Source of the DNA: a bacterium | Lineage (GTDB): Bacteria; Elusimicrobiota; Elusimicrobia; Elusimicrobiales; UBA9959 | Direction of reading: 5' to 3' | Assembly (NCBI GenBank): GCA_021847485.1 | Contig: JAJZRA010000014.1 | Location: 1-37,317, forward strand | DNA: 37,317 bases | Shown: one piece after another, positions 1 to 37,317 of the stretch | Layout of the letters: the number at the start of each line of letters is the position of its first letter | Position numbering within the stretch: the first letter of the stretch is position 1 | Translations under genes and position numbers: made by a program | The notes under the pieces: model-generated | The model's input: only the letters and a program-made list of their open reading frames with translations | What the model was told of the DNA's origin: nothing | Database searches by the model: none

Positions 1-1254
1 GCACGCCATGCGGCGGGCCATCTTGGTCATGTTCCTGATATTGGTCGAGTACATCCCGGCGCTGTGGTGGTTGTTCCCCTCGGCGCGGCGGGCCAGCTCT
101 ATGGCGGCGTCCACGTCGCGGCAGACCGTCACGGGCAGCACCGGCATCAGCTGCTCGGTGAAGACGAAAGGATGGTCGTTGGGGACCTCGGCCCAGAGCA
201 CCCTGATCTCGTCGGAGAGGTTCAGGCCGATGGCCTTCGCTATCACCGACGGGTTCTTGCCGATGAAGTCGCGGTTGACCTTGGGCTCCGGGCCCGGCTC
301 GGGGATGGCGAGCTTCGAGAGCTGGTCCATCTGCGCGCCGGTCAGTTCGTGCGCGCGGTGGTCGCGGCGCATCGCTTCGAGGAAGCGCCCGCGCGCGGCC
401 TCGGTCACGATGACCTCCTTCTCGGCGATGCAGAGCACGTTGTTATCGAAACCGCAGCCGGTGATGATCTCGGCGGCGCAGTCCGGGAAAACGGCCGTCT
501 CGTCCACCACTACCGGCGGGTTGCCGGGGCCGGCCGCTATGGTCTTGCAGGCCTTGCCGGCGGTCATCGCCACCCTGACGATGGCGGGGCCGCCGGTGAC
601 GATGTTCATATTGGTGAGCGGGTGCATCAGGAGCTGCTTGGTGGACTCCTGCGTGGGCTTGGCCATCGTCGTGACCAGGTTGGCGGGGCCGCCGGCCGAG
701 ACTATGGCCCGGTCCAGCGTGCGCACGGCGTCGGCCACGCAGCCCTTGGAGGCCGGGTGCGGCGAGAACACCACCGAGTTGCCGGCCGAGAGGATGCCTA
801 TGGAATTGCTGATGATGGTCGCCACCGGGTTGGTGGAGGGCGTGATGGCGGCGATCACGCCGAAAGGCGAGTACTCGACGAGGGCCATGCCCTTGTCGCC
901 GGTGAAGGCGGTGGCGCGCAGGTCCTCGGTGCCGGGGGTCTTGTCGGCGCAGACCAGGTTCTTCAGGACCTTGTCGGCCACGCGGCCCATGCCGGTCTCG
1001 GCCACGGCCATCTCGGCCCAGCGGCGGGCGTTCTGGCGCGAGACCTCGCGCATCGCCGCTATGATCCTGCCCCGGGCCTCGAGGCCCAGGTCCTGGAAGC
1101 CCGGCTGGGCGGCCGCGGCGGCCTTGACCGCCTCGTCCACGCCGCCGAACACCGGCCCGCCGGACGACGGTTCCGCCGCCGGCGCGGGAGCGCCGCCGAG
1201 ATTGCGCACGACCTCGGTCACTATCTTCTTCAGGTCCTCTTCGCTCAAAGGCAT
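1..1254 (-). CDS. eutE/pduP-like: CoA-acylating aldehyde dehydrogenase of a BMC, EutE/PduP type (C terminus cut by window edge)
   Basis: Would oxidise an aldehyde made inside a microcompartment to acyl-CoA with NAD+. I translated it from the ATG at 1254; 418 codons lie in the window and the stop is beyond base 1 (family about 460-470 aa). Residues 1-20 (MPLSEEDLKKIVTEVVRNLG) form an amphipathic helix, followed by an Ala/Pro/Gly-rich linker, as in encapsulation peptides of BMC cargo. The dehydrogenase core follows, with the family segment FDNNVLCIAEKE; Cys275 is the expected catalytic thiol. The gene lies 9 bp after eutN in the BMC operon. Aldehyde length specificity (acetaldehyde, propionaldehyde, lactaldehyde) cannot be read from the sequence. 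Family assignment is firm; EutE versus PduP is not. Confidence 0.93.
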   Translation of the reverse strand, partial: MPLSEEDLKKIVTEVVRNLGGAPAPAAEPSSGGPVFGGVDEAVKAAAAAQPGFQDLGLEARGRIIAAMREVSRQNARRWAEMAVAETGMGRVADKVLKNLVCADKTPGTEDLRATAFTGDKGMALVEYSPFGVIAAITPSTNPVATIISNSIGILSAGNSVVFSPHPASKGCVADAVRTLDRAIVSAGGPANLVTTMAKPTQESTKQLLMHPLTNMNIVTGGPAIVRVAMTAGKACKTIAAGPGNPPVVVDETAVFPDCAAEIITGCGFDNNVLCIAEKEVIVTEAARGRFLEAMRRDHRAHELTGAQMDQLSKLAIPEPGPEPKVNRDFIGKNPSVIAKAIGLNLSDEIRVLWAEVPNDHPFVFTEQLMPVLPVTVCRDVDAAIELARRAEGNNHHSAGMYSTNIRNMTKMARRMAC

Positions 1255-1263
1255 ATGGCCGCC

Positions 1264-1572
1264 TTATCCGTTCAGCTTGTCGACGGATTTCTTGAAGACT
1301 ATCTTTCCGTCCTTCTCCACGGTGTCCACTATCGCGAAGATCGTGCAGTCCACCGGGGTATTCTCGGTCTTGCTGGTCTGGCGGGCGCTCGAGCCCTGCA
1401 CCAGCAGCACCAGTTCGCCGGTACCGGCGCCCACGGCGTCGATGCCGACGAGCGCGTTGCCCTTCGGCTTGTCGTCGAGGCCCACCGGCTGCACCATCAG
1501 CAGCTTGGTGCCGACCAGCTTGTCGTCCTTGCGCGTACAGACCACATTCCCCACCACGCGTGCAAATAACAT
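1264..1572 (-). CDS. eutN-like: EutN/CcmL-type pentameric BMC vertex protein
   Basis: A 102-aa single-domain protein of the EutN/CcmL/PduN family, whose pentamers cap the vertices of the polyhedral BMC shell. The start MLFARVVGNVVCTRKDDKLV and the central G-x-G-T-GE-LVLLVQGSSAR region match the family; the usual length is 85-105 aa. The start ATG at 1572 is preceded by a GGAGGG ribosome binding site. The 135 bp upstream, between this gene and the BMC-H gene, are largely a REP-like palindromic element, the only sizeable gap in an otherwise tight operon. Confidence 0.95.
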   Translation of the reverse strand: MLFARVVGNVVCTRKDDKLVGTKLLMVQPVGLDDKPKGNALVGIDAVGAGTGELVLLVQGSSARQTSKTENTPVDCTIFAIVDTVEKDGKIVFKKSVDKLNG

Positions 1573-1585
1573 ATTCCCTCCGCAG

Positions 1586-1707
1586 AAAAATAGGGACAGA
1601 CACCTATTTTTGGCGATCCGTGAACAGCAAGACCTATTGATATCTTTTATAATAAGATAGCGGAAACAGGTGTCTGTCCCTAATTTAATAGGGCGCTGTC
1701 CCCATTT
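1586..1707. repeat. REP-like compound palindrome inside the BMC operon
   Basis: The left arm (1586-1611) contains TAGGGACAGACACCTATTTT and is itself a hairpin (AAATAGG / CCTATTT). The right arm (1664-1686) carries the same motif inverted, AACAGGTGTCTGTCCCTA. The spacer contains a smaller stem, TATCTT / AAGATA. A third related unit, GGGCGCTGTCCCCATTTT, at 1687-1706 touches the BMC-H stop codon. The same motif recurs at 29702-29781. This resembles REP/REPIN sequences mobilised by IS200-like (Y1) RAYT transposases; no such transposase is in the window. It may act as an mRNA stabiliser or attenuator between shell genes (inference). Confidence 0.8.
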
Positions 1708-1992
1708 TTACTTCTTTTTGGCTTCGCTGATCGGGAGCTTGCCTTCCAGGTCGCCGTGCGGCTGCGGGATCACGTGCACGCTGACGAGCTCGCCCACCTT
1801 CTGGGCGGCGGCGGCGCCGGCGTCGCAGCTGGCGCGGCAGGCGGCCACTTCGCCGCGGAACAGGATCGTGACGAGGCCGGAGCCGATCTTCTCATAGCCC
1901 ACGATGTGGACGTTGGCGGCTTTGACGGCGGCGTCGGCGGCTTCCACGCAGGCCACGAGGCCCTTGGTCTCTATCATTCCGAGTGCTTCCAT
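1708..1992 (-). CDS. pduA-like: BMC-H hexameric shell protein, PduA/CcmK type
   Basis: A 94-aa single BMC-domain protein; hexamers of this family tile the facets of the shell and form size-selective pores. The opening [20 protein letters not shown] is the classic BMC signature. The pore loop region reads KIGSG around residues 35-39, and the segment [17 protein letters not shown] matches the second conserved helix. A short charged tail (SEAKKK) ends the protein. AGGAGG stands upstream of the ATG at 1992. It is the only canonical single-domain shell protein in view; further hexamer genes may lie beyond base 1. The 3' end abuts the palindromic repeat. Confidence 0.97.
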
Positions 1993-2029
1993 TGTATCCT
2001 CCTGTCGAACTCAATTAAAATCAACCAAA

Positions 2030-2659
2030 TCAGACTATATAGGCCGGGTCGTAGTTCTTGAGGCCGGCGGCGTTGGCCTCGTCGGTGTCGAGGTGCAGCT
2101 CCAGCGCGAACTTATCGGATACGCGGCACAGCACTCGCTCGAAGATGGTCTCCTTGTCGGTGCCCTTGCCGCACAGCACGCGCACTTCCTGGCCGTCCTT
2201 CACCTTGTACCGCTCGGCCTCCTTCGTATGGAAGTGGATGTGGCGCTTGGCGATAATGACGCCGCCGGGGATCGTCACGGACCCTTTGGGGCCGGTCAGC
2301 TTTATGCCGGGCGTGTTGTCGAGCTTGCCCGAGTCGCGCACGGGCGGTTCCACGCCGAGGCGGCGGGTGTCGGCCAGCGAGACCTCCACCTGCGAGGCGG
2401 GCCTGAAGGGCCCGAGCACGCGCACGTCCTTGATGGCGCCCTTGGGGCCCTCCACGGTCACGACCTCCTTGCAGGCGAACTGCCCGGGCTGCTTGAGGTC
2501 CTTGTGGACGTTCATCTGGTCGTAGCCGAACAGCGCCACAAAATCTTCCTTCTTCAGGTGCATGTGGCGGTTCGAGATGCCCACCGGCACCGGCATCGAG
2601 GAGCGTTCCTCGCGCAGCTTCAGGTCGGCCAGCATTTCTTTCACAAGTTGTTCGTTCAT
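2030..2659 (-). CDS. pduL: Phosphate acyltransferase PduL of the BMC
   Basis: Converts acyl-CoA plus phosphate to acyl phosphate and recycles CoA inside the shell, coupling the aldehyde dehydrogenase to substrate-level phosphorylation. It has 209 aa with the two-barrel PduL layout: HxH zinc motifs at 31-35 (RHMHL) and 139-143 (RHIHF), and a third conserved block around His189 (LELHLDTDEANA). The first 17 residues (MNEQLVKEMLADLKLRE) form an amphipathic helix of encapsulation-peptide type, as in BMC-associated rather than housekeeping PduL. The ATG at 2659 follows an AAGGGG ribosome binding site. No acetate or propionate kinase gene is visible in the window. Confidence 0.95.
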   Translation of the reverse strand: MNEQLVKEMLADLKLREERSSMPVPVGISNRHMHLKKEDFVALFGYDQMNVHKDLKQPGQFACKEVVTVEGPKGAIKDVRVLGPFRPASQVEVSLADTRRLGVEPPVRDSGKLDNTPGIKLTGPKGSVTIPGGVIIAKRHIHFHTKEAERYKVKDGQEVRVLCGKGTDKETIFERVLCRVSDKFALELHLDTDEANAAGLKNYDPAYIV

Positions 2660-2681
2660 CGGAGTTTCCCCTTAGTTTAAG

Positions 2682-3461
2682 TTACCGGGACAGCACCGGC
2701 TGAAAGTGGATCACGCGCAGGAACTTGTCGGCCTTGAGGCTCTCGCCGCCGACCAGCGCGCCGTCTATGTCGGGCTGCGCCATCAGCTCGTCGATATTCT
2801 CGGCCTTCACCGAGCCGCCGTAGAGGACGCGCACGGCCTCGGCGTAGCCTTTGCCGTAGATGCGCTCCATCTGCCTGCGCACGAAAACGTGGGCGTCCTG
2901 CGCCTGGTCGGGCGTGGCGGTCTTGCCGGTGCCGATGGCCCAGACGGGCTCGTAGGCGATGACGACCCTGGCCGCCTCGGCCGCGCTGATGCCGGCGAAC
3001 GCGCCGACCAGCTGCGTCTCGAGGACCTTGTAGGTCTTCTGGCTCTCGCGCTCCTCGAGCGTCTCGCCGATGCAAAGCACGGGCACGAGGCCGTCCTTGA
3101 TGGCGGTCTTCATCTTCTTATTGACGACCTCGTCGGTCTCGAGGAAGATCTTGCGGCGCTCGCTGTGGCCGATGATCGCGTGCGTGCAGCCGGCGTCCTT
3201 GATCTGCGACGGGGAGACCGCGCCGGTGAAAGCGCCCTTCTCCTCCCAGCAAACGTCCTGGGACGAGAGGAAGATCTTCGAACCGGCGAGCGCGCCGTGC
3301 ACGGCGTGCAGCGCGGTGAAGGTCGGGGCCAGCAGCACCTCGTGCTTCAGGTCCGGGTCCAGGCCTTTCCGGATGGCGGCGGCGAGGTCCGCGGCCTCCT
3401 TGGCGGTCATATGCATCTTCCAGTTGCCGGCTATCATCGGAACGCGCTTATCTGAAGCCAT
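2682..3461 (-). CDS. tpiA: Triosephosphate isomerase encoded within the BMC operon
   Basis: Interconverts dihydroxyacetone phosphate and glyceraldehyde 3-phosphate. Active-site elements are intact: NWK near residues 13-15, the electrophilic His in AIIGHSERR, the catalytic Glu in AYEPVWAIGTG followed by loop 6, and the phosphate grip YGGSVKAEN and GALVGG. I chose the ATG at 3461 (MASDKRVP) because AGGAG lies 9 bp upstream; an upstream in-frame start would add 12 unrelated residues. Length is about 259 aa, normal for the family. No encapsulation peptide is apparent at either end. Its place between pduL and pduT suggests the pathway makes a triose phosphate alongside the aldehyde. Confidence 0.96.
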   Translation of the reverse strand: MASDKRVPMIAGNWKMHMTAKEAADLAAAIRKGLDPDLKHEVLLAPTFTALHAVHGALAGSKIFLSSQDVCWEEKGAFTGAVSPSQIKDAGCTHAIIGHSERRKIFLETDEVVNKKMKTAIKDGLVPVLCIGETLEERESQKTYKVLETQLVGAFAGISAAEAARVVIAYEPVWAIGTGKTATPDQAQDAHVFVRRQMERIYGKGYAEAVRVLYGGSVKAENIDELMAQPDIDGALVGGESLKADKFLRVIHFQPVLSR

Positions 3462-3505
3462 ATTCGGGGTCTCCTTGATATCAAAAAGATTATACAAATA
3501 AAGAC

Positions 3506-4054
3506 TTAAATTATTTCCCGCAGCAGCTCGGGCCTGGGCTGCGGTATGACCACTTTCTCCACCAGCAGGCCTTTCTTCGCGGCCACCGCGGCTCCGGCGC
3601 CTACCGCGGCCTCGGCCGCGGCCACGGGCCCGGTAAGGGTAACGAAAGCCTTGCCGCCCAGCGCCATCGCCAGGCGGATCTCCAGCAGCTTCACCGGCGC
3701 GGCCTTGACGGCGGCGTCGGCGGCCTCCACCAGGGCGGCCACCGAGAAAGCCTCTATGATGCCGAGGGCCTCCAGGCCCTCCGGCACGGTGGTGCCCTCG
3801 ATGGCCGGGAAAACGTCGGGGTGGATGTTCGGGATCACGAAGCTGTCCACCAGCGCATGGGCGGCCTTGGAGGCCCCCGCCTCGACGGCGGCGTTGACGT
3901 CGCCCACGTCGCCGGAGATCAGGATCACGTACTTGCCGGCGCAGACGGAGCGAGAGAGTATCAACTGCACCTTGGAGGTTTTGAGCATCGCGTCGGCCGT
4001 CTCGAGACCTTTGGCGACGCTGGAAAGTTCTACTCCGCCGATGGCGTTAAGCAT
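3506..4054 (-). CDS. pduT-like: PduT-like tandem-BMC shell protein with candidate Fe-S pore cysteine
   Basis: A 182-aa protein with two BMC domains (about 1-90 and 95-180; the second restarts with GLEALGIIEAFSVAALVEAA). Tandem-domain proteins form trimeric pseudohexamers in the shell. The segment SRSVCAGKY places a cysteine at residue 38, the same number as the cysteine in PduT that, as known for that family, holds a [4Fe-4S] cluster at the trimer pore. The gene is separated by 1 bp from the pduS-like gene, the usual PduT partner, which supports an electron-transfer role across the shell. The cluster itself is inferred. Confidence 0.92.
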   Translation of the reverse strand: MLNAIGGVELSSVAKGLETADAMLKTSKVQLILSRSVCAGKYVILISGDVGDVNAAVEAGASKAAHALVDSFVIPNIHPDVFPAIEGTTVPEGLEALGIIEAFSVAALVEAADAAVKAAPVKLLEIRLAMALGGKAFVTLTGPVAAAEAAVGAGAAVAAKKGLLVEKVVIPQPRPELLREII

Positions 4055-4055
4055 A

Positions 4056-5405
4056 TTAGGCGATTATCTCCACGTATCTCTCGTTGACCCGGCCCACGGT
4101 GCCGGCGATGCTGGCGTGCACCGGGCAGCCCAGCTTGTCGGCGGGGACGTCCCCCACCACGGCGCCCTTCTCCACCCGCTGGCCCTCCTTAACTGCGGGC
4201 AGGCACGGCATCCCGATATGCTGGGCCATCAGTATCCTGACCGTGGAGGGCCTGTAGGTCTCGTCGGTCCACGCCGCGTCCTTGTTGTAGTCCTCGAGGC
4301 CGAGGCGCCGCACCAGCTTGGAGACCGGCACCTTGCGGAACTCGCGGACCGGGTGGACTTCCGGCTTGCGGCCGCTGTCGAGCCCCGAGTTCTTAAAGCC
4401 TATCTTCGCCTCGCGCAGATCGGCCTTGGCGGCCACGCAGGCCTCGCGCGGGTTGAGCCCCTCGGGGCAGGAATAGAGCGAGCACAGCGAGCACTCGCAG
4501 CAGAGCAGGCCGTACCGGCTGTTGAGTTTGTGGCCCTCCGTCCCGGAGGAAAAAAGCATGGTCCGCATCACGCGGTGCGGCTGCACGTTGTGGCCCAGCA
4601 GGTAGCGGGGGCAGAACTCGGTGCAGTAGGAGCACTGGTCGCAGGCGGAGCGGCCTATGCGGGTGAACGTCGGGCGGCCCTGGGCCTTCTTGACGATCAG
4701 CGGGTGGTCCTTCGGCAGCACGATGATGCCGCCCGAGGCCTTCACGAGCGGCAGGTCGAAGTCGGTCCGCACCTTGCCCATCATCGGGCCGCCGTCGATA
4801 TAGGCGGGGTCCTTCACGGTGAAGCCGCCGCAGAACCGTTCGACGCATTCGCGCCAGGTCACGCCCACCGGGACTCGGAAGGTGGCGGGCCTCTTCACCC
4901 CTCCGTTCACCGTGACGAAGGTCTCGGTGACGGGGCGCGGGGCGAACGCGGCGTTGTAGAGGGTCTCGACGTTGCTGACGACGCAGCCCACGTCCAGCGG
5001 TATGCCGCCCGGCGGCACCACGCGGCCGGCGGCCTCGTAGACCAGGCACTGCTCGTCGCCGGCGGGGTAGTAGTCCCCCATCTCCAGCACGGAAACGTTC
5101 CTGCGGGACTTCGCGATCTCTTTGAGCCTGGGGATGAGCTTCTCGTGCTTGCGCTTGATGCCGAGCACGCCGCGGGAGGCGCCGACGGCCCCCATCAGCA
5201 GGTCCAGCCCGTCGAAGACCTTCTCCGGCCAGCGCTCCAGGATCTTCTGGTCCTTCTTCAGCAGCGGCTCGCATTCGGCCGCGTTGACCAGCGCGTACTC
5301 GGCCTTCCCCTGCGCCTTGACGTAGGACGGAAAGCCGGCGCCGCCGGCTCCCACTACTCCGGCGGCACGCAGGTTTTTGCTGAATTCTGCCGAGAATTCC
5401 GACAT
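4056..5405 (-). CDS. pduS-like: PduS/RnfC-like flavin and iron-sulfur oxidoreductase of the BMC
   Basis: A 449-aa protein of the PduS family, related to RnfC and the NuoF-type SLBB proteins. In Pdu organelles PduS is a flavoprotein with two [4Fe-4S] clusters that reduces cobalamin and is thought to pass electrons to PduT. Visible are the glycine-rich flavin/NADH motif GAGGAGFP at 19-26, a first cluster at Cys255, 258, 261 and 265 (CDQCSYCTEFCPR), a second at Cys302, 305, 308 and 313, and a C-terminal lipoyl-like domain from about 385. No diol or glycerol dehydratase is in the window, so the electron acceptor is unknown; NADH disposal through the shell is an alternative to B12 reduction. Confidence 0.93.
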   Translation of the reverse strand: MSEFSAEFSKNLRAAGVVGAGGAGFPSYVKAQGKAEYALVNAAECEPLLKKDQKILERWPEKVFDGLDLLMGAVGASRGVLGIKRKHEKLIPRLKEIAKSRRNVSVLEMGDYYPAGDEQCLVYEAAGRVVPPGGIPLDVGCVVSNVETLYNAAFAPRPVTETFVTVNGGVKRPATFRVPVGVTWRECVERFCGGFTVKDPAYIDGGPMMGKVRTDFDLPLVKASGGIIVLPKDHPLIVKKAQGRPTFTRIGRSACDQCSYCTEFCPRYLLGHNVQPHRVMRTMLFSSGTEGHKLNSRYGLLCCECSLCSLYSCPEGLNPREACVAAKADLREAKIGFKNSGLDSGRKPEVHPVREFRKVPVSKLVRRLGLEDYNKDAAWTDETYRPSTVRILMAQHIGMPCLPAVKEGQRVEKGAVVGDVPADKLGCPVHASIAGTVGRVNERYVEIIA

Positions 5406-5415
5406 CCGGCGGTTC

Positions 5416-6645
5416 TTACTTGGCGGCCACGAGGCGCTTCTTGACCGCGGCGGCGAGGCGCTTGATGCCCTCGTCTATCTTTTCCGGGGTGGCGAAAGAG
5501 AAGTTCAGGCGCATCGTGTTCTTGCCGGACCCGTCGGAATGGAAAGCGGAGCCTATCACGTAGGCCACGTTCTCCTTCAGCGCGTCCTGGAACATGTCGT
5601 CGGCGCTCATGCCCTCCGGCAGGCGCACCCACAGGAACAGGCCGCCCTCCGGGTTGGTCCACGTGACGCCCTCGGGCATGTACTTCTCGAGCGCGCCGAC
5701 CATCGCGTTCTTCTTCATGCGGTAGTCCTTCTTGACCACCTCGATATGCTTCTCGAAGAAGCCGGTGCGCAGGAACTCGGCGGCTATCAGCTGGTTCAGG
5801 CTCGACGTGCAGAGGTCCAGCGACTGCTTGAGGATCTCCATCTTCTTGATGATCTGCGGGTGGCCCAGGATGATGCCGAGGCGCAGGCCCGGGGCGAAGG
5901 TCTTGGAGAACGTGAACAGCGAAACGATGTTGTGCGTCCGCTTGCCGTCCTGGTCCAGGCGGTAGAGCATCTTGGGCTCTTTGCCCTCGAAGCGGATCTG
6001 GCGGTACGGGGAATCCTCGATGACCGCGACGTTGTACTTATCGGAAAGCTCTATCACCTTGTGGCGCTTGGCCTCCGACAGCGTGACGCCGCTGGGATTC
6101 TGGAAGTCGGGCACCAGGTAAATGAACTTATAGTGCTCGTCCTGCGCGTGCAGCCACTGCAGCTTCTCCTCGAGTTCCTCGGTGCTGATGCCGTCGTCCT
6201 CGAGCTTGACGCCTATGAACTCGGCGCCGTAGGAGCGGAACACCTGCAGCGCGCCCATGTAGCTGGGCTTCTCGACGATGACGGGGTCGGAGGCGTCGAC
6301 GAACAGGCGGCCCACCATGTCCAGCGCCTGCTGGCTCGCGGTGGTGATGATCAGTTCCTCGGGCTTCACGTCGAGGCCTTCGTACTTCTTCAGGAACTTT
6401 ATGAACTCCTCTTTCAGCTCGGGCAGGCCGTCGGTGGGGCCGTACTGCAGCGCCACCTTGCCCTTCTTGGACATGATCTCCTTGACCACGTCCGCGACGA
6501 AATCGTAAGGGAAATGCTCGGGGGCGGGCAGGCCGCCGGCGAAGGAGATGATGCCGGGCTGGTTCGTGGTCTTGAGCAGTTCGCGTATGACGGAAGCCTT
6601 GGTGCGCCGGGGGGTGGTGGCGATATTCTTCGCGATGTCGATCAT
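5416..6645 (-). CDS. PLP-dependent class I aminotransferase, first gene of the BMC operon
   Basis: A 409-aa fold-type I aminotransferase resembling the 2-aminoadipate/aromatic (LysN-like) group. The N terminus (SVIRELLKTTNQPGIISFAGG) and FSKTFAPGLRLG with the PLP lysine are typical; PDFQNPSG and YGPTDGLPEL are further family blocks. It begins at ATG 6645 after CGGAGGAAAAT and ends 10 bp before the pduS-like gene, so co-transcription is likely. A promoter sits just upstream. No encapsulation peptide is evident, so it may work in the cytosol. Its link to the BMC pathway is positional only; it may instead be an amino-acid transaminase that shares a transcript. Confidence 0.9.
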   Translation of the reverse strand: MIDIAKNIATTPRRTKASVIRELLKTTNQPGIISFAGGLPAPEHFPYDFVADVVKEIMSKKGKVALQYGPTDGLPELKEEFIKFLKKYEGLDVKPEELIITTASQQALDMVGRLFVDASDPVIVEKPSYMGALQVFRSYGAEFIGVKLEDDGISTEELEEKLQWLHAQDEHYKFIYLVPDFQNPSGVTLSEAKRHKVIELSDKYNVAVIEDSPYRQIRFEGKEPKMLYRLDQDGKRTHNIVSLFTFSKTFAPGLRLGIILGHPQIIKKMEILKQSLDLCTSSLNQLIAAEFLRTGFFEKHIEVVKKDYRMKKNAMVGALEKYMPEGVTWTNPEGGLFLWVRLPEGMSADDMFQDALKENVAYVIGSAFHSDGSGKNTMRLNFSFATPEKIDEGIKRLAAAVKKRLVAAK

Positions 6646-6687
6646 GATTTTCCTCCGTTGCGTTCTTTTCTTTTACGCTCTGAAAAT

Positions 6688-6716
6688 AATCTACTTAATT
6701 AAGCCCGCCGATTCAA
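6688..6716 (-). promoter_or_regulatory. Candidate promoter of the aminotransferase-BMC operon
   Basis: On the minus strand TTGAAT (6716-6711), a 17-nt spacer and TAGATT (6693-6688) resemble a sigma-70 promoter, 42 bp before the ATG at 6645. The surroundings are AT-rich compared with the genes. No operator palindrome is obvious. Confidence 0.45.
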
Positions 6717-6729
6717 GAAAAAAGCGGCT

Positions 6730-8010
6730 TCACGGGGAGGACGGCGCCGGGCCGGCCGCCGCTGAGAAATAGTCGAGGTTCTCCTTGTAATAATCACGCC
6801 GCGCGGGATCGGTCTCGGCGCCGTATTTCCCCGCGTAATAGGCCATGGCCTTAGGGTAGGTCTTCTCCCGCAGCGCGGCCAGGTCGTCCGGGAAAGGCCG
6901 GCCGGTGGCCGTACAGGCCTTCTCCAGGGCCTTCAGGTGCTGGCTCAGCACCTCGACACCCATCTTCCCGGCGTTGTCGCGGATGAAGGACGCGGCCTCG
7001 AGCACGGCCACCGCGCCCCTGGTCTTCAGCTCCTCGAGCGCCTCCGGGGACAGCCCGTACCTGGGTGAATTGGCGTCCGCCACGGCCAGACAGTCGAGAG
7101 CCAGCGGGTAGTTCTTCTCCTCCAGCGCTATCCCTCCGACGAAGAGCAGCGCGTCCGAGCTGAAAGCCGGCCAGCTTTTGGCGTAGAAGTCCTTCAGCGA
7201 CGCGGCAAAAGCCTCCCGCTGCGCCTTCAGCCGGGCCAGCGAGGCGCTGTCCGAGGCGTATTTCCCCACCTTCCCGGCGGCGTAGGCCATTATCTTGGAG
7301 TCCTCCAGGCCGCTGGCCTTGAGGGTCTCCGACCTCTCCATGCTGACGTAGCCGCCGCCGCGCCCCTCGTACAGGCGGCGGATCTTCTCGCGGTAGCGGT
7401 CCGGGTCCAGCGAGAGCGCGAGGTAGCTGCCGAAGGCGTCCGCGGTGTAGAGGTCGGTGTAGGTCCCGGCCACGAACGACTTCAGCAGCGACGGGTCGGC
7501 CTTCATCCGCTCGTGCACGTAGATATCCTCGGCCAGGTAGGCCTCGTATTCGAACTCGACGGGGTTGCCGCCGGCGTCGCGGCGGTATTCAGGGTAGAGG
7601 TAGAACTGCAGCGCGTGCACCAGCTCGTGCAGGTAGACCGGCGCGGCGTATTTCACCAGTTCCGCGCGGACGGCCTTGTTGCTCCACAGCACCTCCACCA
7701 CCTGCCGGTCGCGGAAGCCCTTGGCCTCGAAGAACTTGAGGATGTAGCGGGAATTGAGATAGACGGCGTCGGCGTCCGGGTCGAACCAGGCCAGCGCGTC
7801 CGAGGCGTCGCTCCGGGCGAGCACGCGCAGGCGCCCGTAGCCGGGGCCGGCCTTCTTCAGCCGGGCCAGCAGGTCGCGGCCGGCCGGCGCGGAGCTGACC
7901 GCGGTCTCGAACTCGGCCTTCAGCTTCGAGCTGAGCCGCGCGTCGTGCTGGTAGGCACCGGCGGCGCCGGGGGCCAGCAGGCAGGCAAGGAGCAGCGGCA
8001 GCCTCTTCAT
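6730..8010 (-). CDS. Secreted putative zinc metallopeptidase (HELVH)
   Basis: A 426-aa protein from ATG 8010; the longer frame to 8037 would place nine residues before the signal peptide. Residues 1-19 (MKRLPLLLACLLAPGAAGA) are a signal peptide probably cut by signal peptidase I. HELVH at 128-132 is a zincin HEXXH motif, and an acidic cluster, EFEYEAYLAED at 152-162, about 22 residues later may supply the third zinc ligand, as in gluzincins. The C-terminal half is helical with no motif I recognise. Substrate is unknown; periplasmic or outer-membrane location is inferred. The start has no Shine-Dalgarno sequence, and a perfect -10 box sits 7 nt upstream. Confidence 0.75.
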   Translation of the reverse strand: MKRLPLLLACLLAPGAAGAYQHDARLSSKLKAEFETAVSSAPAGRDLLARLKKAGPGYGRLRVLARSDASDALAWFDPDADAVYLNSRYILKFFEAKGFRDRQVVEVLWSNKAVRAELVKYAAPVYLHELVHALQFYLYPEYRRDAGGNPVEFEYEAYLAEDIYVHERMKADPSLLKSFVAGTYTDLYTADAFGSYLALSLDPDRYREKIRRLYEGRGGGYVSMERSETLKASGLEDSKIMAYAAGKVGKYASDSASLARLKAQREAFAASLKDFYAKSWPAFSSDALLFVGGIALEEKNYPLALDCLAVADANSPRYGLSPEALEELKTRGAVAVLEAASFIRDNAGKMGVEVLSQHLKALEKACTATGRPFPDDLAALREKTYPKAMAYYAGKYGAETDPARRDYYKENLDYFSAAAGPAPSSP

Positions 8011-8017
8011 AGACGGG

Positions 8018-8026
8018 ATTATACCA
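8018..8026 (-). promoter_or_regulatory. Extended -10 box for a leaderless transcript of the metallopeptidase gene
   Basis: On the minus strand TGGTATAAT (8026-8018) is an extended -10 element. Only 7 nt separate it from the ATG at 8010, so transcription should start at or next to the start codon. Confidence 0.5.
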
Positions 8027-8030
8027 AGAT

Positions 8031-8058
8031 TTGACAACCGCCGGCCCCAAGGTATAAT
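8031..8058 (+). promoter_or_regulatory. Near-consensus sigma-70 promoter for the YtxH-domain gene
   Basis: TTGACA at 8031-8036, a 16-nt spacer, and TATAAT at 8053-8058; both hexamers are perfect. It lies 42 bp before the ATG at 8100, back to back with the metallopeptidase -10 box. Confidence 0.85.
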
Positions 8059-8099
8059 ATCAGGTGAAGGCAGTTTTCGGATTTCTTACGGAGGACATT

Positions 8100-8321
8100 A
8101 TGTCTGAGAACAGAGGCAGCGAGGTAATAGGAGCGTTCCTGGTGGGCGGCCTGATCGGCGCGGCCCTCGGGATCCTGTTCGCGCCGGCCGCGGGCAAAGA
8201 GACCCGCGAGAAGCTGGGCGACTGGGTGGAGGAGACCAAGGAGAAGGCCGAGGAGAAGATCGCCAAGCTCGAGGCCGAGATCAAGAAGCGCAAGGAGCAC
8301 CTGCTCAAGCACATCAACTGA
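8100..8321 (+). CDS. Small YtxH-domain membrane protein
   Basis: A 73-aa protein starting at ATG 8100, chosen because ACGGAGGACATT precedes it; an in-frame ATG at 8064 lacks such a site and would add 12 residues. One transmembrane segment (about 8-29, VIGAFLVGGLIGAALGILFA) is followed by the YtxH-type APAAGKETREKL motif and a highly charged, helical or coiled-coil C terminus rich in Lys and Glu. Members are often called gas-vesicle or general-stress proteins, but their function is poorly known. It is monocistronic, with a consensus promoter and its own strong terminator, which suggests high or inducible expression. Confidence 0.9.
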   Translation: MSENRGSEVIGAFLVGGLIGAALGILFAPAAGKETREKLGDWVEETKEKAEEKIAKLEAEIKKRKEHLLKHIN

Positions 8322-8340
8322 CCGCGGCCCCGCGGACGAC

Positions 8341-8370
8341 AAAAGACCCGCGCCTCGGCGCGGGTCTTTT
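8341..8370. terminator. Bidirectional intrinsic terminator
   Basis: A stem of 14 bp pairs AAAAGACCCGCGCC with GGCGCGGGTCTTTT around a two-base loop, with A and T runs on both sides. It can end the YtxH-domain transcript on the plus strand and the symporter operon on the minus strand. Confidence 0.9.
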
Positions 8371-8399
8371 ATTTTCGCCCCCGGCCTTAGACTTGGACG

Positions 8400-9875
8400 T
8401 TACGATCGCTCCGCCGGCCGGCGGCCCAGCAGCCAGCCGAGACCGAAGGTGGAGAGCGTGCCGATGACTATGATCCAGCTCCAGCCTATCTTCGCCAGCC
8501 CCTTCTCCGACAGGTACAGGATAGACCCGGCCAGGCAGGCGCTGAACACCATGGCGGCCACGTTGCCCCTGTTGCCGGCGCGCTTGGTCAGCAGCCCCAG
8601 CAGGAACACGCCGAGCAGGCTGCCCGCCGTCACCCCGTTCACCTTGAAGGCCAGCCACAGCATCCGGCCGGACCCCGAGGCGCAGAGCCACGCCAGCGCC
8701 GCCAGCAGCAGGCCGAAGAACAGCACGCTCAGCCGCGACATCAGCAGGTAATGGCGCTCGGGCGCGTCCTTCCTTATCAGCGGGCGGTAGATGTCGGTGA
8801 TGAACGACGACGACAGCGAGGAGAGCGGAGAATCGATGCTCGCCAGCACCACCGCCGTCAGCACCAGCCCCTTCAGCCCGGACGGCAGCACCGTCACCGT
8901 GAAATGGGACAGGATCTTGTCGGCGTTCTCCGGCAGCGGCAGCCCGGTGTTCTGCCGGTAGAACACGAACAGCAGCGTCCCGATGCCGAGGTACAGCCAC
9001 GTCAGCGGGAAGCTGGTGAAGATGGTGGCGATCAGCGTCTTCTGGCTCTCGCGGCGCGTCTCCAGCGTCAGCAGGCGCTGCATCAGCTCCTGGTCCGTGC
9101 CGAACGACGCCATCGAGCCGAACACGCCGTTCAGGAGCGCGCTCCACAGCACGTTGGGGTCGTTCGGGTTCCAGCCCAGCTTGAAGACGGACAGCTTGCC
9201 GGCCTCGGAGGCCAGGTGCCAGGCCCCGGAGAGCCCGCCGTCGATATGCAGCAGCAGCCAGCCGGCCACGGCGCCGCCGGCGACGTAGAAGACGATCGAC
9301 TCGAAGGTGCCCGTCCACATCACGGCCTTGATGCCGCCGAAACCGATGAAGACCACGCTGACCAGCGTGAAGGCCGCGATGGTCCAGCCCAGGTGCCAGC
9401 CCATGATTACCGAGACGGCCAGCGACGCCGCGTACAGCCGCACGCCCGAGGCGAACAGCCGCGTGACGAAGAAGAACGTCGAGCCGGCGTACTGCGTCTC
9501 GGCCCCGAAGCGGTGCCTGAGGAACTCGTAGATCGTGGTACAGTTGAACTTGTAGAAGGCCGGGATGAAGAAGAACGCTATCAGGATGCGCGCGGCGGCC
9601 GAACCGATGAAGAACTGCAGGTACTGCCAGTTCTCGGCGTAGCCGATCGGCGGGATGCCGACTATCGTCATCGCGCTGATCTCGGTGGCGACGAAGGAGA
9701 GGGTGCCGACCCAGACCGGCGTCTTGCGGTTGCCGAGGAAGTAATCCTTGGTGTCGGTCTCCTCGCGGCCCTTGAAGTAGGAGATCACGAACAGCGCGGC
9801 CACGGCCGTGCAGAGGATCGCGTAGTCCAGCGGGCCCAGCCCGGTAAGCCGCATGAAACCGGCGGTCCCGTTCAT
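8400..9875 (-). CDS. Sodium:solute symporter (SSS family)
   Basis: A 491-aa polytopic membrane protein with about 13 transmembrane segments. SSS-family features include the first helix (LDYAILCTAVAALFVISYFKG), the early block DYFLGNRKTPVWVGTLSFVATEISAMT and the GFGGIKAVMWTGTFES region. It would couple Na+ entry to uptake of a sugar, amino acid or similar solute. Its start overlaps the end of the GH3 gene (ATGA), so the two are translationally coupled. The GH3 neighbour suggests a carbohydrate or amino-sugar substrate, but that is inference from position. A bidirectional terminator follows. Confidence 0.9.
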   Translation of the reverse strand: MNGTAGFMRLTGLGPLDYAILCTAVAALFVISYFKGREETDTKDYFLGNRKTPVWVGTLSFVATEISAMTIVGIPPIGYAENWQYLQFFIGSAAARILIAFFFIPAFYKFNCTTIYEFLRHRFGAETQYAGSTFFFVTRLFASGVRLYAASLAVSVIMGWHLGWTIAAFTLVSVVFIGFGGIKAVMWTGTFESIVFYVAGGAVAGWLLLHIDGGLSGAWHLASEAGKLSVFKLGWNPNDPNVLWSALLNGVFGSMASFGTDQELMQRLLTLETRRESQKTLIATIFTSFPLTWLYLGIGTLLFVFYRQNTGLPLPENADKILSHFTVTVLPSGLKGLVLTAVVLASIDSPLSSLSSSFITDIYRPLIRKDAPERHYLLMSRLSVLFFGLLLAALAWLCASGSGRMLWLAFKVNGVTAGSLLGVFLLGLLTKRAGNRGNVAAMVFSACLAGSILYLSEKGLAKIGWSWIIVIGTLSTFGLGWLLGRRPAERS

Positions 9876-11350
9876 TTTCTCTCCTCCGCCGCGCCGGCCG
9901 CGGCGGGCATAACGCCGCCGGGCTTAAGCTGCCCCATCAGGGCGCGCGCGGCGGCCCTCTGGAAATCCTCCAGCGCGCAGAACGCGCACAGCCCCGCCGT
10001 CGGGGAGTTCTCCAGCCCGAAGACGAACGGGCTGCCGAAGGAGACCAGCGCGGAAGGCCCGGCCCCTTTCACGGCCGCCTCCAGCGCGGCCTTCTGCTCC
10101 GGGGAAAGGTTGACGCTGCCGCTGCCGGCCCGCGGCAGCGGGAAGACCGCGGCGGCCAGCCGCATGCCGCAGCCCGGCTGGTAAGGCTCCACCCGCGCGC
10201 CGAGGCGGGTCAATTCCGAAACGAAAGCCTCACCCCGCCAGTTCCCGGCGGCGGTGAGCGGCTCCAGGTAGCCGACGATGTCGCCGGGCCTGAAAGAGAC
10301 CTCCCTGCCGGGCAGGGCCCAGGCCAGGCAGGCGGGCGCCGCCTCGGCCGAGAAGGCGAGGTGCTCGGCGCAGCGCAGCACGCCGGCCGGACGCGGGGCG
10401 GCGCGGAAGGGCGAAAGTTTGCGGGCCAGCGCCTCCTGGCGCGAGACCGCGAGCGCCACGTCCGTGGCGCGCACGAGGCCGTCGTTGGCGGCGCGGGCCA
10501 GCGCGGCGTGCAGCGCGTACGGGTCTTCGGGGTAAAGCAGCGCGTCGGCGCCGGCCAGGAAGGCGCGCACGCCGGCCTCGCCGCCGGCGGGAACGGCCTT
10601 CATGTTCAGGGCGTCGGTGACTATCAGGCCGTGGAAGCCGAGGCGGCCGCGCAGCGCGCCGGTCAGCGCCGCCTTCGACAGCGAGGCCGGCGCGGTTCCG
10701 TCCAGCGCGGGCGCCAGCAGGTGCCCGGCCATCACCGCGTCGGCCCGGCGGGCCAGCGCGGCGAAAGGCTTCAGGTCAGCCTCCAGGTCGGCGGCGTTAC
10801 CGTCGAGCTCCGGCAGCGAGAGGTGCGAATCGGCCGCGGCCCGGCCGTGGCCCGGGAAATGCTTAAGGCAGGAGAGGGCGCCCTGGGAGTTCAGGCCTGA
10901 GATATAGGCCTCGGCCAGGCGCGCCGTCAGGGCCGGGTCGGCCCCGTAGGCGCGCACGTTGACGATGGGATTGCCGGGGCGGGAGGCCAGGTCCACGACC
11001 GGGGCGAACACCCAGTCCACGCCGAGCGCGGCCGCCTCCAGCGCGGTGATCTCGCCCTTGCGGCGGGCCAGCGCCTCGGAGCCGGAGGCGCCTATGGCCA
11101 TATTGGAGGGCAGTTCGGTGGCGCCGCGCACGGCCTGGCCGGCGCCGTTCTCGTAGTCTGCGGCTATCAGCAGCGGCGTGCGGGAGGCGGCCTTCAGCAG
11201 GCGGGAGGCCTCCACGACCTCCTCCGCGGAACCGCCGTAGAAGCAGAAGCCCCCCACGCCCAGCTCCACGAGCCTGAGCGCCTCGTCCAGCGAGGACTCG
11301 CCGAAGCGGAAAGCCGGGAAGACGAGCCGCGCCAGGGCCGCCGGGGTCAA
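9872..11350 (-). CDS. nagZ-like: Glycoside hydrolase family 3, NagZ-like
   Basis: Probable cytosolic beta-N-acetylglucosaminidase or beta-glucosidase; NagZ removes GlcNAc from muropeptides during wall recycling. Visible are KHFPGHG followed by DSHLSLP (the NagZ acid/base loop) and IVTDALNMKAV with the nucleophile Asp. A further C-terminal part of about 170 aa resembles a GH3 C domain. The open frame extends far upstream, but that part is a shadow of mazG. I place the start at TTG 11350, overlapping the mazG stop (TTGA) and giving MTPAALARLVFPAFRFG and 492 aa. No signal peptide is visible. The TTG start is inferred. Confidence 0.87.
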   Translation of the reverse strand: MTPAALARLVFPAFRFGESSLDEALRLVELGVGGFCFYGGSAEEVVEASRLLKAASRTPLLIAADYENGAGQAVRGATELPSNMAIGASGSEALARRKGEITALEAAALGVDWVFAPVVDLASRPGNPIVNVRAYGADPALTARLAEAYISGLNSQGALSCLKHFPGHGRAAADSHLSLPELDGNAADLEADLKPFAALARRADAVMAGHLLAPALDGTAPASLSKAALTGALRGRLGFHGLIVTDALNMKAVPAGGEAGVRAFLAGADALLYPEDPYALHAALARAANDGLVRATDVALAVSRQEALARKLSPFRAAPRPAGVLRCAEHLAFSAEAAPACLAWALPGREVSFRPGDIVGYLEPLTAAGNWRGEAFVSELTRLGARVEPYQPGCGMRLAAAVFPLPRAGSGSVNLSPEQKAALEAAVKGAGPSALVSFGSPFVFGLENSPTAGLCAFCALEDFQRAAARALMGQLKPGGVMPAAAGAAEERK

Positions 11351-11790
11351 CGCGCCCGCCCCGCGGCCCGCCGCTTTTCGGCCTGCTTGATCTTCTTCCA
11401 GCGGCTCAGCACCTGCGCCGGGGTGGCCAGCCGCTCGCCCCCGCCGAAGACGTGCGGATGGCGGCGGACCATCTTGGCGTTGACCGTCCTGATCACGTCG
11501 GAAAGTCTGAAGCGGCCGTCCCGCTCGGCCAGCGCGCTGTGGAAGACCACCTGCAGCAGCACGTCCCCCAGCTCCTCTTTCAGGTTGCTCCAGTCCCTGC
11601 GGCGCACCGCGGAAGCGACTTCGCCGGCCTCCTCGCGGAGGTATTTCAGCAGCGTCGTGTGCGTCTGCTTGCGGTCCCACGGGCAGCCGCCCGGGGCCAG
11701 CAGCACGCGCATTATCGCCGCCAGCGAGGAGAGGCTGCCGCTGCGGGCCAGGGCCGCGGCCCTGCGTTTCGAGATCTTCCTGTGGTCCAT
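11347..11790 (-). CDS. mazG: MazG-family nucleoside triphosphate pyrophosphohydrolase
   Basis: A 147-aa, single-MazG-domain protein. CPWDRKQTHTTLLKYLREE and the metal-binding EEAGEV and EELGDVLLQVVFH motifs are characteristic; these acidic residues bind Mg2+ for hydrolysis of (d)NTP to (d)NMP and pyrophosphate. E. coli MazG has two such domains, so this is the short form. It heads the minus-strand operon with the GH3 and symporter genes and diverges from thyX across 78 bp. House-cleaning of abnormal nucleotides is the family's usual role. Confidence 0.92.
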   Translation of the reverse strand: MDHRKISKRRAAALARSGSLSSLAAIMRVLLAPGGCPWDRKQTHTTLLKYLREEAGEVASAVRRRDWSNLKEELGDVLLQVVFHSALAERDGRFRLSDVIRTVNAKMVRRHPHVFGGGERLATPAQVLSRWKKIKQAEKRRAAGRAR

Positions 11791-11801
11791 ATAGCCGCCC
11801 T

Positions 11802-11830
11802 TTTACTATGACTTTGAAAAAGTATATAAT
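11802..11830 (+). promoter_or_regulatory. Candidate promoter for the thyX operon
   Basis: TTTACT at 11802-11807, a 17-nt spacer and a perfect TATAAT at 11825-11830. The thyX ATG lies 38 bp downstream behind a GCGGAGGG ribosome binding site. Confidence 0.55.
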
Positions 11831-11868
11831 TTTGCGGTACCATTCCCAAAAAAATCCGCGGAGGGCGA

Positions 11869-12567
11869 ATGCCGGAAACCAAGACGCAGCCTGCCGGGGA
11901 CCTCTACCAGGTCCTGGACAACGGCTTTATAAGACTCATCGACTTCATGGGCGGCGACCAGAACGCCGTGGACTCGGCCCGCGTCTCGTTCGGCTCGGTC
12001 TCCAAGGGCGAGGCCGCCGACCGGAAGCTCATCGCCTACCTGCTCGAGCACGGCCACTTCAGCCCGTTCGAGCACTCGGTGTTCCAGTTCCACGTCAAGT
12101 GCCCCATCTTCGTCGCGCGGCAGTGGATGCGCCACCGCATCGCCTCCTACAACGAGATCTCCGCGCGCTACACCGAGGTGCACGACGAGTTCTATTACCC
12201 GGAGGCCTTCCGCGCGCAGGACAGGAGCAACCGCCAGGGCTCGCTGCCCTCCTCGGCGCTCGACCAGGCGAAGCTGAAGGCGATCTACGACCGGGCGGTC
12301 AAGGCCTCGTACGCCGCCTACAAGGAGCTGCTGGACGCCGGCGCGGCCCGCGAGATGGCCCGCATGGTGCTGCCGGTCTCGCAGTATACCCAGTTCCACT
12401 GGACCATAAACGCCCGCAGCCTGCTCAACTTCATCTCGCTGCGCGCCGACTCGCACGCGCAGTACGAGATCCGGCAGTACGCCGAAGCGATACTCGGCAT
12501 CTTCCGCAGCAAGATGCCGTGGACCTGGGAAGCCTACGCCAAGCTCCATGAGAACAAGAACCCTTAG
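11869..12567 (+). CDS. thyX: Flavin-dependent thymidylate synthase ThyX
   Basis: Makes dTMP from dUMP using methylenetetrahydrofolate, FAD and NADPH. The 232-aa protein has the ThyX signature RHRIASYNEISARY (pattern RHRxxSxNExSxRY) in the first half, preceded by HGHFSPFEHSVFQFHV with FAD-contact residues, and the conserved QYTQFHWTINARSLLNFISLR block near the C terminus. The start at 11869 is set by GGAGGG. No thyA is in the window. It leads a six-gene plus-strand operon; its 3' end overlaps the next gene by 20 bp. Confidence 0.97.
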   Translation: MPETKTQPAGDLYQVLDNGFIRLIDFMGGDQNAVDSARVSFGSVSKGEAADRKLIAYLLEHGHFSPFEHSVFQFHVKCPIFVARQWMRHRIASYNEISARYTEVHDEFYYPEAFRAQDRSNRQGSLPSSALDQAKLKAIYDRAVKASYAAYKELLDAGAAREMARMVLPVSQYTQFHWTINARSLLNFISLRADSHAQYEIRQYAEAILGIFRSKMPWTWEAYAKLHENKNP

Positions 12568-13504
12568 CGCCGCCCTGCTGCTGCTCGCCGCTCCGCTGTG
12601 CGCGGGCGAGCGCGCCGCCGCCAAGCCGCGCGCGAAGGCCCCGGCCTCCGTCAAAGCCGCGGCCGCCGCCCCGGGCCCGGGCTCCGCGGAAGCCGCCGGC
12701 GCCTGGCTCCCGCTCGACGGCCTGCTCCAGAAGAACATCCGGACCGGCGACATCGAGGTCCGCACGCCGGTCACCGGCGTCACCACGGCCCAGGACACCT
12801 ACGACATCTACGCCCCTTTCGACGGGCGCGTGGAGGACATGGAGGCCGACCTGTTCGACTTCGTCACGCCGAAGACCGTCCTCGGGCGGATGGTCTCCAC
12901 CGAGATGGCCGCCCTCCTCGACTCCTCCACCGAGGAGGAGCGCCGCCAGACCGAGCGCCGCTGGAAGGACGTCTACAAGTACTATTCGGTGAGCCCCGAG
13001 ACCCAGGGCGTGCTGACCAACATCTACGTGCAGCCCCGGACCAAGGTGCTGCGCGGGGACCGCCTGTTCACGGTGGCGCGCAAGGTGGTGGTGATAGCCA
13101 AGAACACCGCCCCCCTCTACTCCGCGCTCTCCAGGGACCTGACCGCGCGGATCTGGCACGCCCGCGACCCGGAGGCCAAGTACGACGCGGTCCTCACCGA
13201 CTTCGTGCCGCTCAAAGGCTCGCCGTACTTCTACCGCCTGTGGCTGGACGTGCACGATTTCAAGGACGGCATCAAGATCGGAGAGCAGTTCGACGGCTCG
13301 CTGCTGGTCGGCAAAAGCTCCGACGCGATGCTCGTGCCCCGCGCCGACGTGCTGGAATACGCCGGCCGCAGGTTCCTGATCACCGAGATAAAGACCGGCC
13401 TCGAAACGGCCGGCGAGATGGAGATAACCGGGCACACCTCGCTCTACCTGGGCCGGGGCGCCGCGGGGGACCAGAAAAATGGAAAGACCGAAAAAGACCG
13501 CTAG
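12548..13504 (+). CDS. Secreted membrane-fusion-like (HlyD/RND adaptor-type) protein
   Basis: A 318-aa protein with a signal peptide (MRTRTLSAALLLLAAPLCAG) and an Ala/Pro/Lys-rich linker to about residue 50. The segment YDIYAPFDGRVEDMEADLFDFVTPKTVLGRM looks like a lipoyl/barrel-sandwich domain of a periplasmic adaptor, followed by a charged helical hairpin (TEEERRQTERRWKDVYKYY) and beta-rich domains ending with VPRADVLEYAGRRFLITEIKTGLETAGEMEITG. No inner-membrane pump or outer-membrane channel gene is adjacent, so its partner is unknown. It overlaps thyX by 20 bp and the next gene by 26 bp, indicating tight coupling. Assignment rests on domain-style resemblance. Confidence 0.65.
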   Translation: MRTRTLSAALLLLAAPLCAGERAAAKPRAKAPASVKAAAAAPGPGSAEAAGAWLPLDGLLQKNIRTGDIEVRTPVTGVTTAQDTYDIYAPFDGRVEDMEADLFDFVTPKTVLGRMVSTEMAALLDSSTEEERRQTERRWKDVYKYYSVSPETQGVLTNIYVQPRTKVLRGDRLFTVARKVVVIAKNTAPLYSALSRDLTARIWHARDPEAKYDAVLTDFVPLKGSPYFYRLWLDVHDFKDGIKIGEQFDGSLLVGKSSDAMLVPRADVLEYAGRRFLITEIKTGLETAGEMEITGHTSLYLGRGAAGDQKNGKTEKDR

Positions 13505-14177
13505 CATCTACTCCAGCTTCATGTTCCTGAAGCTGCAGCCGGAGTTCCGCAGGCTGATCTCCAACGAGAAGATCGCCGCCAAGCAGGAGTTCGAGAACAT
13601 GATAGGCTCCGCGCAGGAGAAGCTGTTCCTGCGCACCTACATGGTCTCGGGCCTGCGCTCCGACGCCGACATCCTGTTCTGGCGCATGTCCGACGACCTC
13701 GCCTACCTGCAGGAGACCGGCGCGCGCACCTTCTCCGCCGGCGCCGGCCGCTATTTCACGCCCGCCTACTGCTACCTCGGCGTGCACGAGGGGCCCGACC
13801 CGGCGGTGCCGAAGAAGGACCTGGAGTTCGGCTTCCTGCCGAAGGAGACCTTCGGGCGTCACCGCTACATGCTGTTCCACCCGGTGGTCAAGGCGCACAC
13901 CTGGTACGAACTGTCCGACGACGAGCGGGCCAAGCTGCAGGCCGCCCGCTCCCAGGTGGTGTCGCGCTACAAGGACATCCAGGAGAACGTCTTCATGTCG
14001 TACGGCCTCGACGAGCCTGATATGATCGTCGTGCGCGAGGCCAAGTCCCTCGAGGACCTGACCGACGCCACCTACGAGCTGCGCCAGCAGCGCATCAAGA
14101 GCTTCACCTGCGCGGACAAGCCCGTGTTCCTGTGCCTGGGCCGCGACCTGCGCGAGATCATAGACGCCATCAGCTGA
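13479..14177 (+). CDS. Chlorite dismutase / HemQ-family protein, possibly non-heme
   Basis: A 232-aa protein resembling the chlorite dismutase-like fold, which includes HemQ (coproheme decarboxylase). Family-like parts are LFHPVVKAHTWYELSDDERAKL and the downstream YGLDEPDMIVVREAKSLEDL, where HemQ has a Y-P-M-x-K, W-Y-x-L and E-R-x-x-L pattern. In my hand alignment the proximal heme histidine (in HemQ, R-E-H-G after the ER-x-x-L motif) falls on Arg in AARSQVV. If right, canonical heme binding is doubtful. No other heme-synthesis gene is nearby. It starts inside the preceding gene (26-bp overlap). Family is likely; activity is open. Confidence 0.72.
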   Translation: MERPKKTASIYSSFMFLKLQPEFRRLISNEKIAAKQEFENMIGSAQEKLFLRTYMVSGLRSDADILFWRMSDDLAYLQETGARTFSAGAGRYFTPAYCYLGVHEGPDPAVPKKDLEFGFLPKETFGRHRYMLFHPVVKAHTWYELSDDERAKLQAARSQVVSRYKDIQENVFMSYGLDEPDMIVVREAKSLEDLTDATYELRQQRIKSFTCADKPVFLCLGRDLREIIDAIS

Positions 14178-14197
14178 CATCACATAAGGGGACGCAA

Positions 14198-15406
14198 ATG
14201 AAAACCATAGGCATCATCATGGCGGGCGGCAAGGGCGAGCGCCTGTACCCGCTCACCAAGGAGCGCTCCAAGCCGGCCGTGCCGTTCGGCGGGAAGTACC
14301 GCATCATCGACTTCGTGCTCTCCAACTTCATCAACTCCGGCATCTACTCCAACTACGTGCTGGTGCAGTACATGTCGCAGTCGCTGATAGAATATCTCCG
14401 CTCGACGTGGAACCTCGGCGGCATCACGAAGGACCACTTCATCACCGTGGTCCCCCCGCAGATGCGCCTCGGCGAGGTCTGGTACCGCGGCACCGCCGAC
14501 GCCGTCAAGCAGAACCTGAACCTGATCACCGATTACAAGCCCGACCTCGTCGCGATCTTCGGCGCGGACCACATCTACCGCATGGACATCCGCCAGATGA
14601 TAGACTTCCACGTGGCCAGCAAGGCGGACGTGACCGTCTCGGCCATCACGGTGCCGCTCAAGCAGGCCAGCCGCTTCGGCACCGTGGTCGTGGACGCGAA
14701 GAACCGCATCACCGCCTTCGACGAGAAGCCCAAGAACCCCAAGCCGATGCCCGGCAACCCCAACGCCGTGCTGGCCTCCATGGGCAACTACATCTTCAGC
14801 TACGAGGCGCTGGTCAAGGTCCTGCACGAGGAGTCCGGCGAGACCGCCGCCCTCGACTTCGGCAAGACCATCCTGCCCAACATCCTCAAGCGCTACCGCG
14901 TGATGGCCTACAATTACGCCGAGCAGAAACTGCCCGGCATCAAGCCCTATGAGGAATCCAACTACTGGCGCGACGTCGGCACGCTCGAGTCCTTCTGGCA
15001 GACCCAGATGGACCTGCTCGGCGCCAAGCCGAAGCTGGACCTCAACAACAAGCTCTGGCCCATCCAGGACGCCCGCAAGACCACGTCCCCGGCCAAGATC
15101 ATCGAGTCCAACCTGCAGGACTGCATGGTCTGCGACGGCTGCACGATCATGCAGTCCTCGCTGAAGCGCTGCATCCTCGCCAACGACGTCGTCATCCACG
15201 AGAAGTGCCAGCTCGAGGACTGCATCATCATGGACGCCTGCGAGATCAAGGCCGGCAGCCGCCTCAAGAAGGTCATCATGGACCGCTACAACACCATCGA
15301 GGCCAAGACCACGATCGGCTACAACCAGGACCAGGACGCCCAGCACTACTATATAGACCCCGACGGCATCGTCGTGATCCCGCGCGGCATCTCGAAGTGG
15401 CAATGA
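14198..15406 (+). CDS. glgC: Glucose-1-phosphate adenylyltransferase (ADP-glucose pyrophosphorylase)
   Basis: Makes ADP-glucose from glucose 1-phosphate and ATP, the committed step of bacterial glycogen synthesis. The 402-aa length is normal. The N-terminal pyrophosphorylase signature [35 protein letters not shown], the substrate-site [10 protein letters not shown] and the [10 protein letters not shown] region are present; the C-terminal third is the left-handed beta-helix with repeated hydrophobic hexads. The ATG at 14198 follows AAGGGG; an upstream frame extension is a shadow of the preceding gene. It overlaps phoH by ATGA. No other glycogen gene is in the window. Confidence 0.97.
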
Positions 15407-16347
15407 ACGGCAGGAAGTTCCGGCTGAAGAACCGCGAGGAGATCCTCGTCATCCTGGGCACCCAGGACGAGGACCTGCGCGAGCTGGAACGCGCGATGAA
15501 GGTGCAGATCTTCGTCAGGCACCACCCGGAGACCGAGAGCGCCGAGCTGACCGTCAAGGGCGCGCCGGCGGCCGTGGAGCGGACGGTGCGCCGCATCCGC
15601 GAGAGCCTCGAGGATTTCTACCGCGCCCGCCTCGCCCCCGAGGAGGCCCGCCCCCAGGAGCAGGCCCCGGTGCCGGAAGGCGCCCTCTACCGGACCCATT
15701 ACGGCGAGCTGGTAAAGCCCCGCACCGACAACCAGCGCAAGTACGTGGAGGCCATCGCGGCCCACGACCTGGTCGTGGGCGTGGGGCCCGCCGGCACGGG
15801 CAAGACCTACCTGGCCGCGGTCTGCGCGCTGGCGGCGCTGCGCTCGGGGCGCGTCAAGCGCATCATCCTGACGCGCCCGATCGTAGAGGCCGGCGAGAAG
15901 CTGGGCTACCTGCCCGGCGACGTCTCCGAGAAGGTCCACCCTTACCTGCGCCCGCTCTACGACGCGTTCCACGCCCTGCTCGGCCCCGAGAAGTTCCGCG
16001 CGCTGCGCACGGACGAGGTCATCGAAACGGTGCCGCTGGCCTACATGCGCGGCCGCACCCTCGAGAGCGCCTTCATCATCCTCGACGAGGCGCAGAACAC
16101 CCTGCCGGAGCAGATGAAGATGTTCCTTACCCGCATGGGGATGGATTCCAAGATGGTCGTCACCGGCGACGTCACGCAGATCGACCTGCGGGAGAAGGAC
16201 CGCTCCGGCCTGGTGCTGGCCAGGGAGATCCTGAAGAAGGTGAACGGGGTCAAGTTCGCGACTTTCACCGCCAGGGACGTCTCCCGGCACCCGCTCGTCA
16301 AGGACATCCTGGCCGCCTACGACGGCTGGGAGAAGGCCCACCCCTGA
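15403..16347 (+). CDS. phoH: PhoH-family ATPase
   Basis: A 314-aa PhoH-like P-loop ATPase, related to the helicase domain of superfamily I proteins. It has an N-terminal KH-like region (about 1-85), then [31 protein letters not shown] with Walker A GPAGTGKT, Walker [10 protein letters not shown], and the sensor segment [11 protein letters not shown]. The start ATG at 15403 overlaps the glgC stop. It overlaps ybeY by one base (TGATG). The phoH-ybeY pair is widely conserved and points to RNA or ribosome quality control rather than phosphate starvation. Confidence 0.96.
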
Positions 16348-16772
16348 TGCCCGCCGCCGTCTTCTTCGACCTGAAAGCCGCGCCCGCCTTAAAGGCCGAG
16401 GCCGCCCGGCTTGCCCGCGCCGCCGCGCTCGGCCTGGGGCGCCGCGCCGGCAAGCCGGTCAACCTGGTCTACACGGACGGCCCCGGCATAAAGAAGCTTA
16501 ACCGGGCCTTCCTGGGCAAGGACCGCCTCACCGACGTGATAGCCTTCAACCTCCCCCCGGCCCCGGTGCCGGGGGCGCCGTGGGGAGAGATCTACGTCTG
16601 CGTGCCGGTGGCCGCCCGGCAGGCCGCGGCCATGGGGCACTCGCTGCTGACCGAGCTGCTGGTGCTGACCGTCCACGGGGCGCTGCACCTGGCCGGCATG
16701 GACGACTCCACCCCGGCGCTGCGCCGCCGCATGAACGTGAAGACGGCCGCGCTCCTCAGGAAGCTCCGCTAG
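16347..16772 (+). CDS. ybeY: Endoribonuclease YbeY with altered zinc motif
   Basis: A 141-aa protein of the YbeY family, metal-dependent RNases implicated in 16S rRNA 3'-end maturation. The signature region reads HGALHLAGMDD, with His110 and His114, but the third canonical zinc ligand (HGxLHLxGyDH) is Asp120 here. The upstream TDVIAFNLP and GEIYVC match the usual TDVLSFP and GDI-I segments. The start overlaps the phoH stop. A terminator follows directly, ending the thyX-to-ybeY operon. Asp can bind zinc, so function is probably kept, but this is inference. Confidence 0.93.
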   Translation: MPAAVFFDLKAAPALKAEAARLARAAALGLGRRAGKPVNLVYTDGPGIKKLNRAFLGKDRLTDVIAFNLPPAPVPGAPWGEIYVCVPVAARQAAAMGHSLLTELLVLTVHGALHLAGMDDSTPALRRRMNVKTAALLRKLR

Positions 16773-16799
16773 CCGCCCCCCTCCGGCGGCTATTTTTTG
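16771..16799 (+). terminator. Intrinsic terminator after ybeY
   Basis: AGCCGCC (16771-16777) pairs with GGCGGCT (16785-16791) around a seven-base loop, followed by ATTTTTTG. It overlaps the end of the ybeY stop codon. Confidence 0.88.
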
Positions 16800-16814
16800 T
16801 AAAATAATATAATT

Positions 16815-17473
16815 ATGAACACCATCCGCCTGGCGGCCGTGCTGGCCGTCTTCGCCGCGCCCGCCATGGCGCAGGACAGGCAGCAGGAAGCCGCCGCCCA
16901 GGAAGCCGACCAGATCAGCCGGGACATGATCCGCAACGTGGACGCCTGGATAGGCGACATCACCCGCAAGCTGGACTCCGACAAGCCGATGACCGCCAAG
17001 GATTTCGACTCCGTCTTCGGCGAGTCCTTCTTCACCGATTCGCAGGACCCGATAGGCGACCTCGAGAAGGTGCAGCAGCGCGTCAACGCCAGGCTGGGAG
17101 ACCGGAAAGGCAAGTTCGACGAGCCGTACGGCAAATGGATGGGCGGCAAGCTGTCCGCCGCCGACCTGAACCCGGAGGTCTCGCGCGACGCCGGGCACGT
17201 GACGGTGGACCTCGACGCCCCGAAGGACGCCGAGGACGCGATGAAGGTGGACATAGCCGGCGGCCTCATCAAGATGAGCTATACCCGGCAGGAGAGCCGC
17301 CGGGTGACCAACGCCGACGGCAGCGTCTCCTCCTCCTCTTTCAGCCGCACGCTGCGCCGGGCGATGGCCGTGCCCAAGGGCGCCGACCCGGCCAGGTACA
17401 GGGTCAGCGCGGAGAAGAACAGGGTCAGGATAATCTTCGACAGGCTAGGCAAGAAGGACGCGGAGGCTTCAAA

Positions 17474-17477
<4 letters not shown>
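16815..17477 (+). CDS. Secreted protein with Hsp20/alpha-crystallin-like domain
   Basis: A 220-aa protein with a signal peptide ([20 protein letters not shown]), a helical region, then from about residue 120 a beta-rich part resembling the alpha-crystallin domain: [29 protein letters not shown], then [33 protein letters not shown], which follows the small-heat-shock pattern F-R-x-x-x-LP-x-x-x-D-x-x-x. This would make it a periplasmic holdase, unusual for a family that is mostly cytosolic. There is no Shine-Dalgarno sequence; AT-rich -10-like boxes (TAAAAT 16800-16805) lie just before the ATG. The end overlaps leuS by GTGA. The Hsp20 assignment is from pattern alone. Confidence 0.65.
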
Positions 17478-19990
<2,513 letters not shown>

Positions 19991-20010
19991 GAGGGGTTAA
20001 CGAGGGGAAC

Positions 20011-20607
20011 ATGAAAAAACTAGCGTTATTGGCCGCGGTCCTGGGGCTGGCCGCCTGCGGCGCCTCGCAGGACATAGTCTACAGGCCGGCGGAGCAGAAG
20101 CTGCCGCAGTACATCAAGCGCATCGCCGTCAGGCCTTTCGCCAACAAGACCCAGCAGTTCGGGCTCGAGGAGAAGATCACGCTCAAGGTCATCGACGAGT
20201 TCCTCAAGAACGGCGAGTACGCCGTCTCCCCGGAGAGCTCGGCGCAGGGCGTGATAGTGGGCGAGATAGACCATTACATCCTCACCCCCATCCAGTACGA
20301 CGTCAACCTGGTCCCGACCGTCTACAAGCTCAACGTGATCGCCTCGGTGCGCCTGCTCGACAGGGAATACAACCGCTACCTCTGGGAGGAGCCGGCGCTG
20401 CAGGTCACCAAGATCTACTCCGCCGCCAACCTGCCCGGCGGCATGACCGAGGAGCAGGCCCGCGAGGCGCTGTGGGAGATCCTGGCCAAGGACATCGTGC
20501 TGCGCACGGTGCAGGGCTTCGGCTCCGTCTCCAGCGCCTCGCAGAAGAAGCTGCCCTCCCCCCAGGACGTGCTGCAGTCCACCGCGCCGGCCAACCCCAA
20601 CCCCTGA
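20011..20607 (+). CDS. lptE: LptE-like LPS-assembly lipoprotein
   Basis: A 198-aa lipoprotein with signal MKKLALLAAVLGLAAC; Cys16 is the lipidation site (lipobox LAAC). The YIKRIAVRPFANKTQQFGLEEKIT block and the following beta strands are typical of LptE/RlpB, which sits as a plug in LptD in the outer membrane and helps deliver LPS. The ATG at 20011 follows CGAGGGGAAC. Position between leuS and holA supports the call. LPS export, and so a didermic cell envelope, is implied. Confidence 0.88.
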   Translation: MKKLALLAAVLGLAACGASQDIVYRPAEQKLPQYIKRIAVRPFANKTQQFGLEEKITLKVIDEFLKNGEYAVSPESSAQGVIVGEIDHYILTPIQYDVNLVPTVYKLNVIASVRLLDREYNRYLWEEPALQVTKIYSAANLPGGMTEEQAREALWEILAKDIVLRTVQGFGSVSSASQKKLPSPQDVLQSTAPANPNP

Positions 20608-20608
20608 C

Positions 20609-21610
20609 ATGCAGAACCTTACCCCGAGAGCGCTGGCGGAGGAGTGGGCCAAGAAGAAGGCCAGGCCCGTCTATTACCTCTGCGGCGAGGAGACGGCCAT
20701 GAAGGAAGCCGCGCTCGGTAAGCTGGAGGGCATCTTCAAGCCGGAATCCTTCAACTTCTCGGTGCGCGACGCCGAGACCGCCGACATGGAGCAGGCGCTC
20801 GACGAGGCCCGCACGGCCCCGATGCTGGCGGACCTGCGCTTCGTCGTGATAAAGCGGGCGGAGAAGCTCAAGAAAGAACCGCTGAAGACGCTGCTGGCCT
20901 ACCTCGAGGACCCCTGCCCGAGCGCCTGCCTGATAGTGCTGGCCGACTGGCCGCGCGAGAAGAAGGACCCCATACCGGACTCGCTGACCGAAGGCTCGGC
21001 CCTGGTCGACTTCGCGCCGATGACCCCCGCCCAGGCGGCGGAGCACCTGAACTCGGCGCTGCTGGCCAAGGGCGTGAAGAGCGAGGGCGAGGCCCTGGAA
21101 ACGCTGGTGGAGCTGCTCGGCACCGATTCGGTCACCCTCGACGGCGAGGCCGAGAAGGTCTCGCTCTACCTCCACGGCCGGGACCGCCTGTTCTCCCCGG
21201 AGGACGCCGTGGCGCTGGCCGGCTTCTCCCGGACCCAGAACCCTTTCGAGCTGTCCAACGCGGTCTGCGCCAGGCGCCAGGAGCAGGCGGCGCAGGCGGC
21301 GGAGAGGATGCTGGCCTCGGGCGCCGAGCCGCTGGCCCTGCTGAGCCAGGTCTCGCGCGCGGTGGAGCGGCTGCTGAAGGTAAAGAGGCTGGCTGCGGCA
21401 GGCGGCGGCCCGGCCACGGCCTACCAGGCCGGCATGTCGCCGGGGCAGTACCACGCGGCCCTGCGCGACGCGGGCGCCTATACCGAGGACAAGCTGCTGC
21501 GCTCGCTCAGGCGCTGCCTGGAAGCGGAGGAACTGCTGAAGTCCTCCTCGCGGCGGGACCCGGCGCTGGTGATACGCCAGCTGGTGCACGAGATAACGGC
21601 CCTGAAGTAG
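20609..21610 (+). CDS. holA: DNA polymerase III delta subunit HolA
   Basis: The 333-aa delta subunit opens the beta sliding clamp in the clamp-loader complex. Its N terminus (ARPVYYLCGEETAMKEAAL) has the expected degenerate P-loop region, followed by FVVIKRAEKLKK and the AAA+ and C-terminal collar segments, including NPFELSNAVCARRQEQA and ALLSQVSRAVERLLKVK. Length is normal. It starts one base after the lptE stop. A shared terminator separates it from the convergent rpsT. Confidence 0.94.
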   Translation: MQNLTPRALAEEWAKKKARPVYYLCGEETAMKEAALGKLEGIFKPESFNFSVRDAETADMEQALDEARTAPMLADLRFVVIKRAEKLKKEPLKTLLAYLEDPCPSACLIVLADWPREKKDPIPDSLTEGSALVDFAPMTPAQAAEHLNSALLAKGVKSEGEALETLVELLGTDSVTLDGEAEKVSLYLHGRDRLFSPEDAVALAGFSRTQNPFELSNAVCARRQEQAAQAAERMLASGAEPLALLSQVSRAVERLLKVKRLAAAGGGPATAYQAGMSPGQYHAALRDAGAYTEDKLLRSLRRCLEAEELLKSSSRRDPALVIRQLVHEITALK

Positions 21611-21626
21611 CGCCGGACGGCAAAAA

Positions 21627-21649
21627 ACCCCGGCCGACTGCGCCGGGGT
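21627..21649. terminator. Terminator between convergent holA and rpsT
   Basis: ACCCCGGC (21627-21634) pairs with GCCGGGGT (21642-21649). Read on the minus strand it is followed by a run of six T, so it mainly ends rpsT; on the plus side only a weak T stretch follows. Confidence 0.8.
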
Positions 21650-21670
21650 CGTTCTTTCCAAAGAGGAAAG

Positions 21671-21967
21671 TTATTTTACGGAAGGGTTCTGCGCTATCGA
21701 CTTGACGCGCGCCGCGAGACGGGACTTCCTGCGGGCCGCGGCCTTCCAGTGGATGGTGCCGGTCTTCGCGGCCTTGTCGAGCAGCGAGTAGGACTTGGGC
21801 AGCATCTTCTGCGCGTTCTCCATGTCCTTCTTGGCGACGAGCGCGCCGAATTCTTTGGAAGAATCGTGTATCCTGGTCTTGATGCCCCTGTTGCGGGACG
21901 CCAGTTTCTCAGATTTGCGCCAGGCTTTAATGGCGCTGGTATGCCTTCCGGTCTTGAGTTTTGCCAT
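21671..21967 (-). CDS. rpsT: 30S ribosomal protein S20
   Basis: A 98-aa basic helical protein that binds 16S rRNA. KTGRHTSAIKAWRKSEKLASRNRGIKTR, the later GTIHWKAAARRKSRLAARV and overall length match S20. No Shine-Dalgarno sequence precedes the ATG at 21967; the upstream 9 nt read ATCCCCACT. Its start is only 22 bp from the divergent murJ start. A terminator follows. Confidence 0.97.
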   Translation of the reverse strand: MAKLKTGRHTSAIKAWRKSEKLASRNRGIKTRIHDSSKEFGALVAKKDMENAQKMLPKSYSLLDKAAKTGTIHWKAAARRKSRLAARVKSIAQNPSVK

Positions 21968-21989
21968 AGTGGGGATAGTCTATCATTCT
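21968..21989. promoter_or_regulatory. 22-bp divergent promoter region between rpsT and murJ
   Basis: The whole gap contains the palindrome GATAGTCTATC (21974-21984), which offers a weak -10 box on each strand: TAGTCT on the plus strand 8 nt before the murJ ATG and TAGACT on the minus strand 9 nt before the rpsT ATG. Neither gene has a ribosome binding site, and any -35 would lie in the opposite gene. Confidence 0.4.
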
Positions 21990-23561
21990 ATGAGAGAAAA
22001 AGCAAATTCACCCCTTCCCCCCGACGCCGGCGGCGCCTTCCACAGCGGCATGCGCGGCATGGCCGCGGCCGGCCTGGTCACCAAGGCCCTGGGCTATGTC
22101 CGCGACGCCCTGATGGTGGCCGTTTTCGGCGGCGGCGCCATGGCGGACGCCTATTACGCGGCCTTCCGCGTGGTCAACATCTTCAGGCGCACGGTCGGTG
22201 AGGGCGCCCTCAACGCCGTCTTCATCCCGCTGCTGGAGAAGGAAAAGGCGCGCGAGGGCGGCTCCGCGGCGGCTTTCTTCTCCTCCGCCTGGACCGTGAT
22301 CTTCCTGCTGACGGCCCTGCTGGGCCTGGCCGGCGTGATCTTCCGCACGCAGATAGTGGCCCTGGCGGCCTGGGGCTTCCGCGGGGAACCGGGCCAGTTG
22401 GAGCTGACCGCCCTGCTGATGGCCGTGCTGATGCCCCACCTGCTGTTCGTCAACGCGGCGGCGCTGTTCACGGCCGCGCTGAACGCCGCGCGCAAGTTCT
22501 TCCTGCCGGCCCTGGCCCCGGCCATGTTCTCGCTGGCGGTGATAGGCGCGCTGCTGGCCCTGCGCGGCGGCTGGCTGCCTTCGCTGGGAGAGCGCGGCGG
22601 CGTCATCCTGATAGCCGCCGCCGCCAGCGCCTCCGGCCTGCTGCAGGCCCTGGCGCTGCTGCCGCTGCTCAGGCGCGAAGGCTACCGGCTCTCGTTCTCC
22701 AACCCCTTCAAGGACCTGTCGGCCGCCCCGGCGCTGGCCGCCGCGGCCCCCGCCGCGTTCACGCTGGCCCAGGACCAGCTGGCCATGCTCATCAACACCG
22801 CCTACGCCAGCTTCCTGCCTGCCGGGGCCATCACGGCCATCTACAACTCCGCCAGGCTGGCCCAGTTCCCGGTGTCGCTGTTCGCCGCCGCCGCCGCCGC
22901 GGTCTCGCTGCCGGAACTGGCGGCCCGCACCGCCGCCGGGGACCGGGACGGCTTCCGCGACCACCTGCGGCTGGCGCTGGCGGCCTCGTGGCTGATCATG
23001 CTGCCGGCCTCGCTCGGCATAGCCGTCACCGCGCTGCCGGTCTGCCGCGCGCTCTTCGAGCACGGCCGCTTCCTGCCCGAGTACAGCCTGCTGACGGCGG
23101 ACGCGCTGTTCTGGCTGTCGCTCGGCCTGCCGGCCTTCGGCTTCAACAAGGTCTCGGTCTCCTCGCTCTACGCCCTCGGGCGCCAGAAGGAGCCAATGTT
23201 GATCATCTCCTGCCAGCTGGCCCTCAACGCCCTGCTGTGCCTGCCGCTGTCGCGGAGCATGGGCGCCGGCGGCCTGATGCTGGCCACGTCGCTCAGCTCC
23301 TGGGCGGCCGCGCTGGCCTTCCTGCTGGTGCTGCGCCGGCGCGCCGGCTTCAGCCCGCTGGAGCACCTGCCGCTCGGCCGGCCGGCGCTGAGCGCCGCCG
23401 CCGCCGCGCTCGCCGCCTACGCGCTGACCCGCCTGCTCGCCGGCGCCGGCCCTCTCGCGGTGACCGCCGCGGCCGTGCCCGCCGCGGTCGTCGTCTATTT
23501 CTCCGGCCTGCGCCTGCTCGGCGTGGAGGAGCGGGCCCTGATAACCGGGGGCAGGTTCTGA
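21990..23561 (+). CDS. murJ: Lipid II flippase MurJ
   Basis: Flips lipid II to the outer face of the inner membrane for peptidoglycan synthesis. The 523-aa protein has about 14 hydrophobic segments of the MATE/MOP superfamily; MurJ features include the N-terminal TKALGYVRDALMVAVFG (TLxSRxLGxxRD pattern), ADAYYAAFRVVNIFRR, GALNAVFIPLL, and SLPELAAR after helix 8. The start at ATG 21990 gives MREKANSPLPPD; upstream frame is inside rpsT. It overlaps uvrC by one base (TGATG). Confidence 0.95.
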   Translation: MREKANSPLPPDAGGAFHSGMRGMAAAGLVTKALGYVRDALMVAVFGGGAMADAYYAAFRVVNIFRRTVGEGALNAVFIPLLEKEKAREGGSAAAFFSSAWTVIFLLTALLGLAGVIFRTQIVALAAWGFRGEPGQLELTALLMAVLMPHLLFVNAAALFTAALNAARKFFLPALAPAMFSLAVIGALLALRGGWLPSLGERGGVILIAAAASASGLLQALALLPLLRREGYRLSFSNPFKDLSAAPALAAAAPAAFTLAQDQLAMLINTAYASFLPAGAITAIYNSARLAQFPVSLFAAAAAAVSLPELAARTAAGDRDGFRDHLRLALAASWLIMLPASLGIAVTALPVCRALFEHGRFLPEYSLLTADALFWLSLGLPAFGFNKVSVSSLYALGRQKEPMLIISCQLALNALLCLPLSRSMGAGGLMLATSLSSWAAALAFLLVLRRRAGFSPLEHLPLGRPALSAAAAALAAYALTRLLAGAGPLAVTAAAVPAAVVVYFSGLRLLGVEERALITGGRF

Positions 23562-24865
23562 TGGACCTCTCCCACCTGCCCTCCGGCCCCGGCGTCTACC
23601 TGATGCGCGACGCCGCCGGCACGGTCATCTACGTGGGCAAGGCCAAGGACCTGCGCGCGCGGGTCTCGCAGTACTTCCAGAAGAACCCGACGGACCGCCG
23701 CTGGAAGATCCCGAACCTGGTGGCGCTGATCCGCCGCATAGACTACATAGCCTCGGCGAGCGAGCGCGAGGCGCTGCTGACCGAGCGCCAGCTGATCCAC
23801 AAGCTGCAGCCGTTCTTCAACTCGATGTGGAAGGACTCCAAGACCTACCCGTACGTCGAGATCACCCGCGAGGATTTCCCCCGCCTGTTCTTCACCCGCA
23901 GGAAGCTCAGGGACGGCGGGCTCTACTTCGGGCCGTTCCCGAAGGTGGAGCCGCTCAGGAAGCTGCTCGGCTACCTGTCCCGCATCAAGTTCATCGACCT
24001 GCGCCTGTGCCGCTGGAAGTTCTCGCTGGCCGAGCCGCTAGACGAGCGCAAGATAAAGGCCTGCCTCTATTACCACACCGGCCAGTGCACGGCGCCCTGC
24101 GCCGGGAAGATCTCCCGGGAGGACTACCGGGCGCTGGCGGCGCGGGTGGAGGACTTCCTGAAAGGCGACTACGAAAAGCTGCGCGCGGAGTTCGGCCGGA
24201 AGATGGCGGCCGCCTCGAAGGCGCTGCGCTACGAGGAGGCCGGCATGTACCGCGACTTCCTCAACGCCTTCGCCCACATGGAGGAGCGAGTGCTCGTCGG
24301 CAAGCTGGAGCCGGACTTCATGGAGAAAGCCGTGGGCCGCACCGGGTCCGTTACGGCCCTGAAGGAGGCGCTGGGCCTCGCCAGGCCCCCGGCGCACATA
24401 GAGTGTTTCGACACGTCGAGCCTCTTCGGCCGCCAGGCCGTGGGGTCCTCGGTCTGCTTCGTCAACGGCGAGCGCCACACGGCGCATTACCGGCATTACC
24501 GCATAAAGTTCGAGAACGCGCCCGAGGGCTCCAACGATTTCGCGATGATAGAGGAGATCGTGGGGCGCAGGCTGGCGCAGATCAAAAAGCGCGGCGAGGA
24601 AACGCCCGACCTGCTGGTGATAGACGGCGGGCCCGGGCAGCTGGCCGCCGCTATGAAGGCGATGGCCGCGCTGAAGGTGAAAGTGCCGGTCATCAGCCTG
24701 GCCAAGCGCCTCGAGGAGATCTACTCCCCGCTGCGCGCCAAACCGCTGCTGCTGGACCGCGCGCACCCGGGCCTGCGCCTGCTGCAGGCGCTGCGCGACG
24801 AAGCCCACCGCTTCGGCATCACGTACCACCGCAAGCTCAGGGGCAGGTCGGAGTTGGAGGGATGA
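23561..24865 (+). CDS. uvrC-like: UvrC-family excinuclease subunit lacking the C-terminal HhH domain
   Basis: A 434-aa UvrC homolog; full-length UvrC has about 600 aa. Present are the GIY-YIG nuclease domain (GVYLMRDAAGTVIYVGKAKDLRAR, about 11-34), a UVR UvrB-contact motif (ALRYEEAGMYRDFLNAF), and the RNase-H-like 5' nuclease domain with IECFDTSSLFGRQAVGSSV, LLVIDGGPGQL and the late H-RFGITYHRKLR segment. The protein ends just after this; the tandem helix-hairpin-helix DNA-binding domain is absent. The next gene begins 1 bp after the stop, so no broken remnant is seen. It overlaps murJ by one base. Confidence 0.93.
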   Translation: MDLSHLPSGPGVYLMRDAAGTVIYVGKAKDLRARVSQYFQKNPTDRRWKIPNLVALIRRIDYIASASEREALLTERQLIHKLQPFFNSMWKDSKTYPYVEITREDFPRLFFTRRKLRDGGLYFGPFPKVEPLRKLLGYLSRIKFIDLRLCRWKFSLAEPLDERKIKACLYYHTGQCTAPCAGKISREDYRALAARVEDFLKGDYEKLRAEFGRKMAAASKALRYEEAGMYRDFLNAFAHMEERVLVGKLEPDFMEKAVGRTGSVTALKEALGLARPPAHIECFDTSSLFGRQAVGSSVCFVNGERHTAHYRHYRIKFENAPEGSNDFAMIEEIVGRRLAQIKKRGEETPDLLVIDGGPGQLAAAMKAMAALKVKVPVISLAKRLEEIYSPLRAKPLLLDRAHPGLRLLQALRDEAHRFGITYHRKLRGRSELEG

Positions 24866-24866
24866 A

Positions 24867-25163
24867 ATGACCAAGGAACAGGCACTGAAGAAGATGAAGG
24901 CCTATACGCCGTTCCAGCAGGCGGTCTGGAAAGCCTGCATGGCCATCCCGCGCGGCCAGACCCGCAGCTACAAGTGGATAGCCGCGCGCGTCGGCAGGCC
25001 CGGCGCCGTCAGGGCCGTAGGCTCCGCTCTGGGCCGGAACCCTTTCGCGCCCGTGGTGCCTTGCCACCGGGTAGTTAAGTCCGACGGCACCCCCGGCGGC
25101 TTCTCCGGGCCCGGCGGCGTCAAGGCCAAGCTGGCCCTGCTCAGGAAGGAAAAGGCCCTCTGA
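24867..25163 (+). CDS. ogt-like: Short O6-methylguanine-DNA methyltransferase-domain protein
   Basis: A 98-aa protein consisting only of the C-terminal DNA-binding domain of Ogt/MGMT. It has TPFQQAVWKACMAIPRGQTRSY, the helix-turn-helix with the arginine finger region GRPGAVRAVGSALGRNP, and the active-site VPCHRVV. The acceptor Cys is kept, so unlike alkyltransferase-like proteins with Trp there, it could transfer alkyl groups. GGAGGG precedes the ATG at 24867, one base after the uvrC stop. Co-transcription with uvrC fits the known link between this protein type and nucleotide excision repair. Confidence 0.93.
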   Translation: MTKEQALKKMKAYTPFQQAVWKACMAIPRGQTRSYKWIAARVGRPGAVRAVGSALGRNPFAPVVPCHRVVKSDGTPGGFSGPGGVKAKLALLRKEKAL

Positions 25164-25169
25164 GGGCCC

Positions 25170-25198
25170 TTGAAAACCGCCGCGGCGGGGGCTATACT
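25170..25198 (+). promoter_or_regulatory. Strong sigma-70 promoter of a small RNA
   Basis: TTGAAA at 25170-25175, a 17-nt GC-rich spacer and TATACT at 25193-25198. No plus-strand protein gene starts behind it before ispH, almost 2.8 kb away. Confidence 0.75.
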
Positions 25199-25204
25199 AT
25201 ATTC

Positions 25205-25320
25205 AGGAGCGGGCGTCCGCTTAGCATGGAGGAAAATGGAGCCCATGCAAAGCGACAGCGGTCAACCGTAGACAAGGCCGCCTAAAGAAGAAGCCGGGAC
25301 AACTGTCCCGGCTTCTGCTT
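25205..25320 (+). ncRNA. Candidate small RNA of about 115 nt
   Basis: The predicted start is near 25205, and a 12-bp terminator stem at 25289-25316 closes the transcript. Within it CGCTT and AAGCG enclose a second helix, GCATGG / CCATGC, in one long hairpin at 25216-25253. I recognise no Rfam family. A 19-codon reading frame (25226-25285, MEENGAHAKRQRSTVDKAA) ends 3 nt before the terminator stem, so a small protein or dual-function RNA is possible. It has no well-placed ribosome binding site. Function unknown. Confidence 0.5.
25289..25316. terminator. Perfect 12-bp terminator hairpin
   Basis: AGAAGCCGGGAC pairs exactly with GTCCCGGCTTCT around AACT. It ends the small RNA on the plus strand (weak T run) and, read on the minus strand, is followed by TCTTTAGG after the adenosine-specific kinase gene. 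Confidence 0.75.
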
Positions 25321-25339
25321 GTCCGGCGGCCTCCGCGCT

Positions 25340-25822
25340 TCAGCGTTTGTAGCCTATCTTGCGCAGGAAGTCCCTGCGCCAGGCCGCGTCCTCCGCGTTC
25401 TCTATCCCCTGCGGCTTCAGACCGTCTATCACCCCGAGGATGCCCCTGCCTTTGCCGTTGTCCGCCAGCACGATCTCCAGAGGGTTGGCGGTGGCGGCGT
25501 AGACCGAACAGACCTCGCTCAGGCCCTTCACCGCGTTCAGCACGTTTATCGGGAAGCCGCCGCTCAGCATGACGATGAAAGAGTGCCCCGCGCCTATCTC
25601 CAGCGCGTTCGAGGCCGCCAGCTCCTTGAGCGCCCCGTCGTTGCCCTCGACGCGCACCTTGCAGGCGCCGGAGGACTCGCAGAAGGCCAGGCCGAACTTC
25701 AGCGCCGGCGAGGCCGCGACCAGGGCCTCGTAGAGGTCCTCCACCGTCTTGATGAAATGCGCCTGCCCGACGATGACGTTCACGTCCTCCGGCTTGCGCA
25801 CCGTAACGCTCACGATCTCCAT
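25340..25822 (-). CDS. Adenosine-specific kinase family protein (PF04008-like)
   Basis: A 160-aa protein of the small family named adenosine-specific kinase, best known in archaea and thermophiles. VGQAHFIKTVEDLYEALV, GLAFCESSGACKVRVEGND, IGAGHSFIVMLSGGFPINVLNAVK, ATANPLEIVLAD and the C-terminal WRRDFLRKIGYKR match the family along its whole length, as I remember it. I chose ATG 25822, preceded by GAGGGG 5 nt upstream; a GTG two codons earlier would leave no room for the site. The family's enzymology rests on few studies, so substrate is uncertain. The 5' side borders a large palindrome. Confidence 0.88.
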   Translation of the reverse strand: MEIVSVTVRKPEDVNVIVGQAHFIKTVEDLYEALVAASPALKFGLAFCESSGACKVRVEGNDGALKELAASNALEIGAGHSFIVMLSGGFPINVLNAVKGLSEVCSVYAATANPLEIVLADNGKGRGILGVIDGLKPQGIENAEDAAWRRDFLRKIGYKR

Positions 25823-25836
25823 AGACACCCCTCAGT

Positions 25837-25916
25837 GGGGACGTTCTTAGTTAATTAGTTTTTCCGACTCTGCGCATGCACATACGGCAAGATGCGTCCA
25901 CAGAAAAACTAATTAA

Positions 25917-25930
<14 letters not shown>
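25837..25930. repeat. 94-bp REP-like element with perfect 28-bp inverted arms, overlapping the uvrB stop
   Basis: The left arm (25837-25864), beginning GGGGACGTTCTTAGTTAATT, is the exact reverse complement of the right arm (25903-25930). The 38-nt spacer holds a further small stem, CGCAT / ATGCG. The AT-rich arms stand out in GC-rich DNA. The uvrB stop codon (TAG, 25919-25917) and its last Gly-Arg-Ser codons lie inside the right arm. Its design resembles the GACAGACACC palindromes elsewhere in the window but with a different sequence. Possibly RAYT-mobilised; may serve as a terminator. Confidence 0.85.
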
Positions 25931-27929
<1,999 letters not shown>

Positions 27930-27935
27930 CCCCCC

Positions 27936-27941
27936 ATTCTA
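27936..27941 (-). promoter_or_regulatory. -10 box directly upstream of uvrB
   Basis: TAGAAT on the minus strand, separated by six G from the ATG at 27929, implies a transcript starting at or one or two bases from the start codon. I saw no LexA-type box here. Confidence 0.4.
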
Positions 27942-27964
27942 CAAAACAAGCTCCGGGGCATAAA

Positions 27965-27973
27965 TGTTAAAAT
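27965..27973 (+). promoter_or_regulatory. Extended -10 box directly upstream of ispH
   Basis: TGTTAAAAT (27965-27973) has the TGn extension; only TTACCC separates it from the ATG at 27980. No ribosome binding site is present, so a leaderless transcript is expected. Confidence 0.5.
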
Positions 27974-27979
27974 TTACCC

Positions 27980-29695
27980 ATGTCCGAACGCGTCCAGATA
28001 ACCGTGGCCGAGAGCGCCGGCTTCTGCCCGGGCGTCAAGAACGCCATCGACAAGGTGCTCGAGCTCGCCAAGAGCCGCCAGCGGACCATCTACACGCTGG
28101 GGCCGCTGATCCACAACAAGCAGGTCATCGAGACGCTCAAGGAGAAGAACATCCGCGCGGTGGGCTCGCTCGAAGAGGTGAAGGACCGCGGCGCGATCCT
28201 GGTCATCCGCGCGCACGGCGTGCCGCCGGAGGAGGAGGCCCGCATCCGGGCCCTCGGCCTCGAGGTGGTGGACGCCACCTGCCCGCTGGTCAAGCACGTG
28301 CAGAAGAACATCCAGGCGTACGCCGAGCGCGGCTACAGCACCATCATCGTGGGCGACAAGGACCACGCCGAGGTCGTAGGCCTGATGGGCTACACCGAGG
28401 GCCGCGGCTACGTCGTGGACGGCCCGGAGGAAGTGAAGAAGCTGCCCCGCCTCGGGAAGGCCAACATCGTCGCCCAGACCACGCAGGAAGGCGAGGTCTT
28501 CCTGGCCGCGGCCGAAGCGGCGCGCGCCGTGGCCGGCGAACTGGCAGTCTCCAACACCATCTGCAACCCCACCCGGCAGCGCCAGAAGGAGACCGTGGAG
28601 TTCTCGAAGGACTCCGACCTCGTTATCGTGGTGGGCGGCAAGAACTCCGCCAACACCGCGCGGCTTTTCCAGATCTGCGAGCGGCTGGCCCGGCGCGCCG
28701 TCCACATCGAGAAAGAGGACGAGCTCGGGCCGGAGCTTTTCAAGGGAGCCCGCAAGGTCTTCATCACGGCCGGCGCCTCCACCCCTTCCTGGATGATAGA
28801 GCGCGTGCTCGAGAAGGCCCGCGAGCTGGCAGGCGAGGCCGAGGGCCACGCGCTGGAGAAGCTGGCCTTCCTGTGGAAGCTGGCCGTCACCGGCTCGCTC
28901 TACACGGCGCTGGCGGCCGCGGCGCTGACCTACGTCTGCATGAGGCTGGAAGGCTCGCCGGTCAGCGGCCGCTTCCTGCTGATGGCAGGCCTGTTCGCTT
29001 TCAGCCTGCACATGGCCAACCGGGCGGTGGAGAAAGGCACGGCCGCCCCGGACCGCGCGCGGCGCCTGCTGTTCGTGAGATATTTGCGCCAGTCCCGGCT
29101 GGCCGCGCTGTTCTGCGGGGCGCTCGCGGTGCTGCTGTCGGCCGCGCTGGGCTGGAAGGTCTTCCTCGCGGCCGCCTTCTTCTGGGCCGCCGGCATGCTG
29201 TACCCCTACAAGCTGCCGCTCGGCTTCGAGCGCTTCGGGGATTTCCCCGCCTCCAAGGACATCGTCACCGCCCTCGGCTGGGCCTTCATGTGCGCCTACG
29301 CCCCCGGCCTGTGGCGCGGCGGCGCGCTGAGCAACTCCACCCACCTCGCCGTCTTCTTCGCCTTCCTGCTGGTGTTCACGCGCTCGGTGCTTTTCGGCGT
29401 CAGCAACGCCCACAGCGACATGATCGTCGGCAAGGAGAACTTCTACAAGGCGGCCGGCCCGCGCTTCACCTACCTGACGCTGTTCGCCATCTTCGCGCTG
29501 CTGGCCGCGGTACTGCTCATGCTCAAGGACATGGGCTGGCGCTCCGGCCTGGCCTCGGCCCTGCTGACCGGCATGCTCTACTACCTGGGGCTGATCCTCT
29601 TCTTCCTCTTCGGCCGCATCCCCGAGCGCATCAACGCCGAGACCCTGATAGACACCCAGTTCCTCCTCCTGGCCGCCCTGGCCTGGCGCTCTTGA
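27980..29695 (+). CDS. ispH: IspH (HMBPP reductase) fused to a UbiA-like membrane prenyltransferase domain
   Basis: A 571-aa protein. Residues 1 to about 285 are a complete IspH, the [4Fe-4S] enzyme making IPP and DMAPP in the MEP pathway: Cys16 in GFCPGV, RAHGVPP, DATCPLV, TTQ, NTICNPTRQRQKET, GGKNSANTARL and GASTPSWMIE. From about 300 on, seven to nine hydrophobic segments follow. This part resembles UbiA-type prenyltransferases: FSLHMANRAVEK (position of the first Asp-rich motif, weakly conserved), KDIVTALGWAFMCAYAP, and SNAHSDMIVGKENF (position of the second). Fusion would link isoprenoid precursor supply to a membrane-bound transferase. The UbiA call is from pattern; no frameshift separates the halves. 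Confidence 0.9.
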   Translation: MSERVQITVAESAGFCPGVKNAIDKVLELAKSRQRTIYTLGPLIHNKQVIETLKEKNIRAVGSLEEVKDRGAILVIRAHGVPPEEEARIRALGLEVVDATCPLVKHVQKNIQAYAERGYSTIIVGDKDHAEVVGLMGYTEGRGYVVDGPEEVKKLPRLGKANIVAQTTQEGEVFLAAAEAARAVAGELAVSNTICNPTRQRQKETVEFSKDSDLVIVVGGKNSANTARLFQICERLARRAVHIEKEDELGPELFKGARKVFITAGASTPSWMIERVLEKARELAGEAEGHALEKLAFLWKLAVTGSLYTALAAAALTYVCMRLEGSPVSGRFLLMAGLFAFSLHMANRAVEKGTAAPDRARRLLFVRYLRQSRLAALFCGALAVLLSAALGWKVFLAAAFFWAAGMLYPYKLPLGFERFGDFPASKDIVTALGWAFMCAYAPGLWRGGALSNSTHLAVFFAFLLVFTRSVLFGVSNAHSDMIVGKENFYKAAGPRFTYLTLFAIFALLAAVLLMLKDMGWRSGLASALLTGMLYYLGLILFFLFGRIPERINAETLIDTQFLLLAALAWRS

Positions 29696-29701
29696 AATAG
29701 G

Positions 29702-29781
29702 AAATAGGGACAGACACCTATTTCCGGATCCTATAAAGTCCTCAGGACCCTGTAGGGGAAAATAGGTGTCTGTCCCTATTT
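29702..29781. repeat. REP-like palindrome between convergent ispH and sigma-factor genes
   Basis: The left arm (29702-29723) contains AATAGGGACAGACACCTATT; the right arm (29759-29781) is its reverse complement. Each arm is itself a hairpin (AAATAGG / CCTATTT). The spacer has a GTCCT / AGGAC stem. It shares the arm motif with the element at 1586-1686 and begins 6 bp after the ispH stop. A terminator role for both convergent genes is possible. Confidence 0.85.
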
Positions 29782-29792
29782 AGTTATGTTAA

Positions 29793-30323
29793 CTATTCCA
29801 GTTCTTTTTGGAGCATGCGGCGGGCGCGGAAGAGGCGGGTCTTGAAGGCCGGCACGGTGATCTTCAGCACCTTGGCGGCCTCCTCCATCGTGAGGCCCTG
29901 GATATCGGCCAGCGTGACGGCCAGGCGGTAATCCACGGAAAGCTTGGAGAGGGCCTTGGTGACGCTGGCGGAAAGCTCCTTGCGGGCTATCTCGTCGGCG
30001 TGCGTGATATCCTCCAGGCCGCGGACGTCCTCCAGGCTGACGAGCTTCTCGGCCTTCTTCTTGCGGAACTTCATCCAGCAGTTATTGGCGGCTATCCGGT
30101 AGAGCCACGTGCCGAAGCCGGACTTCCCCTTGAACTTGGAGATGTTCTTGAAGGCGTTGATGAAGGTCTCCTGGTAAACGTCGTCGGCCTCGGACTTGAG
30201 GCCCAGGCAGACGTAGTTGGCCAGGCTGTAGATCTTGTCCTGGTATTTCTTCACCAGCGCCTCGAAACTGGCGGTGTCCCCCGCCTTCGCTTTCTCCACC
30301 AGCTCCGCGTCATTATTGTCCAT
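29793..30323 (-). CDS. ECF-type RNA polymerase sigma factor
   Basis: A 176-aa group 4 sigma factor. Region 2 spans about 22-92 (FEALVKKYQDKIYSLANY, ADDVYQETFINAFKNISKF, GFGTWLYRIAANNCWMKFRKK), and region 4 about 120-172 (ALSKLSVDYRLAVTLADIQGLTMEEAAKVLKITVPAFKTRLFRARRML). No anti-sigma gene follows; the gene ends at the palindromic repeat, so control may be transcriptional or by a distant partner. A perfect TATAAT is 7 nt before the ATG and no ribosome binding site is present, suggesting a leaderless mRNA. Confidence 0.95.
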   Translation of the reverse strand: MDNNDAELVEKAKAGDTASFEALVKKYQDKIYSLANYVCLGLKSEADDVYQETFINAFKNISKFKGKSGFGTWLYRIAANNCWMKFRKKKAEKLVSLEDVRGLEDITHADEIARKELSASVTKALSKLSVDYRLAVTLADIQGLTMEEAAKVLKITVPAFKTRLFRARRMLQKELE

Positions 30324-30330
30324 AAAGCCT

Positions 30331-30336
30331 ATTATA
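30331..30336 (-). promoter_or_regulatory. -10 box directly upstream of the ECF sigma gene
   Basis: TATAAT on the minus strand, 7 nt (AGGCTTT) before the ATG at 30323. No convincing -35 was found at 16-18 nt spacing. Confidence 0.45.
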
Positions 30337-30371
30337 AAAAATTGTAGAATAGATTCCGACCGAAAAAGGCC

Positions 30372-30446
30372 GCGCAGTTAGCTCAGCGGTAGAGCAATCG
30401 CCTTACACGCGATGGGTCATAGGTTCGAATCCTATACTGCGCACCA
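30372..30446 (+). tRNA. tRNA-Val (anticodon TAC), CCA encoded
   Basis: The acceptor stem GCGCAGT pairs with ACTGCGC; the D arm is GCTC-AGCGGTA-GAGC; the anticodon stem is ATCGC / GCGAT with loop CTTACAC (TAC at 30404-30406); the T arm is ATAGG-TTCGAAT-CCTAT. Discriminator A and the terminal CCA (30444-30446) are encoded. The OPT-family gene begins 46 bp later with no terminator between. Confidence 0.97.
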
Positions 30447-30491
30447 TATACACCGCCGCTTCCAAAAATCCTGTCCGGGGGACATATAAAA

Positions 30492-32474
30492 ATGGCTGAT
30501 GAAGAGAAAAGAGACGACCTGCCGCTCGAGGAGATGCGCACCGAGGAAGAAGTCGAACTGATAGACGAACCCAGGGAGAACCCCCACGTGGCCGGCCCGG
30601 CCCCGGAGGACGCGGAGCTCAAGTGGTACAAGAACGTCTACCAGGGCGACAGCATGAAGCAGCTGACGCTGCGCGCGGTGATCATGGGCGCGCTGCTCGG
30701 CGGCTTCATGTCGCTCTCCAACCTCTACATCGGCCTGAAGACGGGCTGGGGCCTCGGCGTGGCCATCACGGCCTGCATCCTCTCCTTCTCCATCTGGAAG
30801 ACGCTGCGCCTGCTGCTGCCGTTCCTGTTCAAGAGCGATATGACCATCCTCGAGAACAACTGCATGCAGTCCACCGCGAGCTCGGCCGGCTACTCCACCG
30901 GCGGCACGATGGTGTCGGCCATCTCGGCCTACCTGATCATCACCGGCGCGCACATGAGCTGGCAGGTGCTCTCGCTGTGGACCATCTTCCTCGCGGCGCT
31001 CGGCGTGTTCATCGCGATCCCGATGAAGCGCCAGATGATCAACATCGAGCAGCTCAAGTTCCCCAGCGGCATAGCCGCCGCGGAGACCCTCAGGAGCCTG
31101 CACGCCAAGGGCGAGGAGGCCTCCGATAAGGCCCGCGCGATGGGCGCGGCCGGCTTGTTCGGCGCGGCCATAGCGCTGCTGCGCGACAAGGGCGTCTCGC
31201 TGCGCATCAAGGACTTCTTCGGCATCCGGTTCTCGCTGCCCGGTTCCATCCCGTTCAGCGGCAGCATCAACGGCTACCCGCTCGAGAAGTGGACCTTCTC
31301 CTTCGAGATCAGCGCGCTGATGATAGCCGCCGGCGCGATCATCGGCTGGAAGATCTCCTGGTCGCTGCTGCTCGGCGCGGTGATCAATTACGGCGTGCTG
31401 GCCCCGTGGGTCTCCACGATGGGCGCCATCGACACCGCCCACCTCGGCTACCGCGCGATAGTGCAGTGGAGCACCTGGGCCGGCGCGGCCATCATGGTGA
31501 CCTCCGGCCTGTTCATGTTCGCGCTGCAGTGGAAGACGGTGCTGCGCGCCTTCGGCGGCGTGACCAACATCTTCCATAAGCGCCCCGACACCGCCGCCGA
31601 CCCGCTGGCCCACATAGAGGTGCCGTCGTCGTGGTTCCTCACCGGCACGGCCGCGGCAGGCCTCGGCTGCATCATGGTGCTGCACTACGCCTTCCAGACC
31701 AGCTGGTGGATGGGCCTCGTCGCCGTAGTACTGACCTTCTTCCTGGCCATCGTGGCCGCCCGCGCCACCGGCGAGAGCGACATCACGCCGATAGGCGCGA
31801 TGGGCAAGATTACGCAGCTGACGTTCGGCATGCTGGCCCCGTCCAACATGACCACCAACCTGATGACGGCCTCCGTGACGGCCGGCGCGGCCGGCTCCAC
31901 CGCCGACCTGCTGACCGACCTCAAGAGCGGCTACCTGCTGGGCGCCAACCCGCGCCAGCAGTTCCTGGCCCAGTTCTTCGGCATCTTCGCCGGCACGCTG
32001 GTGGTGGTGCCCGCGTTCTACATCCTGGTGCCGGACGCCTCCGTGCTGGGCTCCGACCAGTGGCCGGCCCCGTCGGCGCAGGTCTGGGCGGCCGTGGCCA
32101 AGCTGCTCTCCAACGGCATCCACTCGCTGCACCCGGCGGCCCGCAACGGCATGTTCATCGGCGCGCTGGTCGGCCTGCTGATCCCGGCCCTGGAGCTCCT
32201 CTTCCCCAAGCGCCGCAAGTACATCCCGTCCGCCATGGGCATCGGCCTCGCGATGGTCATCCCGTTCTACAACTCGCTGTCGATGTTCCTCGGCGGCCTG
32301 ATCGCGCTGATCCTCGAGCGGACCCACAAGGCCGCGGCCGACAAGTACATCGTCCCGGTCAGCTCCGGCATCATCGCCGGCGAGTCGCTGATGGGCGTGG
32401 GCATAGCGCTCTACGACGCGCGGGCCATGTTCACCGCCTTCCTCGCCCCCATCCGGGCGATGCTCGGCAGATAG
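30492..32474 (+). CDS. OPT-family oligopeptide transporter
   Basis: A 660-aa membrane protein of the OPT superfamily, whose members import oligopeptides or metal-chelate compounds by proton coupling. An acidic, soluble N terminus (about 1-50) is followed by some 14 to 16 hydrophobic segments. Family blocks include SLSNLYIGLKTGWGLGVAIT, ENNCMQSTASSAGYSTGG, EQLKFPSGIAAAETL, RATGESDITPIGAMGKITQL and, near the end, MGVGIALYDA. The ATG at 30492 follows CGGGGGAC. The gene may be co-transcribed with tRNA-Val upstream, and a strong terminator follows. Substrate cannot be told from sequence. Confidence 0.92.
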   Translation: MADEEKRDDLPLEEMRTEEEVELIDEPRENPHVAGPAPEDAELKWYKNVYQGDSMKQLTLRAVIMGALLGGFMSLSNLYIGLKTGWGLGVAITACILSFSIWKTLRLLLPFLFKSDMTILENNCMQSTASSAGYSTGGTMVSAISAYLIITGAHMSWQVLSLWTIFLAALGVFIAIPMKRQMINIEQLKFPSGIAAAETLRSLHAKGEEASDKARAMGAAGLFGAAIALLRDKGVSLRIKDFFGIRFSLPGSIPFSGSINGYPLEKWTFSFEISALMIAAGAIIGWKISWSLLLGAVINYGVLAPWVSTMGAIDTAHLGYRAIVQWSTWAGAAIMVTSGLFMFALQWKTVLRAFGGVTNIFHKRPDTAADPLAHIEVPSSWFLTGTAAAGLGCIMVLHYAFQTSWWMGLVAVVLTFFLAIVAARATGESDITPIGAMGKITQLTFGMLAPSNMTTNLMTASVTAGAAGSTADLLTDLKSGYLLGANPRQQFLAQFFGIFAGTLVVVPAFYILVPDASVLGSDQWPAPSAQVWAAVAKLLSNGIHSLHPAARNGMFIGALVGLLIPALELLFPKRRKYIPSAMGIGLAMVIPFYNSLSMFLGGLIALILERTHKAAADKYIVPVSSGIIAGESLMGVGIALYDARAMFTAFLAPIRAMLGR

Positions 32475-32494
32475 CCGCGGCGCACGGAAAAAGA

Positions 32495-32520
32495 AAAAGG
32501 CCCGGGAGACCGGGCCTTTT
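32495..32520. terminator. Bidirectional intrinsic terminator
   Basis: AAAAGGCCCGG pairs with CCGGGCCTTTT around GAGA, followed by CTTTTTT. It lies between the convergent transporter and alpha/beta-hydrolase genes. Confidence 0.92.
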
Positions 32521-32539
32521 CTTTTTTGCCTCGCGCGGC

Positions 32540-33829
32540 TTATTTCAACTGCGAGAGGATCAGCTTGAGCATCGCGGGGCTGTAGGCTATCGTCAGGTGG
32601 TTCTCGTTCACCACCACCTTCTTTATCGGGTCCTTGCGGCCGGGCGCGGTGAGGTCGGCGGTGTGCGAGGCGCTCTCGGTGAACACCAGGCCGTCCGAGG
32701 GGCCGTCGGTCTCGGTCTGCGGCACACCCTCGATCTTCTGGTTGGTGCCGGCCACCACGGTCACGGCGATGTCCGCCGGCACGGGGTAGGCCCGCAGGCC
32801 GTTGATGAAGTTGCCGCCGCGGGCCACCGCGTTGGCTATGCCGAGCGAGTGGCTCACGAAGCCCTGCCCGCCGTAGAGCGTGGTGTAGTAGTCGGGCGAA
32901 GTGGTCTTCACCGGGTACTTGGCGGTCCAGTCGTAGAGCACCTGCTGCTGCATAGGGAAGTTGTCGCTGTAGATGCTGAACTCGATGGTGTCCTTCCACT
33001 GCCCGTAGTAGAGCACCTTGTCCCAGCTCATCGGCGCGTTGGCCGCCAGCTCGTCCTTCATGAAGAAATAGTTGAACTCCGGGTGGCGGAACGCGAAGTC
33101 CTGCCCGCGGTGCGGGGCGGCCAGCGTGATGAGCTGTTCGACGTCGCCGCGGTAAGGGGTCCAGGAGGCGTTGAGGCGGTAGCCGGACACGTAGACGCGC
33201 GCCACCAGGCCGCCGGCGCTGTGGCCGATCAGCGTCACCTTGGAGACGCCGGCGGCCTGCCGGGCCAGCTGCACGGCGTCGGCCAGGTACTGCGCCTCGT
33301 GGAAGAGGCTGCCCTGCTTGTGCGGGAAGGTCACGGCGAAAACGCGGTAGCCCGCGGCCTCCAGCGTCTGCAGCAGGCCGGGGTCGGAACCGCCCTGCAT
33401 GCTGGTAGGCGCGGCCCAGGCGCGGGTGGCGTTATCGGAAACGCCGTGCGCCAGCACCACCACCTTGCCGGTATTGGTCTTCCACTTGGGGCCGTAATGC
33501 AGCAGGAAGAGGGAATCTTGCGGGAGCTTGGTGCCGAAGGCGGCGACGATCTCGGGGTTCTCGTGGCGGGCCTTGTTCAGGAGCCCCTCCATCGCGAAGG
33601 GGCGGGCGGTATCCTGCCAGCACTCTATGCGGTCCCAGTACGCGGACTTCACCGTCCGCACCAGGCTGAGGCCGGACGGGGCGCGGTCCGCGGGGGCCGC
33701 CGGTTCCGGGGCGGCCGTCACGGCGCCGCCGGCCGAGGAGGAAAGCTGCTTCAGGGCGGCGGTTTCGCCGGCCCGGACCTGTATACCAGTCATGTTCACC
33801 GCCAGTATTATGAACGCAAAAAGCTTCAC
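32540..33829 (-). CDS. Secreted alpha/beta-hydrolase (lipase/esterase-like)
   Basis: A 429-aa protein if started at GTG 33829, which has GGAGG 5 nt upstream and gives the signal peptide MKLFAFIILAVNMTGIQVRAG; a GTG four codons earlier is less likely. An Ala/Pro-rich linker follows. KVVVLAHGVSDNA is the oxyanion region, and GHSAGGLVARVY holds the nucleophile Ser of the G-x-S-x-G elbow. DGPSDGLV may supply the acid, and ENHLTIAYSPAML the catalytic His. The layout resembles PGAP1/triacylglycerol-lipase-like enzymes acting on lipids or esters in the periplasm. Substrate unknown. Confidence 0.87.
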   Translation of the reverse strand: MKLFAFIILAVNMTGIQVRAGETAALKQLSSSAGGAVTAAPEPAAPADRAPSGLSLVRTVKSAYWDRIECWQDTARPFAMEGLLNKARHENPEIVAAFGTKLPQDSLFLLHYGPKWKTNTGKVVVLAHGVSDNATRAWAAPTSMQGGSDPGLLQTLEAAGYRVFAVTFPHKQGSLFHEAQYLADAVQLARQAAGVSKVTLIGHSAGGLVARVYVSGYRLNASWTPYRGDVEQLITLAAPHRGQDFAFRHPEFNYFFMKDELAANAPMSWDKVLYYGQWKDTIEFSIYSDNFPMQQQVLYDWTAKYPVKTTSPDYYTTLYGGQGFVSHSLGIANAVARGGNFINGLRAYPVPADIAVTVVAGTNQKIEGVPQTETDGPSDGLVFTESASHTADLTAPGRKDPIKKVVVNENHLTIAYSPAMLKLILSQLK

Positions 33830-33896
33830 CGTGTCCTCCACGTGAAGATATTCTACATATCAGGCCGGGGTCCCGACAGGGGCGAAAGACCCAGTT

Positions 33897-33917
33897 CGGG
33901 CCGGGCCCCCCGGCCCG
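33897..33917. other. GC-only hairpin in the 98-bp gap downstream of the KAS III-like gene
   Basis: CGGGCCGGG (33897-33905) pairs with CCCGGCCCG (33909-33917). There is no T run on either side, so it is at best a factor-assisted terminator. Confidence 0.35.
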
Positions 33918-33942
33918 CGCCGGGGGGCGGTCCCACCCACCC

Positions 33943-34920
33943 TCAGTAAACGAACGTCATCGCGGCCATCGAATAGCCGCCGCCGCTGGCGCACAGCACC
34001 ACGCGGTCGCCGCGCTTCACCTTGCCCTGCTTGACCATGTCGTGGAAGGCCATCGGCACGCAGGCGCTGCCGGTGTAGCCCCACTTCTCCATGATCGTGT
34101 GCGTCTTCTCCATCGGGAGGTTGAACTTCTCCATGACCTCCACGATCGTGGGCTTGCGGATCTGCGTGAAGACGTAGGCCTGCGCGTCCTGCGGCTTGAG
34201 GTCGAGCTTCGCCAGCGTCTTCTCGATGAGCGGCGGCCACTCCTCGGAGTTCAGCGTCGCGGGGAACTTCTTGGGGATCTTCACCTTGTGCGCGCGGTCC
34301 AGCAGCACCTGCTCGTCGACCGGCCGCATCGTGCCGCCGCCGTAGATGCCCATGAAATCCCAGAAGGAACCGTCGGACTTCAGCGTGGAGGCCGTCTTGC
34401 CCTTCTGTTCCGGGGCGTAGCCCATCACGAAGGCGCCGGCGCCGTCGCCGAACAGGATGGAGGCGTTGGCGTCGTCCGGGTCGAGGTGCTTGCTCATCGC
34501 GTAGGTGCCGATGACGAGGGCGTGTTTGTATTCGCCGCCGTCCAGGTAGCGCGAGGCCATGTCCACGGCCGTCACGAAACCGGAGCAGGCGCAGTTCACG
34601 TCGAAGGCGCCCTTGCTCTTTATGCCGAGCTCGTGGCCCACCTGGGCCGCCGTGGCCGGCGACAGTTGCGACGGCGTGTCGGTGGAGATGATCAGCAGGT
34701 CGATATCCTCCGCCTTGAGCCCGGCGTCGGCCAGGGCCTCGCGGCCGGCGTTGATGGCCAGCGTGGCCGAGGACTCGTCCTTGCCGGAATAGTAGCGGGC
34801 GCCGTGGCCGATGCGGCCGAACACCTTCTCCAGCTGCTCGCGGCCGAACTTCTCGTAGAAGTGCTCGTTGGGTACCAGGTTCTTGGGCAGGTACATCCCA
34901 GTGCCTATGATCTTGAACAT
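33943..34920 (-). CDS. KAS III (FabH)-like thiolase-fold enzyme with altered catalytic His and Asn
   Basis: A 325-aa thiolase-fold protein aligned along its length to 3-oxoacyl-ACP synthase III. The acyl-accepting Cys is kept as Cys112 in DVNCACSGF. The decarboxylation His (FabH pattern HQAN) is replaced in YVFTQIRK (Thr252) and the Asn (pattern GNTSAAS) in WGYTGSAC (Tyr282). It may therefore use an already activated or different nucleophile, acting as an acyltransferase rather than a malonyl-ACP-decarboxylating synthase. It starts at ATG 34920 after GAGGAGAGA and follows the tandem TetR gene in one operon with fabG. Family firm; reaction unknown. Confidence 0.9.
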   Translation of the reverse strand: MFKIIGTGMYLPKNLVPNEHFYEKFGREQLEKVFGRIGHGARYYSGKDESSATLAINAGREALADAGLKAEDIDLLIISTDTPSQLSPATAAQVGHELGIKSKGAFDVNCACSGFVTAVDMASRYLDGGEYKHALVIGTYAMSKHLDPDDANASILFGDGAGAFVMGYAPEQKGKTASTLKSDGSFWDFMGIYGGGTMRPVDEQVLLDRAHKVKIPKKFPATLNSEEWPPLIEKTLAKLDLKPQDAQAYVFTQIRKPTIVEVMEKFNLPMEKTHTIMEKWGYTGSACVPMAFHDMVKQGKVKRGDRVVLCASGGGYSMAAMTFVY

Positions 34921-34938
34921 GTCTCTCTCCTCACCTTT

Positions 34939-36111
34939 TTATTTTTTGATCCCTTCGAAAACCGCTTTCAGCAGTTCGTTCTCCGTCATGCCGCGGAACC
35001 CGCCCCACAGCACGCGCTTCATGCCCAGCATGTGGCCCATGCCCATCAGCGCCAGCGCCAGCAGCTCCGGGTCGTCGATGTTGAAGTCGCCCGCCGCGGC
35101 GGTCTTCCTGAGCTGGGCGGCGTAGTTGCGCAGGATGTAGCCGTAGTAGGCGTCGGCCAGCTTGCGGTCCATGAACTCGGCCTCGCGCATGATGCGGTAA
35201 CCGTACGGGTGCTCGCGGATGAAGTCGAACAGCGCGCGGAAGGCCATCGCCTCTATCTCCACGCGGTTCGCCGCGCCGGCGGAGTAGGCCGAGGCCTTCT
35301 TCACCAGGCAGTCGCGCATGCGCATGACCACCTTCTCCAGCGCGTCCTCCTTGGAGTCGAAGAACAGGTAGAACGTGCCGGCCGCGAACCCGGCCTTCCT
35401 GGCTATCTCCGCGACGCGCGCGCCGTTGTAGCCGCAGCGCCCGAAGACCTCCTCGGCGGCCGTTATCATGAGCCCCGCGGTATCCCCCGGCGCCGGCTTG
35501 GCGCGCGACGGGCCGGCGAGCGCCGGCTCCCACCACGGGAACGTCTTGCGGCTGAGGCCCCTGCCGCAGAGCCTGGCCGCGGCCTCGGCCGCCCTGGCCG
35601 GCACCGCGCCGCCGTCCCACACCTGGAACTTGACCGCGTAGAAGTACAGCGAGCCCAGCAGCGACCACGCGTGCGCCGCCGCGCGCGGCCCCGGGACGAA
35701 GCGCCCAAGCCGGCCGGCCAGCACCTCGGCCAGCGGGCCGTAGAAATCCTTGGCCAGCGCTTCGTCGCCGGCCTCCGCTTCGCGCATGGTCCTGAAGGAA
35801 TCCAGCCGCCGCGCCGTCGTCTCGAAGAACGCGCCGGCCACGGCCAGCGCCTCGGCCTCGGCGTTCTTCTGCTGCGGCAGCCCCGAGACGGCCCTTATCA
35901 GCTCGTCGCGCAGCTCCCGCGTCAGCGCCTGGATTATCTCTTCCTTAGATGCGAAATAGCGGTAGAACCCGCCCACGGCCAGGCCCGCGGCCGCGCAGAT
36001 GTCGGCCACGCCCGAGGCGGCGCAGCCCTTGCGGGCGAACACCGCCCCGGAGGCCGCTATCAGGCGCTCGCGGGTCTTTATCCCCTTGGGGGTGGCCGGG
36101 GCTGCGGTCAT
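34939..36111 (-). CDS. Tandem TetR-family regulator (two TetR units in one chain)
   Basis: A 390-aa protein, about twice the normal TetR length. The first helix-turn-helix domain (13-60) has IAASGAVFARKGCAASGVADICAAAGLAVGGFYRYFASKEEI; the second (about 211-257) has TAAEEVFGRCGYNGARVAEIARKAGFAAGTFYLFFDSKEDAL. Each is followed by a helical ligand-binding-type domain. The halves are diverged, so the duplication is old. The start overlaps the fabG stop by one base. It probably regulates its own operon through the palindrome at 36958-36978; an acyl-CoA or similar ligand is a guess from the neighbouring fatty-acid-type genes. Confidence 0.93.
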   Translation of the reverse strand: MTAAPATPKGIKTRERLIAASGAVFARKGCAASGVADICAAAGLAVGGFYRYFASKEEIIQALTRELRDELIRAVSGLPQQKNAEAEALAVAGAFFETTARRLDSFRTMREAEAGDEALAKDFYGPLAEVLAGRLGRFVPGPRAAAHAWSLLGSLYFYAVKFQVWDGGAVPARAAEAAARLCGRGLSRKTFPWWEPALAGPSRAKPAPGDTAGLMITAAEEVFGRCGYNGARVAEIARKAGFAAGTFYLFFDSKEDALEKVVMRMRDCLVKKASAYSAGAANRVEIEAMAFRALFDFIREHPYGYRIMREAEFMDRKLADAYYGYILRNYAAQLRKTAAAGDFNIDDPELLALALMGMGHMLGMKRVLWGGFRGMTENELLKAVFEGIKK

Positions 36112-36854
36112 TATATTACCAGGCCCCCGTCCACCGAGATCACCTGGCCGGTCACGAAGGCCGACTCCTCGTTGGCGAGGAAGTAATAGGCGTTGGCGAT
36201 GTCCTCGGGCTTGCCGAGGCGCTTCAGCGGGGTCTTCTCGCTGATCGCGGTCAGGATCTTCTCCGGCACGGTGCCGAGCATCTCGGTCATCGTGTAGCCG
36301 GGCGCCACCGCGTTCACGCGGATGCCGTCGCGGCCCATCTCCTTGGCCCAGGTCTTCGTCAGGCCGATGATGCCGAACTTGGAGGCCGCGTAGTTGCTCT
36401 GGCCCATGTTGCCGTACACGCCGACCACCGAGGAGGTGTTGACGATCGTGCCGGTCTTGCGCTCCTTCATGTGGGGAGCCACGGCCTTGGTGCAGAGGAA
36501 GGCGCCCTTCAGGTTGACGTTGATGACCATGTCCCAGTCGTTCTCAGCCATCTTGTGCAGCATCGCGTCGCGGGTGATGCCGGCGTTGTTGACCAGCGTG
36601 TCCACGCCGCCCAGGTCGGCGATGACCTGCTTGATCGCGGCTTCCACGGAAGCCTGGTTGGTCACGTCCACCTTGTACCAGCGCACGTTGTCGTGGCCGT
36701 AGGCGTCGCCCAGCTGCCGGGCCGCCTTGGTCAGCAGTTCCTCGTTGACGTCGAACAGGGCCACTTTCCAGTTGCCGGACTTCAGGAACCTCTCGGCGCC
36801 CGCGTAGCCTAGGCCGCGGGCCGCGCCGGTGATAACAGCAGTCTTCTTGTTCAT
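36111..36854 (-). CDS. fabG-like: FabG/PhaB-like short-chain dehydrogenase (3-oxoacyl reductase)
   Basis: A 247-aa SDR reductase. The cofactor motif GAARGLG (10-16), NNAG, the catalytic Ser in NTSSVVG, YAASK with the active-site Tyr and Lys, and the VNAVAPGYTMTEM segment are complete. The family reduces 3-oxoacyl-ACP or acetoacetyl-CoA with NADPH. It is the first gene of the operon with the tandem TetR and KAS III-like genes, so a specialised acyl-chain pathway is more likely than housekeeping fatty-acid synthesis. AAGGAG precedes the ATG at 36854. The 5' leader is about 100 nt. Confidence 0.95.
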   Translation of the reverse strand: MNKKTAVITGAARGLGYAGAERFLKSGNWKVALFDVNEELLTKAARQLGDAYGHDNVRWYKVDVTNQASVEAAIKQVIADLGGVDTLVNNAGITRDAMLHKMAENDWDMVINVNLKGAFLCTKAVAPHMKERKTGTIVNTSSVVGVYGNMGQSNYAASKFGIIGLTKTWAKEMGRDGIRVNAVAPGYTMTEMLGTVPEKILTAISEKTPLKRLGKPEDIANAYYFLANEESAFVTGQVISVDGGLVI

Positions 36855-36957
36855 TTTAATTCTCCTTGATTACCCCCCGCCTCACCGACGGGAGCGCTTG
36901 AATTTTTACTTCGCTCTCGAACCTTCCCCACCCCGCGTCCCGCGGACAGGACAAAAG

Positions 36958-36978
36958 TGAATAATGGTTCAGTATTCA
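36958..36978. promoter_or_regulatory. Candidate TetR-family operator
   Basis: An inverted repeat, TGAATA - 9 nt - TATTCA, lies immediately downstream of the proposed fabG -10 box and so over the transcription start. TetR proteins usually bind such palindromes; the tandem TetR gene is in the operon it would control. Confidence 0.5.
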
Positions 36979-36979
36979 T

Positions 36980-37008
36980 TTTTTATCATAATTCAAAAAC
37001 CGTGTCAA
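36980..37008 (-). promoter_or_regulatory. Promoter of the fabG-tetR-KAS III operon
   Basis: On the minus strand a perfect TTGACA (37008-37003), a 17-nt spacer and TAAAAA (36985-36980). The leader from here to the fabG ATG is about 120 nt and I saw no further clear element in it. Upstream, 37034-37048 is a GC-rich palindrome (GGGCGGCCGCCGCCC) of unknown role. Confidence 0.55.
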
Positions 37009-37139
37009 CACTTTTATCGCCCCCCCGCGGTACGGGCGGCCGCCGCCCGCCCCCTCTTCCTTATATATAGGGTTCGGCGGCGGAGATTTATTTTTTTCTG
37101 GAAATGCTCCTCGTTATTTGCTATTCTTATCTTTACCGC

Positions 37140-37218
37140 GGGGTCGTGGTGTAGCCTGGTTTAACACGTCGCCCTGTCAAGGCGAAGACCGCGGGTTCGA
37201 ATCCCGTCGACCCCGCCA
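37140..37218 (+). tRNA. tRNA-Asp (anticodon GTC), CCA encoded
   Basis: The acceptor GGGGTCG pairs with CGACCCC; the D arm is GTGTAGCCTGGTTTAACAC; the anticodon stem TCGCC / GGCGA encloses CTGTCAA (GTC at 37176-37178); the T arm is GCGGG-TTCGAAT-CCCGT. Discriminator G and CCA (37216-37218) are encoded. Confidence 0.97.
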
Positions 37219-37242
37219 AATTTTTCTCCCGAGAAATTTGGC
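37215..37242. other. Palindrome sharing the 3' end of tRNA-Asp
   Basis: GCCAAATTTTTCTC (37215-37228) pairs with GAGAAATTTGGC (37231-37242) apart from two extra T. It includes the discriminator base and CCA of the tRNA. It could be a terminator or a processing element. The remaining 75 bp to the window end show no gene. Confidence 0.5.
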
Positions 37243-37317
37243 AGAATTTAAGTCCGCTTGAGCGTTTAGCTCCCGCAGTTTCTCCGCCGGAAAAATAAAT
37301 TTTAATTTTATTTTCTT

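Follow-up and report, generated by a model that had tools for sequence, protein, structure and literature searches.

The locus examined here raises the question of why an IspH should continue in frame into a UbiA-like membrane domain, and what such a domain does there. The window (the whole analysed stretch of 37,317 nt, contig JAJZRA010000014.1 of the Elusimicrobiales assembly GCA_021847485.1) carries an ispH-ubiA-like fusion gene at 27,980..29,695 (+ strand), an open frame of 571 codons plus stop with no stop or frameshift inside. A sequence-only reading had proposed that it joins a complete IspH to a UbiA-like domain with weak Asp-rich motifs, placing IPP and DMAPP production at the membrane, where it would feed a prenyl transfer such as to quinone or haem, or use the precursor itself. 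Directly 3′ of the gene lies a perfect 22-nt inverted repeat (AAATAGGGACAGACACCTATTT) with arms 36 nt apart (window 29,702-29,781 and 1589-1680); its 20-nt core has 18 genome copies, often as facing pairs (reversed-letter control: 0), and it looks like a REP/REPIN-type element.

The N-terminal half is an IspH/LytB domain (residues 7-279; 27,998..28,816, + strand) by profile (Pfam LYTB, 3.7e-88; TIGR00216, 278.9 bits with a cut-off of 187.85) and by fold (Foldseek to 3dnf at 2.8e-21). The cluster cysteines C16, C101 and C195, as well as the HMBPP pocket residues H45, H79, H129, E131, T168, S223, N225 and S267, are invariant across fused relatives in an 88-sequence alignment. LytB fold, the three cluster cysteines and the conserved His/Glu/Thr/Ser/Asn pocket are thus all present, and the IspH is as complete as had been proposed. 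Behind it, a linker (residues 280-289; 28,817..28,846, + strand) shows low conservation, and AlphaFold2 confidence is lower around residue 285 in a whole-protein model (40 relatives in the alignment) whose mean pLDDT is 87.4. The genome of the window (2.2 Mb, 122 contigs, 83% complete) also has ispG and three polyprenyl-synthase matches; no second ispH was found in it at that completeness. From its sequence, we infer that the N-terminal half is the only HMBPP reductase of the cell, producing IPP and DMAPP.

All data are MAGs, whose contigs can in principle be chimeric, and a frameshift or a sequencing error could likewise have joined two genes. However, the same join recurs in 88 distinct fused relatives from many independent assemblies, and among the loci examined the C-domain is seen outside an IspH frame only in G004, whose gene is interrupted by contig ends. 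With 88 distinct fused sequences and no other ispH in the genome, an accidental join is ruled out; the chance of an artefact is vanishingly small. The C-domain is present in 26 of the 41 nearest genomes and in 84/295 genomes of the phylum. By a count from tables, 80 of these 84 belong to the order's two families (38 to that of the window, 42 to the other), where 119 genomes have an ispH match, and the loci most like that of the window in named genomes are from Elusimicrobia/Elusimicrobiales MAGs. Three further genomes lie elsewhere in the class: G123 and G245, with the fused IspH only, and G242, where an ordinary second IspH besides the fused one is consistent with acquisition of the fused gene. 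A weak C-domain hit in G070 is probably a chance match. Other class members, including loci L091 to L094, have IspH frames of 700-1009 codons in the GC-rich families f7 and f8, which may be other fusions or just open N-terminal frames.

The C-terminal part, residues 290-571 (28,847..29,692, + strand), is hydrophobic. Checked against the Pfam UbiA profile, it did give a match, yet one under the curated threshold (17.0 vs 34.2 bits, E 0.0038), and among relatives the C-domain matched in 14/25 (best E 1.2e-6). A sequence-profile search of the PDB with the C-domain gave zero UbiA hits at E <= 10, and the profile-profile match between the fused family and true UbiAs was modest (E 4e-4, global); sequence models alone do not settle the identity of the domain, and its solved relatives were found by structure only. 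AlphaFold2 on the C-domain alone predicts nine long helices (residues 307-324, 330-350, 369-388, 392-410, 425-445, 452-478, 494-517, 522-544 and 550-570) with a pLDDT of 90.2 and a pTM of 0.90, in models that rest on family alignments only. Its closest solved structures by VIA are all UbiA proteins, among them ApUbiA (4od5; Z 18.5, 252 residues, rmsd 3.3) and AfUbiA (Z 17.3-18.0); trans-prenyl synthases, also an all-helical bundle, rank after them (Z 15.5 and below), and no other membrane family comes out on top. Foldseek against UbiA structures gave E values of about 1e-4 to 1e-3 at a probability of 1.00. The label 'UbiA-like' is right because the best solved matches are all UbiA proteins, and the predicted model has the nine-helix UbiA fold. 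Structure prediction thereby bears out the UbiA-like membrane domain after IspH.

Does this fold retain the equipment of a prenyltransferase? In AfUbiA, N68, D72, D198 and D202 coordinate two Mg2+ and D76 assists; alanine at N68, D72, R22 or K146 abolishes GPP binding, D198A and D202A weaken it 45-fold and 21-fold, respectively, and MenA becomes non-functional when the residue equivalent to N68, D72, D198 or D202 is mutated (Huang et al. 2014, PMC4106721). We set the corresponding positions by hhalign profile alignment with true UbiAs and tallied them in an alignment of 89 rows, made up of the fusion in the window and 88 distinct fused relatives. The first Asp motif, NDxxDxxxD, is altered to N347-R-A-V-E351-K-G-T-A355 (29,018..29,044, + strand): position 347 (AfUbiA N68) is N in 85/89 rows, position 351 (D72) is E in 75/89, D in 1/89 and S, Q or G in 12/89, and position 355 (D76) is acidic in none of the 88 fused sequences. 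The second, DxxxD, reads N476-A-H-S-D480, followed by near-invariant G484, E486, Y489 and K490 (29,405..29,449, + strand); position 476 (D198) is S, H, A, N or Q and never acidic in the 88 sequences, and position 480 (D202) is D in all 88 rows with a residue there. Relative to the Mg2+ ligands of AfUbiA, one is lost everywhere, one has mostly changed from D to E and two are kept, and the fused C-domain does not carry the catalytic UbiA motif pair (NDXXDXXXD and DXXXD with ligands N68, D72, D198 and D202). The Asp-rich motifs had thus correctly been called weak. The 'NR' of the first motif was also considered as a charge inversion and rejected, a MqnP-like UbiA (L187) having the same N-R.

Canonical prenyl transfer by the C-domain is unlikely because the D198-equivalent ligand, essential in MenA, is missing. 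By sequence comparison, the residues most important for prenyl-diphosphate binding in AfUbiA appear to be partly kept. Binding without transfer is plausible because D198A and D202A are mild for binding in AfUbiA, whereas the MenA ligand mutants are inactive.

Beyond the motifs, the fused C-domains share a near-invariant set of their own: Y408, K426, D427, R468, G484, E486, Y489, K490, E554 and D558. K426 and D427 belong to the conserved S425-K426-D427 with which helix 5 opens (29,252..29,260, + strand; K 86, R 2 and D 86, E 2 in 89 rows), and E554 and D558 stand at the start of helix 9 (29,639..29,653, + strand; E 87, D 1 and D 85, E 2 in 89 rows). With the alignment mapped on the model, the near-invariant polar residues fall in loops 2-3, 4-5 and 6-7 and at the helix 9 start, plus R468 inside helix 6, and none were seen in loops 1-2, 3-4, 5-6 and 7-8. 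From topology, and given IspH in the cytosol, loops 2-3, 4-5 and 6-7 and the helix 9 start would be on the cytosolic side, which is the active-site side of UbiA; K426 as the match of AfUbiA K146 is a guess. Compared with UbiA prenyltransferases (AfUbiA 4tq3/4tq4, ApUbiA 4od5, MenA, MqnP), the domain shares the nine helices, both motif positions, the N68 and D202 equivalents and a conserved Tyr, but differs in having lost those of D198 and D76, in its usual Glu for D72 and in scoring below the Pfam cut-off; near-invariant E486, Y489, K490, E554 and D558 are extra.

Over 15 close pairs, dN/dS (simple Nei-Gojobori counts, hence rough) is 0.026-0.169 for the C-domain and 0.011-0.122 for the IspH domain, and the pairwise identities of the two halves correlate (r = 0.89). 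Judged by these sequence comparisons, the C-domain is under selection where it is kept. In a quick IspH-domain tree, fused and truncated Elusimicrobiales IspHs form one group, separate from most others in the phylum, and five changes of state between fused and non-fused are required. At least three of the five look like losses of the C-domain with ispH retained: in a group of the window's own genus (G005, G018, G021, G228, perhaps with G011), in one gut group (G028, G037, G150) and in another (G029, G030). The IspH of G011 stops after 300 codons, yet it is followed, like the fusion gene in the window, by a gene for this kind of ECF sigma factor; the locus thus seems otherwise preserved, with probably just the domain taken out. 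IspH therefore does not need the domain, which is repeatedly lost while ispH stays. Members of the genus that lack it have other UbiAs, MqnP-like in G005, G011, G018 and G228 and MenA-like in G021; a tie between loss and the type of the other UbiA is suggestive, from few cases judged by score class. G030 (same order, 98% complete) has ispH and ispG and no PF00348 polyprenyl synthase match.

A check for other ispH and ubiA genes in the window's genome showed the fused ispH to be the only one and recovered two separate UbiA-family matches above cut-off, one of which reads as MenA-like by its motifs; separate UbiA genes are a feature of the genus. In the gut relatives G033 and G026, the fused domain is the only UbiA match in the genome, and in G034 the fused frame was seen with no separate UbiA match. 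Because fermenting gut relatives retain the C-domain and have no other UbiA-like domain, we consider a general quinone role unlikely. Prenyl transfer to quinone or haem, as put forward from sequence, is therefore not supported: both Asp motifs are without ligands needed by canonical UbiA, separate UbiA genes exist here, one of them MenA-like, and gut relatives without another UbiA keep the domain. At L003 (G000:C71:79053-81580), a UbiA-like gene adjoins two polyprenyl-synthase matches, and a similar cluster is found in G012:C39; possibly these represent a separate prenyl-lipid pathway. The neighbours of the fusion gene, mostly read from sequence, are uvrB, an ECF sigma factor, phosphofructokinase, RlmB and an M3-like peptidase, among which we found no functional or pathway hint and no adjacent acceptor-pathway gene. 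At the far end of the window (1-6645, − strand) lies a microcompartment cluster with two BMC shell proteins, EutN, a PduL-type phosphotransacylase, an aldehyde dehydrogenase, an RnfC/PduS-like flavo-iron-sulfur protein as well as an aminotransferase; embedded mid-cluster is a gene for triosephosphate isomerase.

Fusions of this kind were already published in 2015, when IspH-UbiA hybrids were reported in 47 sequences, primarily from Desulfobacterales sulfate reducers; these 'Rosetta stone' hybrids have two DXXXD repeats and a UbiA half of CDD class PT_UbiA_5, the function of that half was not shown, and Elusimicrobia go unmentioned in the text (Rao et al. 2015, Chem Sci, PMC4746011). Elsewhere in the open-access literature, outside of which most subscription journals lie, the hybrid term occurred in just one other paper, within its reference list. 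Like those hybrids, our fusion joins an IspH in frame to a C-terminal UbiA-like domain of nine helices. It differs, by their published description, in its Elusimicrobiota host and in that both DXXXD repeats are altered, so that the two-DXXXD signature is absent; this altered-motif version seems not to have been described before. A search for Desulfobacterota homologues returned none from plasmids and none with the C-domain from IMG/VR. One IMG/VR contig (L202), with phage tail-like genes, encodes at 1049-2683 a 544-residue IspH with a hydrophobic C-terminal extension of ~270 residues, next to radC-like and tadA-like genes; the extension has no Pfam match and scores no better than shuffles against the fused C-domain family. 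IspH-RPS1 (PRK00087) is likewise a long IspH with an extra C-terminal domain, and our IspH half scores 318.9 bits against it, under the 624-bit cut-off; the extra domain here is a membrane UbiA fold and not S1 repeats.

We favour, at a probability of about 0.45, an IspH tethered to the membrane by a UbiA-fold domain that binds prenyl diphosphates, either to hand them over or to sense them, a reading drawn from sequence and predicted structure. The C-domain would dock IspH to the inner side of the membrane, in line with the earlier proposal that the fusion places it at the membrane. The domain would retain a partial prenyl-diphosphate site (N347, Y408, D480, probably K426 and, in most sequences, an acid at E351), but the second motif is missing the Asp on which transfer depends, and the first motif its third Asp. 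It may bind prenyl diphosphates and pass IPP/DMAPP and elongation products to prenyl synthases or, alternatively, sense product and adjust IspH; no prenyl transfer to an aromatic acceptor would take place. Binding for hand-over or sensing is favoured because the transfer ligand is missing and binding residues are partly kept, which comes close to the earlier suggestion that the domain 'may use the precursor itself'. A sole ispH alongside ispG and polyprenyl synthases, invariant IspH active-site residues, the UbiA fold with D198 and D76 equivalents lost while those of N68 and D202 stay, a C-domain dN/dS like that of the IspH half, near-invariant polar residues in one set of loops and at the helix 9 start, co-divergence of the halves, and the gut genomes G033, G026 and G034 all speak for this reading. 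Against it, E351 is Ser, Gln or Gly in 12/89 rows, so even the binding site varies; loss of the C-domain in several lineages means that any regulatory role is dispensable there; the gene neighbours give no functional hint; and the near-invariant E486, E554 and D558 might make up a new metal site, as an active enzyme would need.

That last point leads to the possibility that the C-domain is a prenyltransferase still active though divergent, its metal site rebuilt from E351, D480, E486 and E554/D558, which would use IPP/DMAPP-derived diphosphates on a non-quinone acceptor. Such an enzyme would be in keeping with the UbiA fold, with the strong purifying selection and with the near-invariance of several acidic residues, and also with the like architecture of the sulfate-reducer hybrids, in which an active UbiA half was supposed (Rao et al. 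2015, PMC4746011). We nevertheless consider it less likely than binding alone, given that the D198 and D76 equivalents are absent in all 88 sequences, that MenA needs the former (PMC4106721), and that no acceptor-pathway gene adjoins the fusion. Loss of the catalytic Asp residues, and of the whole domain repeatedly with ispH retained, would fit instead a mere membrane anchor, an inert UbiA relic holding IspH at the membrane. An inert anchor would need only hydrophobicity, however, and specific polar residues are conserved on one side in sequences down to about 20-40% identity, with similar dN/dS in the C-domain and the IspH half, which makes an anchor rather unlikely.

Within the preferred reading of a prenyl-diphosphate-binding domain, we speculate, with considerable doubt, that a former prenyltransferase has become a built-in module, for sensing prenyl diphosphates or handing them over, through which the last MEP enzyme is controlled or channelled. 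On the way to such a module, one catalytic Asp would have been lost and a new invariant polar set gained. UBIAD1 offers a loose analogy: this UbiA protein binds HMG-CoA reductase, and geranylgeraniol displaces it (Schumacher et al. 2015, PMC4374513). There, too, a UbiA fold is physically tied to an isoprenoid-precursor enzyme, a likeness of arrangement only and no evidence of kinship, and it shows that the fold can serve control of isoprenoid supply; it differs in being eukaryotic, in consisting of separate proteins, in belonging to a different pathway and in that UBIAD1 is an active enzyme.

More than 80 sequences thus point to strong selection on a UbiA domain without the residues needed for canonical transfer, and this selection holds in genomes with and without other UbiA genes. 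The relatives that dropped only the C-domain provide a clean natural comparison between location, sensing and a new reaction. If true, the sensor or hand-over module would parallel, in bacteria and by covalent linkage, the pairing of UBIAD1 with HMG-CoA reductase, and the fusion bears on the question of whether the MEP pathway ever has a physical link to the membrane.
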